DNA of 64,000 nucleotides from Nostoc sp. FACHB-280 (lineage in GTDB: Bacteria; Cyanobacteriota; Cyanobacteriia; Cyanobacteriales; Nostocaceae): positions 124,001 through 188,000 of the forward strand of contig NZ_JACJSD010000005.1 of assembly GCF_014697615.1 (NCBI RefSeq), in the 5' to 3' direction. Under the pieces are notes generated by a model. That model did no database searches. It was given only the letters and a program-made list of their open reading frames with translations, and was not told where the DNA came from. Both the position numbers and the translations under genes were made by a program. Of the stretch, positions 1-64,000 are shown in pieces. Positions within the stretch are counted from its first letter, which is position 1; each line of letters starts with the position of its first letter.

Positions 1-871
1 CCGAAAAAATCGCATAATTGAGATTACCTGCTTTGGCATGATGAGGTACACCCACAGGCTTAGGACGTGCAATATAATGAAATCTTGCCAGTTGCACTAA
101 TTCCAGTTCTTTTTGGTGAATCGCGGTTTCTAAAGCTCGTTTTTCAGTTTTTATTCGTGCAGTCAAACTTTGATGTTCTGGTGTTAACCACAAAATAAAC
201 TGTTGTAGACTTTTGAGTAATTCTGCTGCCGATTTTGTCTCATGATTTTGAATTGATGATAATTCTTGTAACCAATCTTCAGCACCTTGAATATTAGATT
301 TAAGGTTCTCTAATTTTTGCAGACGTTCTAATAAGTGAGAGCGTTCAGCGTCAATGCGGTCAGCCTCTTGTTGTAGTAATGGTGATTGTAAGTCTTGAAT
401 ACATAACCTTTCGGTCATGGTTCGCATTAATGATGAGTTACCATCATCTAATACATAAACATGCAATTTAGTAGCAGGATAATCTATTGCTAATGCTGCC
501 ATTGCAGTTTGCTCAACAATTTCTGGCGGCTCATTGTAGCAGGTAATAAATACATCTACTGTTGGCCATTCAGATTTTGCTAAAGGCGGGATCATTTGGT
601 CAAGAGATTTAACTTGCCGCACTAAAGGCCGCCACAAACCAATGACAAACAATACACCACCAAAATAACTATAAATTTCAGCTAATAACAAGGGAATTGA
701 CAGCCACAAAGCATCAAAGTTAATGGAATGGGTGATGCGCCATTGTAAATACCAAAAACCGAAAATCAAATTAATTTCAGCTAAGTAGCGAAATAATAAT
801 GTGCGTTTTTTAAGTGTTGAGCGACTGTTGCCAAAAAAATTAGTCGAGTTATTCAAAGTTGTAGAAGTCAT
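1..871 (-). CDS. BcsA-like family 2 glycosyltransferase (cellulose synthase-like), 3' part outside window
   Basis: Open frame from an ATG at 871 running off the left edge (about 290 codons seen). The N-terminus has two likely membrane segments (about residues 28-45 and 55-80). A GT2 fold follows, with VDVFITCYNEPPE (about 105-117) and the UDP-binding DDGN motif (142-145). Past an insertion the frame continues into IARPKP and HHAKAGNLN (about 265-283), the BcsA/CesA hallmark. Between DDGN and IARPKP lies a stretch of roughly 110 residues rich in Leu, Glu, Gln and Lys that looks like a coiled coil. Normal BcsA has only a short link there. Catalytic TED/QxxRW motifs and any PilZ domain would lie beyond the edge, so cellulose versus another beta-glucan cannot be decided. 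It is the last gene seen of a minus-strand cluster with two DUF3131 genes and a barrel protein, which suggests synthesis and export of an exopolysaccharide. Confidence 0.85.
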   Translation of the reverse strand, partial: MTSTTLNNSTNFFGNSRSTLKKRTLLFRYLAEINLIFGFWYLQWRITHSINFDALWLSIPLLLAEIYSYFGGVLFVIGLWRPLVRQVKSLDQMIPPLAKSEWPTVDVFITCYNEPPEIVEQTAMAALAIDYPATKLHVYVLDDGNSSLMRTMTERLCIQDLQSPLLQQEADRIDAERSHLLERLQKLENLKSNIQGAEDWLQELSSIQNHETKSAAELLKSLQQFILWLTPEHQSLTARIKTEKRALETAIHQKELELVQLARFHYIARPKPVGVPHHAKAGNLNYAIFS

Positions 872-963
872 GGGAATACCAATAATTAAAAAAGATATTC
901 AAAATATTCAATCAGCCTCCAGATTTATCTGTGAAATCTACATTCTAAAATTGTTGGTTTAAA

Positions 964-3825
964 TCATTTTGCTGCACTGGAATTTTCACTATGAGATGCC
1001 CAGTAATTGCCATTACTATCAGAAATAAATTTAATTTTGGGCTGAGGAATTCTAGGAAGACCACGGCCGGAATCTCCTTGGGCGATCGCTTCCCACCACG
1101 GAGAACTTAAGGAAGTATTCGCAGACATTAAGGGTTTGTGATTTGTGAGTGTATACAACAAAGATTGCAAAATCATACTGTTGGTGCTGCTGGTGAAGCC
1201 AACGGCGGTTTTACCTGTAGCTTCGTAAAAGCCTTCGTAGAAACCTGTGAGTGGGTTATATAAGTCTGTTGTGCCTTGCAGTAACTTTTGGCTGTATTGA
1301 TTGTCTGGTAACAAAGCAGCATAAGCAAAAGCCACGGCTGTACTAACCATTCGCCCTTGAGGTACAGTTTGCCCATCATCGCTGACAGCTTCCCAAGGTT
1401 TGCCCTGAGCGGTAATGGCGCTGTGGACGGTGTAAGGCTTGCGGTCGATTAAGGTTGTTGCGGCGGTTGTCAGAGTTCCGGTGCGACGGTAACGTTCGGC
1501 TTGGGCTTGGAAAATTGGTTCAAAGAGCGATCGCATTTTCGGATCTAAACCAAACTCTAATCCATAAAGAATAAAAGGATTGCTGACGGTATACTGATTG
1601 ACTTTGGAGTTAGTATCATTACGTTGACGCTGAGTCGGTATTTTCACTCCTTCAACTACAGTTGTTTGATATTCCCCACCCACAGCCGAACCTGGAACAT
1701 CAAATCCCCACAATTGAAACGCCCGTGCTGCATATTCTTCATACCCTAAACGAGTATCCAGGTTGACGCGAGTCAGAAATCGCCCTTGGGGATTTTTAAT
1801 CACCGTTGCACTGGAAAGCACCCCATCCCGGACTACCCGCAGATATGACCAATCCAAGACAATTTGATCAACAGCTTTGGTATATTCGGGATGGTAGCTT
1901 TTTAAGTTATACAACCCAGCTAACAGTCTGCCAATATCCAAGGCTGACCAACCATTGCCTTCTGTAACTGGATTTCCACCGTAGTCTATGGGTTGGAGCG
2001 ATCGCGTATCATAACCCCGATTCGGTAATTCCCCTGCGAATAACTGTAATTTTCCTAACGCTGCTAATAAATGGTGGGTGCGCTGGTCAAATTCTTTTGG
2101 AGAAATTACATCCAATGAGCGGGCGGCGTGCAGTCCAGCCAGATAATCTCCTAATCCCCAGAGTGTTGCACCTTTAAAATCACTGCGATCGTCAACTAAG
2201 CCATTCTTGGGATGATAATTAGCTTGAAAATACCTCCACGCTGCTTCTGCATAACGCCGTTCCACCACTGTCAAAGGTCGAGTTAATTTCAACCGAGATG
2301 ATGAATCTGGGCTATCAACTGGGGGAATCGGGGTAATTGCCACCTCCTCAACTTGGGGATTCTTCGCTGGTGGTGTGGGTGTCACTTTCACCTCTTCAAC
2401 TTGGGGATTCTTCGCTGGGGGATTGGGTGTCACTTTCACCTCCCCAACATTAGGAGTATTCCCAGATGTTTGTGGCGGATTTGTGGGTGTAGGAGTCGCC
2501 GCAGAAGTGTTGTTACTGGGTGCTTTGGCGGCTGTATTGACAGAACCAGTAATTAAAGAACGATTCCCTCTGGCTTTGTAGTACAAAATCTCTAAAATTA
2601 GCCCGTTGGTATTGCCAGTTAAGGCTTTATTTGGCTGTTTTGTTTCTTCATAAATCCCTGCATAATAACCACTCTCATCAGGACTACGCAGATCCTTGAC
2701 TGCATCAAACAGTTTTTGGGCGTAAGCATTATCAGGGTAGAGATAACGCCAACCAAATGCTGCCTTAGTACTCACACTGCGAAACTGGGGATAAGGTTGG
2801 TTGGTATCGGTAATTGTTGCCCAACTCTGCCCGTTAGCATAAACAGTGTTGTAGAGAAAATAAGGTGCTTGGTCAATGTTATCTTCGGTGACGGCTGTTA
2901 ACTGACCTGTCGCTTCGTAACGTCGCTTTTGTACTTCTAGAACTTTAGCCGCAAAATCGCCTAATTCACCTTGTAAGCCAAATTCAATGCCATCTAAAAT
3001 ATAAGACTCACTAACAATGTAATTATTGGCGTTAGTACTTTGAAAATCGCGGGTGTCCACGGGAATTTGTACACCGTTAATTTCCACTGTTTTATATGGT
3101 TCCCAGGCTAAAGCTTTGGGTGCAGAAAAACCCCAGAGTTGATACCCCCGGACTGCATATTCTTCGTAACCTAGTCGCCCTTCTTGAACTAATAATGTTT
3201 TGTTATCCGGGAGAACAGTCGCCCCATAAAGTTGTCCATCCTTGAGCGATCGCGCTACTTGCCATTTGGCTACAATACCTTTGAGCCAATCATTATATTG
3301 GGGATGACAAGTGCGAATCACATCAAACGCCGCTAAAATCCGACCAATATCTAAAGCAGACCAGCCAATACCCCGTTCAATGGGATTATTACCATAATCA
3401 ACCATCTGCCCAGTAGCCGTGTTATAGACTTTATTGGGTAAAGCATCTTCAAATAACTTGATATTGCTCAGACCTGTTAAAAACTTATTCAGACGAGAAT
3501 CAAAATCTGCTTGGTCAGTTAGATTCATCCATCGCGCCGCATTTAACGCCATTAAATAATTCCCCATATCCCACAGGGTTCCTGAAGGATAACCCCCCAC
3601 AGAATTGGTAAATCCGGTTGCTGGCTGATAATTTTTGACAAAATACTGCCAAGCAGAACGGGCATAAGTTTGTTCTTCAGCTGTCAGGGGTGCAGTAATA
3701 TTGCTACAGCTATTAGCATTTTGCGATAAAACTGGCGTGGGGATGTAAATTAAAAATTGCAGGAATGTTCCAATTAGGAACAATGCAATCCATCTCCACA
3801 ATTTTTGTGAAAAGTACTGGCGCAT
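964..3825 (-). CDS. Exported protein with two tandem DUF3131 domains
   Basis: 953 residues. It starts with a signal peptide or anchor (LWRWIALFLIGTFLQFLIYI, then an Ala/Gln/Asn stretch). The first DUF3131-type domain covers about residues 45-425 and the second about 520-900. Both carry GWSALDIGR, an LGYEEYA(V/A)R(G/A)(Y/F)QLWGF pattern and an acidic ILDGIEFGL or ILYGLEFGL motif. The two are joined by a Thr/Pro-rich linker with a near-perfect repeated unit around PPAKNPQVEEV (DNA about 2340-2450). DUF3131 has no settled function. Its helical, Trp-rich pattern recalls six-hairpin glycosidases, and its position between a BcsA-like synthase and another DUF3131 gene suggests periplasmic processing or binding of a beta-glucan, possibly in the place BcsZ holds elsewhere. 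That role is inference. The gene ends 92 bases before the synthase start. Confidence 0.85.
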   Translation of the reverse strand: MRQYFSQKLWRWIALFLIGTFLQFLIYIPTPVLSQNANSCSNITAPLTAEEQTYARSAWQYFVKNYQPATGFTNSVGGYPSGTLWDMGNYLMALNAARWMNLTDQADFDSRLNKFLTGLSNIKLFEDALPNKVYNTATGQMVDYGNNPIERGIGWSALDIGRILAAFDVIRTCHPQYNDWLKGIVAKWQVARSLKDGQLYGATVLPDNKTLLVQEGRLGYEEYAVRGYQLWGFSAPKALAWEPYKTVEINGVQIPVDTRDFQSTNANNYIVSESYILDGIEFGLQGELGDFAAKVLEVQKRRYEATGQLTAVTEDNIDQAPYFLYNTVYANGQSWATITDTNQPYPQFRSVSTKAAFGWRYLYPDNAYAQKLFDAVKDLRSPDESGYYAGIYEETKQPNKALTGNTNGLILEILYYKARGNRSLITGSVNTAAKAPSNNTSAATPTPTNPPQTSGNTPNVGEVKVTPNPPAKNPQVEEVKVTPTPPAKNPQVEEVAITPIPPVDSPDSSSRLKLTRPLTVVERRYAEAAWRYFQANYHPKNGLVDDRSDFKGATLWGLGDYLAGLHAARSLDVISPKEFDQRTHHLLAALGKLQLFAGELPNRGYDTRSLQPIDYGGNPVTEGNGWSALDIGRLLAGLYNLKSYHPEYTKAVDQIVLDWSYLRVVRDGVLSSATVIKNPQGRFLTRVNLDTRLGYEEYAARAFQLWGFDVPGSAVGGEYQTTVVEGVKIPTQRQRNDTNSKVNQYTVSNPFILYGLEFGLDPKMRSLFEPIFQAQAERYRRTGTLTTAATTLIDRKPYTVHSAITAQGKPWEAVSDDGQTVPQGRMVSTAVAFAYAALLPDNQYSQKLLQGTTDLYNPLTGFYEGFYEATGKTAVGFTSSTNSMILQSLLYTLTNHKPLMSANTSLSSPWWEAIAQGDSGRGLPRIPQPKIKFISDSNGNYWASHSENSSAAK

Positions 3826-3993
3826 AAGATTTCAAAAAATTTGTAATAGCACGAATTCCAAGTATTAATAATTAGCAATTATTTAAGTAAGTCGGTGTAA
3901 TCAAACTAAGCGATGTACAGAAAGGTAAATAAGCTTCAAACTCTTTCTCCCCCTGCTCCCTGCTCCCTGTCCCCTGCCTTCTTCCCACAATAA

Positions 3994-5457
3994 TTATTTA
4001 CGCTGACTTACTGACTTGACTCCTGCCCAAATAATCAAAGGTTGACCAACTTGTTTATAAAGAAAACTTTCTAAAATCACCCCATTATTGTTAGCAGTCA
4101 GAGATTTATTTGGTTGACGCAGAGATTCATATAAGCCGTTGTACCAACCTTTTTCTGACTTGAGTTGAGAGAAGACAGTATCAGTTAAAGAACGAGTGTA
4201 ATCAGTTTTATAAAGTACGTGCCAGCCGATCGCAGCTTTGGCACTGAGAAAACGTAAATTATTATGTTGTGCTTGAGTATCGGTAATTGTCGCCCAAGGT
4301 TTACCGTTGACAAACAAGCTGTTGTAAACAAAATACGGTGGACGATCTAAGTTATCTTCTGTTAGGGCGGTTAGTTCTTGTGTGGCTTGATAACGCGCTG
4401 CTTGAGCAGCTAAGATTCTATCGGCATAAGCTTTCGGTAAGGATTGAAATCCTGTTTCTATGCCATCAAGAATATAGGGTTCGCTGAGAACATAGTTATT
4501 GCCACCGGAATTTTTAGCATCCCGACGATCATAAGGAACGCCTTGACCGTAAAGATTCACAAAAGCAGTATTGGACTGATAATCTAAGGCTTGTTTAACA
4601 TCCAAACCCCAAAGCTTCAAACCATAAGCAGCATAATTTTCATAACCCAAACGACCTTCTTGGTTATACTGCTCTTTACCTTCAACAACAGATGTGCCGT
4701 ACATCTGACCATTTTTGGTGAGACGCTTGACTTGCCAATGTTGCCACACAGCTTGTACAGGCGATCGCATTTTGGGATACTTGGCTTCCACAATCTTCAG
4801 CCAAATTGCCATTCTTCCCAAATCAATGGCTGACCAACCGATTTCTTCCCGTTTATCTAGTTGACCATAATTCACAGGTATGAGAGTTTGAGCGTTGTAG
4901 ACTTTGTTTGGCAGTTCACCTTTATATAAAGGTAGTGATGCTAAAGTCTGCAACATCTTGGTCATCTTGGCTTCAAATTCTGCGTTAGTAATAATATTCA
5001 GTTCTTTGGCGCTAACCAAAGCTGCGATCGCAGCTGCTTGATCCCAAATCGTGACAGATGCAAAATTATCAACAGAATTAACTAAGCCGGTTTTCTCGTT
5101 CCAGTTTTTTTGGAAATATGACCAAGCTAAACGCGCCGCCGCCATATCTGCTGCATCGAGTTTACCTACTCCTGGCGCAATATAAGGTGTTTTGCTTACA
5201 AGTTCGCTGGCGGCGATTGGTGTTCCTGGTAAAACGGCAGAGTTAGCATCAAGTTTGGCGATTTTTTGTGCTTGTGTGTCTACCTGATCTGTGGGGTTAG
5301 CAGTTTGAGAGGCTGATACTGCTGGTGTTTGGGTCTTTTGGGAAAGACGACCAGACCAAAAATTTAAACCAGCGATCGCAAATACCGCTGTCACCACCCC
5401 TCCTACACAACTGAGGATAGACAAACCTTTAGGTGGTGGTTGAAAATCAGAACTCAT
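3994..5457 (-). CDS. Membrane-anchored single DUF3131-domain protein
   Basis: 487 residues. A short cytoplasmic Pro-rich tail is followed by one membrane segment (about 14-32, LSCVGGVVTAVFAIAGLNFW). A low-complexity Ser/Thr/Gln spacer leads to one DUF3131 domain (about 100-480) with IGWSAIDLGR, LGYENYAAYGLKLWGL and ILDGIETGF. The domain is closer in its motifs to the first domain of the next protein than to that protein's second domain, so the three domains probably arose by duplication. It lies 168 bases upstream of the two-domain gene, and the barrel gene lies about 300 bases upstream. Likely role: periplasmic, inner-membrane-tethered part of a polysaccharide assembly machine (inference). 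No enzymatic activity can be assigned from sequence. Confidence 0.85.
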   Translation of the reverse strand: MSSDFQPPPKGLSILSCVGGVVTAVFAIAGLNFWSGRLSQKTQTPAVSASQTANPTDQVDTQAQKIAKLDANSAVLPGTPIAASELVSKTPYIAPGVGKLDAADMAAARLAWSYFQKNWNEKTGLVNSVDNFASVTIWDQAAAIAALVSAKELNIITNAEFEAKMTKMLQTLASLPLYKGELPNKVYNAQTLIPVNYGQLDKREEIGWSAIDLGRMAIWLKIVEAKYPKMRSPVQAVWQHWQVKRLTKNGQMYGTSVVEGKEQYNQEGRLGYENYAAYGLKLWGLDVKQALDYQSNTAFVNLYGQGVPYDRRDAKNSGGNNYVLSEPYILDGIETGFQSLPKAYADRILAAQAARYQATQELTALTEDNLDRPPYFVYNSLFVNGKPWATITDTQAQHNNLRFLSAKAAIGWHVLYKTDYTRSLTDTVFSQLKSEKGWYNGLYESLRQPNKSLTANNNGVILESFLYKQVGQPLIIWAGVKSVSQRK

Positions 5458-5755
5458 GTTATCTGCAACCTTATGATATAAATCATTGTTTTGGTTATAT
5501 TCATAACAAGGTTATTTTTCCCAGCTTCCAGGAATAACTAACACTTGTTAGTTTTGGCTAACAGTTAATTACGGGTCTGAAATCAGCTATTTAACTGGGT
5601 TATCAAGTTTATTAACTTATATAAATTTGTCTCACTTCGTGATCAAATACTGTTAATATACATACTTCTATATACTTAGCTATAAAATAAAAATCAGTAT
5701 AAAAATAATTATGTTTCTCTGTAATCTTCTAAATAAAAATACTGGTTTTTGAAAG
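5458..5755. other. AT-rich spacer between barrel gene and DUF3131 gene
   Basis: About 300 bases with no convincing gene. It is AT-rich and could hold a minus-strand promoter for the DUF3131 genes. I see no clear hairpin terminator or known operator in it. Confidence 0.4.
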
Positions 5756-7045
5756 TTAAAATTTTACACGTAACTGTCCTGTTAAAGAGTTACTACCATA
5801 ACCACTTCCTCCCATATTTTGATTGCGAACATTACTAAAGCTATAGTCCAAATCAGCTTCTAGGATGGGTGAGAACTTGACTGTACAGCGACTACCGTAA
5901 CCATAGGCATTATCAAATTCACTATTCAGCCGTTGCTGTCCTAAAGTGGCGAACAGCCGACAACGCAAAAAATCAGCAATTTCGCCTTCCCAAGCTACTT
6001 CAGCGTTGTATACCAAAAAATCTGGTGGAGAAAAATAACCGCTTGTGCTTTCATTGTTGTGACTGTAACTCCAGTTGAACAAGTTAGCCGCCACCGAAAA
6101 TTGTCCAAACTTGCGTTCTAATCTGCTAAAAGATTGAATTTCAAAATTCCCATCGTTGTAGTTACCCAAGCGCAGTGAAGAAAATAAACTTGTGTATCTA
6201 TCAATTTGCCAATATAAATCAGGGCCAAACCGCCAAGCCGTAATTTGATTTTCTAAAGTTTGAGCATTAAATTTATAAGGACTGTGGTCTACATTGGCTG
6301 ATATTGTGACACTCGACAGTAATTTTCCAGAATTAGAAACCTTCGGCGGTACAATTGGAAGTTCAACTTTAGCATTAAAATTGATTGCTGTAGGTAAGCG
6401 GTCAAAAAAATCAACTCCGGCTGTAGTGTGTAAAGTTGCTTCCCTAATTTTTCCTTGCCAGCCAAGTTTTACAGGAATATTGGTGACTGACTCGACACCC
6501 CGTTGTTCAAACAAATCAAATCCTGTCGTCAAAAATATTTTATTGCCATTAGGCGATCGCCACTGCAAAGTCGGTTCAATAAACAAATTACGTTGACCAA
6601 AGTTATCTGCATCATTGCGAAAATTAGTTTGAATACCTTCTAAGACTACAGGCTTAGTTGGTTTCTCAGGCTTTGATGCTGGAGGTGGACTAGGTTTTTC
6701 TGGTGGTTTGATGACTGGTGGTTTGGGTAATGGTGGCGGTACTCGCAACCCCGGATTAAAATTTTCTGGTGCAGCAATTAAAATCGGTACTTGATTGAAT
6801 TGTTCACGAAGTTTAATTTGCTGACTTTCTTGATTTTGAAAAAGCACAGAATCAATTGATGTTGAGTTACTGACTAGTGCTGGTAATGAACTTCTGTTTT
6901 GAGCAGCTTGGGAATTTCCACCAAATAAAGCCCAAAAGCTCAATATTAAAACTAATTGCCATTGAATATATTGGTAATTTCCTATCCAGCCTGTGTAAAA
7001 ACTATCCCGAAATCCCAAAACATAACATTTAAATATATTGCTCAT
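5756..7045 (-). CDS. Outer-membrane beta-barrel protein with Pro-rich linker, BcsC C-terminal-like
   Basis: About 429 residues from the ATG at 7045. An upstream TTG at 7099 in frame is also possible, but the ATG gives a better-placed signal peptide ending near GGNSQAAQ. After a short spacer comes a Pro/Lys-rich linker (PPPLPKPPVIKPPEKPSPPP), then about 270 residues of alternating amphipathic strands ending in LRVKF. A terminal Phe is typical of BAM-assembled barrels. The segment GYFSPPDFLVYNAEV resembles the GYFSP region of the BcsC C-terminal barrel, but no TPR repeats precede it. First gene of the minus-strand cluster leading to DUF3131 proteins and a BcsA-like synthase, so an export porin for the polymer is the best guess. 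Barrel fold: fairly sure. Substrate: inference. Confidence 0.7.
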   Translation of the reverse strand: MSNIFKCYVLGFRDSFYTGWIGNYQYIQWQLVLILSFWALFGGNSQAAQNRSSLPALVSNSTSIDSVLFQNQESQQIKLREQFNQVPILIAAPENFNPGLRVPPPLPKPPVIKPPEKPSPPPASKPEKPTKPVVLEGIQTNFRNDADNFGQRNLFIEPTLQWRSPNGNKIFLTTGFDLFEQRGVESVTNIPVKLGWQGKIREATLHTTAGVDFFDRLPTAINFNAKVELPIVPPKVSNSGKLLSSVTISANVDHSPYKFNAQTLENQITAWRFGPDLYWQIDRYTSLFSSLRLGNYNDGNFEIQSFSRLERKFGQFSVAANLFNWSYSHNNESTSGYFSPPDFLVYNAEVAWEGEIADFLRCRLFATLGQQRLNSEFDNAYGYGSRCTVKFSPILEADLDYSFSNVRNQNMGGSGYGSNSLTGQLRVKF

Positions 7046-7498
7046 TTGTAATAACGACAATTTAAGACAAAAAAAGTTACAAACCAAATGCTTGAGCAAC
7101 TCCTAAATTGCTGAGACTTGGCATTATGATGCCCAATAAATTACTGCTTCACGACATTTCACTACACCCTTACATCCCCAAACTTTGAATTGCGCCAGTC
7201 CTGTTTGCAATACTTAATGTTCGATTAGCTAACAATTAGATTTTCATGATATTGTGTTGTACAGCACATCTTTTCTGTATCTGGATGTGTAAACTGTATA
7301 TGCTGACTCAGATTACTACATCAATTTGTGGTATAAGCTCAAGCGCCAAACAGCAGCATTACTAGTTTTGTCAAGCTCAAACAAGAGTAGACATACGAGC
7401 TTTGACCCATAAAAATTCACCAATTTATCGTAGCGTCAGATATTTGACTGACGTTACCCAAACAGCCTTTAGCTAGACGCATAGACAAGAAAAAGCAG
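7046..7498. other. Divergent intergenic region
   Basis: About 450 bases between the minus-strand polysaccharide cluster and the plus-strand catabolic cluster, so it must hold both promoters. The only structure that stands out is the inverted repeat near the monooxygenase start, listed separately. No gene seen. Confidence 0.5.
7434..7453. promoter_or_regulatory. Inverted repeat, possible operator of the monooxygenase cluster
   Basis: CGTCAG and CTGACG arms are separated by 8 bases, centred about 55 bases upstream of the monooxygenase ATG. The size and placing suit a dimeric regulator such as a LysR or TetR protein. No regulator gene is adjacent. The assignment rests on symmetry alone. Confidence 0.35.
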
Positions 7499-8863
7499 AT
7501 GAGCAAAACACGTAAGTTTCGTTTAGGTGCATTTATTCAAGCCACTGGACATCATGTTTCCGCATGGCGGCACCCCGATTCACAAGCAGATGCTGGGTTT
7601 AATTTTGAGCATTACAAAGAAATTACCCAGACCGCCCAACGTGGCTTGTTTGATGCAGTTTTTCTGGCAGATAGCCCAGGAGTCTGGGGTGGCTCTCCAG
7701 AAACTCAAAAACGTAATGGCAAACTAGTGCATTTCGAGCCAGTCACTTTGTTTTCGGCTTTGTCTGCTGTCACCCAAAACATTGGTTTTATTGCCACCGC
7801 TTCAACTACCTACGAAGAACCCTACACCTTGGCACGTAAATTTGCCTCACTAGACTACCTAAGTAATGGTCGGGCAGGCTGGAACGTAGTCACAACAGGT
7901 AATGAGAATGCTGCTGCGAATTTTGGTCTTGAGCATCATCCAGAACACAGCCAGCGTTATGAACGGGCAGAAGAGTTTGTTGAAGTCGTCAAAGGATTGT
8001 GGGATAGCTGGGACGATGATGCCTTTATTCGTGACCGAGAATCAGGCATCTATTTTGACCCCGACAAACTGCATATACTTAACCACAAAGGCAAACACTT
8101 TTCCGTCAGAGGCCCGTTAAATGTCGGTCGTCCGCCGCAAGGTTATCCGGTAATTGTGCAAGCTGGAGCCTCGGAAGCTGGACGGGATTTGGCAGCACGG
8201 ACAGCTGAAGTCATCTTTACAGCCAATCAAACCTTAGCTGATGCCCAGGAATTTTACGCTGATGTCAAAGGTCGGTTAGCGAAATATGGGCGCTCTCCAG
8301 AGGATTTAAAAATCATGCCTGGAGCTTTCCCCATCATTGGCCGCACAGAAGCAGAAGCCCAAGAAAAATATGAATTCCTGCAATCCTTAATTCATCCTGA
8401 TGTTGCTTGGGGTATTTTAAAGACCTATTACAAAGGCGTTGATTTATCGCAATACTCTTTAGATGATTTGGCTCCTGAACTACCCAGCGACACCAACAAT
8501 AACAAGAGTCGTCTGAAGCTAGTCAAAGATTTAGCCACTCGTGGGACTCTCACACTCCGTCAGTTGTATCTGGCCTTAGCGACAGCAAGAGGCCATCGCA
8601 CCATACTTGGTACGCCTGAAACCATTGCTGACCAATTAGAAGAATGGTTCAACAATGGTGCAGCAGATGGCTTTAATATCATGCCGCCAATACTACCTAC
8701 CGGGTTGGATGACTTTGTTAACTTAGTCGTTCCTGTTCTTCAGAAACGCGGACTATTTCGGACTGAATACGAAGGTCGTACCTTGCGTGAAAATCTCGGT
8801 CTGCGTCGTCCAGCCAATGGTTTTGTTGCTAAACAACAGAATGAAAGATTGGTATTGGCATAA
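7499..8863 (+). CDS. Flavin-dependent monooxygenase, NtaA/SnaA/DszA family (LLM class)
   Basis: 454 residues, the usual length for this branch of the bacterial luciferase superfamily. The N-terminal strand LGAFIQATGHHVSAWRHPDS, the FDAVFLADSP segment, the NIGFIATASTTYEEPY strand, GRAGWNVVTTGN (flavin/phosphate region) and VIVQAGASEAGRDLAA are diagnostic. Members oxidise nitrilotriacetate, pristinamycin IIB, dibenzothiophene sulfone or alkylsulfur compounds with FMNH2 supplied by a separate reductase. No flavin reductase is seen nearby. First gene of a plus-strand set with two hydrolases, a DsbA-like protein, an aldo/keto reductase and a SsuA-like binding protein, which favours scavenging of an organosulfur or similar small compound (inference). 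Confidence 0.9.
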   Translation: MSKTRKFRLGAFIQATGHHVSAWRHPDSQADAGFNFEHYKEITQTAQRGLFDAVFLADSPGVWGGSPETQKRNGKLVHFEPVTLFSALSAVTQNIGFIATASTTYEEPYTLARKFASLDYLSNGRAGWNVVTTGNENAAANFGLEHHPEHSQRYERAEEFVEVVKGLWDSWDDDAFIRDRESGIYFDPDKLHILNHKGKHFSVRGPLNVGRPPQGYPVIVQAGASEAGRDLAARTAEVIFTANQTLADAQEFYADVKGRLAKYGRSPEDLKIMPGAFPIIGRTEAEAQEKYEFLQSLIHPDVAWGILKTYYKGVDLSQYSLDDLAPELPSDTNNNKSRLKLVKDLATRGTLTLRQLYLALATARGHRTILGTPETIADQLEEWFNNGAADGFNIMPPILPTGLDDFVNLVVPVLQKRGLFRTEYEGRTLRENLGLRRPANGFVAKQQNERLVLA

Positions 8864-8884
8864 ATCAAGTCGTGTGCAACTTTA

Positions 8885-8982
8885 TCTCAAACCTAACCCC
8901 CAACCCCTTCCCTTGTAGGGAAGGGGAAAAAGATTCAAAGCCTCTCTCCGAGTCGGGGAGAGGTTTGGAGAGGGGTTTCAAA
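8885..8982. repeat. Dispersed G/C-rich intergenic repeat with hairpins
   Basis: The run from CCTAACCCCCAACCCCTTCC to GGAGAGGGGTTT holds two nested stem-loops (CCCTTCCCTTG with its partner, and CCTCTCC..GGAGAGG). It matches, as I recall it, a dispersed element common in Nostocales spacers. A short reading frame across it (8872-9099) is not a gene. The rest of the 8864-9233 spacer holds an ACCAATGAC-type short repeat near 9165 and the ribosome binding site of the next gene. Confidence 0.7.
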
Positions 8983-9233
8983 AGTAAGTATCACGTTAAA
9001 TCAGCTTTGGATATCTGCACAACAAAAGTTTGTCGGAATGGCGTAAATCAATTTTTCACAGATGATGAAGCCACACCTATTAAAGAGCTTTTTCTGTAGA
9101 TCCCCGCCCTACAGAACATAAAAATTTTGTCATTGGTTAATTGTTGAGCAAAGACGAAGGACAAATGACCAATGACAAAGAATAACCCTACTGCGGATGC
9201 TCAGAAAACCTTTGATTTTGGAAGGAAAAAAAT

Positions 9234-10772
9234 ATGGTTGAATATAGCAGATTGAAGACTTCTCCCTCTGCCGCAATCAGAGCCACCCTTGATTATCCGG
9301 TAATTGATACCGACGTTCATACTAATGATTTCACCCCAGCTTTTGAAGATTACATTGCTAATTACGGTGGGTCGAAACTTGTAGACGAATTACGCAAAGC
9401 AGAATCTTCTCGGCTGAACTCGAAGAGCAACGGTAAAGACTGGTATCAACAAACTCCAGAAGAGCGTCAATACAATCGCACAATTCGATCGCCTTGGTGG
9501 GCGAGAGTTACTCGCAATACTCTAGACCTTGCTACTTACACTTTGCCTGCATTACTTTACGAACGCCAAGCAGAGCAAGGTTCAGATTATTCGGTATTGT
9601 TTCCCAACAATGTGCTTGCACCTGCTGGAGCCAGCCCAGAACATCGCCAAGCACTACAACGGGCGGTTAATCACTACCACGCTGATATCTATCGCAAATA
9701 TAGCGATCGCCTCACACCTGTCGCTGGTATCCCGATGACTACTCCCAAAGAAGCCATCGAAGAGTTAGAGTTTGCTGTAAAAACACTAGGTTTGAAAGTA
9801 GCAAATATTCCTGGTGGTGTGAAACGTCCAATAAAGGCGATCGCAGATAAATATCCCGCCGCTCAATTCCCGGAAATCGGCAGATATGCTTCTTACATTG
9901 ACTTTTTTGGATTAGATAGCGAATACGACTACGATCCATTCTGGGCTAAGGCTGTGGAATTGGGTGTGCCTATTACTACTCATTATGGTAGCCAAGGTTG
10001 GACAGGACGTTCTTCTATTAGTAACTATATGAACAACCACATCGGTCACTTTGCCGATGGTTCTCAAGCATTTGCCAAGGCGTTGTTCTTTGGTGGCGTT
10101 ACCAGACGTTTCCCTCAGTTGCGTGTCGGTATGCTAGAAGGTGGTGCAGATTGGGGCGCTCACGTTTACATTCATTTAGTAGACCGTTTCTCTAAACGCA
10201 ATCTCAAAGCACTGCAAAACTACAACCCAGACCTTACCAACGCAGATGAGTTATTTGAGTTGTTTGAGCGTTTTGGCGGTGAAATTACTGAAGGATATTC
10301 CCTCAGCAAAGAAGAATTAACTAAGAGTGTCCTTGGTTCTTCCTTTAGCCGTCATAGCCGTGCGCCAATTGGTAGCGAACTTGAAGACTTTGCTGCGGCT
10401 GGAATTGAAAACATTGAAGACATCCGCGATCGCTGGGTGAATAGTTTCTTCTTTGGTTCCGAATCTGACGATCGCACCATCGCCGCAGCATTCAACAACA
10501 AAGCTAATCCCTTGGGTGTGAAGATTAACGCCATCTATTCTTCCGACGTTGGTCACTGGGATGTCCCCGACCTCACCTCACCATTGTCTGAAAGCTGGGA
10601 TTTGGTGAAAGAAGGCGTAATTACTGAAGACGACTTCAAAGCTTACGTATTTGGTAATCCTTACAAGTTCTACACCGAAGCTAACCCTGATTTCTTCAAG
10701 GGTACAGCAATTGAATCCAAGGTAAATAGCTTTACTTCTCCACAAGTTGATCAAAAACTTGTCGTGGCTTAA
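9234..10772 (+). CDS. Amidohydrolase family protein (metal-dependent hydrolase)
   Basis: 512 residues. An AAGGAAG ribosome binding site stands 9-10 bases before the ATG. The N-terminal YPVIDTDVHTND gives a D-x-H metal-binding start of the amidohydrolase-2 (ACMSD-like) TIM-barrel type. PITTHYGSQGW supplies a further His, and VGMLEGGADWG and IYSSDVGHWDVPDL supply the late acidic ligand. The protein is longer than average for the family because of an N-terminal lead and a helical insertion around 45-110. Family members hydrolyse or decarboxylate small cyclic or carboxylated compounds. The substrate here is unknown. It lies 370 bases after the monooxygenase with a repeat between, and 87 bases before the alpha/beta hydrolase, so it is probably transcribed with them. 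Confidence 0.88.
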   Translation: MVEYSRLKTSPSAAIRATLDYPVIDTDVHTNDFTPAFEDYIANYGGSKLVDELRKAESSRLNSKSNGKDWYQQTPEERQYNRTIRSPWWARVTRNTLDLATYTLPALLYERQAEQGSDYSVLFPNNVLAPAGASPEHRQALQRAVNHYHADIYRKYSDRLTPVAGIPMTTPKEAIEELEFAVKTLGLKVANIPGGVKRPIKAIADKYPAAQFPEIGRYASYIDFFGLDSEYDYDPFWAKAVELGVPITTHYGSQGWTGRSSISNYMNNHIGHFADGSQAFAKALFFGGVTRRFPQLRVGMLEGGADWGAHVYIHLVDRFSKRNLKALQNYNPDLTNADELFELFERFGGEITEGYSLSKEELTKSVLGSSFSRHSRAPIGSELEDFAAAGIENIEDIRDRWVNSFFFGSESDDRTIAAAFNNKANPLGVKINAIYSSDVGHWDVPDLTSPLSESWDLVKEGVITEDDFKAYVFGNPYKFYTEANPDFFKGTAIESKVNSFTSPQVDQKLVVA

Positions 10773-10794
10773 ATCTTTTGCTGAGAGGTTACGA

Positions 10795-10825
10795 GATCCC
10801 CGACTTCTTAAAGAAGTCGGGGATC
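10795..10825. repeat. Perfect hairpin between two cluster genes
   Basis: 15-base arms (GATCCCCGACTTCTT and its complement) around a single base. It has no T-run, so it is more likely a dispersed palindromic repeat, or an RNA-stability element inside the operon, than a terminator. The same sequence type is common in Nostoc spacers as far as I recall. Confidence 0.7.
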
Positions 10826-10859
10826 TAACCACCAAACATACAAGGAAGGAATTATAACT

Positions 10860-11513
10860 ATGGCTATTGAACGTCGCTCTGGTTTATTGCCTTATCTGTT
10901 CTCGGCTGTTGGGGAAGATGCCAACAAACCCGCGCCTTTAGTATTGTTTTTGCATGGCGCACGCGATCGCGGCCATGATTTAGATGTGCTGCTGAAATGG
11001 GGCTTACCTCGGTTCGTGAATGAATCAAGCTCTTTACCATACTTCTTTTTAGCGCCCCAACTTCCTGAAGGTCAGACTTGGGTAGAGCGAGAATCAGATG
11101 TCATTGCTTTGTTGGATAATTTCATCGCCTCTCGGCCTATCGATCCGTCTCGTGTTATTTTATCAGGATTTAGCTTGGGAACTGCTGGGGCTTGGCATAT
11201 CGCTGCTTCCCATCCTGGTCGCTTTGCTGGTTTGGTAGCGGTGTCTGGTCGCGTTCCTCAAACTTTAGAATCAAGCCAGTTAGATGCACTCAAGGAAATT
11301 CCCATCCAAATATTCCAAGGTGCTAAGGATGAAAAACTATCAATCGACGCTACACAGCAGGTTGTTGATACCTTACGGGGAGTGGGTGGAACAGTAGATT
11401 TTACTGTATTACCTGAAGGTGATCACTTTATCGCCGATGAAGTATACACAGACTTGAAATTGCAACAGTGGCTGATTTCACAGAACCTTCACCGTACTGC
11501 TGTAGCAATTTAA
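10860..11513 (+). CDS. Alpha/beta hydrolase (phospholipase/carboxylesterase-like)
   Basis: 217 residues, complete. Oxyanion motif LHGARDRG (about 31-38), nucleophile elbow SGFSLGTAGAW (Ser in G-F-S-L-G, about 101-111), acid GAKDEKL and His EGDHFIAD make a full Ser-Asp-His triad. The size fits the carboxylesterase/dienelactone hydrolase branch. No signal peptide, so cytosolic. A strong AAGGAAGGA ribosome binding site precedes the ATG. It probably cleaves an ester made or released by the preceding enzymes. The substrate cannot be told from sequence. Confidence 0.88.
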   Translation: MAIERRSGLLPYLFSAVGEDANKPAPLVLFLHGARDRGHDLDVLLKWGLPRFVNESSSLPYFFLAPQLPEGQTWVERESDVIALLDNFIASRPIDPSRVILSGFSLGTAGAWHIAASHPGRFAGLVAVSGRVPQTLESSQLDALKEIPIQIFQGAKDEKLSIDATQQVVDTLRGVGGTVDFTVLPEGDHFIADEVYTDLKLQQWLISQNLHRTAVAI

Positions 11514-11606
11514 AAATTTTTTCCCCTATTCAGACGACAGCGCAGATTGTGTACTTGCAGTCGTTTTGATTACGTCCGTATGGTTCATTTTTGTTAAGTT
11601 CCAACG

Positions 11607-12248
11607 ATGGTTGAAATTGACAGCTACACAATCTATCACTCACCTAATGCGTATATTGGCATCACATTGTTCAATCGTGCTTTATCTGGGATACCTGTTA
11701 TAATTCAGCGTCGCCCAATTTGTATTCCTAAAGAACAGGGAATCATGGTTGCAGACCTATTAGGCAGTAAAGAACCACCTGTTAAAGGCTCTTATCATCG
11801 GGAAGATTGCATCCGTTGGGCAGAGAAATTTGGGATCGAACTCCATTTAATCACTCGCGAACTCTTTCAAGAGCGTGCCAAAAGATGGATTACATCGCCA
11901 TTGAATCGGGAAGAACTACCAGCCCGCGCTTATTATGCAGCACTTGGATCTGGGAAAGAATCATTATTAGACCAAGCACTCTTTCGTGCCGCTTGGGTAG
12001 ATGGCCTAGATGTGAATGAGGAAGAAGTTATTAAACACTGTATATCCTCCTCTGGTTTGGATTGTGAGCATATTTTAAATCGCGCTTTCACGATGGAAAT
12101 TACTCAAATGTTGACTCATTCAATGAATTTATTTACCAAGGCAGCTTGTCCGGGTGTACCTACTTGGGTAATCGAAGGTGAGCGTTTTTGGGGTAAAGAC
12201 CGTGTGGATTGGTTGGTAGAAAAGGTGCGCTCAATACTGCCCAGCTAA
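11607..12248 (+). CDS. DsbA-like thioredoxin-fold protein, HCCA isomerase/GST-kappa type
   Basis: 213 residues. It opens with a beta-alpha start IDSYTIYHSPNAYIG, has a helical insert (about 60-165), and ends with CPGVPTWVIEGERFWGKDR, the cis-Pro and strand motif seen in 2-hydroxychromene-2-carboxylate isomerases and GST kappa. No CxxC pair, so it is unlikely to be a disulfide oxidoreductase. A glutathione-dependent isomerase or transferase is more probable. The Ser of the SPNAY segment sits where these enzymes hold their glutathione-activating residue. It lies in the cluster of monooxygenase and hydrolases, 93 bases after the hydrolase and 32 bases before the aldo/keto reductase. Confidence 0.78.
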   Translation: MVEIDSYTIYHSPNAYIGITLFNRALSGIPVIIQRRPICIPKEQGIMVADLLGSKEPPVKGSYHREDCIRWAEKFGIELHLITRELFQERAKRWITSPLNREELPARAYYAALGSGKESLLDQALFRAAWVDGLDVNEEEVIKHCISSSGLDCEHILNRAFTMEITQMLTHSMNLFTKAACPGVPTWVIEGERFWGKDRVDWLVEKVRSILPS

Positions 12249-12280
12249 ATTTTACATACCTATATTCCTCTAGAAAATCT

Positions 12281-13279
12281 ATGACATTACCAACAACGAA
12301 ACTTGGTCAAACTGGCTTGACTGTTTCGCGCCTTGTTCTAGGTACAATGACCTTTGGCTTGCAGACGGATGAAGAAACTTCGATAAAAATCCTCGATACA
12401 GCCGCCGAGGCGGGAATCAATTTTTTAGATACAGCCGATGTTTATCCTTTGGGTGGTGGTTTAACTACGGCTGGGCGTACCGAAGAAATTATTGGACGCT
12501 GGTTAAAAGGTAAGCGCGAACATTTTATTTTGGCTACCAAGGCTGTTGGCAAGGTTGGCCCTGCGCCTTGGGATCAAGGAGCTTCACGCAAACATATTTT
12601 AGATGCGATCGATGCTTCCTTAAGACGACTGGGAACTGATTATGTTGACTTATATCAACTGCATTCTGATGATGCTTCCACTCCCCTTGATGAAACACTA
12701 GAAGCATTAGATACAGTCGTGCGGTCTGGGAAAGTGCGTTATATCGGTGTTTCTAACTACTTAGCTTACCGACTCGCCCGTGCTTTGGGTCGGGCTGATG
12801 TGCGGAATTTGACTCGCTTCGTTTCGATTCAGCCGCGCTACAATCTGTTATTTCGGGAGATTGAGCGGGAATTATTGCCTCTGGCGAAGGAAGAAGGACT
12901 TGGTGTCATTCCTTACAATCCTTTGGCGGGTGGTTTGTTAACAGGTAAACATAATTTTAATCAAGGCCCCACTGCTGGAACTCGTTTTACCTTGGGTACT
13001 GCGGCTGAACGTTATCAAGAGCGTTACTGGCGCGATCGCGAGTTCAATACTGTGGAAGAATTACGCACAGTGGCGGATCATGCTGGTTTATCTCTGACAA
13101 CTTTAGCCTTAGCGTGGGTTTTGGCGAATCCGATTATTACTGCTCCCATTATTGGCGCGAGTCGTCCAGAACAACTCAGTGACAGTCTCAAAGCTTTGGA
13201 AGTCACACTTGATGAAAATTTGAAACAAAAACTCGACGATATCACCGCCGAATACCGTAGAGGAGATTCGCTGCGTTAG
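12281..13279 (+). CDS. Aldo/keto reductase
   Basis: About 332 residues from the ATG at 12281. The frame extends upstream to 12209, but that would overlap the previous gene and add a stretch without homologous features. TKLGQTGLTVSRLVLGTM is the standard first strand. The tetrad is visible: Asp and Tyr in NFLDTADVYPLG, Lys in LATKAVG and His in YQLHSDD. C-terminal APIIGASRPEQL binds the NADPH phosphate region. Cytosolic NADPH-dependent reduction of a carbonyl is expected, and the substrate is unknown. Tight spacing suggests translation with the upstream DsbA-like gene. Confidence 0.9.
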   Translation: MTLPTTKLGQTGLTVSRLVLGTMTFGLQTDEETSIKILDTAAEAGINFLDTADVYPLGGGLTTAGRTEEIIGRWLKGKREHFILATKAVGKVGPAPWDQGASRKHILDAIDASLRRLGTDYVDLYQLHSDDASTPLDETLEALDTVVRSGKVRYIGVSNYLAYRLARALGRADVRNLTRFVSIQPRYNLLFREIERELLPLAKEEGLGVIPYNPLAGGLLTGKHNFNQGPTAGTRFTLGTAAERYQERYWRDREFNTVEELRTVADHAGLSLTTLALAWVLANPIITAPIIGASRPEQLSDSLKALEVTLDENLKQKLDDITAEYRRGDSLR

Positions 13280-13329
13280 ATAGGCAAGTTAAAAGGCAAA
13301 GGGCAAAAGGTAAAAATAAAAGCAGAATT

Positions 13330-14367
13330 ATGGTTAACCGCCGTCGTTTTCTCAATGTTGCCACATCGGGTATATGTGGTTTTTCTATGGCATATATGTT
13401 GGGAAGTTGTAGCCAACAAACCCAACAGCAAGTAATCAAAACTGCCAATTTAGAAATTAAAACTAAAGTCCTCCGTATGGGTTATCAGAGTGCGGGGGAT
13501 TTGGTACGAAATCGCCAAGTTTTAGAAAAACGCCTAGAACCATTGGGAATTAAGGTGGAATGGGCGCAATTTGTCCAAGGGCCACAACTAATGGAAGGAA
13601 TGGCCGCAGGTAAAGTTGATGTGGGTTCTGTGGGAGAAACACCGCCAATTTTTGCACAAGTCGCTGGTTCTAAACTGGTTTATGTCGTTGGTACACAAAG
13701 AACGCCAACAACAGGAACAAGTAGTGTGATTGCTGTACCACCGGAGTCTTCTTTAACGAAATTTGAAGAAATTAAGGGACAGGAAGTATATTTTCAAAAA
13801 GGTTCAGCATCCCACTATTTTATTTTGAGAGCTTTACAATCTATTGGTTTGACTATCAAAGATATAAAAATCAGAAGTATACCGACTATCGAAGCGCGGG
13901 CGGCTTTTTTAGAAGGGAGAATTCCGGTGTGGATGACTGGTGATCCCCATTATGCGATCGCCCAAAAACTCAACCGGATTCGTGTCCTCAGAGATTCTGT
14001 AGGATTAGATTCTCCTGGTAGTTACTATATTGCAGATCGCAAATTTGCGGAAGAAAATCCTGGCTTACTCAAAATTATCATTGAGGAACTTCATGGTCTT
14101 GATCAATGGGCAGATAAAAATCGAGATGAAGTCAAAAAATTGATAATTACAGAACAAAAACTAGCGCCAGATGTAGCCGATTTAGTAATGTCTCGCCGCA
14201 CTTTCGCCGGACGCAGAGGTCTAAGTCCAGCATTGATAGCAGAACAACAACGTGTAGCAGATTTATTTTTTGAATCAGGTGTCATACCCAAGAAAATCAA
14301 CATTCAAGAAGCGTTACTTCCGCCTGAGTTATATGCTGCAATCACACCATCAGAAATTATGGTTTAG
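13330..14367 (+). CDS. SsuA/TauA-like solute-binding protein, Tat lipoprotein
   Basis: 345 residues. The N-terminus has a twin-arginine motif (NRRRFLN), a hydrophobic stretch and a lipobox ending at Cys27 (MLGSC), so Tat export followed by lipidation is likely. The mature part has the aliphatic sulfonate/nitrate/taurine-type pattern: VLRMGYQSAGDLV, KVDVGSVGETPPIFAQ and KGSASHYFILRAL. Such proteins feed SsuB/SsuC-type importers, but neither partner is seen in the window. The next gene is an exporter-type half-transporter. With the DszA/SnaA-like monooxygenase this points to uptake of an alkanesulfonate-like compound (inference). The start is followed by many basic residues, which supports it. 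Confidence 0.85.
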   Translation: MVNRRRFLNVATSGICGFSMAYMLGSCSQQTQQQVIKTANLEIKTKVLRMGYQSAGDLVRNRQVLEKRLEPLGIKVEWAQFVQGPQLMEGMAAGKVDVGSVGETPPIFAQVAGSKLVYVVGTQRTPTTGTSSVIAVPPESSLTKFEEIKGQEVYFQKGSASHYFILRALQSIGLTIKDIKIRSIPTIEARAAFLEGRIPVWMTGDPHYAIAQKLNRIRVLRDSVGLDSPGSYYIADRKFAEENPGLLKIIIEELHGLDQWADKNRDEVKKLIITEQKLAPDVADLVMSRRTFAGRRGLSPALIAEQQRVADLFFESGVIPKKINIQEALLPPELYAAITPSEIMV

Positions 14368-14466
14368 TTTCTTGCGCCAGTTATTTTGTAGATAGTTATG
14401 GCCTTCTTTCAGCAATTGGACGGCGGATTGAGTCGTCCATTTTTATTCCGTCCATCTGTTTAAACA

Positions 14467-16344
14467 ATGCTACGATATCGACTTTACATGACGAAAAAGA
14501 TTAGAAAATCCAAATCTTTTCAACGTGCTGCGACTGCGCCAAATTTACCTGATACACCCTTCAGATTTATTTGCTATTTTGTTAACCAGTTTCGCTGGTG
14601 GTATTTAGTCATGGTGGTTTTGGAAATAATGCACTCAACTTGTGGCATTATGTTACCTTATGCCATTGGCGAAATTATCCGCAGTGTGACGCGATCGCCT
14701 AACAACAGTCAGCAAATTTTTGATGTTATTCGTCAACCTCTGATACTGTTTACCGCGTTGAGTGTGGGTGAAGTGATCTTTGGACGCGCGGCTGGACTTT
14801 TACAAACGATTCTGCATCCCATCCACCGCCAGCACATCGTCAGATCCTTATATGCTTATTTGCAACATCATTCCCATCGTTACTTAAGCAGTAGTTTTGC
14901 TGGGGCTTTAGCACATCGCATCGGGGAAACTTCTCTGGGTGTTACCCAAACGATGCAAATGTTAATTACAGAATTTATGTCTGTGATTGTCGGGTATATT
15001 GTTGCCACAATCTTACTGTATCGCGCCTATCCTCCCTTGGCGGCATTTGTCGGGATATGGGCAGTTCTGTTTATTACTATTTCCTTTTGGTTAGCGACTC
15101 GCTGTCGAATTTATTCTCGCAAAGCCGCAGCCGCTCGCAGTGAAACTACAGGCATTATTGTAGATGCAGTCACAAATCTCAGTAGTAGTCGGCTGTTTGC
15201 ACGACTGGGTTTTGAACGACGCTATTTAAATGAGCAATTAAAGGGCGAACTCAAACAGGTAAGAAAGTCTAACTGGTATTCTGAGCGAATTCGCTGGTTT
15301 CAGTTTATTTCAGCAGCGATTTTAAAAATTGGCACGTTGTATTATTCTCTCACCCTCTGGAGTCAAGGTGCGATCGCGGCGGCTGACTTTGTTGTTGCTA
15401 CTAGTTTGTCGCTGTTAATCATCAGTGAAGCACGTAATTTAAGCCGTCGCTTTCTGGAATTTTTTGAACATATCGGTAACATTGCCAATGGTGTGATGAC
15501 AATTGTGCAACCCCATGAGTTAATTGATCGAGAACAAGCGATCGCTCATCCCATTACCCAAGGTAAAATTGAGTTTAGCCAAGTTAGTTTCAGCTATACA
15601 GAAGATAAGAAAGTATTTGATAATCTTTCCATCACCATCCAACCAGGTGAACGTGTCGGCTTAGTAGGTTTTTCTGGTTCTGGTAAATCTACCTTCGTGA
15701 ATTTGATTTTGCGTTTATTCGATCCCCAGTCAGGACAAATTCTCATTGATGGGGTTGATATCCGAGATATGACGCAGGATGCTTTACACGCGCAAATCAG
15801 CTTAATTCCCCAAGATCCATCGCTGTTCCACCGCACATTGATAGAAAATATTCGTTATGGGCGATTGGATGCCAGTGATGAGGAAGTAGTTGAGGCTGCA
15901 CGTAAAGCTTACGCCCACGATTTTATTAGCCAAATCAAGGAAGGCTACAATTCTTTGGTGGGTGAACGGGGTGTAAAATTATCTGGAGGACAAAGACAAC
16001 GAATTGCGATCGCACGAGTCATCCTCAAAGATGCACCAATCCTGATTTTAGATGAAGCCACTTCCAGCCTCGATTCCATCACCGAAAAAGCCATTCAAGA
16101 TACTCTAGACTTAGCAATGAATGGCAAAACCGTCATAGTAGTTGCTCATCGGTTATCTACAATTGCCCACCTTGATCGCATTTTAGTATTTGACCACGGT
16201 CGAATTGTCGAAGATGGTAGCCACGCCAAACTTTTAGCACGCGGCGGTGCTTACCACAAGTTATGGAAAATGCAAGCTGGTGGATTTCTCCCTGTAGAAG
16301 CGAACAACAAGAACGCATCAGATTTGCAAATTAAATCTTTGTGA
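14467..16344 (+). CDS. ABC half-transporter (fused permease and ATPase, MsbA/LmrA type)
   Basis: 625 residues. A transmembrane domain of about six segments covers about 35-340, and the nucleotide-binding domain about 365-610 has Walker A GFSGSGKST, Q-loop LIPQDPSLFHRT, signature LSGGQRQR, Walker B ILILDEATSS and H-loop AHRLST. This is an exporter-type architecture that works as a homodimer. An alternative ATG lies at 14488. It follows the solute-binding gene by 99 bases. Exporters do not normally use binding proteins, so either the two act separately (efflux of a product), or they merely neighbour each other. Confidence 0.9.
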   Translation: MLRYRLYMTKKIRKSKSFQRAATAPNLPDTPFRFICYFVNQFRWWYLVMVVLEIMHSTCGIMLPYAIGEIIRSVTRSPNNSQQIFDVIRQPLILFTALSVGEVIFGRAAGLLQTILHPIHRQHIVRSLYAYLQHHSHRYLSSSFAGALAHRIGETSLGVTQTMQMLITEFMSVIVGYIVATILLYRAYPPLAAFVGIWAVLFITISFWLATRCRIYSRKAAAARSETTGIIVDAVTNLSSSRLFARLGFERRYLNEQLKGELKQVRKSNWYSERIRWFQFISAAILKIGTLYYSLTLWSQGAIAAADFVVATSLSLLIISEARNLSRRFLEFFEHIGNIANGVMTIVQPHELIDREQAIAHPITQGKIEFSQVSFSYTEDKKVFDNLSITIQPGERVGLVGFSGSGKSTFVNLILRLFDPQSGQILIDGVDIRDMTQDALHAQISLIPQDPSLFHRTLIENIRYGRLDASDEEVVEAARKAYAHDFISQIKEGYNSLVGERGVKLSGGQRQRIAIARVILKDAPILILDEATSSLDSITEKAIQDTLDLAMNGKTVIVVAHRLSTIAHLDRILVFDHGRIVEDGSHAKLLARGGAYHKLWKMQAGGFLPVEANNKNASDLQIKSL

Positions 16345-16375
16345 TTGAAAAGAAATAAAAGTGTCAGTCAAAGTG

Positions 16376-16403
16376 GTAGAGACGTTTCACACAACGTTTC
16401 TAC
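16376..16403. repeat. Dispersed palindrome (GTAGAGACGTT type)
   Basis: GTAGAGACGTT and AACGTTTCTAC form an imperfect stem just after the transporter gene. A second copy of the same family lies at 17664-17691. It may also act as a weak terminator for the transporter gene. Confidence 0.65.
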
Positions 16404-16514
16404 TTGAGATGGGAGTATGAATACTATTTCTAATCTACCTTGTCCCCCTTGTCCCCCTTGTCTACCTTGCCTCCCCTCTCTCCCTTGTCCAGCCAATATC
16501 CCCTGAATCCAGCG

Positions 16515-16549
16515 AAAAAACCTGCTAATCTTACATCAAGATTAGCAGG
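16515..16549 (-). terminator. Intrinsic terminator of tRNA-Pro
   Basis: Read on the minus strand, CCTGCTAATCTT and its perfect complement AAGATTAGCAGG enclose a five-base loop and are followed by six T. It begins 18 bases after the tRNA 3' end, the expected place. Further out (16440-16495) lies a CTTGTCCCCC-type short tandem repeat. Confidence 0.88.
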
Positions 16550-16566
16550 ATTAGGGATTTTATCAA

Positions 16567-16640
16567 TCGGAGCGGCGGGATTCGAACCCACGACCTCCAC
16601 TACCCCAAAGTGGCGCGCTACCAAGCTGCGCTACGCCCCG
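16567..16640 (-). tRNA. tRNA-Pro (anticodon GGG)
   Basis: Full cloverleaf on the minus strand: acceptor CGGGGCG/CGCTCCG with one G-U pair, D arm GCGC...GCGC, anticodon stem CCACT/AGTGG with loop TTGGGGT (anticodon GGG), T arm GTGGG-TTCGAAT-CCCGC. Discriminator A, no encoded CCA. 74 bases including the discriminator. Reads CCC and CCU codons. Confidence 0.95.
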
Positions 16641-16690
16641 GTCAGAATTATTATTATATCGCAATGCTTCAGGAGAATCAAGGGTAAAGT

Positions 16691-17056
16691 TTAAAAAACT
16701 TGCAACATCCCAGCAGCTTGCAACAGACCAGGTATAGCAGAGGCATTCCATTTACCTTCTGCACAGCGTCCGGTGTTGAGGATGAAGCGCAGACTGTATT
16801 CATGGGGATAACCTTCTACTTCCATCCATAATAAATCGCTTTCGGCCTCACAAGCAATTTTTTCTTCATCCATTAATTCTGCTGCGAGTTGTTTCATGGT
16901 GTCTGCTAACTGCGCTAACAAACGGCAAAATTCATTTAACTCCGCTTCTGTTAACTCAATAGCCCAATCATCTGTACCCACTAAACCTTTAAACTCAGGT
17001 GCATTAGGATTCCAACCAATACGCCAACCTACACCGCTTTTAATGAGACGTTCCAT
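16691..17056 (-). CDS. DUF1818 family protein
   Basis: 121 residues, complete. N-terminal SGVGWRIGWNP and LVGTDDWAIELTEAELNEFC, then an acidic middle and LRFILNTGRCAEGKW, which I recognise as the DUF1818 pattern found across cyanobacteria and in plastid-bearing plants. Soluble, no signal peptide. Function unknown. The gene is upstream of tRNA-Pro on the same strand, with 50 bases between, so the two may share a transcript. Confidence 0.8.
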   Translation of the reverse strand: MERLIKSGVGWRIGWNPNAPEFKGLVGTDDWAIELTEAELNEFCRLLAQLADTMKQLAAELMDEEKIACEAESDLLWMEVEGYPHEYSLRFILNTGRCAEGKWNASAIPGLLQAAGMLQVF

Positions 17057-17196
17057 CTGTAAATTGTAGATTTTAGATTTGAGATTTTCGATTGTATCTT
17101 TTTTTGTCTTGGATAAGATTTGAGGGGCGATCGCTCTCCCTCTACTGGAATTAAAACCGTATATAATAAGACTATTATTTGAAATTTACTACTTAT

Positions 17197-17622
17197 ATGA
17201 AATTAATTAAGCAGATTTTAGCAGTATGTTTTTTATTATTTGGTATTCCATTTTCGACTTTAGCAATTCTCGATATTCTCAATCCTAAAACTCCATCTCA
17301 AAGTAAAAATGGTGCCGTCGCAGCTTTAGTTGTTCTGACTATTCCATCAACACTTCTAGGAAGTTATTTGAGTTGGTCTTTAGTGCAGCAAAAGAAGAAA
17401 GAACAAGCATTATTAGTTGCATCAGAGCAGAAGCAGCTTAATTTAGTTTTTTTAGAAATACTTGAGCAAAATTCTGGCAGAATCACGTTATTACAACTTG
17501 CGAAAAAGGGTGAAATATCAATCCCAAAAGCTAAACAATATTTAGATGAGAAATCAAAGGAACTCAACGCTTCTTTTGAAGTTGATGAAGAAGGAAATAT
17601 TTCGTACCGATTTTTTGTGTAA
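17197..17622 (+). CDS. Small two-pass membrane protein with helical cytosolic tail
   Basis: About 141 residues from the ATG at 17197 (a TTG lies in frame at 17179). Two hydrophobic segments (about 5-25 and 40-62) are followed by a charged helix (QQKKKEQALLVASEQKQ) and a domain of about 60 residues whose pattern ITLLQLAKKGEISIPKAKQY is reminiscent of a small winged helix (helix, turn, helix, then two strands VDEEGNISYRF). Family not recognised. It may be a membrane-bound sensor or anchor. That is a guess from topology only. Confidence 0.6.
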   Translation: MKLIKQILAVCFLLFGIPFSTLAILDILNPKTPSQSKNGAVAALVVLTIPSTLLGSYLSWSLVQQKKKEQALLVASEQKQLNLVFLEILEQNSGRITLLQLAKKGEISIPKAKQYLDEKSKELNASFEVDEEGNISYRFFV

Positions 17623-17663
17623 TCCCGCTTCTTGATGAAAAATTAAGTTATCTGTTGTTGTAA

Positions 17664-17691
17664 GTAGAGACGTTGTATACAACATCTCTAC
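17664..17691. repeat. Dispersed palindrome (GTAGAGACGTT type), second copy
   Basis: GTAGAGACGTTGTATACAAC ATCTCTAC is nearly a perfect palindrome. Same family as 16376-16403. It lies about 40 bases after the small membrane protein gene and could end its transcript. Confidence 0.65.
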
Positions 17692-17780
17692 CAGTATTCC
17701 AGTAAATCGGTGGAAAAAATAAAACTATGTTTAAGAGAGGTTAATGAAACTAAAACCCTCTTCCCTTCTGCCTTTTCATA

Positions 17781-18347
17781 TCACTTTAAGAGTTCAGCCC
17801 CACCTGTTTGGGGTTTTTGGGGAGTTGTGGAAGTGCTAGGGCGAGATTCGTTGGTAGTGTTCTGCCCGTTGGGGTTAAAAATATCAACTAATGTTTGGAC
17901 TAAAGCATCTCTTTGACGACGACTCAAGCGAGAAATGGCAGCGCGATCGCCTTCTATGGGATTCTCGCGTAATATATCACTACCTGGATAAGTAGTGTCA
18001 TACATAACTTCATTGGCTCCCAGGTAATCAGCCATTGTTAGCTTCCAGTCAAAACGATAAATTGGCGATCGCTCTTTGACGTAAACGTGATAACGTATTA
18101 GGCGATTAGCTAAAGTATTATTTTCCGCCTTTTTGCCAGTTTCCTTGCTGATGTACTGGTTTTCTTTCGGTAAGTCTGGTAATTGCTGATATACTAACTG
18201 CCAAACCTCAGAAGGACTAATTCTTTGAGCTAGGGCAGACTGAATTCCTATAAAACTAGACTGGTATAGTTGACTTGTGCCTAAACCTACAACAAGCCCA
18301 CTCACAACCAACACCATAATTAATGCAGAATTAAACTTCACAACCAT
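17781..18347 (-). CDS. Conserved cyanobacterial exported protein of unknown function
   Basis: About 188 residues from the ATG at 18347. The frame is open further upstream (18428), but that part reads through a palindromic repeat and lacks protein-like features. An N-terminal hydrophobic segment (FNSALIMVLVVSGLVVGLG) is a signal peptide or anchor. The mature part has ISPSEVWQLVYQQLPDLPKE and an HVYVKERSPIYRFDWKLTMA stretch, then a Pro/Thr/Gln tail. I recall similar cyanobacterial proteins but no function. It lies downstream of rpoZ on the same strand, separated by a terminator-like hairpin. Confidence 0.7.
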   Translation of the reverse strand: MVVKFNSALIMVLVVSGLVVGLGTSQLYQSSFIGIQSALAQRISPSEVWQLVYQQLPDLPKENQYISKETGKKAENNTLANRLIRYHVYVKERSPIYRFDWKLTMADYLGANEVMYDTTYPGSDILRENPIEGDRAAISRLSRRQRDALVQTLVDIFNPNGQNTTNESRPSTSTTPQKPQTGGAELLK

Positions 18348-18409
18348 CAGTGGGATAATTGAGCAACGCAGAATTCTTCTTCTTGTACCATCAGCTATAA
18401 GTGCATTAA

Positions 18410-18450
18410 AACCCGCGCAGGCAGTCACTGAGCTTGCCGAAGTGCGGGTT
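18410..18450 (-). terminator. Hairpin with T-run after rpoZ
   Basis: Outer arms AACCCGC/GCGGGTT with an inner GGCA/TGCC pair, followed on the minus strand by TTTT. It is placed about 45 bases after the rpoZ stop. It also has a short T-run on the plus side, and similar sequences are dispersed repeats in related genomes as I recall, so a repeat doubling as terminator is likely. Confidence 0.6.
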
Positions 18451-18493
18451 TTGTTCGTGTAGCCGCGACTTTAGTCGTTAGGCTGGACTAATT

Positions 18494-18730
18494 TTACATT
18501 TCACCTATAATTTCTGGCTGAGTCAGTTCATCAGACATTTCGATGATTGCCCTTAACACAGGTTTCATCATAATATCCTCAGAACTTTCAAAATCTTCAT
18601 AACGCCGACGCTTGGCACGATTTGCCACCTGAACCGTGATGCGGTAGCGATTCGAGGCTGCACTAATTAAATCCTCGGCGCGGTGCATGATTTGAGTTTG
18701 GGTTGTCTCGAACTTAGATCGCTTGAGCAT
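18494..18730 (-). CDS. rpoZ: RNA polymerase omega subunit
   Basis: 78 residues, normal length for cyanobacterial omega. The [16 protein letters not shown] segment holds the conserved helix that clamps the beta' C-terminus, followed by [15 protein letters not shown]. Assists RNA polymerase assembly and stability and affects sigma factor recruitment. Single gene with its own spacer upstream and a hairpin downstream. Confidence 0.93.
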
Positions 18731-18880
18731 AGTTAATGGTTCTTGGGGACATTCCCCAGTTTAGCAGTACTAAACGAGATACGGCTTTTTATACATATTA
18801 TCCGCTACCTCTCCGTTGATAGAGGTTAAAAGCTTTGTATCAATTTATAACTAAATTTGTCAGACTATCTTGATATCATA

Positions 18881-19300
18881 ATGGCTAATATCTGGGAAAC
18901 TGCTGTTAAGGCAGGCAATTTTAACACTTTAATAAAAGCTGCTGAGGCTGCACAAATTATAGATACTCTGCAAAGTTCTGATTTTTTTACACTGTTTGCA
19001 CCTACAGATGAAGCTTTTGCTCAATTACCACAGGGAACCTTAGAAGAACTACTGCAAAATATTGCCAAACTGAGGAAAATTGTCGCTTATCATGTTACCT
19101 ATGGCGATGTTAGGTCGGATGACTTAGTGCAAATCGAAGAAGCTGAGACTCTGGAAGGATCTGTATTAGCAATTGAATCTGCTAATGGCGATATTAGAGT
19201 GAATGATGCTCACGTCCTGCAAACAGATATTCTGGCAGACAATGGTGTAATTCATGTAATTGATGCAGTCCTCATCCCTGCAATGGTAGCTGGACATTGA
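18881..19300 (+). CDS. Fasciclin (FAS1) domain protein
   Basis: About 139 residues from the ATG at 18881 (a TTG at 18857 in frame is less likely). A single FAS1 domain is complete: NFNTLIKAAEAAQI, FTLFAPTDEAFAQLP (H1 box), LRKIVAYHVTYGDV and VIHVIDAVLIP (H2 box). No signal peptide is visible, unlike many FAS1 adhesins. Small FAS1 proteins of this sort are common in cyanobacteria. Function (adhesion, surface or cytosolic binding) is not settled. Confidence 0.92.
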   Translation: MANIWETAVKAGNFNTLIKAAEAAQIIDTLQSSDFFTLFAPTDEAFAQLPQGTLEELLQNIAKLRKIVAYHVTYGDVRSDDLVQIEEAETLEGSVLAIESANGDIRVNDAHVLQTDILADNGVIHVIDAVLIPAMVAGH

Positions 19301-19521
19301 GAAATTAGGAAATAGAACTTATTCTTTTTCGTAACTCTCAGCCGAGAAAATTCAACAATTCTCATATTTATAAGGCAATACGGTTCAGTTAGTACTTTTT
19401 TCTTCTCTTCGCGCTCTTTGCGCCCTACCCTCCGGGAAGCCGCTACCGCGTCTATGTGGTTCGTTAAAAAAATGACTTTAACAAAGAGTTTTAGTCTTAA
19501 CTGAACTGTATTGATTTATAC

Positions 19522-19676
19522 GGACTTACGCAAAAACCTCTCAAATTCCTGTTTTTTCGTGGCGCACCAGTAAGAGACTCTGGGAACAGAATGCAATAGC
19601 GCCTCTATACCTGGAGTGGTACCCTACGGAAAGCCGCTGATCTATCTGCAATTTTGCGTAGCTTCTGCGTAAGTCC
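19522..19676. repeat. MITE-like inverted-repeat element (GGACTTACGCA ends)
   Basis: Ends GGACTTACGCA and TGCGTAAGTCC are inverted around about 130 bases without a reading frame. A shorter relative with the same ends is at 55558-55638. The surrounding spacer 19301-19717 also contains a GCGCTCTTTGCG-type dispersed repeat near 19415. No gene is present in it. Confidence 0.7.
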
Positions 19677-19717
19677 TGTTCTTATCACTTGCAACTACTC
19701 TCAAAAAAATCCAGGCT

Positions 19718-20149
19718 TCATAAATAGTTGAAAAATTCCTCTGGAACTAACCGCAGTTCACCAGATTTGAAACGGGCAATATCTACCCACAACGCCCGAT
19801 GATGATGGGTTCCTGATTCCGAAAATATTAAACTTTCTAGTTGATAAAATTTGGAATCAGCAAAATCGCATTTATAAAGTTGAATGATTTCATGCCCTTG
19901 CCGATTATTATAGATAAATAAGTTTTCAATACAACCCAAATAGTGAATATTAGTTAACTCTGCTTGAATTTCTTCTTGAAATTCTCGCTGTAAAGCGGCA
20001 TAACTAGTTTCACCAAAATCAACGCCACCACCCAAGGCACGGTAAAATGTGGAATGCTTTGCTGGGTCATAGCCTTCGGAAACAAAAATGCGGCCGCCAT
20101 CCCGAATTAGTCCTAAAGCTATAACCCGAATTTCCCCTGATTTACTCAT
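19718..20149 (-). CDS. Nudix hydrolase
   Basis: 143 residues. Nudix box GGVDFGETSYAALQREFQEE (about 42-61), with the REFQEE metal-binding glutamates intact. The fold is complete (strands VIALGLIRDGGRIFV and LFIYN on either side). Hydrolyses a nucleoside diphosphate linked to another group. Substrate unknown. It follows the DUF3531 gene by 8 bases on the same strand, so the two are probably one transcript. Confidence 0.92.
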   Translation of the reverse strand: MSKSGEIRVIALGLIRDGGRIFVSEGYDPAKHSTFYRALGGGVDFGETSYAALQREFQEEIQAELTNIHYLGCIENLFIYNNRQGHEIIQLYKCDFADSKFYQLESLIFSESGTHHHRALWVDIARFKSGELRLVPEEFFNYL

Positions 20150-20157
20150 TCTTGTTA

Positions 20158-20610
20158 CTAATTATCGTATATGGAGTAAGAACGGCTTTCGCTATCTTCT
20201 ACAGGCCAATCTTCATTTTCGCCGCCAATATACAATTGTTCAATAGTGACATATTCTTCACTAAGCTGGGTGAGGGCGTTGATTAAAATATCTAAAGCGA
20301 TCGCATCACTAGTTCCCAAGTCAAACCAGCAACGCGCCCATTGTCCTTCATACTCAATTTCACCCATATTGTGCATCAAGGCTAACAAGCTTTTGTCGTA
20401 ACCTTGTGAGTCATAATCCATATAGCTAATTTCTAGCCCTGTTTCTTGGACTTGCAGATTTTCCGCATTAAACGCGCCTAACTTACCCAAGTAAAACCAG
20501 GAATTGAAAACTTCTTCTATATATTCTTTTTCTCGTTGCGAAGGGATGGTACTAAACTGCAACCAAATCCAGACATCAAACGGGTTAAATTCACGAAACT
20601 GAATGTGCAT
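20158..20610 (-). CDS. DUF3531 family protein
   Basis: 150 residues. The start MHIQFREFNPFDVWIWLQFS and the FNSWFYLGKLGAFNAENLQV region are very typical of DUF3531, a family of cyanobacteria and plant plastids with no assigned role. Soluble and acidic, no signal peptide. Upstream partner of the Nudix gene. Beyond its start (20611-20740) the spacer has a CAGACTT-type heptamer repeat near 20706-20730. Confidence 0.88.
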   Translation of the reverse strand: MHIQFREFNPFDVWIWLQFSTIPSQREKEYIEEVFNSWFYLGKLGAFNAENLQVQETGLEISYMDYDSQGYDKSLLALMHNMGEIEYEGQWARCWFDLGTSDAIALDILINALTQLSEEYVTIEQLYIGGENEDWPVEDSESRSYSIYDN

Positions 20611-20740
20611 TCAACTATCTCAATTACTGTCGCTCAAAACAAGCATATCAAACAGATGACTATTCAAGAATGAAGCCGAAAGGCTGAGGACTGAAGAATA
20701 CAATTTCAGACCTCAGACTTCAGACTTCAAACTTTTTTGA

Positions 20741-21676
20741 TTATCTACTGGAATTATTGAGTTGATTAACTGCACTATTGCGTTCTCGCTCAATTTGTTT
20801 GACTAAACTAGCGGGTAATTGGGATTTTTTAGTCAAAGCTCTATCAAAATTAGCGATCGCATCTCGCAGCAACTCTTGACTTTTTTCGCGTCTTCCCTTT
20901 TCCTTCAAAATCTGCGCCTTGAGATAATACAACTCTGGGTTATCTGGTGCGCCTTGAATTGCTTGATTAGCATAATCTAAGGCTTGAGTGTATTGTTTCA
21001 AGTCTCGGTAGCCGATCGCAATACCTCGGTCTGCCAAATATCTTGGTGCTGCACTTGTCTCTAACCGCCCAATCGCCTCATCTGGATTGGCAAAGGGTAA
21101 GTTAACAGAAAGCATCAAATCCATGTAGCCTCTGAGTAAATTCAGTTCTGGATCTTTTGGCGAAATTGCTTCAGCTTTATCTAAATACTCGTAAACTTGG
21201 CGCAACCGACCTAAAGCTTGGGTAGCACCTTTCGCTGCGCCTTCCCGCGTCACAATTACCGCACCCTCAAAGAAATGCCCAACGGCAGTGTATAAATTAC
21301 CACGCAAAGGGTCATTAGCAACTAATTTCTGCCCAGCGTCTAAAATTTGCTGGCTATATTTATCTAAACCTGTAAAATCTCCCTTTGAGTATGCTAACGA
21401 TGCTTGCATAGCATAAGCTAAAGGTTCATTTGGTTCTTTTGCTAAAGCTTCTTTGAGGTGACGTTCGGCTTCGGGATAATTACCTTGTTGGAAAATGGCT
21501 TTAAAAGCTGCTTCTGTATGATCGCCAATTTGATGTGCTGCGTTGCGGCCAAAGGGGTCGCCAGCCAAAGATGGAGTCACCCAAAGATGAAATGCGATCG
21601 CAGCCGTAAAACTTACCTGGGCAACTTTGGTTAATTTAGTAAAAACTATTTGTGCAGTGGAAAAACGTTGAGTCAT
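20741..21676 (-). CDS. Exported TPR-repeat protein
   Basis: About 311 residues. A GAGG ribosome binding site six bases away favours the ATG at 21676 over the in-frame GTG at 21682. Signal peptide about 1-38 (hydrophobic stretch ending LAGD). TPR-like helices follow: AERHLKEALAKEPNEPLAYA, QALDYANQAIQGAPDNPELY and a last pair near 265-290, with a long irregular middle part. Periplasmic or thylakoid-lumen scaffold is likely. A homologous cyanobacterial family exists as I recall, without known function. Confidence 0.8.
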   Translation of the reverse strand: MTQRFSTAQIVFTKLTKVAQVSFTAAIAFHLWVTPSLAGDPFGRNAAHQIGDHTEAAFKAIFQQGNYPEAERHLKEALAKEPNEPLAYAMQASLAYSKGDFTGLDKYSQQILDAGQKLVANDPLRGNLYTAVGHFFEGAVIVTREGAAKGATQALGRLRQVYEYLDKAEAISPKDPELNLLRGYMDLMLSVNLPFANPDEAIGRLETSAAPRYLADRGIAIGYRDLKQYTQALDYANQAIQGAPDNPELYYLKAQILKEKGRREKSQELLRDAIANFDRALTKKSQLPASLVKQIERERNSAVNQLNNSSR

Positions 21677-21682
21677 CAGCAC

Positions 21683-22059
21683 CCTCAGAATAATTGCGGT
21701 TGAAATAGCTTTATATGTTACCTAGAATACAAAAATGTTTCATCTCAATTTAGTCATATAGCAGTAACCAACTTAGTTAAGACATCGATAAATGTAAATA
21801 AAAACAATATCCTTCCAACTCTGTAACCTATCACCTATAACCTGTAACCTATTTGTCATCACATTCTCAAAAGGTTGACTGGACTAATTTTTGCAAGTTC
21901 CCAAGATTGTTCTAGCTCTGAATCTGGGGTTCTTCTGCCAAAATAAAGAGATAGTCTAGCTGTGAGATCATACTTGAAGCGTTTCGGAATTCTCCGGTTG
22001 TACTTGGTGTAGTTAACGTTAGTTAGTCAGCTATTCGCCAATTTTGGTAATTTTAACAA
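21683..22059. other. Divergent promoter region with short tandem repeat
   Basis: About 375 bases between divergent genes. A degenerate tandem repeat of the CCTATCACCTGTAA type sits near 21826-21852, the same family as 28553-28589. No gene seen. Confidence 0.5.
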
Positions 22060-22734
22060 ATGCTCTATCTCAGAAATTTAATTTATCATCCCACAGCTTG
22101 CCCAACAGCAATTCTCAAGTCAGTAAACCTAGAATTACCACCTCAGCAATTAGGTTTAATTATCGGCCCTAGTGGTTCAGGGAAAAGTACCTTACTCGAA
22201 ATCTTGTCTGGACTGGCCGAACCAACTTCTGGTGGAGTGTATTGGCGAGAACAAGGACTCATCGCCGAACAACTACAACAACTAGCTGGAATTGTGTTTC
22301 AGTTTCCCGAACGGCACTTTTGCGGTGGGACAATTTTAGAAGAATTGCGCTTAGGACATCCAGAGTTAGGTTCAGAACGAGTCAAGCAAGCCCTCAGCGA
22401 AGTAGGATTAGAGCATTTATCACTATCTGCTGCGCCTTATGCTTTAAGTGGAGGACAGCAACGGCGTTTAGCTTTAGCAGTGCAGTTAATTCGTCAGCCA
22501 AACGTCTTGTTATTAGATGAACCTACAGCCGGTTTAGATTGGTCAATGCGCCAGCAACTAGTTAATTTATTGGCGAAACTCAAACAAGACTGGACATTGT
22601 TAGTAGTAACACATGATGCTGGAGATATGTTAGCGATCGCTGACCGTTGTTGGACACTCAATCACGGTGAACTACAATCAGTTGATCCAGCGACACTTAG
22701 TAGTAAAGTTAAAGAACCCCAAGCAGCAGCGTGA
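22060..22734 (+). CDS. ABC transporter ATPase, ECF/CbiO-like
   Basis: 224 residues. Walker A GPSGSGKST, an unusual Q-loop FQFPERHFCG like that of energy-coupling-factor ATPases (EcfA/CbiO), signature LSGGQQRR, Walker B VLLLDEPTAG and H-loop VTHDAGD. No permease or substrate-binding subunit is adjacent. Cyanobacteria and plastids share orphan ATPases of this kind (the ABCI10/11 group as I recall). Metal or vitamin transport is possible. The spacer to rsmG carries only a CCATTGA-type heptamer repeat. Confidence 0.85.
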   Translation: MLYLRNLIYHPTACPTAILKSVNLELPPQQLGLIIGPSGSGKSTLLEILSGLAEPTSGGVYWREQGLIAEQLQQLAGIVFQFPERHFCGGTILEELRLGHPELGSERVKQALSEVGLEHLSLSAAPYALSGGQQRRLALAVQLIRQPNVLLLDEPTAGLDWSMRQQLVNLLAKLKQDWTLLVVTHDAGDMLAIADRCWTLNHGELQSVDPATLSSKVKEPQAAA

Positions 22735-22823
22735 ATCAAAAATAAGGGTGCATTAAGACAAGGGAGACAAGGAATAAGAAAAGAACTAATAACTATTGAC
22801 TATTTACCATTGACCATTGACTA

Positions 22824-23573
22824 ATGACTAATTCCACTACTCCCTTGCTGCCAGAAATGGCAGAAATTTGGCAGCAAACCCTCAACTGGCAACCAACTAC
22901 ACAGCAACAGGCACAATTCCAGCAACTTTATGAGTTAATTCTGGAAGGTAACAGCCAATTAAACTTAACTCGCATCACCGCACCCCAAGAATTTTGGGAA
23001 AAACATCTCTGGGACTCCTTACGGGGAATTTTGCTGAACAACCAATTTATTGCATCTCTCCAAACAGGTGCATCTGTCATTGATATTGGTACAGGTGCAG
23101 GTTTTCCCGGTGTTCCCGTAGGAATGATTGCACCCAACAGCACAATTACTCTGCTAGATTCCACTCGCAAAAAAATTGCTTTTATCGATAAAGTATTAAC
23201 TGCAATAGGACTCAGCAATTGTAAAACTCTTGTTGGCAGAGTTGAAGAAATCGGTCAACAAACTCAAAACCGCCAAACCTATGATCTTGCCCTCATTCGC
23301 GCCGTCGGTACAGCTTCCGAATGTGCAGAGTACAGCCTACCATTAATTAAAAAAGGTGGTTTAGCCGTAATTTACCGAGGTACTTGGACAGAAGAAGAAA
23401 CCTCCGTTTTGCAAAATGCTGTGAAACAATTAGGTGGTGAAATTGCAGCAATAGAACAATTCACAACTCCCCTAACTAATAGCATTCGCCACTGCTTATA
23501 TTTGCGAAAGATAGCAAGCACACCGCCTCAATTTCCCCGCGCGGTTGGTGTACCTCATCAAAAGCCATTGTGA
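22824..23573 (+). CDS. rsmG: 16S rRNA (guanine527-N7)-methyltransferase
   Basis: 249 residues. SAM-binding VIDIGTGAGFPGVPVG, the adjoining LLDSTRKKIAFIDKV and a C-terminal beta strand segment match RsmG/GidB. An N-terminal helical stretch makes it longer than the enterobacterial form, as usual in cyanobacteria. It methylates G527 of 16S rRNA in the decoding region. The start overlaps a short tandem repeat, so the exact ATG has little ribosome-binding support. Confidence 0.93.
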   Translation: MTNSTTPLLPEMAEIWQQTLNWQPTTQQQAQFQQLYELILEGNSQLNLTRITAPQEFWEKHLWDSLRGILLNNQFIASLQTGASVIDIGTGAGFPGVPVGMIAPNSTITLLDSTRKKIAFIDKVLTAIGLSNCKTLVGRVEEIGQQTQNRQTYDLALIRAVGTASECAEYSLPLIKKGGLAVIYRGTWTEEETSVLQNAVKQLGGEIAAIEQFTTPLTNSIRHCLYLRKIASTPPQFPRAVGVPHQKPL

Positions 23574-23647
23574 CCTTGAAATATTTATGAGAGATGAAAG
23601 TTTGACAAAGATATCATAAGGCTTCCAGTTAGCTAAGTGATTTCCTT

Positions 23648-24673
23648 CTACATTCCTAAATATTTCTGTGAAAATTGAACACTTGTAACTTTTCTTACAG
23701 CAACAATTACAAGACAGCATAACGCTATCACTCCGCAAGAATTTATCAATAATTGTGCTATCCAAAAATTTTGAAAGCCAAACTTATTAGTTATCTTATT
23801 CATCAAATCAAGTACTGGTATATGAAATAAATAGATACCAAAAGAAAATTCACCAATAATAATTAAAAATCTTGGCCAATTCTCAATGTTTTTTCGCACT
23901 GCCAAGAATAATAATATTAATGAAAATGAAGAGAAAAAGGATGAAACCTTAATTTGGGAGTCGGCAAAAGCAGTGAGATTGTAAACTCTCCAAAGGTAAA
24001 ATGCCTCAAGTATAGCTAAAAATATAGAGCCTATATAAATTAAAATAATTTTTTTGAAATTCTTATTTTTAATAGTTAGTTTACTTTGAGTTGCTAGAAT
24101 GCCCAAATAGTAAAAACTAACCCATACAGTAAAAGGAAGCGCGTACCAAGGAAATCGAACATCATAATGAAGATACAAGCGAGAAAAGTACAATCCAAGC
24201 AGCGATAAAGGAGACAGTGATAACCATAAAAAGTTCTTAACTATGCTTTTTGTAGACGTAAGCATTAAAGGTGTCAACAAAATTAGCTGCACAAGAACGA
24301 TTATAAAGTAATAAGGGCCTAAAATCTGCCCTGTTATTACATCTATAATAATTTTGCTCCAATTCCATTGATAATTCTGCTTATAAAATAAAATTATTAA
24401 AATACACCATGAAAAATAAGGGATCAGTATCCTGCTAAGTCTTTTCTGATAAAAATCTAAATAATCTGATAGTTTCGTAAACTCATAACTGGGCGTAAAA
24501 TAACCAGAAATAAAGATAAACGCAGGAACGGCAAAATTAAGTAATTGTCTAAAAATCATGGATAAACCATAATTCTGCTCAGTCTCATTATTAATACCAG
24601 ATGCGTGAATTGCAACTACTGCGATAATCGCTATTCCGCGCAAAGCTTGAAATGATAAATCTTTATTCTTCAT
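23648..24673 (-). CDS. Acyltransferase family 3 membrane protein (OafA-like)
   Basis: 341 residues, about ten membrane segments. The opening LSFQALRGIAIIAVVAIHAS holds the family's Arg and His (R-G and H-A). FISGYFTP and SWCILIILFY follow. The family transfers acyl groups to extracytoplasmic sugars, peptidoglycan or lipids. No signal peptide and no SGNH domain. The AT content is higher than in its neighbours, and it and the next gene form an isolated minus-strand pair, so recent acquisition is possible. Confidence 0.88.
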   Translation of the reverse strand: MKNKDLSFQALRGIAIIAVVAIHASGINNETEQNYGLSMIFRQLLNFAVPAFIFISGYFTPSYEFTKLSDYLDFYQKRLSRILIPYFSWCILIILFYKQNYQWNWSKIIIDVITGQILGPYYFIIVLVQLILLTPLMLTSTKSIVKNFLWLSLSPLSLLGLYFSRLYLHYDVRFPWYALPFTVWVSFYYLGILATQSKLTIKNKNFKKIILIYIGSIFLAILEAFYLWRVYNLTAFADSQIKVSSFFSSFSLILLFLAVRKNIENWPRFLIIIGEFSFGIYLFHIPVLDLMNKITNKFGFQNFWIAQLLINSCGVIALCCLVIVAVRKVTSVQFSQKYLGM

Positions 24674-24694
24674 TTTTGTAAAAACTTTAGGCTA

Positions 24695-25390
24695 TTAGAT
24701 TAAGGATAGTATGCTCTCAAAATATGTCTCAACAGGCTTTGGCACATATTGATTCTCTAATTTACCAATGTCTTGAAAAAACTTAAACATTTCTGGATTT
24801 AACAGAACTAAAATTATATCTCCCTCTTGCCCATCTTCACTGAGTACATAGAATCTTTCATCACTATCTGCTTGAGACAGAATAAGATTCAGCATCAGAA
24901 GAATTCTGGCTGTTACAACTCGCCATTTCAAATATATTTGGGTGAATTGCGATCTAAACTCGTAGGGACAAATTAAAAAATCTCTTACATTGGTAATGAG
25001 ATGTAAATTTCCCTCAGAGTCTTCATATTCATCTACATCCTCAATGATAATGCCACATCTACTTAAGCTATTACATAAATAATTATCTTCAAATATCATA
25101 GGTGGGTATTCATACAAATCCTCTTTATCGAAAGCAAAGCAACGGTGTGGTGGTAAAGGTCTGTATAAATATAAGAAATTATCACTTACTTCCGTCACAT
25201 TATCCATCAAATTATCGGCATCTGGAAATAATTTTATGTCTAATTCATTCAATATTTGATATTTCCCATCTCTTAACCAAATTGAATTATTATTTAACTG
25301 TAATGATTGAATTAAAGCAACTAAATTGGAATTTTCGTAATAGTAAAAACCCAGCTCATCTAAATAATTTAATATCTCTTTCATCTTCAT
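24695..25390 (-). CDS. Hypothetical protein, acidic and soluble
   Basis: 231 residues with no motif I recognise. Rich in Asp, Glu, Tyr and Leu, without membrane segment or signal peptide. N-terminal MKMKEILNYLDELGFYYYEN, middle RCGIIIEDVDEYEDSEGNLH, end LENQYVPKPVETYFESI. It ends 22 bases before the start of the acyltransferase on the same strand, so the two are probably co-transcribed. Its AT-rich base use matches that of the acyltransferase. Function unknown. Confidence 0.7.
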   Translation of the reverse strand: MKMKEILNYLDELGFYYYENSNLVALIQSLQLNNNSIWLRDGKYQILNELDIKLFPDADNLMDNVTEVSDNFLYLYRPLPPHRCFAFDKEDLYEYPPMIFEDNYLCNSLSRCGIIIEDVDEYEDSEGNLHLITNVRDFLICPYEFRSQFTQIYLKWRVVTARILLMLNLILSQADSDERFYVLSEDGQEGDIILVLLNPEMFKFFQDIGKLENQYVPKPVETYFESILSLI

Positions 25391-25454
25391 GTAGAACTAA
25401 ATAAAGCTGAGTAGACTAGGAAAGTTTATTAAATAATTCGTGGATTTTGATAAA

Positions 25455-25532
25455 TAATTGATATGAGTGCGATCGCCTCTCAAAATTCAGTACTTTGAAT
25501 TCAAAGTTATACAACTCTACTCATATCAATTA
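25455..25532. repeat. Inverted repeat element with 14-base ends
   Basis: TAATTGATATGAGT and ACTCATATCAATTA flank about 50 bases with a HIP1 octamer and an internal GAATTC-centred symmetry. It lies between the start of the acidic hypothetical gene and the start of the LamG gene (spacer 25391-25751), so a MITE or an operator for both is possible. A short minus-strand frame at 25507-25692 is not convincing. The LamG gene has a GGGAAATAATT leader. Confidence 0.6.
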
Positions 25533-25751
25533 TAGTAATCATAACGTCTTTACTTTCAGGAATTTGCGTAATTACACGTAGGACGATCAGCAAATAAGTA
25601 GATATCTTGATGAAGTGGAAATGAGTATCGTTAATTTTCACTAGAAATTCCCCCATTTTAACCAATTGTTGAAGTATCGGACTGCAAAACATCTCTCAAT
25701 AGTTACTGAGCTTCAACAGATCATTTCAATCAACAATACAGGGAAATAATT

Positions 25752-28445
25752 ATGCAAGCTGCTGAAAAACTGAGCAAAATTGTCAGCAATTCCGATGCAT
25801 GGATTTTGAGTAGTGCAGAGTTTCAAGAATTAGCAACAGAACTACTCAAACAAGGTTTAGTAGCTCATTATTCATTTAACGGCAATGCAGATGATAGCAG
25901 TGGAAACGGACTTCATGGATCTGTCTATGGTGCAACACTCACCAAGGATAGATTTGGTAATCCTAACAGTGCTTATCAATTTGATGGCATTGATGACTAT
26001 ATCGAAATTCCCCACAATGACCTGCTCAACCTTACAGATAACTTTACTATTTCCCTCTGGATTAACCAACCAGAAGATAATTCATTAAAAGGTTACAGAC
26101 TAATTGACAAAACTACAGCAGGTGTCAACGATGGCTATAATTTTGATACCTACGATGGTAGTACTGGTAGAAGATTGCGTCTAACTGGTGGAAAACAAAA
26201 TGTATCTGCTCACACTGCTTATTCTCTGAACGAGTGGCATCACGTAGCTGTAGTTTTTTCTAAAGGTGTATCAACCTTTTATTTAGATGGTATTGTTGAT
26301 GGTTCAGGACAACATCATAGTGAGGCCGTTAGTACTAATTCTTTAACTCTAAAAATTGGTGCAGCCCATAACTCTCAGGATGGTTTTTTCAAAGGTGTGA
26401 TAGATGATGTGCGGATTTATCATCGAGCATTGTCAGAAAAAGATATTCAAGAACTTTATGAATTTCCAACCGCACTTAGACAGTGTGTTTTAGAATTTAA
26501 TGGTCAAAATAATTATGTAGCTTTACCTGCTGTAAATATTGATTATTCTCAGGGCTTTAGTGTAGAAGCATGGGTACGCTACAACAGCTTTAAATATTGG
26601 TCAAGAATTATCGATTTTGGCAATGGTATAAGTAGCAATAATATTGTTTTTGCCAATCCAGAAACAACCAATCAACTAGCGTTAGATGTTAAAACTAGCG
26701 CCGGAGAAAAACGAATTACTAGCGCCGCAGTTCTAGAAACTGGCAAGTGGACGCACTTAGCTGCCACAGTTGATCAGTCAGGATTTGCGAAACTTTACAA
26801 AAATGGTGAGTTAATTCAAAGTGGACAGCTACAACTCCCAGCAAATATTAACCGAACACAAAACTACATCGGTAGAAGTAACTGGCCACAAGATGGTTAC
26901 TTTGATGGTCAAATATCAGAAGTGCGTGTTTGGAATATTGCTCGCAGCCAAGCAGAAATTCAACAGTATCTGCACAGCAGACTTGCAGGAAATGAGGCGG
27001 GGTTAGTTGGCTACTGGCAGTTAAATGAATGTTCCGGTACTGTTGTAGCCGACAAGACTAGTCGTGCAAATAACGGCACAGTTAACGGTGCGATTTGGCA
27101 ACAGCAAGAATTACTCATCAAACCTGCACCCGCAACCAACCTTGAAACTGTAAAACCAGTAGAACCAGCAGTAAATATACCAAACAATAGCAAAATCAAG
27201 CTGCAATCTTGGAAAAGTGATTACTTACACCGTCAAGATTCAGAACAAGGTGTCACAACTTGGGGTACAGGTATTGGTAATGAGTGGCTGGTGGAGTCGG
27301 TAAGCGATCGCATCATCAAACTAAAATCTTGGAAAGGTGATTACTTGCACCGTCCAGACTCAGAGCAAGGTGTCACAACTTGGGGAACTGGTATCGGTAA
27401 TGAGTGGCTGGTGGAATCAGTAAGCGATCGCACCATCAGGCTAAAATCTTGGAAAGGAGATTACTTACACCGTCCAGACTCAGAACAAGGTGTCACAACT
27501 TGGGGAACTGGTATTGGTAATGAGTGGAGACTGGAAGTTATTCCTACTGAAGATAGCAAACCGACTGCGGAACAAGTTACACCTATTGAACCAGTAACAC
27601 CACAGCCAGAAACCAATAATCTTCTAGTTGCGGAACAAGTCGCACCTGTAGAACCAGTCACACCACAGCCAGAAACCAATAATCTTCTAGTTGCGGAACA
27701 AGTCGCACCTGTAGAACCAGTAACACCACAGCCAGAAACCAATAATCTTCTAGTTGCGGAACAAGTCGCACCTGTAGAACCAGTCACACCACAGCCAGAA
27801 ACCAATAATCTTCTAGTTGCGGAACAAGTCGCACCTGTAGAACCAGTCACACCACAACCAGAAACCAATAATCTTCCAGTTGCGGAACAAGTCGTGCCTG
27901 TAGAACCAGTCACACCACAGCCAGAAACCAATAATCTTCCAGTTGCGGAACAAGTCGCACCTGTAGAACCAGTAACACCACAGCCAGAAACCAATAATCT
28001 TCCAGTGGCGGAACAAGTCGTGCCTGTGAAACCAGTCACACCACAGCCAGAAACCAATAATCTTCCAGTTGCGGAACAAGTTACACCTGTGGAACCAGTC
28101 ACACCACAACCAGAAACCAATAATCTTCCAGTGGCGGAACAAGTCGTGCCTGTGAAACCAGTCACACCACAGCCAGAAACCAATAATCTTCCAGTTGCGG
28201 AACAAGTTACACCTGTGGAACCAGTCACACCACAACCAGAAACCAATACTCTTCCAGTGGCGGAACAAGTCGTGCCTGTGAAACCAGTCACACCACAGCC
28301 AAGACCAAACACCAATAATATCAAAGCCAACAAGAATCAGCCTCAGACCTCAAGCAAGGCTAAATATGATAAAACCGATCTAATTGTTTATTTGTTTCTG
28401 ATTTTGTTGGTATTACTGATAGCTTGGCAGCTATTTAAGCAGTAA
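25752..28445 (+). CDS. Tail-anchored LamG-domain protein with two kinds of tandem repeats
   Basis: 897 residues. A short helical lead (1-33) precedes two LamG/concanavalin-like domains (about 35-235 and 240-440) with FNGNADDSSGNGLHG, FDGIDDYIEIPH, LNEWHHVAVVF and VIDDVRIYHRALS, then a parallel set in the second copy. Three 40-residue repeats follow (about 482-595) around KSWKGDYLHRPDSEQG, probably beta-trefoil-like sugar- or surface-binding modules. Then come twelve 21-residue Pro/Glu/Val repeats (PVEPVTPQPETNN), a basic stretch and one C-terminal membrane segment (LIVYLFLILLVLLIAWQLF) ending FKQ. No N-terminal signal peptide. If the tail anchor is the only targeting signal, the domains face the cytosol. 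Sugar binding is inferred from LamG. Confidence 0.85.
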   Translation: MQAAEKLSKIVSNSDAWILSSAEFQELATELLKQGLVAHYSFNGNADDSSGNGLHGSVYGATLTKDRFGNPNSAYQFDGIDDYIEIPHNDLLNLTDNFTISLWINQPEDNSLKGYRLIDKTTAGVNDGYNFDTYDGSTGRRLRLTGGKQNVSAHTAYSLNEWHHVAVVFSKGVSTFYLDGIVDGSGQHHSEAVSTNSLTLKIGAAHNSQDGFFKGVIDDVRIYHRALSEKDIQELYEFPTALRQCVLEFNGQNNYVALPAVNIDYSQGFSVEAWVRYNSFKYWSRIIDFGNGISSNNIVFANPETTNQLALDVKTSAGEKRITSAAVLETGKWTHLAATVDQSGFAKLYKNGELIQSGQLQLPANINRTQNYIGRSNWPQDGYFDGQISEVRVWNIARSQAEIQQYLHSRLAGNEAGLVGYWQLNECSGTVVADKTSRANNGTVNGAIWQQQELLIKPAPATNLETVKPVEPAVNIPNNSKIKLQSWKSDYLHRQDSEQGVTTWGTGIGNEWLVESVSDRIIKLKSWKGDYLHRPDSEQGVTTWGTGIGNEWLVESVSDRTIRLKSWKGDYLHRPDSEQGVTTWGTGIGNEWRLEVIPTEDSKPTAEQVTPIEPVTPQPETNNLLVAEQVAPVEPVTPQPETNNLLVAEQVAPVEPVTPQPETNNLLVAEQVAPVEPVTPQPETNNLLVAEQVAPVEPVTPQPETNNLPVAEQVVPVEPVTPQPETNNLPVAEQVAPVEPVTPQPETNNLPVAEQVVPVKPVTPQPETNNLPVAEQVTPVEPVTPQPETNNLPVAEQVVPVKPVTPQPETNNLPVAEQVTPVEPVTPQPETNTLPVAEQVVPVKPVTPQPRPNTNNIKANKNQPQTSSKAKYDKTDLIVYLFLILLVLLIAWQLFKQ
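27195..27528 (+). repeat. Three 120-bp in-frame tandem repeats
   Basis: Units start at 27195, 27315 and 27435 and encode 40 residues each (last one shortened). Very few differences between the second and third copies point to recent duplication inside the LamG gene. Confidence 0.9.
27558..28313 (+). repeat. Twelve 63-bp in-frame tandem repeats
   Basis: Units start at 27558 and every 63 bases up to 28251. Four near-identical LLVAEQVAPVEP copies come early. The later seven begin LPVAEQV, and their last five alternate VVPVKP and VTPVEP, which shows duplication of a 126-bp double unit. Encodes a stiff Pro-rich stalk. Confidence 0.93.
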
Positions 28446-28552
28446 TCAAGCACATAACTAAAATAGTTAGAGATGGAGAGCGATCGCATCATCACGGCGA
28501 TCGCTTTTCATTGTATAACCCCAGTAAATAGAAAATCAGCGAATTTTATCTC

Positions 28553-28589
28553 TATCACCTGTAACCTATCACCTGTAACCTATCACCTG
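28553..28589. repeat. 14-bp short tandem repeat
   Basis: TATCACCTGTAACC occurs two full times plus a partial third. A related array lies near 21826-21852. The rest of the 28446-28727 spacer has two HIP1 octamers near 28481 and 28498 and the region before ispG. Confidence 0.8.
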
Positions 28590-28727
28590 CTATATATGAT
28601 GAGGTATAGCGATCGTACATCTGCTTTTTTCCCATCTCATCGCTCAAAAAAGCCCCTATTGTGGCACTCTGAGAGACAGGATTGTTTAGTCTGAATATTT
28701 TAGCTACAAACATTTACTGAATGAGTT

Positions 28728-29954
28728 ATGCAAACTCTGCCTACACCTACAAGCTCAAACACCACATCTAGTCAACCCACCTTTGATACTACAATCAAGC
28801 GGCGTAAAACTCGCCCAGTCAAGGTCGGCAATGTCACCATCGGCGGCGGACACCCTGTGGTGGTGCAGTCAATGATTAACGAAGACACTCTAGATATCGA
28901 TGGTTCTGTCGCCGCAATTCGTCGCTTGCACGAAGTCGGCTGCGAAATCGTCCGTGTCACAGTGCCTAGCCTCGCTCACGCTGTAGCATTGGCAGAAGTT
29001 AAGCAAAAAATCATTAAAACTTACCAAGATGTGCCTATTGTGGCTGATGTACATCACAATGGTATGAAAATTGCTTTAGAAGTTGCCAAACACATCGAAA
29101 AAGTACGGATTAACCCAGGGTTGTATGTGTTTGAAAAACCAAACGCCAACCGCACCGAATATACCCAAGCAGAATTTGAAGAAATTGGCGATAAAATCCG
29201 CGAAACACTAGAACCCCTGGTAGTTTCCTTGCGCGACCAAGGCAAAGCTATGCGGATTGGGGTAAATCATGGTTCACTGGCAGAAAGAATGCTCTTTACC
29301 TACGGTGATACCCCAGAAGGAATGGTGGAATCAGCTTTAGAATTCATTCGCATTTGTGAATCATTAGATTTCCGCAACTTAGTGGTTTCCATGAAAGCAT
29401 CTCGCGTTCCCGTAATGGTAGCCGCCTATCGTCTGTTAGCCAAGCGGATGGACGAATTAGGAATGGATTATCCTTTACATTTGGGTGTAACCGAAGCAGG
29501 TGATGGTGAATACGGCAGAATCAAATCTACAGCTGGTATTGCCACCTTACTAACAGATGGTATTGGTGATACAATCCGCGTCTCTCTTACAGAACCACCA
29601 GAAAAAGAAATTCCGGTTTGCTATAGCATCTTGCAAGCTTTGGGATTGCGGAAAACAATGGTGGAATATGTCGCTTGTCCTTCCTGTGGACGTACCTTAT
29701 TTAACCTAGAAGAAGTGCTACATAAAGTCCGGGAAGCTACCAAACACTTAACTGGGTTAGATATCGCTGTGATGGGTTGTATTGTCAACGGCCCTGGCGA
29801 AATGGCAGATGCTGACTATGGTTATGTGGGCAAAACTCCTGGTTACATTTCTTTATATAGAGGGCGAGAGGAAATTAAAAAAGTTCCAGAAGACCAAGGT
29901 GTAGAAGAGTTAATCAATTTGATTAAAGCGGATGGTCGTTGGGTAGATCCTTAA
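28728..29954 (+). CDS. ispG: 4-hydroxy-3-methylbut-2-enyl diphosphate synthase
   Basis: 408 residues, normal cyanobacterial length. [19 protein letters not shown] begins the TIM barrel, and [15 protein letters not shown] and [14 protein letters not shown] are typical. The cluster ligands are in [10 protein letters not shown] and [20 protein letters not shown] (three Cys plus a Glu for a 4Fe-4S cluster). It catalyses the sixth step of the MEP isoprenoid pathway. In cyanobacteria electrons come from ferredoxin. Cytosolic. It stands alone with a short spacer to the protease gene. Confidence 0.96.
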
Positions 29955-30182
29955 TGAGTAAGGGGTATAGGTGTGTCGGGGTATAAGGGAAAATCTTCAC
30001 CCTACACCCTTACACCCGCACACCCAATCCCAACCACAAACTATTTCATACTTCATACTCCCCAACTTCGCCGGATTGTCAAGTATTTTCGTGAAATTAG
30101 AAATACATACCCGGTCTTTGCAGAATACCTGTGTTAGATTGGGCATACTGACTATTATTTTCCCTCTGACACAGCTGTCATT

Positions 30183-31469
30183 ATGGTGATTACAAAAAGT
30201 AGGCTTGTTTTGGGTGCTACGGCAGTAACACTCTCCACAATTGCTGTTACTAGCTTGGGCATTCACTCGCGTGGTCAGGCTTTATTTAAAGCAAGTCCCA
30301 AGGAAACAGTAGATGAAGTTTGGCAAATTGTTAACCGCCAATATGTAGATGGCACTTTTAACCAAGTAGATTGGCAGGCTGTTCGTAAGGAGTACCTGAA
30401 CAAGTCCTACAGTAATCAGCAAGAAGCCTATAAATCGATCCGGGAAATGCTGAAGAAGCTTGGTGATCCTTACACTCGGTTTATGGATCCGGAAGAGTTC
30501 AAAAATATGCAGGTTGATACCTCTGGCGAACTCACAGGTATCGGGATTACTATCAGTCAGGATGAAAAAACCAAGCAACTGGTTGTAATCGCACCCATTG
30601 AAGATACACCAGCATTTAAAGCGGGAATCTTGGCCAAAGATGTCATCCTCAAAATTAATGATAAAAGCACTCAGGGTATGGATACAAACCAAGCTGTATC
30701 CTTAATCCGTGGTGAACCAAATACTAAAGTTACACTCACAATTCAGCGTAATGGTGCTATTAAGCAATTCAACATCACACGCGCCAGAATTGAAATTCAT
30801 CCAGTACGTTATTCCCAAAAACAAACACCAGCAGGTAACATCGGCTACATCCGCCTGAACCAATTTAGCGCCAATGCTGGGAAAGAAATGCAAAATGCCA
30901 TCAAAGATTTAGAGTCGAAGAAGGTGGCTGGTTATGTTCTCGATTTGCGTGGAAACCCTGGTGGTTTGTTATTCTCTAGTGTAGAAATTGCCCGGATGTG
31001 GCTGGATAAAGGGACAATTGTTTCTACTATTGACCGCCAAGGTGAGCAAGAGCGAGAAGTCGCCAATGGCCGCGCTCTCACCACTAAACCATTAGTAGTA
31101 TTGGTTGATAAAGGTTCTGCTAGTGCTAGTGAAATTTTATCGGGAGCTTTACAGGATAATAAACGGGCTGTTTTGGTAGGTACTCAAACCTTTGGTAAAG
31201 GATTGGTACAGTCGGTACGTCCTTTAGATGATGGTTCCGGATTGGCGGTAACAATTGCCAAATATCATACCCCCAGTGGGAGAGATATTAATCATGAAGG
31301 TATCGCTCCAGATGTGAAGGTGGATTTGACAGATGCTCAACGGCAAGATTTGTGGCTGCATGAGCGTGACAAACTAGCAACTATGGCTGATCCACAATTT
31401 GCTAAAGGAGTAGAAATTTTGGGTAAACAAATTGCTGCCAAAGGTCTGACGAGCGCGGAGAAAAATTAA
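30183..31469 (+). CDS. Carboxyl-terminal processing serine protease (S41, Ctp)
   Basis: 428 residues. The N-terminal hydrophobic segment (LVLGATAVTLSTIAVTSLGI) acts as signal or anchor. A PDZ domain covers about 105-190 (GELTGIGITISQ, DTPAFKAGILAKDVILKIN). The S41 core has GYVLDLRGNPGGLL, the nucleophile in GSASASEILSGALQD and the general-base Lys in TFGKGLVQ. Family members include CtpA, which trims the D1 protein C-terminus, and CtpB/CtpC. Which of them this is cannot be told from sequence alone. Acts in the lumen or periplasm. Confidence 0.93.
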   Translation: MVITKSRLVLGATAVTLSTIAVTSLGIHSRGQALFKASPKETVDEVWQIVNRQYVDGTFNQVDWQAVRKEYLNKSYSNQQEAYKSIREMLKKLGDPYTRFMDPEEFKNMQVDTSGELTGIGITISQDEKTKQLVVIAPIEDTPAFKAGILAKDVILKINDKSTQGMDTNQAVSLIRGEPNTKVTLTIQRNGAIKQFNITRARIEIHPVRYSQKQTPAGNIGYIRLNQFSANAGKEMQNAIKDLESKKVAGYVLDLRGNPGGLLFSSVEIARMWLDKGTIVSTIDRQGEQEREVANGRALTTKPLVVLVDKGSASASEILSGALQDNKRAVLVGTQTFGKGLVQSVRPLDDGSGLAVTIAKYHTPSGRDINHEGIAPDVKVDLTDAQRQDLWLHERDKLATMADPQFAKGVEILGKQIAAKGLTSAEKN

Positions 31470-31473
31470 GGTT

Positions 31474-31659
31474 TTAGATGGGTTGGCATTTACCAGCCCT
31501 AATTAATCCAATCCGCCGCGCGATCGCTTCTTCTTGGGAAGCATAAGTCCCCCACTTTTCTATAATCTCTGGATCATCGTCCCTAACTAAGTTGCTGGGG
31601 ACGATGTCGCAATTTTGGGCTTTGCGCTTGACAATATACCAAAGTTGTGAATTTTCCAT
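31474..31659 (-). CDS. Small conserved-looking protein of unknown function
   Basis: 61 residues: MENSQLWYIVKRKAQNCDIV start, then LVRDDDPEIIEKWGTYASQE and a basic end. The pattern (short strand, acidic helix, EEAIARRIGLIRAGKC helix) looks like a folded domain rather than a random frame. Its start lies 2 bases after the stop of the Uma2 gene on the same strand, suggesting translational coupling. It converges with the protease gene. Family not recognised. Confidence 0.55.
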   Translation of the reverse strand: MENSQLWYIVKRKAQNCDIVPSNLVRDDDPEIIEKWGTYASQEEAIARRIGLIRAGKCQPI

Positions 31660-31661
31660 TG

Positions 31662-32213
31662 TTAGTTATTAATAATTTTTTCTACTGCAACATTAATATC
31701 AGGAAATGCTAGTGACTGAATTGTACCAGTCGTTAATGTTTGTTCTGAGGTATATACTCCATTAAGAATTTCTCGGAATATGATGAGATTTTGCTTTTTT
31801 AAATTCACAACCCAATATTCTAAAATACCTGCTTGAGCGTAGATTTTAGTTTTTATCTCTAAATCTTTTTCTAAACTAGAGTTAGCATATTCAATCACCC
31901 AGAAAATATTTTCTGGATATGGATGATGTTGTTTATATTCACGTCCCAAACGTTGGACAATGGCAATATCTGGTTCTGGTTCGGAGTTGTTGGGTAAGGT
32001 AATTGGTTTAGCTTCACGAATTGAGGCACGTTCACCCAGTAACTTTGCTAGATATTCACCGGCTTCATCACTAGAATAAGCATGAGGTTCGCTTTCTGGT
32101 GACATTTCAACGATTTCTCCTTGCAAAAGTTCAACTTGGCGATCGCTTAAAATGCCAGCATCAATCATGCGATGATATTCGTCAATCGTCCATTTAGCCA
32201 GAATTACACTCAT
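31662..32213 (-). CDS. Uma2 family (DUF820) restriction-endonuclease-like protein
   Basis: About 183 residues from the ATG at 32213. An in-frame start at 32237 adds eight residues without support. LLQGEIVEMSPESEPH, EPDIAIVQR, FWVIEYANSSLEKDLEIKT and YAQAGILEYWVVNL make the PD-(D/E)xK core with E, D, E and K in the expected order. Function of the very large cyanobacterial Uma2 family is unknown, and a nuclease role is inferred from fold. It is divergent from another Uma2 gene. Confidence 0.9.
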   Translation of the reverse strand: MSVILAKWTIDEYHRMIDAGILSDRQVELLQGEIVEMSPESEPHAYSSDEAGEYLAKLLGERASIREAKPITLPNNSEPEPDIAIVQRLGREYKQHHPYPENIFWVIEYANSSLEKDLEIKTKIYAQAGILEYWVVNLKKQNLIIFREILNGVYTSEQTLTTGTIQSLAFPDINVAVEKIINN

Positions 32214-32268
32214 GACGATTGATTCCTCCCATGTCAATCATGATGTTATCTTAGCAAGAGGGTGAGAA

Positions 32269-32310
32269 GTAAAAAGTAAAAAGTAAAAAGTAAAAAGTAA
32301 AAAGTAAAAA
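32269..32310. repeat. Heptanucleotide repeat, six copies of GTAAAAA
   Basis: Exactly six perfect tandem copies between the two divergent Uma2 genes. A length-variable repeat here could alter promoter spacing. It is of the short tandem repeat class typical of heterocystous cyanobacteria. Confidence 0.95.
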
Positions 32311-32392
32311 GATAATCCCCATAAATAAATTTAGGGGATTTAATCAGGACATATTATTTCTCGATGCTCCCCATCTCGAAATAAAATAACTT

Positions 32393-33025
32393 ATGAATAC
32401 CGTAGTTACATCAGAAAAAATTCATCTCCCTGCTGGTGCTGTTCTCAAACTTTTAGGAAACTGGCAAGACTATCAAAGAATGGTATCAGTGTTAGGCGAT
32501 CGCGCCATACCTCGAATTAAATATCGACCAGGGGAGATTTTATTGATGGCACCATTACCAGAACATGGAAGGGATGTAAGTTTGGTGGCTGATGTTGCTA
32601 AGGTTTTGTTTGATCATTTGAATCTCAGATATGACTCATTTACACCCATCACCATGAGTTTGCAAGAGGTTAGTGGTATTGAGCCTGATTTTTGCTTTTA
32701 TATTGAAAATTGGCAATCAGTGGTAGGTAAAAGCCGGATTGATTGGCAAAATGATCCGCCGCCAGATTTAGCCATTGAAATAGATGTTACTAGTTATACC
32801 GATATTAATGATTATTTAGTATATAAAGTGCCGGAAGTCTGGCTGCTGAGAAATAAAAAGTTGTTAATTTATACGTTACAAAGGGAAAATTATACACTGA
32901 GTGAAAGCAGTTATTTTCCTAACATTCCAGAAATTGCACAGCAATGTTTCCGAATTGCGCGGGAAGAAACGACAAGCGAAGCAATTAGATGGTTGCGGAA
33001 CTTTCTTGTATCCACACAAAAATGA
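32393..33025 (+). CDS. Uma2 family (DUF820) restriction-endonuclease-like protein
   Basis: 210 residues. IKYRPGEILLMAPLPEHG, GIEPDFCFYIEN, DLAIEIDVTSYTD and VPEVWLLRNKKLLIYTL mark the Uma2 fold. The core Lys is replaced or shifted (VTSYTDINDYLVYKVPEVW keeps a Lys further on). It is only distantly similar to the divergent Uma2 neighbour, so they are not recent duplicates. Soluble. Role unknown. Confidence 0.88.
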   Translation: MNTVVTSEKIHLPAGAVLKLLGNWQDYQRMVSVLGDRAIPRIKYRPGEILLMAPLPEHGRDVSLVADVAKVLFDHLNLRYDSFTPITMSLQEVSGIEPDFCFYIENWQSVVGKSRIDWQNDPPPDLAIEIDVTSYTDINDYLVYKVPEVWLLRNKKLLIYTLQRENYTLSESSYFPNIPEIAQQCFRIAREETTSEAIRWLRNFLVSTQK

Positions 33026-33063
33026 TTCACAAAGGTAGATAATTTTTTATAGATACTTTTGAG

Positions 33064-33822
33064 ATGCAACCGCCGATGAATGCTGATGAACGCCGATATA
33101 AAAATACAGAAGATTTTAAAATTTTGGATGTTCAAGATTTGGATGTAAATTATGGCGGGATTCAAGCACTGAAAAAGATTAATTTAACTATTAATAAAGG
33201 TGAGGTAGTGACTTTAATTGGTGCGAATGGTGCTGGTAAAACTACTACACTCAGAGCTATATCAAAAATAGTCAATCCTCAGCGTGGCGAAATTCTTTAT
33301 AGTGGACGCAATATTACCCGCCGTCAGCCTCATGAAGTTGTGCAATTGGGGATTGCTCATTGTCCAGAAGGGCGGAGAGTTTTAGCCAAGCAAACTGTTT
33401 TTGATAATTTATTATTAGGTGCTTATATCCGTTCTGATCAAGCAGAGATCAAAGCTGACATTCAACGTCAATTTGAGTTATTTCCGCGATTATTACAACG
33501 CCGCAATCAATTAGCCGGAACTCTCAGTGGTGGTGAACAACAAATGTTGGCGATCGCACGGGCTTTAATGAGTAGACCACAACTGTTATTGTTAGATGAG
33601 CCAAGCTTGGGTTTAGCACCAGCAATTGTCAAAGAAATATTCGCAATTATCGAAAATTTACGGGCAACAGGTGTAACTATTTTATTAGTAGAGCAGAACG
33701 CAAATTTAGCTTTACAAATTGCTGACCGAGGATATGTACTAGAAGCTGGTACTATCACTTTAACAGGTGCAACGTCAGAATTAATCAGTGATGAGCGAGT
33801 CAAAAAAGCTTATTTAGGATAA
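33064..33822 (+). CDS. Branched-chain amino acid-type ABC ATPase (LivF/NatE-like)
   Basis: 252 residues. Walker A GANGAGKTT, the LivF-type GIAHCPEGRRVLAKQTVFDN segment, signature LSGGEQQM, Walker B LLLLDEPSLGLAP and H-loop replaced by VEQNANLAL as usual in LivF. No permease or binding protein is near, but in Nostoc the Nat neutral amino acid transporter genes are scattered, so this is a candidate NatE. The first 20 codons (start PPMNADERRYK) read through a dispersed GATGAACGCCGAT repeat, so the original start may be lost or be the TTG at 33124. Confidence 0.87.
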   Translation: MQPPMNADERRYKNTEDFKILDVQDLDVNYGGIQALKKINLTINKGEVVTLIGANGAGKTTTLRAISKIVNPQRGEILYSGRNITRRQPHEVVQLGIAHCPEGRRVLAKQTVFDNLLLGAYIRSDQAEIKADIQRQFELFPRLLQRRNQLAGTLSGGEQQMLAIARALMSRPQLLLLDEPSLGLAPAIVKEIFAIIENLRATGVTILLVEQNANLALQIADRGYVLEAGTITLTGATSELISDERVKKAYLG

Positions 33823-33886
33823 TAGTTAATGTTTGATGATGATTTTTAAAGTCGAGGGATTAGAGATAGATTGATGCTGAATCATT

Positions 33887-34957
33887 TTAAATTGTGACTG
33901 TAAAGATACTACCCCTAGATTGATTATCTTCAATGGTAATTGTGCCGTAATGTGCCTCAACTGCCATTTTACAAAAAGCTAATCCTAAGCCAATTTGCGA
34001 CACATCCGGCATTAGTGTACCTACTTCATACTTATCAAAAATAATTTTGCGTAAATCTTCAGAAACACCTTTACCAGAATCGATGACTTGTAACTTTGCT
34101 CCGCCTGTTGGTAAATATTCCGCACGCAAGGTAACTTGTGATTTGGATGGGGAAAACTTAATAGCATTAGTGAATAAATTATCTAAAACACGACGGAACA
34201 TTAAAGCATCAATTTCAATTGTGCCGCCAGGTTCTGGTAATTCACTAATTAAGGTGATTTTCTTTTGGGCGGCGATCGCTTCGACATCTGATAATGCTGA
34301 TTGACACAAAGAATGTAAATCTACTTGACTGTAATTGAGAACCATTTTGCCTGATTCCAATTTGGCCATGAGCAGTAAGCTATCAATTAAGGATTGGAGT
34401 TGTTGTCCAGCCAGTAAAATTTGCTCCACTTTTCCTTGTTGCTGTTTTTGGGATAAGCTTGGAAATTTCAGCATTTCAGCCCCTAAAACAATACTTGCCA
34501 AGGGATTTCGCAAATCATGGACAATCATATTTACCATGTCTTCGCGCAGTTTTAACAATAATTGTAGGCTGTCATACTGCTGCTTAATTCGCAACATAGA
34601 ATGAACTCTGGCACGTAATTCTACACCGTTGACGGGTTTACTAATAAAGTCATCTGCACCTGTAGCTAGACATCGAGCTAAATCTTCTTTAGCCGTTAAT
34701 GCCGTCACCATAATAATAGGAACGGCTTGCCACTTGGGTTGAGACTTGATGCGTTTACAGACTTCCATCCCATCCAGATCAGGCATCATCACATCCAGCA
34801 AAATCAAATCTGGCTGAAAACCATCCAGACGACTTAGAGCTTGTTGGCCATCAGGAGAATAGTGTAACTGGTAGTTTTCACCATCCAGCAAAGTTTCAAC
34901 AACATCAAAGTTATCTGGCTCATCATCAATAACTAAAATAGTGGATTGAGTCTTCAT
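33887..34957 (-). CDS. Response regulator-histidine kinase (REC-HisKA-HATPase)
   Basis: 356 residues. Receiver domain 1-120 with Asp55 (LILLDVMMPDLDG) and Lys in FISKPV. The kinase part follows with His147 in IVHDLRNPLASI, N box NLFTNAIKFS, G1 DSGKGV and G2 GLGLAFCKMAVEAHYG. This is a receiver-first kinase, often the second step of a phosphorelay fed by another hybrid kinase. Its start is 12 bases after the stop of the giant hybrid kinase, so both are one operon and probably partners. Confidence 0.93.
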   Translation of the reverse strand: MKTQSTILVIDDEPDNFDVVETLLDGENYQLHYSPDGQQALSRLDGFQPDLILLDVMMPDLDGMEVCKRIKSQPKWQAVPIIMVTALTAKEDLARCLATGADDFISKPVNGVELRARVHSMLRIKQQYDSLQLLLKLREDMVNMIVHDLRNPLASIVLGAEMLKFPSLSQKQQQGKVEQILLAGQQLQSLIDSLLLMAKLESGKMVLNYSQVDLHSLCQSALSDVEAIAAQKKITLISELPEPGGTIEIDALMFRRVLDNLFTNAIKFSPSKSQVTLRAEYLPTGGAKLQVIDSGKGVSEDLRKIIFDKYEVGTLMPDVSQIGLGLAFCKMAVEAHYGTITIEDNQSRGSIFTVTI

Positions 34958-34969
34958 CGAAAAGTTTTA

Positions 34970-37900
34970 CTATCTTCCTAAAAGTTTTTGAATTGTGGCT
35001 ACAAGCTGTTTAAGTTTTACAGGTTTAGTTAAATATTCGTTAGCGCCAGCAGCTAAACAAGTTTCGCGATCGCCTGGCATAGCTAAAGCTGTCAGGGCAA
35101 TCATCGGGATATTGATAAACTGCTGATCACCACGGATGCGACGCATAGCCTCTAAACCATCCATTCCCGGCATTTGAATATCCATCACAATTAAGTCAGG
35201 GTGTTTAACTTTCACCAGATCAATAGCTTGTTGTCCATTGTTGGCAAACATCAAATCATAGCCTCGACTAGCCAGATAACCAGACATGGTATCAATATTT
35301 GCTTGATTATCTTCAACCAACAAAATTATAGGATTAGCTAAAGCTGCCGCAGGTGCTAAATTGAGATTTTGCGCTTCCGCAGCCGGAGAATTTCTTAGTT
35401 TGCCTATAGTTGTCTGGAGTTGCTCGCGGGTAATCGGTTTAACTAAATATTCAAATGCACCCTGAGCTATTCCTTTAGGACGCTCATCAACTACAGAAAA
35501 GATAATCACAGGAATATTTCGAGTTTGGGGATGAGTCTTGAGTTGATGAAGTACATCCCAACCCGATAGGTTAGGTAGTTGCAAATCCAAGATTACTAGC
35601 GCAGGTTTAATCCGTAGTACTTCTTCTACGGCTCCTTCGCCTTGAGGATAGGTAATGGTTTGGATTCCCATTTCCTGAAAATAGCGAGTAATTTGGTCTG
35701 CTGCTGCTACAGAATCTTCTATAATTAAAACCTGAGCATTCTCAACAGGCCAGCTATGGCTGGGTAATGAAGCCGTAATTGGTGTTGTAACTACATGCTC
35801 ATTGGTATGGCACGGAACACGGACAGTAAAACAACTTCCTTCGCCAACTTTACTGCTAACTGAAACTGTTCCTCCATGCAGCTTGACAATGCGCTGCACC
35901 AGTGCCAAACCTAAACCTGTGCCATTGTAGTGGCGGTTCAGGCTACTGTCAAGCTGAACGAAGGGCTGAAACAATTTGCCCATTTCTTCTGGAGCAATCC
36001 CAATGCCAGTATCAGTAACATAAAAGCAAAGATTGGCCTTATTTGTGGGCGAATTGATTTCTGTTGTTTCCTGTACTTCTTCCTGTCGAACTTCGATGGT
36101 GACAGAACCTCCTTCTGGGGTGAATTTGACAGCGTTGCTCAGTAGATTAATCATTACTTGACGTAGACGGCGCTCATCTACTTGGATACTGTCGATATTG
36201 CCATCAATATCAGTGTTGAGACGAATATTCTTTTTTAACGCCATTTGTTTGACAAAGGTGAGACTGGCATCACACAAACTTCTGACTGAAACATTACTTA
36301 ATTGCAATTCCAGTTTGCCAGACTCAATTTTTGATAAGTCGAGAATGTCATTGATTAGTTCGAGTAAATGTCTACCACTACGTTCAATGGTGGCGATCGC
36401 TTTGATTTGGCGTTCATTCAATGAGCCAAAGACACTTTCTTGTAAACCCTCTGACATACCCAAAATCGCATTCAGGGGTGTTCGCAATTCGTGGCTCATG
36501 TTGGCAAGGAATTCGTCTTTGAGGCGAGTGGCTCGTGCCAGTTCAATGTTAGTGTTGATTAACTGTTTATTGGTTTGCCGTAATTCTTCTTCAGCTTGTT
36601 TGCGATCGCGAATATCAAATAAAGTGGCGCGGTTATATAAATAATTCCCCTCAGTATCTTTTACCGCCGTGGCGTTAATCAAGACTGGCAAGATTGTGCC
36701 GTCTTTACAGACCATTTCATACTCTAAATCTTTAGCCCAGCCTTGCTGTTTGCTGTGATGATCATTCTGCTCAAAGGTCAAGCGACTGTCTGCGGTAAAA
36801 AAGTTTACTAAAGGTTGACCAATCATTTCTGCTCGACTGTACCCCAACCATTGCAATTCTGTTTCGTTAACTTTAATAAATCGACCTTCTTGATCTAAGG
36901 AATGATAACCACAAGGAGCATTATTATATAAATCTTCAACTTCATGGGCATATTTCGCCAAGGCTTCTTGGGCTTGTTTGCGATCGCTAATGTCAGTTAT
37001 CCGCACTATATTCATGGTACGTCCGGCGACAGTAATTGGCTTGGCGGCAGCATTTCCCCAAAAAGTCTTGCCTTTTAAGGTTACATATTCAATTTCGCGG
37101 CTCCAAACTCCTTGACACTCCATTTCTGCCATAATTGCCGCAGTTTCCTGGGCAGTGAATGGTTGGCGCTGGAGTGCCTGACCATTAATATTAATTAATT
37201 CAGTTTTGTCTACCGCCTCAAATAATTCTACAGCCCGACGATTACAATCTAAGGTGAGGAGCGTTGACGAATCAACTAAAAAAATTGCATCGGCAGATTC
37301 GTTAAAAATGGCTTCCCGCAAATCTCGGTTGCGGATCAGTTCTTGTTGAGCTTGTTTGTGATCGGTAATGTCAAAGTTAACGCCAATTACTCGGACAGGT
37401 TCACCTTGCGGGTCTCGTTTGAGAATACCGTAACCTTTGAGGAAACGAATTGCGCCACTTGGTTGGATAATCCGAAACTCAACATTATATTCTTGCCTTC
37501 CTTCAATAACTTGCTGGATACTCGCCAGCATATAATCCCAATCTTCTGGGTGCAAGAAGTTCAACCAAGCATCATAGGTACCAGTAAACTCCCCTGGACT
37601 CAACCCATACAGTTCACACATTTGGTCATCCCAAATTTGTTTTTCTTGGGTAAAATCATATTCCCAAATGCCAAATTTGCCGGATTGTAGTGCTAATGTC
37701 AGTCTTTCTGAAAGGTGATGCAGTTGTGCTTCGGTTTGTTTGCGACTGGTAATATCTGTTAGTGTGCCGATATAACCAATTACTTCCCCATTGGTGTTAG
37801 TCTCGGCTAACACATAGCAGTGAAACCACTTCACACTACCATCTGGAAGGAGATGTCTACCTTCGTTGTCAAAAAGTTCGTTTGGTGCTAACTCTGCTTC

Positions 37901-40900
37901 AAACCATTCCCGGACAATGCGCTCACTGTCATCTGGGTGTATGGCATCTATCCAACCTGTTCCTAATCCTGCCGATGTTGGTCTACCTGTCATTTCGCTC
38001 CAGCGATCATTAATGTAGACACAATTACCTGCGGTATCAAGTCGGAAAATTGCGACAGGAGCGGCTTTGGCTAAGGTGGCATAACGGTGTTCACTATCTC
38101 GTAGGGCTTCTTCGGCTTGGCGGCGATCGCTAATATCTGTTAATGTGCCGATGTAGCCGCAAAAGTTCCCGTTACTGTCGATTTCGGGAACTGCTTGGAC
38201 ATAAAACCAGTTAATACTACCATCTGGCCGCAGATGTCTACCTTCACTTTCATAGTATTCTCTGGGGTCAACAATTCCTTGCTCAAATTTGAAGTCCCAT
38301 TCTGCCTTTAAGCGATCGCGGTCTTCTGGATGTACAGATGCTACCCACCCCAGTCCTAATGCAGACTGTGTTGGCCTACCACTCATTTCGCTCCAGCGAT
38401 CGTTCACGTAAATACATTGGCCAGCAGCATCCAACCGGAAAATACCCACAGGTGCGGCTTCTGTTAAATGGGCATAACGACGTTCGCTTTCTCGGAGTGC
38501 TTCTTCTGTTTGTTTACGTTCAGTGATATCGGTAAAAGTGCCAATGTAGCTAATAATAGTGCCGAAAGGATTGGTTTCTGGTAGGAGTTGTAAGTAAAAC
38601 CAAGTGGTAGTGCCATTTGTATGTAAATATCTACCTTCCTGGCGGATTTGCCCACATCCTTGGGATAACTGCATCCACAAATGATCACGGTCTTCTGGAT
38701 GTAAACTTTCTAACCAACCCATTGCCATTGCGGCTGATGTTGGTCTACCTGTCAGCTTACTCCAGTAATCATTCACGTAAATACATTGACCAGTGGTATC
38801 CAGGCGAAAAATCGCCACTGGTGCGGCTTCTGTTAAAGTTTCATAACGACGTTGGCTTTCTTTGAGGGCAGCTTCAATTTGTTTCTGCTGGGTAATATCT
38901 TTGGCAATCCCTAAAAATCCAATGTTGTTACCTTCTATATCGAGTAGGGTTTTTACTGACAAAAATACAGGGAAGCGAGTACCATCTTTGCGAATGTAAG
39001 TCCATTCATTTTCATAGGTGTTGCCATTTTGAGTGACAGTTATAAAAAATTCTGCCCCTGGAGCAATTTCTCGCCCCAGTTTCGCAGACACTTCTCCTGC
39101 TCGTTGTTGGAGTTCTTCTTGATCATGAAAAACACTGGGCTTGATTTGATTCACAACTTCATCTGCGGTGTAGCCCAACATTTTTTGAGCAGCTTTGTTA
39201 AAGGTTTGGATACCATTGGCGTTATTAAAAATAATTGCATAGTCACTGCCATCTAAAATGGCTTGTTGCAACCGATTGACCGCAATTAATTGGGCTTCGA
39301 TTTTTTTGCGTTGGGTAATATCAACGTGGCAACCAATCATCCGCAGGGGATTACCTTCTTGATCCCAAGCAATGACGCGTCCAGAACAAATTACCCAAAC
39401 AGTAGAACCATCTTTATGCTGATATCGTAATTCGCTGTAATAGGGGATTTCTCCATGACTTTGAACATGTTGCTGGAACATTTCGAGAGCATTGGCTAAA
39501 TCTTCTGGAAAAATCAGTTTTTGCCAGCTTTCTGGGTTGTTGGGCAACTCATGATCTTCGTAGCCAAACATTTTCTTGAAGGTGGGGCTGAGGTATTCCT
39601 GATTGTTGGGAATATCCCAGTCCCAATAACCAGCTAAACTGACTTCGAGAATTTGTTCCAAGAGATTTAATTCCATCCGCAGCATTTCTGATTGCTGCCG
39701 TTCGGCTTCTGAGTGTTTGTGTTCGGTAATGTCCATCAACACGCCTAGCACTCTGAGCAGTTGTCCACTCTTGTTGTAGATTCCCCTGCCCTTCACAGAT
39801 ACCCAGTGAATGCTGCTATCTTGCCAAATAACGCGGTATTCGACAGCATAATCGGTTTGGGTTGCGATCGCCTGCCGCAATTCCTGCTCTACCCATTGCC
39901 GATCTTCTGGATGTACGCAACTCAACCATTGTTCTAAAGTCAACAGTACATCATTGGCATCAGTGGCAACTCCGTGAATGGCGTTTTGACTGGCAACTAT
40001 TTGATTAGTCATGGGATTCCACTCCCAATAGCCAATCCCCGTAAAGTTTAAGGTCAGCTTCAGTTTCTCTTCACTAGCTTTTAAGGCTGCTTCGGCACGT
40101 TGGCGTTCTGCTAGTTCTGTCTTTAGTTGCTCATAAGCACTGGCTTGTTGAATGGCGATCGCAATCTGCACCCCTAATTGATCTAACAAGTCCAACTCTA
40201 CCGTTTGCCAGTGGCGAAAATTACTACATTGTTGAGCAATTAATAATCCCCATAATTCCTCTTTGACCAAAATTGGGACTACCAGATATGCTTTGACTTC
40301 AAATTGTTCTAAAAGATGTAGATGACATTTGGTTAAGCCAGCTTGATAAATATTGTCAATGGCTCTTTTTTTGCCTTGGAGATAGTCACGCCCTCCGCCC
40401 TGTTGAAAGCAGGTATCTTGAATTTGCCTTCCGAAAGCGACTGTCCAACCGGGTAGCACTGACTCAGCCACAATACTGCCACTCATATCCGACTGAAACT
40501 GATAGACAAGCACTCGGTCGGCTTGTAAAAATTGCCGTACTTCTGTAGCTGTGGTACTGAGAATTTCTTCGAGTTGTAGCGACTGCCGAATACGTAAAGC
40601 GATCGTGGCAAATAGTTGCTGTTGTTCCTGAATTTGTTCTAACTTGCGAGTCAGATGTATTCGTTCTACTGCATGATGAATGGCACTGTGTAAGGCTTTG
40701 GGCGTAAAATGATTTTTCACTAAGTAATCTTGAGCGCCATATTTCATAGCGTTAACAGCAATCATTTCATCGCCTGCTCCTGTCAGCATAATCACAGCCG
40801 ATTGGCGATTCTTCAGCTTTTCTCTCAGGTGTTGTAAAAAATCGATGCCATCTCCATCTGGCAACAAATAATCCAGCAAAATTACATCTGGCGTTTGCTG

Positions 40901-41050
40901 CTCGCAACATGTCATTGCTTGTGTTGCTGTCTCAAATTCTAAAATTTCATAAGACTGGAATCTGTCGTGCTGTAAATACTGACGATAGATATAACGATCT
41001 ACAGCAGAATCATCAATTAAGAAGATAGTGAGGGCAGAGCGATCGCTCAT
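34970..41050 (-). CDS. Giant hybrid kinase: REC-bilin-type GAF-nine PAS-HisKA-HATPase-REC-REC
   Basis: 2026 residues. Receiver 1 about 5-130 (Asp60). GAF about 145-305. Nine PAS/PAC units about 325-445, 460-580, 590-722, 733-845, 857-975, 987-1105, 1113-1230, 1243-1358 and 1368-1485. HisKA with His1520 (MSHELRTPLNAI), HATPase about 1625-1750 (GTGLGLALVQRI), receivers with Asp1822 and Asp1957. The GAF has both cysteine motifs of DXCF cyanobacteriochromes: Asp212-Thr-Cys214-Phe and Cys242-His243 in AGLTKCHLHLLEQF, plus the family's VVPILVKEELWGLLIAQQC. A covalently bound bilin and light input are therefore likely (inference). PAS units 4-6 are near-repeats. Soluble, no membrane segment. First gene of an operon with the REC-kinase at 33887. 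Confidence 0.93.
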   Translation of the reverse strand: MSDRSALTIFLIDDSAVDRYIYRQYLQHDRFQSYEILEFETATQAMTCCEQQTPDVILLDYLLPDGDGIDFLQHLREKLKNRQSAVIMLTGAGDEMIAVNAMKYGAQDYLVKNHFTPKALHSAIHHAVERIHLTRKLEQIQEQQQLFATIALRIRQSLQLEEILSTTATEVRQFLQADRVLVYQFQSDMSGSIVAESVLPGWTVAFGRQIQDTCFQQGGGRDYLQGKKRAIDNIYQAGLTKCHLHLLEQFEVKAYLVVPILVKEELWGLLIAQQCSNFRHWQTVELDLLDQLGVQIAIAIQQASAYEQLKTELAERQRAEAALKASEEKLKLTLNFTGIGYWEWNPMTNQIVASQNAIHGVATDANDVLLTLEQWLSCVHPEDRQWVEQELRQAIATQTDYAVEYRVIWQDSSIHWVSVKGRGIYNKSGQLLRVLGVLMDITEHKHSEAERQQSEMLRMELNLLEQILEVSLAGYWDWDIPNNQEYLSPTFKKMFGYEDHELPNNPESWQKLIFPEDLANALEMFQQHVQSHGEIPYYSELRYQHKDGSTVWVICSGRVIAWDQEGNPLRMIGCHVDITQRKKIEAQLIAVNRLQQAILDGSDYAIIFNNANGIQTFNKAAQKMLGYTADEVVNQIKPSVFHDQEELQQRAGEVSAKLGREIAPGAEFFITVTQNGNTYENEWTYIRKDGTRFPVFLSVKTLLDIEGNNIGFLGIAKDITQQKQIEAALKESQRRYETLTEAAPVAIFRLDTTGQCIYVNDYWSKLTGRPTSAAMAMGWLESLHPEDRDHLWMQLSQGCGQIRQEGRYLHTNGTTTWFYLQLLPETNPFGTIISYIGTFTDITERKQTEEALRESERRYAHLTEAAPVGIFRLDAAGQCIYVNDRWSEMSGRPTQSALGLGWVASVHPEDRDRLKAEWDFKFEQGIVDPREYYESEGRHLRPDGSINWFYVQAVPEIDSNGNFCGYIGTLTDISDRRQAEEALRDSEHRYATLAKAAPVAIFRLDTAGNCVYINDRWSEMTGRPTSAGLGTGWIDAIHPDDSERIVREWFEAELAPNELFDNEGRHLLPDGSVKWFHCYVLAETNTNGEVIGYIGTLTDITSRKQTEAQLHHLSERLTLALQSGKFGIWEYDFTQEKQIWDDQMCELYGLSPGEFTGTYDAWLNFLHPEDWDYMLASIQQVIEGRQEYNVEFRIIQPSGAIRFLKGYGILKRDPQGEPVRVIGVNFDITDHKQAQQELIRNRDLREAIFNESADAIFLVDSSTLLTLDCNRRAVELFEAVDKTELININGQALQRQPFTAQETAAIMAEMECQGVWSREIEYVTLKGKTFWGNAAAKPITVAGRTMNIVRITDISDRKQAQEALAKYAHEVEDLYNNAPCGYHSLDQEGRFIKVNETELQWLGYSRAEMIGQPLVNFFTADSRLTFEQNDHHSKQQGWAKDLEYEMVCKDGTILPVLINATAVKDTEGNYLYNRATLFDIRDRKQAEEELRQTNKQLINTNIELARATRLKDEFLANMSHELRTPLNAILGMSEGLQESVFGSLNERQIKAIATIERSGRHLLELINDILDLSKIESGKLELQLSNVSVRSLCDASLTFVKQMALKKNIRLNTDIDGNIDSIQVDERRLRQVMINLLSNAVKFTPEGGSVTIEVRQEEVQETTEINSPTNKANLCFYVTDTGIGIAPEEMGKLFQPFVQLDSSLNRHYNGTGLGLALVQRIVKLHGGTVSVSSKVGEGSCFTVRVPCHTNEHVVTTPITASLPSHSWPVENAQVLIIEDSVAAADQITRYFQEMGIQTITYPQGEGAVEEVLRIKPALVILDLQLPNLSGWDVLHQLKTHPQTRNIPVIIFSVVDERPKGIAQGAFEYLVKPITREQLQTTIGKLRNSPAAEAQNLNLAPAAALANPIILLVEDNQANIDTMSGYLASRGYDLMFANNGQQAIDLVKVKHPDLIVMDIQMPGMDGLEAMRRIRGDQQFINIPMIALTALAMPGDRETCLAAGANEYLTKPVKLKQLVATIQKLLGR

Positions 41051-42060
41051 AAGTTAAAGATACCGACGCGATATAATTCTAGGTCTTGATGTTCAAAACA
41101 TCTTGATCAATCCAGGCACATCTCAACAGGGAGGCATAACAGTCGCAATACCTCTTTTATGTTTATACTTCCCAAAATGAAGTTATGTTGTGTAATTTTT
41201 AATTAAATTAGTCTAATTTAATACAGGTTAACTCCAGAAAGGTGGTGGAAAACGCAAAAGCTATGTTATGGAAAGCTTCCAGCGTTACTTTTGCATAAAC
41301 CTGCGGTCAAGTAGAGAACGAGGAACGGGAACCGTTGGACTAAATAATTAAACAGAATCCATGACACACATTCTTTCCCTGTTTCCTCTAAACTTCATCT
41401 TCATAATTAACTTGTTTATCCAAATCCTCACTCAGTGCTATACATAAGTGAGTTTCGCAAACATACTTAAGAACCCACGTACAGCTTTCCGTAGATTTGC
41501 AATTGGCTAAATTTATCGGCTTGGGGCTACAAAACCGTTGGTAAATATCGTTTAATATCTGATCAACAACCACTGCCCAGGACTTATACCACTTCCTCTG
41601 CTTGCCGACATTATTAGTTGCTTATTTCTGCATCATCAGGCACTACATCTCCTCAAACTTGCGGATGATCAATTCAAGCACCTCCGTATTCTTGCTCTAA
41701 TTCAAAATTTCAACACAAGTGAATTCTCGGAAATTTATCAGTGAACAATTTCCTGTTTTTCCTCGATGCTTTTTGGCACAGAAAATTGAATAATAAAGTT
41801 ATGGTAAAGACAAAGGAGCTAATCAATTCCTGATGTAATTGCCAGAGGCTTTTGAATTTTTATTTATCTAAATTCAAAAACTCAAATCAATTCTGCATCT
41901 ACCTTTAGGTTTTTCAATTCTCGATAAAAGCTAACTCAAAACTCAAAATTTTTTCTCCTCCTAGCCAATAGCTAGACATAAGAATAGATTTTCTGTAATT
42001 GCCGTTAGTTTCTTTGAGAAAAAGCTGCTTTAGCTAAAATCACCAAAGGAGTGTAGAATT
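41051..42060. other. Long divergent spacer between signalling genes
   Basis: About 1 kb between divergent signalling genes. No RNA gene, IS element or clear hairpin was recognised. A 61-codon minus-strand frame (41388-41573) starts with GTG and lacks other support. A good AAAGGAG ribosome binding site stands at its right end, for the small protein at 42061. Confidence 0.5.
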
Positions 42061-42357
42061 ATGTCTTTCGCAGGTATTCAAAGTCGTTCTCACCAAGAAT
42101 TACACACCCAAAACAGTACAAAAAATTTCTGGAATCCTATTAATATTTTATTTTTTGTAGGTTCCTGCATCATTTTATCAACTTCTAGTGTGATGATTCT
42201 CTCTGCTGTTATCCCTTCAGTTACTTCTGCCATCTCATCGCCTACGGCTCATGCAACATCGATTCCTTGGATTAATAATGAGTCCGACTGTAAACATACT
42301 GGCAGAAATTGGCAGGATAATAAGTGTTGGGATAATGAACATAGCTTAATGTTTTAA
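42061..42357 (+). CDS. Small exported or anchored protein with two cysteines
   Basis: 98 residues with a strong AAAGGAG ribosome binding site nine bases before the ATG. One membrane segment (about 25-55, ILFFVGSCIILSTSSVMILS), then a short segment ending with SDCKHTGRNWQDNKCWDNEH, in which two Cys could form a disulfide in the lumen or periplasm. Family not recognised. It leads a plus-strand run of small protein, hypothetical protein and sensor kinase, so it may be a small partner of that kinase (inference). Confidence 0.65.
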   Translation: MSFAGIQSRSHQELHTQNSTKNFWNPINILFFVGSCIILSTSSVMILSAVIPSVTSAISSPTAHATSIPWINNESDCKHTGRNWQDNKCWDNEHSLMF

Positions 42358-42384
42358 TTCTCCATCGCAATCCTTTGTAGAGAT

Positions 42385-42792
42385 ATGTATTGCCATAGCT
42401 TAACAAATAATAATCAAAAAATTGATGCTTTCCTAAAACAGTTTTTAGCTAGTATTCCTCCGCAAACAGCAGCAACTTTTACGGAAATACAACTAGCAGC
42501 TATCAAACAAGCGTTTCAACAAAAGTTTAGTAATTGTTTGGCTGTGGATATTAAATTCTCTATCCCTTTACCGAAGCAACATTTTTCCCTAATCTTAGTG
42601 TTGGGCAAAGAGAAAAAAATCAAAAAACGCCTCAAATACCCAATTTCTCAGCAGCTAAATCAAGTAATAGTTATCAAGTCTGGTATAAGAATTCTTACAA
42701 CATTGATGGGGACACTTTGTATGATAGAGATAGTACCATCAATTCCAACAAGTTTAGGTCAAGCCAAAATATCGCCGTCTGGCTATCCTTAA
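42385..42792 (+). CDS. Hypothetical protein with cyanobacterial domain
   Basis: 135 residues. A helical lead (IDAFLKQFLASIPPQTAAT, IQLAAIKQAFQQKF) leads to strands VDIKFSIPLPKQHFSLILVL and GKEKKIKKRLKYP, then one membrane segment (VIVIKSGIRILTTLMGTLCM). I recall the (V/I)DI(K/R)SIP plus GKEK pattern in various Nostoc proteins of unknown function, often with a membrane tail. It starts 27 bases after the small Cys protein. Confidence 0.65.
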   Translation: MYCHSLTNNNQKIDAFLKQFLASIPPQTAATFTEIQLAAIKQAFQQKFSNCLAVDIKFSIPLPKQHFSLILVLGKEKKIKKRLKYPISQQLNQVIVIKSGIRILTTLMGTLCMIEIVPSIPTSLGQAKISPSGYP

Positions 42793-42912
42793 CTGGCAAA
42801 ATTGAGATGGATTTTTATCATAGAAAACACTGAGGTGTATTAAATATTTGTAAGCAAAAATATTAATTATACCTGATATCCGATCATCTATCTTGTCCTA
42901 AACATCTATATA

Positions 42913-45900
42913 ATGCTTCTCAACTATCACAGCCCCGATAATTTACACCAGACTATCGTCCGTCAGCCTCTGACTGTTAACTCCAAGATGCGGCTTCTGG
43001 ATGTGATTGCACTAATAAATGAAGCACAAGCTAATTTTCGGGATTTTCCGAACAGAAATAATTCTTTATCCAACAATTTTAGCAAAGATATCAATAATAT
43101 TGCATCTCAAGTTGCCAGCTGTGTTCTAGTTGTTGATGACTCGCAGTTAGTCGGGATTCTCACCCAGCGAGATTTAATTAAGATGGCAGCCGAAAGAAAG
43201 GATTTAGAAAGTATCAGTGTTGCTGAAGTGATGACAAGAGAGTTAGTAACGCTGAAGATAGAAGATTTTAAAGATGTTTTTACAGCATTAAATTTGCTGA
43301 GACAACATCGTATTTGTCATCTACCAGTTATCGGGGAGCAAGGGGAATTGATTGGATTAGTGACACCTACGAGTCTACTGGCAGTTACTATTCAACAAGC
43401 CGGACTCTATAATTATGCGCGAGTAAAACTTGCCGAACGCCAACGTATTGAGGCCGAGTTGCGTTTAGAGCGTAATTTTATTTCAACAATTTTTAATCTT
43501 ACAGATGCTTTAGTAGTTGTATTGGATAGTCAAGGAAGAGTTGTTCGCTTTAATCATACTTGTGAACAAGCTACAGGTTACGCATTTGAAGTTGCTCAAG
43601 GAAAATCTGTTTGGGATGTGCTGATGTTACCAGACATCCAAGAATGTCTGAAGAATATCTTTCAAAATTTGGCAGCCAAAGAATTTCCGCAACGTTATGA
43701 AGCTATTTTAATTAATCAAGATGGCGATCGCCGCTTAATTTCCTGGTCAAATAAAGTTTTACTCAATAATGATGACCAAATTCACTATATCGTCTGTACA
43801 GGTATAGACATCACCGAAAGTCGCCAAGCTCAAGAAGAACTGCAACAAGCCAAAGAACAATTACAAACAGTCTTAGATGCAGTACCAGGGTTTGTGTCTT
43901 GGGTAAGTGCCGATGGCTATTATTTAGGGGTGAATCGTCATTTGGCTGAAAGTTTTAACTTAACAGCCGATGATTTTGTGGGACAAGAATTGGGTTTTTT
44001 GCAAAATAGCCCCCAATTTACAGAGTTTATGCACGACTTTCTACATCGACAAGATGTAGCTGATTCTAGTGTTGTTGATACTCAAATTAACGGGTTCACA
44101 CGTAAATACTTAGTTATAGCGCAAAAATATCAACAAAAAACTGCGGCCGTTGCTGTGGGAATTGACATTACAGAACGCAAGCAAGCCGAAATGGCCTTAG
44201 CTGAGTCAGAAGCAATGTTGCGCTCTGTCTTGAAAAGTACACCCAGTATGGTACGAGTCGTCAATGCTGAAGGGAAAATCTCCTTTATTAATCAAACTAC
44301 ACCCCATCTTTCTTTAGGGGAAGTTATTGGCACAAGTATTGATGACTATGTATTGCCAGAAGATTGCGAAATTCAACGTTCTGCATTAGAGAAGGTTTTT
44401 GCCCAAGGAGAAGTTGTCAGCTATGAAACCCGTGCTTTAGACACCCAGACAAATTTGAAATATTATCATTCTCAGATTGGCCCCATTTGGCATAACCAAA
44501 AAGTTACAGGTGCAGTCATCATTACCAATGATATTACTGAACAGCAAGCTGCGCTCCGTGAACGGAAACAAGCCGAAGCCGCACTACGAGAGAGCGAGCA
44601 GAAATTCCGGCTATTAACAGAAAATATTAAGAGTACATTTTGGATTACAGAAATTAAAAATGAACTGTCTCAGATTATTTACGTTAGTCCGGCGTTTGCA
44701 GAAATCTGGGGTAGATCAGCCGAAGAAGTTTATCACTCATTTGAGATATTTATAAATTCTATACATCCTGTTGATCGTCAAAAGTTTATTGCTAATAACT
44801 ATCAAAGAATGCAAAGCGCATTTGATGAAGAATATCGAATTATTCGCCCTGATGGAGCAATTCGTTGGATTCGCAGCCGTGCTTTTCCCATTAGAAATGA
44901 GCAAGGAAAAGTCTACAGAATTACGGGAATTTCTGAAGATATTACAGAGCGTAAGCAAACAGAAATTGCTTTACAAAGTTTAATTGAAAGTACAGCTTCG
45001 ACCACAGGACAAGACTTTTTTCCGGCTTTAGTTGAGCATATTTCTTCGACTTTAGATGTCCGTCACACTTTAGTGAGTCAGTTAATTGATGGCAAAGTTC
45101 ATACTTTAGGGTCTTGGTCTGATGGCAAGTTGCAGCCGAATATTTCCTATGACCCCACTTCAACACCTTGTGAACTTGTCATTAAAAGAGGATATTACTA
45201 TTGTCCTGGGGGAATTCAACAACAATTTCCAGGCGCAGCCAAATGGACAAAGATACAAGCTGAAAGTTTAATGGGTGTGATTTTAAGTGATGATTTTGGC
45301 AACCCAATTGGCTTGCTGTGCATAATTGATGATAAGCGAATACCTGATCCCCATAAATTTGAAGGAATTTTAAGAGTATTTGCTGCCAGAGCCTCAGCTG
45401 AACTACAAAGACAACGAGCGCAAGAAGCATTGCAACAACTGAATCGAGATTTAGAAGCTAGAGTTGAGCAGCGCACTTTAGAATTACAAAAAAATGAAGC
45501 TGAACTCAGGGCTATTTTTAACCAAGCTGCGGTGGGAATTAAACTAGAAACATTAGATGGACAGTTACTCAAGGTCAATCAAAAATTATGTGAAGTGTTG
45601 GGTTATAGCCAAGCAGAACTCATGAATAAGACCTTTAGAGATTTGACTTATGCAGATGATATTCTCCACCATCAACAAAACCTGCAAAAATTAATTTCAG
45701 GTGAGATAGAAACATTTTCCATTGAAAAGCGGTGTTTACATAAAAATGGCCACCCAATTTGGATTAATCTGACAGTTTCTTTAATTCGTGATGTGGTTGG
45801 TAAACCAATTTATTCGGTGGGAATAGTTAAAGATATTCGTAATCAAAAACAAGCCGAAGAAGATTTAAAACGCCAATTTGCCGCAGTAGAAGCTGCTATA

Positions 45901-46959
45901 GATGGAATTGCGATTTTAAGTGGCAATGTCTACACTTATCTCAATCAAGCTCATGTGGAAATGTTTGGCTATACTAATCCAGAAGAACTAATTGGTAAGA
46001 ATTGGTCAGAAATTTACGAACCACAAGAAATTCAACGTTTTCAAAGCGAAATTTTTCCCGCTTTAATGCAGCAGAAACATTGGCGGGGAGAAACGATCGC
46101 CAAACGCAAAGATGGAAGTTACTTTGCGGAAGAAGTATCCTTAACGATTTCTGAGCAAGGTGATTTAATTTGTGTCTGTCGGGATATTAGCGATCGCAAA
46201 AAAGCTGAGGCAGATATTTGCAAAGCATTAGTTAAAGAAAAAGAACTCAGCGAGTTAAAATCTCGGTTTATTTCCATGACCTCCCACGAGTTCCGTACTC
46301 CTTTAGCTGTAATTGCATCTTCTGCTGGTATCTTAAAAAGCTTCAGCCATAAACTTGATGAACAACAAAAGCAAAAACATCTCCAGTGTATTCAAACCTA
46401 TGTCCAGCATACTACGCAACTTTTAGATGATATTTTGCTGATTAATAAAGCTGAAGCTGGTAAATTAGCTTTTGATCCAAATTATCTCGATTTAGTCAAT
46501 TTCTGTCATACCTTAGTAGAAGAAATTCAACTCAGTTCTCCGGAACATAATTTAGTTTTTTGTCAGCCACCTCAACATAGCCTGTCAGATGGTGGGCAAG
46601 TCATGGCTTATATGGATAAAAAACTGCTGCGACAAATTTTAAGCAACTTGCTTTCTAATGCAGTTAAATACTCACCCAATCACAGTTATATTCAAATTTA
46701 TTTATTAATTCAAAATCAAAACGCTGTATTCCTCATTCAAGATGAAGGTATCGGCATTTCCCCAGAAGAACAGCAAAACTTGTTTGAGCCATTTTTTCGA
46801 GCTAGTAATGTGGGCAATGTTCCCGGTACAGGATTGGGCTTGGCAATCGTTCATAAGTGTGTAGACCTACATCAAGGCAGAGTTACCATCGCCAGTCAAG
46901 TCGGAGTTGGGACAACATTTAGAGTAGAACTACCATTGGTAGTTAAATCAGTAAATTAA
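42913..46959 (+). CDS. Sensor histidine kinase: CBS pair-PAS-GAF-PAS-HisKA-HATPase
   Basis: 1348 residues. A CBS pair (about 12-165: CVLVVDDSQLVGILTQRDLI and ICHLPVIGEQGELIGLVTP) opens the protein, a nucleotide-sensing module. About four PAS units (180-310, 320-430, 435-550, 570-685), one GAF (about 690-830, no bilin Cys motif), two more PAS (about 860-985 and 990-1105), HisKA with His1125 (MTSHEFRTPLAVI), HATPase about 1220-1345 (GTGLGLAIVHKCVD). No receiver of its own, so it must pass phosphate to a separate regulator. The REC proteins just downstream are obvious candidates. Soluble. Confidence 0.93.
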   Translation: MLLNYHSPDNLHQTIVRQPLTVNSKMRLLDVIALINEAQANFRDFPNRNNSLSNNFSKDINNIASQVASCVLVVDDSQLVGILTQRDLIKMAAERKDLESISVAEVMTRELVTLKIEDFKDVFTALNLLRQHRICHLPVIGEQGELIGLVTPTSLLAVTIQQAGLYNYARVKLAERQRIEAELRLERNFISTIFNLTDALVVVLDSQGRVVRFNHTCEQATGYAFEVAQGKSVWDVLMLPDIQECLKNIFQNLAAKEFPQRYEAILINQDGDRRLISWSNKVLLNNDDQIHYIVCTGIDITESRQAQEELQQAKEQLQTVLDAVPGFVSWVSADGYYLGVNRHLAESFNLTADDFVGQELGFLQNSPQFTEFMHDFLHRQDVADSSVVDTQINGFTRKYLVIAQKYQQKTAAVAVGIDITERKQAEMALAESEAMLRSVLKSTPSMVRVVNAEGKISFINQTTPHLSLGEVIGTSIDDYVLPEDCEIQRSALEKVFAQGEVVSYETRALDTQTNLKYYHSQIGPIWHNQKVTGAVIITNDITEQQAALRERKQAEAALRESEQKFRLLTENIKSTFWITEIKNELSQIIYVSPAFAEIWGRSAEEVYHSFEIFINSIHPVDRQKFIANNYQRMQSAFDEEYRIIRPDGAIRWIRSRAFPIRNEQGKVYRITGISEDITERKQTEIALQSLIESTASTTGQDFFPALVEHISSTLDVRHTLVSQLIDGKVHTLGSWSDGKLQPNISYDPTSTPCELVIKRGYYYCPGGIQQQFPGAAKWTKIQAESLMGVILSDDFGNPIGLLCIIDDKRIPDPHKFEGILRVFAARASAELQRQRAQEALQQLNRDLEARVEQRTLELQKNEAELRAIFNQAAVGIKLETLDGQLLKVNQKLCEVLGYSQAELMNKTFRDLTYADDILHHQQNLQKLISGEIETFSIEKRCLHKNGHPIWINLTVSLIRDVVGKPIYSVGIVKDIRNQKQAEEDLKRQFAAVEAAIDGIAILSGNVYTYLNQAHVEMFGYTNPEELIGKNWSEIYEPQEIQRFQSEIFPALMQQKHWRGETIAKRKDGSYFAEEVSLTISEQGDLICVCRDISDRKKAEADICKALVKEKELSELKSRFISMTSHEFRTPLAVIASSAGILKSFSHKLDEQQKQKHLQCIQTYVQHTTQLLDDILLINKAEAGKLAFDPNYLDLVNFCHTLVEEIQLSSPEHNLVFCQPPQHSLSDGGQVMAYMDKKLLRQILSNLLSNAVKYSPNHSYIQIYLLIQNQNAVFLIQDEGIGISPEEQQNLFEPFFRASNVGNVPGTGLGLAIVHKCVDLHQGRVTIASQVGVGTTFRVELPLVVKSVN

Positions 46960-47129
46960 ATTATACCTGATGTTATTAATTGATACTTTTTGGGAAAGAT
47001 AAATACAGAGGTTCTATGTGGAAATAAGTCTATGTGAGCTAACTCCTGGACTTAGCAAACTTCCTAGTAGCGTTTCTTCTGGATAGATGAATATGGGGCA
47101 AATTTTTAGATAATTGCTTAACAAGATTA

Positions 47130-47864
47130 ATGACCAAAAAAATATTAGTAATTGAAGATGAAGTTCAAATCTGCTCGAACATTCAGCAGATTTTAGGATT
47201 GTCTGATTTTCAGACTATTAGTGCTAATAATGGTTTAGATGGATTACGCCTAGCTAAATCAGAAAAACCAGATTTGATATGTTGTGATATTATGATGCCC
47301 GATTTGGATGGCTATGGCGTACTTAAAGCCTTACGCGAAGACTCTGAAACTGATTCTATCCCCGTAATTTTACTGACTGCAAAAGTTGAGCGCAGTGATT
47401 TACGTTATGGTATGGAGTTAGGAGCAGATGATTACATCACAAAGCCTTTTTCTCCAGAAGAACTGTTGAAGGCAATTCAGATGAGGCTGGCACGGGTAGC
47501 AAAACCTACCTTGATGAAACAAAAGTATGAAAAAGAACGTCAACAAAATATCAAACTTAAACAAGAAATTCAAGTTAGTCAGCAAAAGTTAGAAGAAACT
47601 AAGCAATTAGCTGATATGCGAAATGAGGTTTTAGAAAAGCTGTTGCAAGATTTAAGCAATCCACTTTCTAATATTAATATGGCGGTGCATATGCTCAAGC
47701 AGGTGCAATCCGAAAATGACCGCGATCGCTACTTGAAGATTTTACAAGAAGAGTATGATCGAGAAATTATGCTTTTAAATGAAATGAAAAATTTACAAGC
47801 ATTATTAACTCCAGAAAATGCCAAAATTTTGCAGAAGTTTAATTTATTGCATCACAGTAAATAG
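47130..47864 (+). CDS. Response regulator with degenerate DHp-like helix
   Basis: 244 residues. Full receiver domain (Asp53 in LICCDIMMPDLDG, Lys in YITKPFSP). A coiled coil (about 130-165) and a helix with LLQDLSNPLSNINMAVHMLK (about 171-190) follow. The latter matches the HisKA H box except that the phosphorylated His is Gln173, and no HATPase domain follows. It looks like a decayed or repurposed REC-kinase, closely related in its receiver to the next gene, with which it is in series. Confidence 0.88.
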   Translation: MTKKILVIEDEVQICSNIQQILGLSDFQTISANNGLDGLRLAKSEKPDLICCDIMMPDLDGYGVLKALREDSETDSIPVILLTAKVERSDLRYGMELGADDYITKPFSPEELLKAIQMRLARVAKPTLMKQKYEKERQQNIKLKQEIQVSQQKLEETKQLADMRNEVLEKLLQDLSNPLSNINMAVHMLKQVQSENDRDRYLKILQEEYDREIMLLNEMKNLQALLTPENAKILQKFNLLHHSK

Positions 47865-47970
47865 TAGCTTAAAACTTAGCTACTTTAGTTTATTCAGTAT
47901 ATATTTTTAATGTTATCAGGGTTGTCATTCTATTCCCAAAAACAATAATTTATCTTTTTAATTCCTTTAG

Positions 47971-49065
47971 ATGAACACAATTTTGATTATAGAAGACGAA
48001 CCCCAAGTTCGAGAGAATATTTTGGAAATTTTACAACTTTCCAACTTTGAAACCTTGGCTGCACCGAACGGTAAGATAGGATTAGAAATTGCCCAAACAC
48101 AATTACCAGATTTAATTATCTGCGACATTATGATGCCTGAGTTAGATGGCTATAGTGTGCTGTCGGCGCTGCGTCAAAATGAAGCAACTATTAATATTCC
48201 TTTAATATTTGTGACAGCAAAAGCAGAACGTTCAGATTTTCGTCTGGGAATGGATTTTGGGGCTGATGACTATTTAACTAAACCCTTTACTCCCGAAGAA
48301 TTATTGAATGCAATTGCTGTAAGGCTGAACAAAAAAGCTGTGGTTGAACGTCAATCACAAGCCAAACTAGATGAGTTACGGATGAATATTATCCACTCAT
48401 TACCCCATGAAATTAATACGCCTTTAAATGGCATTATCGGTATGACTCAATTGTTAATTGAGCATTCAGATATGATTGATGAATCGGAAGAAATTGAAAT
48501 TGTTGAATCTATTTATACATCAGCTAATCGATTACATCGACTAGCACAAAGATTTTTACTGTATAGTAATTTGGAATTAGTCGCCAGAAATCCTGAAAAG
48601 GTGCGACAAATTCAAGAAGAAATAGATAACTGCTTGAGTAAAACAATAATTAGAGATGTTTGCTTTCAAAAAGCAAAAGCAACAAGTAGAGAAAAAGATT
48701 TAAAGTTGGAATTAACCGAATCGCTGGTGAGACTTCCCCAAGAAAAATTGAGTCTTATCATTGAAGAACTTATAGATAATGCCTTGAAATTTTCCCTACC
48801 TAGTAATGAAGTAAAAGTATTGAGTCAGGTCAATGGTTATAAATATAAATTAGATGTTATTGATCATGGTAAAGGAATGACATCTGAAGAAATCGAGAAA
48901 ATTGGAGCATTAATTCAATTTAATCGCAAGTTATATGAACAGCAAGGTTCTGGTTTAGGATTAGCTATTGTACAGCATATTGTGAAATTGTACCAAGGTG
49001 AATTTTTCATTAATAGTACTCCCGGTCAAGGAACTGTGATTAGTGTTGTTTTACCTTGTTTATGA
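47971..49065 (+). CDS. Response regulator-histidine kinase (REC-HisKA-HATPase)
   Basis: 364 residues. Receiver 1-120 with Asp52 (LIICDIMMPELDG) and YLTKPFTP, HisKA with His146 (SLPHEINTPLNGIIGM), HATPase about 240-362 with NALKFS, DHGKGM and GSGLGLAIVQHI. Receiver sequence is similar to the preceding gene, consistent with duplication and then loss of kinase function in one copy. Probably in a series with the 42913 kinase. Confidence 0.92.
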   Translation: MNTILIIEDEPQVRENILEILQLSNFETLAAPNGKIGLEIAQTQLPDLIICDIMMPELDGYSVLSALRQNEATINIPLIFVTAKAERSDFRLGMDFGADDYLTKPFTPEELLNAIAVRLNKKAVVERQSQAKLDELRMNIIHSLPHEINTPLNGIIGMTQLLIEHSDMIDESEEIEIVESIYTSANRLHRLAQRFLLYSNLELVARNPEKVRQIQEEIDNCLSKTIIRDVCFQKAKATSREKDLKLELTESLVRLPQEKLSLIIEELIDNALKFSLPSNEVKVLSQVNGYKYKLDVIDHGKGMTSEEIEKIGALIQFNRKLYEQQGSGLGLAIVQHIVKLYQGEFFINSTPGQGTVISVVLPCL

Positions 49066-49964
49066 CTTGTCAGTAGGAGCAGACAAATATCTGCTCCTAC
49101 TATTTAATGATTATTTTTTGGTAATTTTAAGAAGGAAGATTGTTTTAATATTAGCGTTAAGAAGTTTTACAAAAACTAAGGATGTCTGCACGTCAGTTTC
49201 CTTAGCCTGCAATTTAATAATCATTGGTGAAATATTTACTTGTTGCTATTTAGGAATATTAGCTAGTAAAATTGCTATTTATAAAATTGATGTAATTAAT
49301 AATCTTTGGCAATTATTTTCCAATGATATGAAATAGTTAAAGCTCCTAAAAAAATTTAGGAGCAGTTTACCCCCTACATCAAATTCAGAAATACTTATGG
49401 CTGCAACTGTTAAAGTGACATTGTAGTTGTATGTATAGATGCTATCCGAGTAAAACTACGACAACACTTTCAGTATAGAAGTAAGTGTTTGTCCTGAATC
49501 CTCAACTTCCCAATCAGGAATTATGCACATAGGGGGTAAATTAGACAAGGGGGACAAGGAAGGTAAGGGAATATAGAAGTCTTGTTGAGTAAACCTTGAT
49601 TATTTAGACCGCAGAGTCAGCAGATTAAAGCCAAAATGATGTAAGCAGTATCTCAGATGCTTTGCCGATAAACTTGCGTATATTTGCCTGTATACTTCTA
49701 GTGGTGTCCGTAGTTGCTGCACAAATTACATTCACTTACACCCATTTTTAACAGACAATGTTTGTGTATAAGTCCTGCTAGAGATAAGGCATATTTAAGC
49801 TTGCTCTATCAAGCAAACAGATGTATCTTAAAAATGTCTGCTAAATAAAGTCATAGCTAAAACAATCTGAGGCACTTTGTCTTATGAGCTTAATTTTTTG
49901 AGATTAAGCTTTTTTGGGCTGTGCTGAGTAGTGTGGATCATTTGGTTAGGAAATTTTAGAAGTT
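49066..49964. other. Long AT-rich spacer
   Basis: About 900 bases. Apart from the hairpin at its left end it holds a GACAAGGGGGACAAGG-type dispersed repeat near 49543. A 97-codon plus-strand frame (49043-49336) overlaps the previous gene's 3' end and has no convincing features. The right part should hold the promoter of the 607-residue regulator. Confidence 0.5.
49072..49101 (+). terminator. Hairpin after the REC-kinase gene
   Basis: AGTAGGAGCAGA and its perfect complement around six bases begin 7 bases after the stop codon. Only an AT-rich, not a pure T, stretch follows, so it may be a moderate terminator. Confidence 0.65.
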
Positions 49965-51788
49965 GTGAAAATTCTGCTGGTAGAGGATGATTTACCAACT
50001 GCAACCGTACTGAGTGAGGTTCTCAAGACGGAATGTTATGCAGTTGAACTGGCAACAGATGGTCAAAATGGATTAGCTTTAGCAACCTTGTCCAATTTTG
50101 ACTTGATATTGTTAGACCTGCTGATACCCAAACTAGATGGAATTAAACTTTGCCGTCAACTCCGCGCTCAAGGGATGCAAAAACCGATTCTGTTGCTAAC
50201 CGCGAAAGACCACAGTAATGATGTGGTCACAGGATTGGATGCAGGTGCAGATGATTACGTCACAAAACCTTACGATATCTCAGAGTTGTTAGCCAGAATA
50301 CGAGCATTGTTGCGGCGTGGACAAACAGAACTGACACCAAGTTTACTGCGTTGGGGAAATCTCTGCATTAACACCACCTCGGCAGCAGTGACATATCAAG
50401 GTAAGCCGATATCATTAAGTCCCAAGGAATATAGTTTGCTAGGGCTATTTTTGCGTCATCCACAGCGCGTATTTAGTCGCAGTGAGATTATTGACCGTCT
50501 TTGGTCAATAGATACCTCACCCAGTGAAGGCGCTGTAACTAATTTGATTAAAGACTTGCGACACAAGCTGAAAATAGCCGGAATGTCTGCGGAATTATTA
50601 GAGACAGTTTATGGTTTGGGCTATCGGCTCAAGACTGTGCCACTAACTCAGCAGACAGACACAACAGTAACAGCAAAACGGCAAACTGCGATCGCTTCTA
50701 TCAAGAAAACCATAGAACGCTACAAAGATACATTTACCGAACGAGTTAGTTTGCTAGAACAAGCCGCACAAGCCTTACATCAAGGAAAATTATCATCTGA
50801 ACTACGGCAGCAAACCAGTCAAGAAGCCCATAAACTAGCAGGTACATTAAGTTCTTTTGGCTATAGCACAGGCTCAAAGTTAGCTCAGTCTATTGAACAT
50901 TTGCTGATTCAGGATAAAAATCTCACCTCGCAGGATGCTGTGAAACTATCACAATTAATTGCTCAAATCAAAGAAACACTAACTCAACCACCAACATTCA
51001 GCACCCTTGACCAATTTGCAAATATCCAACTTCCTCTCGTGCTGGCTATCAATGATCAATCTTTTAATCACCAACTCAAAACCGAAGCTGTGAATTGGGG
51101 AATGCAGATAGAAGTAGCCATGAATTGGGAGAGTATTCAACATCAAGTTTCACAACTGCCCAAGGTGATTCTGCTTTATTTAAATGAGCAAGCATCAATG
51201 CCAAAGAGTTTACAACTGCTGAATAAACTCAAACAACAATTTCCCAAAATACCAATTTTTGTTATAGCAGAGCAAGACAACTTCACGCAGCGAGTTGCTG
51301 TAGCTCGTGCTGGTGTCCAAGGATTTCTCACCAAACCCAACACTACTGAAGTTTTTCAGGTCATTACTCAAGTTTTACCCAAAACTCCAGCTAATTCAGC
51401 TAAGGTGATGATTTTAGACGATGATCCGATGATGCTGGAAATATTGAGCAATATACTGCTATCTTGGGGGTTAAAAGTCGAGACATTGCAAAATCCGCAA
51501 AAATTTTGGGAAGTACTGGTTTCAACTCAACCTGATTTATTAATGATTGATTTAGAAATGCCGACATATAGTGGTATGGACTTGTGTCGGGTAGTGAGAC
51601 AAGATCCTCATTGGGGAAATTTGCCAATTTTAGTAGTCACGGCCCATACAGATATGAAATCAGTTCAACAGGTATTGGCAGCAGGGGCTGATGATTTTAT
51701 TGGTAAGCCTGTAGTGGGAACAGATTTAATCCATCGTGTTATGAGCAGAATTGACCGTTATCGTGTACAGCAAAAACTCTCAACTTAA
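49965..51788 (+). CDS. Multi-domain response regulator: REC-wHTH-HPt-degenerate REC-REC
   Basis: 607 residues with a GTG start. OmpR-type receiver 1-118 (Asp51, YVTKPYD), winged-helix DNA-binding domain about 125-222 (ISLSPKEYSLLGLFLRHPQR, VTNLIKDLRHKL), HPt about 245-340 with His289 in AHKLAGTLSSFGY, a receiver-like domain about 355-472 where the Asp position is Tyr405 but FLTKPN is kept, and a normal receiver about 478-605 (Asp529 in LLMIDLEMP). This joins DNA-binding output with a phosphotransfer module in one chain, so phosphate could enter at either intact receiver and be shared through His289. Confidence 0.92.
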   Translation: MKILLVEDDLPTATVLSEVLKTECYAVELATDGQNGLALATLSNFDLILLDLLIPKLDGIKLCRQLRAQGMQKPILLLTAKDHSNDVVTGLDAGADDYVTKPYDISELLARIRALLRRGQTELTPSLLRWGNLCINTTSAAVTYQGKPISLSPKEYSLLGLFLRHPQRVFSRSEIIDRLWSIDTSPSEGAVTNLIKDLRHKLKIAGMSAELLETVYGLGYRLKTVPLTQQTDTTVTAKRQTAIASIKKTIERYKDTFTERVSLLEQAAQALHQGKLSSELRQQTSQEAHKLAGTLSSFGYSTGSKLAQSIEHLLIQDKNLTSQDAVKLSQLIAQIKETLTQPPTFSTLDQFANIQLPLVLAINDQSFNHQLKTEAVNWGMQIEVAMNWESIQHQVSQLPKVILLYLNEQASMPKSLQLLNKLKQQFPKIPIFVIAEQDNFTQRVAVARAGVQGFLTKPNTTEVFQVITQVLPKTPANSAKVMILDDDPMMLEILSNILLSWGLKVETLQNPQKFWEVLVSTQPDLLMIDLEMPTYSGMDLCRVVRQDPHWGNLPILVVTAHTDMKSVQQVLAAGADDFIGKPVVGTDLIHRVMSRIDRYRVQQKLST

Positions 51789-51890
51789 CTACCCTACACC
51801 GATATTAATCGCCTGACTACCCAAGCGATCGCATTCCAAAAACCTTAACCAATTTATTGATTTCACTTTGCCAATAACAGTAACAGAACA

Positions 51891-52268
51891 ATGAGCAAAC
51901 GCATTCTTGTCATCGATGATGAAGAATCACTTCGAGACCTAGCCTGCACATGCTTAGAAGATTTAGGCGGCTGGGAGACAATACCCGCCCCATCAGGTGA
52001 TAAAGGACTTTTACAGGTTCAAAATGAAATTGTAGATGCCATTTTACTGGATGTGTCTATGCCTGATATGGATGGGTTTCAATTTTACGAGCAAATCAAA
52101 GCCAATCCCAAAACTCATAAAATTCCAATAATTTTGCTCACAGCCAAAGTCTTACCCGATGATTACAAACGTTTTGCTCAATTAGATATAGCAGGTATCA
52201 TCAATAAACCATTTAATCCCATACTAATTTGTGAGCAAATCGCTCAAATGCTTGCCTGGAAAGCGTAA
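51891..52268 (+). CDS. Single-domain response regulator (CheY-like)
   Basis: 125 residues, receiver only. IDDEESLRDLACTCLEDLGG gives the acidic pair, Asp in ILLDVSMPDMDG, Thr in ILLTAK and Lys in INKPFNP. No output domain. Typical shuttle in a phosphorelay or target-binding CheY. It lies between the multidomain regulator and another receiver. Confidence 0.93.
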   Translation: MSKRILVIDDEESLRDLACTCLEDLGGWETIPAPSGDKGLLQVQNEIVDAILLDVSMPDMDGFQFYEQIKANPKTHKIPIILLTAKVLPDDYKRFAQLDIAGIINKPFNPILICEQIAQMLAWKA

Positions 52269-52378
52269 TGAGATAATGGGGAGTGAGTGAACATCATCAA
52301 TGAGCATTGACACTCTTATCAGTTTCTTATTTTCTTGATTTAAGCTGAATTCATCACTATTTATCCAGTGTTTTCAGC

Positions 52379-52783
52379 ATGACAATCAAGACAATATTGT
52401 TGATTGATGATGAACCAACTATTCGAGAACTTGTACAAATTTGTTTACACGATTTGGTGGGATGGAAAGTCATAACTGCTGCTTCAGCTCAAGCCGCTCT
52501 TCAACAGCTAGAGATAGAGTCTCCTGATGCTATCCTGCTTGATGTTGTTATGCCAGGTATGGACTTTACCACATTTCTGTATAGATTCCGCGAAAGACAT
52601 TCAACCAAATTAATTCCAGTAATATTGTTGAGTGTAATTGCCGATTGGTTTACCTCACAACAACTTCAGCAACTTGGTGTAGTGAAAGCCATTGCTAAAC
52701 CCTTTAATCCCCTAACTTTGCCTGAGCAAATTATTTGCGCTTTAGGCTGGAGTGTACAGCCTGAATGTGAATCTGTTCTTTAA
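52379..52783 (+). CDS. Single-domain response regulator (CheY-like)
   Basis: 134 residues, receiver only with Asp in ILLDVVMPGMD, Ser in VILLSV and Lys in IAKPFNP. Its opening (LIDDEPTIRELVQICLHDLVGW) parallels the previous gene, so the pair is likely a duplication that has since diverged. The AAA protein starts 174 bases downstream. Confidence 0.92.
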   Translation: MTIKTILLIDDEPTIRELVQICLHDLVGWKVITAASAQAALQQLEIESPDAILLDVVMPGMDFTTFLYRFRERHSTKLIPVILLSVIADWFTSQQLQQLGVVKAIAKPFNPLTLPEQIICALGWSVQPECESVL

Positions 52784-52957
52784 ATAATAGATAAGCTTTT
52801 TATTTTATCATATTTTGCTATCTCAGATATTGTGAACTAAATCACACTTAATTTGCTAAATAACTCTTGACAATGAGATAAAGCAAACCAAAATAAATAC
52901 TAGTTTCCCTCTAATTCTCGGCATAAATAAACCATCGCAATTTATCCACTAGATTTT

Positions 52958-54409
52958 ATGTACGCCCAAAATTTTGCTACGAAAAACATGAATTTACAGC
53001 AACATAAAACTAAGAGAAGAAGAGGCGTTGTACTCACTTCCACAGGTATACAGCGTTTACAAGAAGCAATTATATCTTGGGAAATTCTCAAAAACCAGGG
53101 ATATCGTTTAACTCTAGAGGAACTTAGCAAACAGGTAAACATTTCTACGAAAACTTTAAGCCGCTTGTGGTCTTTGAGTAAAGGCGTAGATCAAAAAACT
53201 CTCAAATTATGCTTTAGTGCCTTTAATCTCAAACTACGAGAAGAAGATTACACCGTTTTAAATGGGGAAAATGAAACAAAAATATTAGATGTTGTGTCAA
53301 AAAAATCATTTCTACAAAAAGATAACTTGCCTCAATTATCTCATGACCAAATAGAACAATATTGGTCATATCCAAACGGCCCTATAACTTTAGATTCTCC
53401 GTTGTATATTGAACGTCCACCAATAGAAGAACTGGTTTGTCGAGAAATCACTCGACCAGGTTGTGTGATTCGGATTCGCGCTCCAAGACAGATGGGTAAA
53501 AGTTCTTTAGTATTACGTCTTTTAGCTTTTGCGAATCTCAAAAAATATCGGACTGTTAATATTAATTGCCATCAAATTGATCACCATTGTTTGACTGATT
53601 TAAATAAACTGTTGCGTTGTCTGTGCTGGAAAATTGCCCAACAATTAGAAATTGAGCCTAACTTAGATGATGAATGGGATGAAGAGGTTGGTTATAAATT
53701 AAGCTGTAGTTTCTACTTGCAAAAGTATATCCTGCAACAGAGTAATCACCCCATAGTTTTGGTATTGAATGACGTTGATCGCTTTTTTGATTATCCTCAC
53801 ATTGCTCAAGAATTTTTTGCTTTGTTGCGTTCTTGGTGTGAGGAAGCACGTCAAAATCAGGCTTGGCAAAAGCTGAGATTAGTAGTGGTATATTCTACAG
53901 AGCAATATGTTTCTCTAGATATTAATCGTTCCCCATTTAATATTGGCTTACCTATACGCCTTATTGAATTTACGCAAACCCAGGTAGAAGATTTAGCCAG
54001 AAGATATGAGTTAGATTGGAGTTCTGGTGAAGAATCTATTCAATTAATGTCTTTGGTTGGTGGTCATCCAGCCTTGATTCAACTGGCTTTGTATCATCTA
54101 GCTTCTGGTATAGTTACTTTACAAGAATTGATTACAGATGCGATCGCCAACGGTGGGATATATCGCCATCACCTCTGGCGACACTGGATTAAGCTACAAG
54201 ACAATCCTCACTTAGTGGAAAAATATACTGATATTGTCACAGCAACAGGAAGCATTTCTGTTGACCCTGTGGATGCTTATAAACTCGAAAGTTTAGGATT
54301 GATTTGTTTTGATGGCGATCGCATCCTACCTCGTTGCGAACTTTACCGTAATTATTTTCAAAAACAGCTAAGTATAAAATATGGTATAACCTCACCATTG
54401 CTTAAATAA
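52958..54409 (+). CDS. HTH-AAA-like ATPase
   Basis: 483 residues (an ATG at 52988 could be the true start). A basic lead is followed by a helix-turn-helix-like domain (about 55-95: LTLEELSKQVNISTKTLSRL and the GVDQKTLKLCFSAFNLK pattern shared by cyanobacterial AAA and WD-repeat proteins). The ATPase is of the AAA-like PF14516 type, with Walker A APRQMGKSSL (about 178-187) and Walker B IVLVLNDVDRFF. A winged C-terminal part covers about 400-475. Such proteins often have sensor or effector roles, though most are uncharacterised. Its place beside two CheY-like receivers suggests a signal output (inference). Confidence 0.82.
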   Translation: MYAQNFATKNMNLQQHKTKRRRGVVLTSTGIQRLQEAIISWEILKNQGYRLTLEELSKQVNISTKTLSRLWSLSKGVDQKTLKLCFSAFNLKLREEDYTVLNGENETKILDVVSKKSFLQKDNLPQLSHDQIEQYWSYPNGPITLDSPLYIERPPIEELVCREITRPGCVIRIRAPRQMGKSSLVLRLLAFANLKKYRTVNINCHQIDHHCLTDLNKLLRCLCWKIAQQLEIEPNLDDEWDEEVGYKLSCSFYLQKYILQQSNHPIVLVLNDVDRFFDYPHIAQEFFALLRSWCEEARQNQAWQKLRLVVVYSTEQYVSLDINRSPFNIGLPIRLIEFTQTQVEDLARRYELDWSSGEESIQLMSLVGGHPALIQLALYHLASGIVTLQELITDAIANGGIYRHHLWRHWIKLQDNPHLVEKYTDIVTATGSISVDPVDAYKLESLGLICFDGDRILPRCELYRNYFQKQLSIKYGITSPLLK

Positions 54410-54413
54410 GTAA

Positions 54414-54513
54414 GAGATGATTTATAAAGTAAAAATAGAATTTCCTGTATTTACTTTATAAATGGTCTCTTACAGCAGAATAAATAAGAACAGCTAAGGA
54501 GTCTTAGCTGTTC
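54414..54513 (+). terminator. Two hairpins after the AAA gene
   Basis: First, TTTATAAAGTAAA (54421-54433) pairs perfectly with TTTACTTTATAAA (54450-54462). Second, GAACAGCTAAG and CTTAGCTGTTC (54488-54513) enclose four bases. No clear T-run follows either. The rest of the 54410-54817 spacer is AT-rich and has no gene. Confidence 0.55.
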
Positions 54514-54817
54514 CGGCTTAAAGGTTCTATTATTTGCAGGTTAATAAATGCTTAGGCAGAATGCCCTCTTTCGCCAGAAAGATTAATTCATCTGGTTAGA
54601 TATTAATCAACTTAGAGCGGGTTGCTGAGATTACTAACCCGTAGAGATGGAATTTGACCTTATGGTACAGAGTATTGAATTGATTAATTTAATTTATATT
54701 CGTAAAAACATTTAATTATTACAAAACATTACAAGATTTGTCATAATATTGGGTTTGCAACCATCTTTTAGCACCTGAATTTTTTTAGGTGTCAACTTTA
54801 TTTGCCTGAAAAAACCC

Positions 54818-55465
54818 ATGAGTCAAATAGTCTGGATCGCAAGACACGCCAACCGCCTCGACTTTGTATATCCTGATTGGTTTCTCACCGCCGAACGACG
54901 TTACGATCCGCCTTTATCTGACGATGGTTTCGTGCAGGCAAAACAATTAGCCCAACGCTTGAAAAGTGAGAAAATTACCCATATTTTTGCGTCTCCCTTT
55001 TTGCGAACAGTGCAAACAGCCAATGCAGTAGCCGAAGTTTTGGATTTACCTATCAAATTAGAAACAGGCTTGAGTGAATGGTTAAATCCAGAATGGATGA
55101 CAGAAGAACCAGAAAGACTCTCCACTCCTGCCTTAAAAGAACTATTTCCCAGAATTGACAATAGCTACACAGCACGCATCGCAGCTAAATATCCCGAAAC
55201 TCACGAACAAGTACGCGCACGTTCTGGGCAAACAGCGAGATGTTTAGCCACAGAATTTTTTCCCGAACAGATTTTATTGGTAGCGCATGGTGCTTCTGTG
55301 TTGGGTGCGGCAATGGGGTTAGTGGGTGAAGTTGCTAAAACCGAAGTTAAAGCTTCTTTATGTTCTTTAGTCAAGGTTGTGCTTCAAGGCCCAGAATGGT
55401 TGTTAGAACTAAAAGGAGATACTTCTCATTTAACTCAAGTTGAGGAAGTAATTCGATTTGCGTAA
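54818..55465 (+). CDS. Histidine phosphatase superfamily protein
   Basis: 215 residues. Catalytic RHANR near the start (RHG variant as in some phosphatases of the UBASH3/phosphoglycerate mutase branch), FASPFLRTVQTANAVAEVL, conserved Glu in LSEW and second His in LLVAHGASVLG. Acts on a phosphorylated protein or small molecule. Substrate unknown. Cytosolic. Confidence 0.88.
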   Translation: MSQIVWIARHANRLDFVYPDWFLTAERRYDPPLSDDGFVQAKQLAQRLKSEKITHIFASPFLRTVQTANAVAEVLDLPIKLETGLSEWLNPEWMTEEPERLSTPALKELFPRIDNSYTARIAAKYPETHEQVRARSGQTARCLATEFFPEQILLVAHGASVLGAAMGLVGEVAKTEVKASLCSLVKVVLQGPEWLLELKGDTSHLTQVEEVIRFA

Positions 55466-55557
55466 ATTCTGTAACAGGGCAGAAGACTAGGGTTATTAGC
55501 CATAAGAAGATAAAGTCTGAATCTAGTCTCAGCCTGGAATTAAATCTCCAAAAACAT

Positions 55558-55638
55558 AGGACTTACGCAAGAACTCTCTCAAACTCTGATAACTTTGTGT
55601 CCATTGCGTTTTTTTTTTGATAATTTTGCGTAAGTCCT
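55558..55638. repeat. MITE-like inverted-repeat element (GGACTTACGCA ends), short copy
   Basis: 81 bases. AGGACTTACGCA and TGCGTAAGTCCT are perfect inverted ends, with a T-run inside. Shares its ends with 19522-19676. Could fold into one stem-loop. Confidence 0.75.
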
Positions 55639-55670
55639 GAAACAATAACTAAACTACTAAGTAATTAATT

Positions 55671-56696
55671 ATGACTTTGTTACTAGCAGGAGATATCGGC
55701 GGCACAAAAACAATTTTGCGATTGGTGGAAACCTCAGATTTCTCAGAGTTGCAGACAGTTTATGAGGACAGTTATCGCAGTGGGGATTTTCCTGATTTAG
55801 TGCCGATGGTACAGCAATTTTTACTGCAAGCGAATACAGCTACTCCTCAAAAGGCTTGTTTTGCGATCGCCGGGCCAGTGGTCAACAACACTGCTAAACT
55901 CACTAACCTAGCTTGGTATTTAGATACCTATCGTCTGCAACAAGAATTAGGTATCGCCGCAATTTCCTTAATTAATGACTTTGCGGCTGTTGGCTATGGC
56001 ATTTTTGGGTTAAGTTCCCAAGATTTACTGATCTTACAACCAGGTAAACTCAAACCAGAAGCACCCATCGCTGTGATTGGTGCGGGGACAGGGTTAGGAC
56101 AAGGCTTTTTAATCAAGCAGGGAAATCATTATCAAGTGTTTCCTTCCGAAGGTGGTCACACCGACTTTGCTCCCCGCAACGAGTTAGAATTTCAACTACT
56201 GAAATATTTGCTGGATAAACATGATATTCAGCGTGTGTCTGTAGAACGAGTGGTTTCTGGTTTAGGTATTGTTGCTATTTACCAATTTTTGCGCGACCGC
56301 AAACATGCTACTGAATCGCCAGAAATTGCCCAAGCAGTGAGAACCTGGGAACAGGAAGCCGGACGGACTGAAAAAAGTGTTGATCCCGGTGCTGTGATTG
56401 GTAAAGCCGCAATTCAAAAAAGCGATCGCCTCTCGGAACAAACATTACAATTATTTGTTGATGCTTACGGTGCAGAAGCCGGCAATCTCGCCTTGAAACT
56501 TTTACCCTACGGCGGCTTATACATTGCTGGGGGAATTGCACCGAAAATTCTGCCGTTAATTCAAAATGGTAGTTTTTTATTGAACTTCACTCAAAAAGGC
56601 CGAATGCGTTCTCTTTTAGAAGAAGTACCAGTATATATTATTCTCAATCCCCAAGTAGGATTAATAGGTGCGGCTTTGTGTGCAGCTAGGTTATAA
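55671..56696 (+). CDS. glk: Glucokinase
   Basis: 341 residues. LLAGDIGGTKTILRLVE binds phosphate, ACFAIAGPV and LINDFAAVGYG mark the sugar site (Asp catalytic base), and IGAGTGLGQGFL is the second phosphate motif. Phosphorylates glucose with ATP, feeding glycolysis and the oxidative pentose phosphate pathway. Normal length for cyanobacterial Glk. Single gene; the upstream spacer contains a MITE-like element that ends about 30 bases before the start. Confidence 0.93.
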   Translation: MTLLLAGDIGGTKTILRLVETSDFSELQTVYEDSYRSGDFPDLVPMVQQFLLQANTATPQKACFAIAGPVVNNTAKLTNLAWYLDTYRLQQELGIAAISLINDFAAVGYGIFGLSSQDLLILQPGKLKPEAPIAVIGAGTGLGQGFLIKQGNHYQVFPSEGGHTDFAPRNELEFQLLKYLLDKHDIQRVSVERVVSGLGIVAIYQFLRDRKHATESPEIAQAVRTWEQEAGRTEKSVDPGAVIGKAAIQKSDRLSEQTLQLFVDAYGAEAGNLALKLLPYGGLYIAGGIAPKILPLIQNGSFLLNFTQKGRMRSLLEEVPVYIILNPQVGLIGAALCAARL

Positions 56697-56739
56697 CACT
56701 ATCATCATCAGTGATATCTGCATCAGTAAAGCTAAAACT

Positions 56740-57336
56740 ATGACATTCCCCAAATTATTACCTTTCATAGCTGCCACACTTGTTTGTGGTAGCTGTTTTG
56801 TTGTAGAAGCACGTCAACCCCAAACAGCAGTTAAAAAACCAGAAACCGCCGCGCAACCAGTCCAACCAAAATGGAAATTATTCCGTGCGCCTGATGGACG
56901 TTTTACAGTATTAATGCCGGGAACACCAAATAAAGAAACCCAAACCCAAAAAACCCAGATAGGGGAAATTGACTTAAATATATTTTTTGCTCAACCACCA
57001 AAGCAGCAAGTTGCCTATGTAGTTGTTTATAATGAGTTTCCCCACAGTTACGGCACATTGACCAATCCGCAAACCATATTAGACCAAGCCCAAGCTATGG
57101 TACTAAAAACTACGAAAAGTAATTTAATTCGTCAGCGCAATATTCGTAGTTCCAACGGTCATCCCGGCAAAGAAATTGAGTTTATTAATCCCGGCGGTAA
57201 AATTACTCGCAGTCGAATGTATGTTGCCCAAGGTCGGCTGTATCAAGTAATGGCAATTACTACGAAAAAACAACAACAAACCCTCAACAAAACTATTACC
57301 GGTTATTTGAATTCTTTCCAAGTCGTTTTGAAATAA
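56740..57336 (+). CDS. Conserved secreted protein of unknown function
   Basis: About 198 residues from the ATG at 56740 (the frame is open from 56668, overlapping glk). Signal peptide about 1-25 (LLPFIAATLVCGSCFVVEA), then a Gln/Pro/Ala spacer, and a compact domain beginning WKLFRAPDGRFTVLMPGTP, ending GRLYQVMAITTKKQQQ. Found in many cyanobacteria as I recall, with no function known. Spacer 57337-57587 holds an AGTCAGGATTCAG-type repeat and nothing else visible. Confidence 0.75.
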   Translation: MTFPKLLPFIAATLVCGSCFVVEARQPQTAVKKPETAAQPVQPKWKLFRAPDGRFTVLMPGTPNKETQTQKTQIGEIDLNIFFAQPPKQQVAYVVVYNEFPHSYGTLTNPQTILDQAQAMVLKTTKSNLIRQRNIRSSNGHPGKEIEFINPGGKITRSRMYVAQGRLYQVMAITTKKQQQTLNKTITGYLNSFQVVLK

Positions 57337-57587
57337 TGGGATAAGTAGTCAGAATTCAGGAGTCAGGATTCAGAATCATGAATGCTAGATAGAAATTTTA
57401 GTGGTCTAGTAGTATTGATTCTGACTTCTGGATTTTGGATGCTCAAACTTGATACTGCAACTTAAGAGCGATCGCGCCTTAAAGTAGATAACCCTGAAGG
57501 CGGTCATCAATTATAATCGAATTCAGATCAGCAAGAGTAGGCTCCTGCGATACTATTTTTATAATGTAAATCACATCACATAAACCT

Positions 57588-57941
57588 ATGGAGCCAGACT
57601 CTTTACCAACCGAGGTGATACTGACGCACCCGCGTCAGTCCCTCGGTAAAGTGCAACTTGACTGGACACCCCAACCAGGAAACTATCTTGATTTTCAAGG
57701 TAAAACCTACGCTGTTCTAGAGCGTCGTCATAGATATCAATTTAAATCGGGGCGTTATCGACTATATAATATAGCTCTCTACGTCCAATCTGCTCAAAGG
57801 CCAGCCGAAAAAAGTTTGCTAGATGGGCGTTGGGTGGTTGGTGACGCTACTTGTATTTATAACGCTCATTCTGAAATTGTTCGCTGTGCAGTCAACCCCC
57901 AAGGCCCTTGCCAAGACTGCCGCTACTATGAACAAGTATGA
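57588..57941 (+). CDS. Small conserved cyanobacterial protein (perhaps DUF6464)
   Basis: 117 residues, soluble. LTHPRQSLGKVQLDWTPQPG and YAVLERRHRYQFKSGRYRLY make a small beta-rich core. The end CAVNPQGPCQDCRYYEQ has a Cys cluster (C-x5-C-x2-C) that could bind a metal. I associate it with DUF6464, without certainty. Ends 13 bases from the convergent fmt gene. Confidence 0.7.
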   Translation: MEPDSLPTEVILTHPRQSLGKVQLDWTPQPGNYLDFQGKTYAVLERRHRYQFKSGRYRLYNIALYVQSAQRPAEKSLLDGRWVVGDATCIYNAHSEIVRCAVNPQGPCQDCRYYEQV

Positions 57942-57954
57942 ATAATTTCAGACT

Positions 57955-58959
57955 TCATACTTCAGACTTCAGAATTTCCCCCACTGTTAACCGTGTACCA
58001 TTAACAAAATCCCATCCCGACTGGGGACGTTTACCCGCTAATTGAACTTCCCGTAATAATAATAAACCTGCTCCAGTTTGGGCGATCGCACCTATTCCCT
58101 TGGTAATGCTGACTATTTCTCCAGGACTACCAGATATATGGGATAAATCAGGTAATTTTTGGCGTATTGTTGCTAATTCTGGTGGTATTTCTTCCGCGTC
58201 AGCAGAACCAAGGGGAAGGGTCGCTGTAATTTTCAGAGTCTGGTTACGAAAAGTTGTCCAACAATTAGGGTAGAAACCCCGAATTTGATTGTGTAATTGT
58301 ATCGCACTCTTTGACCAATCTAACTGGTAATCTTGCTTTTGAATCAAAGGCGCGTAAGTAGCTTCTGCGTCGTTTTGCGGAATTGCTTGAATCTCTTGAT
58401 GCTTCAGTTTTAACAGAGTTTCTATTAACAAATCTCCACCAATATTTGCTAATCTTACAGCTAAATTGTCAGCATTATCTAACAATTCAATTGGTGTGGT
58501 TGCTTTGAGTAACATATCCCCAGTATCCATACCAGCATCCATCAACATGGTGGTAATTCCTGTTTCTGGCTCACCATTGTAGAGACACCATTGAATTGGA
58601 GCCGCACCGCGATACTTTGGTAAAATTGACCCATGTACATTAATACAGCCTAATTTGGGCATATTCAAGATTTTTTTGGATAAAATCTGCCCATAAGCTA
58701 CCACTACAAACACATCAGCTTCTGTTTGTTGCAGTTTCGCTAAAGTTTCACCATCTTTTTTGACTCGCTCTGGTTGCCACACTGGTAAATTATGCTGGAG
58801 AGCCAGAGTTTTTACAGGCGAAGGAGTAAGTTTATTTCCCCTTTCTCGACGTTTATCTGGTTGAGTAACTACTGCTAAAATTTCCAATTCTGGATGATTC
58901 AGTAATTTTTCGAGAGTAGGAATAGCGAATTCAGGAGTACCAAAAAATACAACTTTCAT
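57955..58959 (-). CDS. fmt: Methionyl-tRNA formyltransferase
   Basis: 334 residues. [17 protein letters not shown] at the start, catalytic [20 protein letters not shown] (Asn, His), MDAGMDTGD holding the Asp, and a C-terminal tRNA-binding domain (about 215-330). Formylates initiator Met-tRNA. Normal bacterial length. Confidence 0.95.
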
Positions 58960-59831
58960 TAATCAATAATCAATAGTTAAGCATCAATAGGTAATATTTA
59001 CTTAGTTATTTATTATTATCCTCCTTACTCACTATTTTCTACACATAAGTTGGCGAAATTGAGTTTTCTTGATAAACTAAAAATAATTTACTCCAATATG
59101 TTGATAAATTGATATCAGCTTGACATCATATAAGTCGGCTGATTCCGCTAGAGACCATACACAAGCTTTGCAAGGTTTGCCAAAACAAAGCTGTTTATCA
59201 GTTTTTGCCAAAATGCAGTTACAAGTTTAGCTGCGTTTTTGCAATTGTTACAGTTAGATATTAATTTACTCCCAGGGGTGGATACTAACTCGATTTTTCG
59301 AGTATCATATGTTGTGCGTCAACTTTCCCAGCTTTTAAAGTAACGCCTCACTCAGTTTCACCGTTACAGGGGTCTGCACTGTTGTAGCAGGTATAAATAG
59401 GGGAGCCTCCTGCGGCTTGGCAGTTGCTAAAGTCTATCCCAACAGTTCAGTTTTTCGCTCTACCTATAGGTTGCAAATTCCTTGTAGCCAATAAAATGCG
59501 CCTTATGCTGTTGAATCAAGCACCAGTTTACTGGTGTGGTTAATTACTGGTTAAAGGTGTAAAAGTTCGATTAATGCAGTAATTATGTTGTTCATCTGCA
59601 TTAAGTTTGTTGTGGCAAAAATGTCGCTAATCAATAGTATTTATTAAGCAAAAAGGTGCAGGCAATGATAATAAATTTTTGTGACAAGGTGCAAGTTTAA
59701 AAAAAATATTTCTCACAATTAGTAGTTAAAACTGTGAGTTTATTGTTATACCTGTAGTCATCACTTTTCCTCCTACTACATAAGCCTCGATTGCTCCTCA
59801 CACAGCACCCGCACTTCTAGAGAGTCCACAC
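58960..59831. other. Long spacer upstream of exported protein gene
   Basis: About 870 bases without a gene. It contains several short stem-prone stretches (for example GGAGCCTCCTGCGGCTTGGC near 59402). I could not match it to tmRNA, RNase P RNA, 6S or SRP RNA. It may hold a long 5' leader or an unrecognised small RNA. Confidence 0.45.
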
Positions 59832-61142
59832 ATGCTCAAACCCCTCTTGCTGTCAGGATGGTTCCGTGTGCAACCATTTCTTAATTCTGTTGTTCTAGTG
59901 ATGCTGATTGCGCCTTTATTTGCAGCATCAGGTCACTCTACCTCTGCTCAACAATCCAAAGTAGTAGCGAAACTTCCTCCTGAAGCTGGAGAATCGGAAG
60001 CTGTACCTCAAGAAACAGCTAATGAACCAGATTTAGCAGCAATGTTTCAAGATGCTCCGAGTAACTCCACCAGTGGAGCATCTATTTCAGTACCACAGAA
60101 TCTAGCTGTAGTGGGGAAAAAGCCAGTTTTACAAGCACAGAACATCGAATCTTTAGTAGTAGCAGATTATGCAATTGGCAATGGCTCTCATACAAGTGGT
60201 GCTGATCCTTTCGCAGCAGTAGAACTGGCTCCTGTTCCCAATATTCGTGACCATTTCAAAAAAGGCAAAGCATCTGAAATTGAAGCGTTAATGCAAGAAA
60301 ATAGTTTTGCATCAGCCAACAATTCTGTTGTTGGTTCATCGGGATTAAATCGTATTCCTGGGATTGAACCAATTCCCCAAACACCAGAATCGGGATCTAC
60401 AGATGATTTACCCGCAATGGAAGCACCCAGTGAAGAGCAAGCAGAACAGGTAGATCCTATCGGTAGTCCACATCCTATTCCTTGGAAATGGATTGTGGCG
60501 ACTCAAGAAGCGATTGGCTCTAAAGGTAATTCTGGGGTACGTTATTACCGTAGTGTACCTGTGGTTTCTCCTGATGGTAAGTATGCTGTTTACAGCCGGG
60601 TGCAAATGGAAATTCAACCGGAAATGTATAACAGCCGTGTGAGTAGCACCATGTTTGTTGAAGATAGAGAAACTAAGAAATTGCGGGTGATGGCTTCAAC
60701 TTCGGAAATTAAAGACCCCTTATTACATCGCCAGGTTGCACCTCCAGAGCAGATGCAAGAAAATGGCAAGATTGGGGTATTGGTTCCGGTGAGTTGGTCA
60801 GAAAAAAGCGATCGCTTTTTAGCACGTAAGTTTGAGGGTGTCTTCAATACTGGCGATGCTACAGATCGTGCAGTGATTTGGGATCGACAAAAAAATCATA
60901 CCAACACCGTTGCACCTGCACGTCAAGATGATGAACATGAAAAAATTGCTGTATTGCTAGGTTGGAGTAAAAACCAACCAGATCATGTGCTGTTCCGCGA
61001 AGGCGAAATGGGTGAAGAAGACTGGCCTTTGGTACAAGTTGCTACCGATGGCAAAACAGTCAATACCAACGACACTGATCAGCCTGTGACTTTTGGTGAA
61101 CACAAAGAAGTATGGTCAGGGCCACAAGTGGCTACTCGCTAA
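59832..61142 (+). CDS. Exported conserved protein of unknown function
   Basis: 436 residues. The signal peptide or anchor is about residues 14-35 (FLNSVVLVMLIAPLFAASGH). A long low-complexity region (about 40-225, rich in Ser, Ala, Glu, Pro) is followed by a folded domain beginning HPIPWKWIVATQEAIG and VVSPDGKYAVYSRVQME. The latter half has strands like a beta-propeller repeat (SPDGKYAVYS, WSEKSDRFLAR, LGWSKNQPDHVLF). Periplasmic. A terminator lies about 100 bases downstream. I do not know its function. Confidence 0.75.
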   Translation: MLKPLLLSGWFRVQPFLNSVVLVMLIAPLFAASGHSTSAQQSKVVAKLPPEAGESEAVPQETANEPDLAAMFQDAPSNSTSGASISVPQNLAVVGKKPVLQAQNIESLVVADYAIGNGSHTSGADPFAAVELAPVPNIRDHFKKGKASEIEALMQENSFASANNSVVGSSGLNRIPGIEPIPQTPESGSTDDLPAMEAPSEEQAEQVDPIGSPHPIPWKWIVATQEAIGSKGNSGVRYYRSVPVVSPDGKYAVYSRVQMEIQPEMYNSRVSSTMFVEDRETKKLRVMASTSEIKDPLLHRQVAPPEQMQENGKIGVLVPVSWSEKSDRFLARKFEGVFNTGDATDRAVIWDRQKNHTNTVAPARQDDEHEKIAVLLGWSKNQPDHVLFREGEMGEEDWPLVQVATDGKTVNTNDTDQPVTFGEHKEVWSGPQVATR

Positions 61143-61243
61143 TAGCAAAGTGCTGAGTGCTGAGTAGGAACTCAGTTTTCAGTCATCAATAAATAGTCTT
61201 AAACCTATACTTCGACTGCTATTTTTATTAAAAATAATCTGCG

Positions 61244-61281
61244 TTCCCGTTATTACTAGAGCTAATGACGGGAAATTTTTT
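61244..61281 (+). terminator. Intrinsic terminator of the exported protein gene
   Basis: TTCCCGTTATTA and TAATGACGGGAA pair (one G-U) around seven bases, followed by a T-rich stretch (ATTTTTTG). A clear plus-strand terminator. Confidence 0.8.
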
Positions 61282-61329
61282 GATAAGCGATCGCTTGATT
61301 TATTAATATAGCTGTAGTTAGATATGTTC

Positions 61330-61382
61330 GGACAATTTGAAAGCTTAGATACCAGGAATAGAAAGACTTGTCTTCCTGCCTT
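61330..61382. repeat. 52-bp direct repeat, copy after the small propeptide-like gene
   Basis: Begins GGACAATTTGAAAGCTT and ends TCTTCCTGCCTT. About 40 of 52 positions match the copy at 61989-62040. It lies 45 bases beyond the stop of the 98-residue gene on the minus strand. Confidence 0.85.
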
Positions 61383-61426
61383 CAGACTATACATTTATTA
61401 ATGTGATTATCTGCTGAATTGAATCT

Positions 61427-61723
61427 TTACATTTTGAAACTCTGCATTCTTTTCCCGCCATTCAGCAAGCGCAATTGTTGGGAAAGTTGCAAAGATTTGA
61501 CCCACGGTTGTTCTGAAAGTTGGGAAATAGCATTTGCGGATAATGTAGCCGTGAAGGTATCTTTGTCTGGAGTTACATCATTAACGCCGAGACTTTGTAA
61601 AACCGCGATCGCTGCATCTGTAATTGGCTCTGTATGAATAAATACAGTTAAACTTGGTGTGGTTGAGTCTTGAACATCATTAAGTGCCGTCGACAATGCT
61701 GCACCTAGCTTCTGATAGTTCAT
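61427..61723 (-). CDS. Stand-alone protein similar to the S8 protease N-terminal domain
   Basis: 98 residues with an ATG at 61723. The whole length parallels residues 1-106 of the protease at 62065: MNYQKLGAALSTALNDVQ against MRHEKLSPGLLLAVEDYQ, SLTVFIHTEP against SLVFIYCDDD, and the end LSEQPWVKSLQLSQQLRL against LSEEPAIQRIKPSRQLKL. That region has the size and place of an I9-type propeptide/inhibitor. It is therefore likely a trans-acting inhibitor or chaperone of the protease, or a remnant of its duplication. No signal peptide. It follows the protease by about 340 bases on the same strand. Confidence 0.75.
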   Translation of the reverse strand: MNYQKLGAALSTALNDVQDSTTPSLTVFIHTEPITDAAIAVLQSLGVNDVTPDKDTFTATLSANAISQLSEQPWVKSLQLSQQLRLLNGGKRMQSFKM

Positions 61724-62064
61724 AAGTGTTTCCTGAGTAAAAGGGTAGGCAGTTGCAAACTGTTCTAAGATTAACCTATCAAATTTTTTGTTTTTGATTA
61801 CCTACCCTTATACAGACGTAATACACAAATCTATACGTCTTTTTATATAGTCGTGGTCAGATACAGCACTTTGGAAGTAAGTGAGGTACACCATGAGTAA
61901 TAAGTAATGAGTAATGAATTGACTTATTACTTATTACTTTTTTCAATCAGTTGCTGTACCTCATAAACATCGAATCTGCTGTCTGTAAGGACAATTTGAA
62001 AGCTTGAATGCAGGAATAGTAAGACTTTTCCTCCTGCCTTCTGCCTCCTTCCTCCTGCCTTCTG
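61724..62064. other. Spacer between protease and small gene
   Basis: About 340 bases. It holds the second copy of the 52-bp repeat and, beside it, a CCTCCTGCCTTCTG-type tandem repeat (62031-62065). A short AGTAATGAGTAATGAA repeat lies near 61897. No gene seen. Confidence 0.55.
61989..62040. repeat. 52-bp direct repeat, copy after the protease gene
   Basis: Same element as 61330-61382. It lies 25 bases beyond the stop of the protease gene, an equivalent position to the other copy. Confidence 0.85.
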
Positions 62065-63792
62065 CTATAGATTTTCAGTATTAATTAACCCGTAACCCCA
62101 TTTGTTATCAAAGGTGCCTGATGGCTTGCCAGGAATTGAGCTATGTTTGCGGAATAACTCTTTGATGGTGTTGGGGTCTAAATTGCGATCGCGCTGTAAT
62201 AATAACGCTACTAACCCAGTAACAAAAGGTGTGGCCATACTAGTACCAGCCATCGCCTGAAACTTAGAATTAACCGTCATCGAACGGTCTGAATTTGCAT
62301 TAGAAGAAAGCGCAGCCACAATCATTGCCCCAGGTGCAGCAACATCCGGTTTTTGGGCTTCATTGCGTAATGGCCCTTCACTACTAAAATCAGAAATACT
62401 GTTCAGTTCTAAACCCACTTCGCGAACTTGGTTATCAATATCGGTGTACTTGACTTTAGTAGTGTAAGCCGCAACTGTCACTGCATTACTAGCACATCCT
62501 GGTGAACCAATTTTCACAGCATCTTGGACACTAGTACCTGTAAAGAATACAGAAGAACTATCATCTAGTGTCCATACATCTAAGCGGGTATCCTGAGTAG
62601 ATGTATTACGGACTCGTAACTGCCAATTACCACCCATAACTGGCGAAGGGCCATTACCCCGAATCTGCACAAAGAAATTATGGTCGCCGTTGGCTTGATC
62701 TGGGCCTGGCGTGACAATTTGTACCCGTGAGTCAGGTAGTTGATGATCTACCGCTGGGTTGCCTTGAGGAATAATTTTTTGGAAGGGAGTGACAAAGCCA
62801 TTCGGACTGCGTACAGAAACTTCTAATTCACTGTCTTTGCCATACCACGCATTTAACCAAACAATGCCTACTTGATTGAACGGCACATTAAAGCGCATTC
62901 CTTTCATGCGCCCGCTGGGGATAATGGCTTGACCGTGAATATTGTCGTTACCTTCGTTACCTGCTGCACAGCAAACAATTCTGCCAGGGCCAGTTTCTGC
63001 GTCAATGACTTTGGAGAGGGAATCAGTACCATCATGGGCATCAGCATGTCCACCCAAGCTGAGATTGACGACTGCGGGTTTGCCTAATTCAGCCGCTACC
63101 CGAAATACGTAACGAACAGCATCAGCAATGTGGGCATCTTGGAGGTCAGATTTGATAATGATTAATTCTGCGTCTGGCGCGACACCACCATAAGTAGCAT
63201 CAGCACCAGACGCGATACCTGCGACGTGTGTACCATGACCGCCAGTATCTTGAGAAACAGATAGTAGGGAACCTGTTAGTTCCGCACCATAAGCGCCTTC
63301 CTTGACTCCTGGCCCTGGTATGGTTTGATCCCATAACCGTAAAATTCGCCCAGCAAAGGCAGGATGTTTGGCATCAATACCACTATCAACTACACCAATA
63401 ATTACGCCTTTGCCAGTTAGTCCAGTTTTATTTTTAAATTCTGGTAACTTCACGGCTTGGGGTGCAACATCCATCCGTAGCTTGAGTTGGCGTGATGGTT
63501 TAATTCGCTGGATGGCAGGTTCTTCAGATAAAGCATCTAAACTATCAACGGGTAGGAAAGCTGTACGCACATGGCCAGAATTTTGATTAACTTCTATGCC
63601 ATATTGTGCCAAGTGGCTTAAATCTGCGTCATCATCACAGTAGATAAAAACTAGGCTCTTGGTCGGTTTGACAATACTTTTGGGTGCCATAATACCAAGC
63701 GATCGCTTGTGTGTCATCAAAGCTGACAACCCTTCATTTTGATAATCTTCAACTGCCAACAGCAAACCAGGAGAAAGTTTTTCGTGTCTCAT
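62065..63792 (-). CDS. Subtilisin-like serine protease (S8), without signal peptide
   Basis: 575 residues. Residues 1-110 form a propeptide-like domain (see the 98-residue gene). The catalytic domain follows with Asp136 (GVVDSGIDAKHP), His186 (GGHGTHVAGIASGAD), oxyanion Asn in CCAAGNEGND and Ser in AGTSMATPFVTGLVALLL (about 525). An insert of about 110 residues between the Asn and Ser motifs has beta strands (VRSPNGFVTPFQ, FFVQIRGNGPS) resembling a P-domain-like or jelly-roll piece. The N-terminus MRHEKLSPGLLLAVEDYQ has no hydrophobic core, so it is presumably cytoplasmic or exported in another way. Upstream spacer 63793-64000 is AT-rich, with no gene seen. Confidence 0.9.
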   Translation of the reverse strand: MRHEKLSPGLLLAVEDYQNEGLSALMTHKRSLGIMAPKSIVKPTKSLVFIYCDDDADLSHLAQYGIEVNQNSGHVRTAFLPVDSLDALSEEPAIQRIKPSRQLKLRMDVAPQAVKLPEFKNKTGLTGKGVIIGVVDSGIDAKHPAFAGRILRLWDQTIPGPGVKEGAYGAELTGSLLSVSQDTGGHGTHVAGIASGADATYGGVAPDAELIIIKSDLQDAHIADAVRYVFRVAAELGKPAVVNLSLGGHADAHDGTDSLSKVIDAETGPGRIVCCAAGNEGNDNIHGQAIIPSGRMKGMRFNVPFNQVGIVWLNAWYGKDSELEVSVRSPNGFVTPFQKIIPQGNPAVDHQLPDSRVQIVTPGPDQANGDHNFFVQIRGNGPSPVMGGNWQLRVRNTSTQDTRLDVWTLDDSSSVFFTGTSVQDAVKIGSPGCASNAVTVAAYTTKVKYTDIDNQVREVGLELNSISDFSSEGPLRNEAQKPDVAAPGAMIVAALSSNANSDRSMTVNSKFQAMAGTSMATPFVTGLVALLLQRDRNLDPNTIKELFRKHSSIPGKPSGTFDNKWGYGLINTENL

Positions 63793-64000
63793 TTTGGCTT
63801 CAACCTCTATTCAATGGCAGACTAGTAATTTTTCCAGTAATAAAATTCACCATATACTAGTGAATAAATAAATTGAGGAATGTGTGAATAACTCATAAAT
63901 TTTAAGGCTGAAATTTTTATTTCTCACTGATTTTTATGAATTATTTGTTTCCTTATTTGAGTTGTTCTAACTGCTGAAATAATCTGATGTCAAGAAAAAT

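Follow-up and report, generated by a model that had tools for sequence, protein, structure and literature searches.

The GAF domain of TePixJ (PDB 4fof, 4glq and 3vv4) is a blue/green sensor of the DXCF type, and it shares with the GAF domain described here the DXCF motif, the Cys-His pair and the 27-residue spacing between their cysteines. TePixJ is named as a methyl-accepting chemotaxis protein, whereas the protein studied here is a hybrid histidine kinase, and the two GAF domains are ~38% identical over their structural alignment. By sequence, the strongest hit among solved structures (E 5.9e-49) is the GAF of a dual-sensor histidine kinase, 6oap, which we take to be PPHK. Here, however, DQYF replaces DXCF, such that the second cysteine is missing, and the domain falls elsewhere in our tree. 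A paralogue from the same genome (G000:C40, L002), along with its relatives L040-L046, has a 63% identical GAF with DTCF and Cys-His and lies in the same 31-row clade, but all of these carry an insert of roughly seven residues before WGLL, and the open frame of L002 is shorter (550 codons). At the level of the circuit, the accessible parts of PMC4937213 and PMC9415938 describe RcaE/RcaF/RcaC and DpxA as systems in which a bilin GAF feeds a kinase and response regulators. The photoreceptor architecture of our locus differs from these, and its kinase and regulator share a signalling island, with the link between the two being putative.

The window, by which we mean the whole stretch of 64,000 nucleotides from Nostoc sp. 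FACHB-280 that was analysed, was initially annotated as encoding a DXCF cyanobacteriochrome GAF at 40136-40618. These coordinates are correct and correspond to residues 145-305 of an ORF at 34970-41050; the annotation had left the strand, which is minus, unstated. Its architecture of REC-GAF-nine PAS-kinase-REC-REC is likewise borne out by Pfam, by nine PAC-type motifs found with a custom sequence pattern and by own-domain profiles. The features are as follows.

34970-41050, minus strand: hybrid histidine kinase, REC-GAF-PAS x9-HK-REC-REC, an ORF of 2026 aa
40667-41035, minus strand: N-terminal receiver, aa 6-128 (own-domain profiles)
40136-40618, minus strand: DXCF cyanobacteriochrome GAF (very probable), aa 145-305 (sequence, tree, fold, structure matches)
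40406-40417, minus strand: DXCF codons D212-T213-C214-F215 (residues located directly)
40322-40327, minus strand: codons of the canonical chromophore Cys242-His243 (residues located directly)
36596-40078, minus strand: array of nine PAS domains, aa 325-1485 (own-domain profiles, PAC-type motifs, Pfam PAS families)
35807-36541, minus strand: HisKA and HATPase_c kinase core, aa 1504-1748, with phospho-acceptor H1520 (Pfam, motifs, profiles)
35393-35740, minus strand: receiver 2, aa 1771-1886, with D1822 (motif positions, profiles)
34979-35335, minus strand: receiver 3, aa 1906-2024, with D1957 (motif positions, profiles)
33887-34957, minus strand: REC-HisKA-HATPase protein of 356 aa, probable operon partner (Pfam, adjacency in relatives)
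49965-51788, plus strand: regulator with three receivers, a winged helix and Hpt, candidate output (Pfam)

In Pfam the 2026-aa protein has three Response_reg stretches, one GAF, HisKA and HATPase_c, and the PAS region is covered by several overlapping families, with up to eight stretches for PAS_9 and seven for PAS_3. The domain profiles were built from the proteins of the window, this one included, and they delimit domains rather than test them; the count of nine PAS domains combines these profiles with the PAC-type pattern and is thus not wholly independent. HisKA with H1520, HATPase_c and receivers with D1822 and D1957 occur in one chain, identifying a hybrid histidine kinase, and the N, G1 and G2 boxes are in place alongside H1520. 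The N-terminal receiver retains D60, T90 and K112. We presume the usual roles for these receiver residues, D60 being the phospho-acceptor, and for the kinase motifs. Judging by titles and the openings of abstracts, we found no published protein with such an architecture or with a variable number of PAS domains.

Direct location of the GAF residues confirmed the motifs initially annotated. DXCF lies at Asp212-Thr-Cys214-Phe215 and the Cys-His pair at Cys242-His243, with 27 residues between Cys214 and Cys242, and the VVPIL...WGLLIAQQC stretch is found downstream in the translation. The sequence marks of a DXCF cyanobacteriochrome are present in the domain: its clade placement, the canonical Cys242 and a second cysteine within D212-T-C214-F. 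In the part of PMC11284453 available to us, a WXDXXL motif is given as the mark of the extended red/green (XRG) lineage. An XRG red/green type was rejected for this GAF, since WXDXXL is absent and IQDTCF stands at that place.

Colour is less readily assigned, and from the residues our first guess would be blue/green, with blue/orange second. The accessible text of PMC5240096 describes a Phe-based trapped twist. The GAF column that we took to hold the beta2 Phe is occupied by Ile193; it is aliphatic in TePixJ too (Val) and is Phe in AnPixJg2, NpR6012g4 and Slr1393g3. A Phe-based trapped twist is therefore unexpected at this column, a statement that concerns beta2 only and sets the helix-4 Phe aside. 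It is possible, if rather unlikely, that the GAF is a bilin-binding, switching domain of another colour, either a blue/orange sensor that keeps phycocyanobilin (PCB) or a teal-shifted subtype. Blue/orange DXCF members are tabulated in the part of PMC4469895 available, among them NpF4973 (435/600 nm), which retains PCB although it is of the DXCF type, and so isomerisation of PCB to phycoviolobilin (PVB) cannot be read from sequence. Likewise, DpxA senses teal and yellow according to the accessible text of PMC4937213. The isoleucine at the column of trapped-twist tuning, however, disfavours teal, and it leaves green and orange unseparated. DpxA itself is, we assume, of the DXCF type.

In a maximum-likelihood tree of 141 GAF rows, the window GAF falls inside a 31-row cyanobacteriochrome clade (support 99/94). 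The rows include 30 from its own genome with loci, out of 57 matches there of which some are partial, and matches in relatives from 29 loci; one search kept the best 80 of 93 matches, and five duplicate rows were dropped. A 97/82 branch, on which the midpoint root also lies, joins this clade with a neighbouring 26-row clade that contains TePixJ, whose own branch is long (0.91) and whose placement the tree program flags as unsure. Phylogeny, a check proposed in the initial annotation, thus places the GAF among cyanobacteriochromes and not outside them, in a tree composed without a non-bilin GAF outgroup. DXCF is present in 30 rows of the 31-row clade and the canonical cysteine in 29, with both in 29, and 22/26 rows of the neighbouring clade have the canonical cysteine and full DXCF. 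Cysteines were lost from L081 (canonical only) and L038 (both), and therefore not all proteins of this type depend on photoreception. The latter row, from locus L067 of genome G014, reads DTYF and EYH at these sites and represents a natural blind version in which the REC-GAF-PAS-HK arrangement and the adjacent REC-kinase are both retained. The DXCF GAF type is ordinary for a cyanobacterium of the Nostoc group, and this domain is one more sensor in a large known family: DXCF with the canonical cysteine occurs in 12/30 GAF rows from the same genome, and 54/60 relatives contain a GAF match at E <= 1e-40.

Intact nine-PAS orthologues are found in Nostoc spongiaeforme FACHB-130 (G005), Nostoc sp. 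TH1S01 (G008) and Nostoc sp. LEGE 06077 (G001), with GAF identities to the window of 93%, 89% and 85%, respectively. Compared with these three, dN/dS is 0.06-0.21 across all 14 domains and 0.09-0.12 for the GAF; given also that 29/31 clade rows keep both cysteines, their presence is more than chance. Two further close orthologues are interrupted, and the gene is therefore possibly dispensable. The G006 orthologue (L060, near 10600) has a frameshift in a T tract that is 8 T long, one more than the 7 T of the window, a difference that could reflect sequencing error or slippage. The G004 orthologue (L063, 9686-10996) is broken in PAS7 by an insert of ~1.2 kb bearing a 436-aa reverse-strand ORF, which by eye we take to be transposase-like. 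A group II intron was rejected as the identity of this insert, for which there was no Rfam match. These interruptions, together with the blind L038 GAF in a protein that nonetheless keeps its layout and kinase neighbour, could suggest that the light sensor is vestigial, with the kinase no longer under control of the GAF and the protein working via its receivers and PAS domains. We consider this improbable for the window protein, in which both cysteines are intact, as in nearly all of its clade, and purifying selection acts on the GAF as it does on the other domains.

Comparison with solved structures points the same way as the tree. By sequence, the 15 strongest among the 60 matches listed (of 79) all have cyanobacteriochrome or derived-fluorescent titles, 6oap being followed by NpR6012g4, miRFP670nano types, 8k9o, AnPixJg2, TePixJ and others; lower among these 60 are mostly phytochromes, with a few titled only 'histidine kinase' or 'diguanylate cyclase'. 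An AlphaFold model of the GAF (48 sequences; pLDDT 87.4, pTM 0.83) gave 432 matches in Foldseek (E <= 0.001), of which the 50 listed are all cyanobacteriochromes, phytochromes or derived fluorescent proteins, and it superposes on the blue form of TePixJ (4fof) with a TM of 0.88 and an rmsd of 1.4 A. Nothing was found in favour of a non-bilin GAF with cysteines kept by chance, a reading to which we give almost no credence. The domain passes no NCBIfam cut-off and the tree lacks non-bilin GAFs, such that exclusion of this reading rests on the structure matches, and on these and the fold it was rejected. The DXCF reading of the initial annotation is accordingly upheld by the 99/94 clade, both cysteines and the TePixJ-like fold, and the GAF is very probably a DXCF cyanobacteriochrome with predicted bilin binding.

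We consider it highly likely that this cyanobacteriochrome is a sensor driving a multi-input hybrid kinase, on the basis of its sequence and phylogeny, the predicted fold, conservation, the genes for bilin supply and gene adjacency. The genome has one ferredoxin-dependent bilin reductase gene, scoring 379.8 bits against the NCBIfam PcyA cut-off of 206, together with three matches to haem oxygenase that exceed their cut-off. By analogy with the family, Cys242 would hold PcyA-made PCB through ring A, and the bilin would probably be isomerised to PVB. In the dark, Cys214 would add to C10, yielding a blue-absorbing 15Z state. Blue light would then isomerise C15=C16 and free Cys214, giving a longer-wave photoproduct that would be green if the bilin is PVB and orange if it is PCB. 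The signal may pass down the C-terminal GAF helix and through the PAS array to change autophosphorylation at His1520, from which phosphate would move to D1822 and D1957 of the two C-terminal receivers and then onward, the adjacent REC-kinase being the most likely partner. The N-terminal receiver may contribute a phosphorylation input at D60. Coupling of sensor to kinase may be weak, with nine PAS domains between them.

The collinear, variable PAS array holds more interest than the GAF and is the feature of this protein most worth following. Across 21 related loci, own-domain profiles count from 2 to 18 PAS domains (the lengths in relatives being 2, 3, 4, 5, 7, 8, 9, 10 and 18), with the caveat that profiles from our own window may miss divergent PAS domains. 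REC-GAF is kept in 20/21 of these loci, the exception being the open frame of L085, which lacks REC; the open frame of L069 contains no kinase, and in L060 and L063 the kinase is found on a second piece. We typed the PAS domains by reciprocal best hits, regardless of position, followed by a community split, leaving out L085 from the PAS comparison and L063b_P1 and L080_P10 (<90 residues) from the typing. This gave 19 types, 16 with at least two members, and nearly the same order recurs throughout. For 16 distinct arrays, 10 of the 307 pair orders conflicted, compared with a mean of 89 and a minimum of 59 in 5000 shuffles; counted directly, 449 pair orders were concordant and 11 discordant. Dropping three close arrays left 9/230 conflicts in 13 (shuffle mean 62, minimum 37), and all 21 proteins, the window included, gave 12/493 (1000 shuffles; mean 165, minimum 134). 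Under nine alternative typing settings the conflicts numbered between 2 and 11 among 279 to 303 pair orders, whereas the shuffles averaged 82 to 92, with minima between 59 and 66. All six conflicting type pairs include type 0, 1 or 9, each of which occurs twice in one protein.

The arrays thus follow what is nearly a single master order, each as an ordered subset of it, which suggests, as the simplest reading, a long ancestral PAS array trimmed by whole-domain losses with a small number of local duplications. Gain of PAS domains by ordered recombination between paralogues is a possible alternative to loss. Building on the trimming of a long array, we tentatively propose, while holding it somewhat short of an even chance, that the protein belongs to a fixed-order family of light-gated kinases: REC and a DXCF GAF, an ancestral set of about 16 or more PAS types trimmed by whole domains to ordered arrays of 2-18, and a kinase, the PAS domains perhaps being interchangeable spacers or swappable co-sensors by which the light signal is gated. 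If this is true, light control must survive large changes in relay length. With this natural length series one can ask what distance a photochemical signal is able to cover within one polypeptide and how many PAS units it can cross, and also whether PAS domains serve as relays, as spacers or as co-sensors.

The REC-HisKA-HATPase gene begins 12 bp downstream of the large gene and adjoins its orthologue in 5/5 close relatives examined (L060-L064), which lends support to the light-fed relay proposed in the initial annotation. A predicted relay through the kinase and its neighbours is therefore plausible. More widely, a REC-HK gene lies downstream in 12/21 related loci. Among the nine without one, L065 is at a contig edge, L072 has ~700 bases left and L085 is followed first by a single receiver and next by a larger kinase; in the remaining six of 21 loci, no REC-HK was found within 4 kb downstream. 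The REC-HK is present at each of the ten loci whose kinase ends in two receivers, five of these loci being near-identical orthologues and so not independent.

On the other side, divergent genes encode a CBS-PAS kinase, a REC protein that matches HisKA weakly, a REC-kinase and the three-receiver regulator. The regulator at 49965-51788(+) is one of three genome matches at E <= 1e-80 and is syntenic in 4/5 orthologous loci; it was not found at the G005 locus, where the genes flanking its place were. The presence of a REC-wHTH-Hpt regulator within the same signalling island is a further likeness to chromatic acclimation systems, and we regard this one as reminiscent of RcaC. In the REC protein at 47130-47864(+), the expected phospho-His place reads, by eye, QDLSNP, and its HisKA-like part is probably not a phospho-acceptor. 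A tRNA-Pro (GGG anticodon) at 16567-16640(-) is the sole Rfam gathering match and the sole tRNA in the window.
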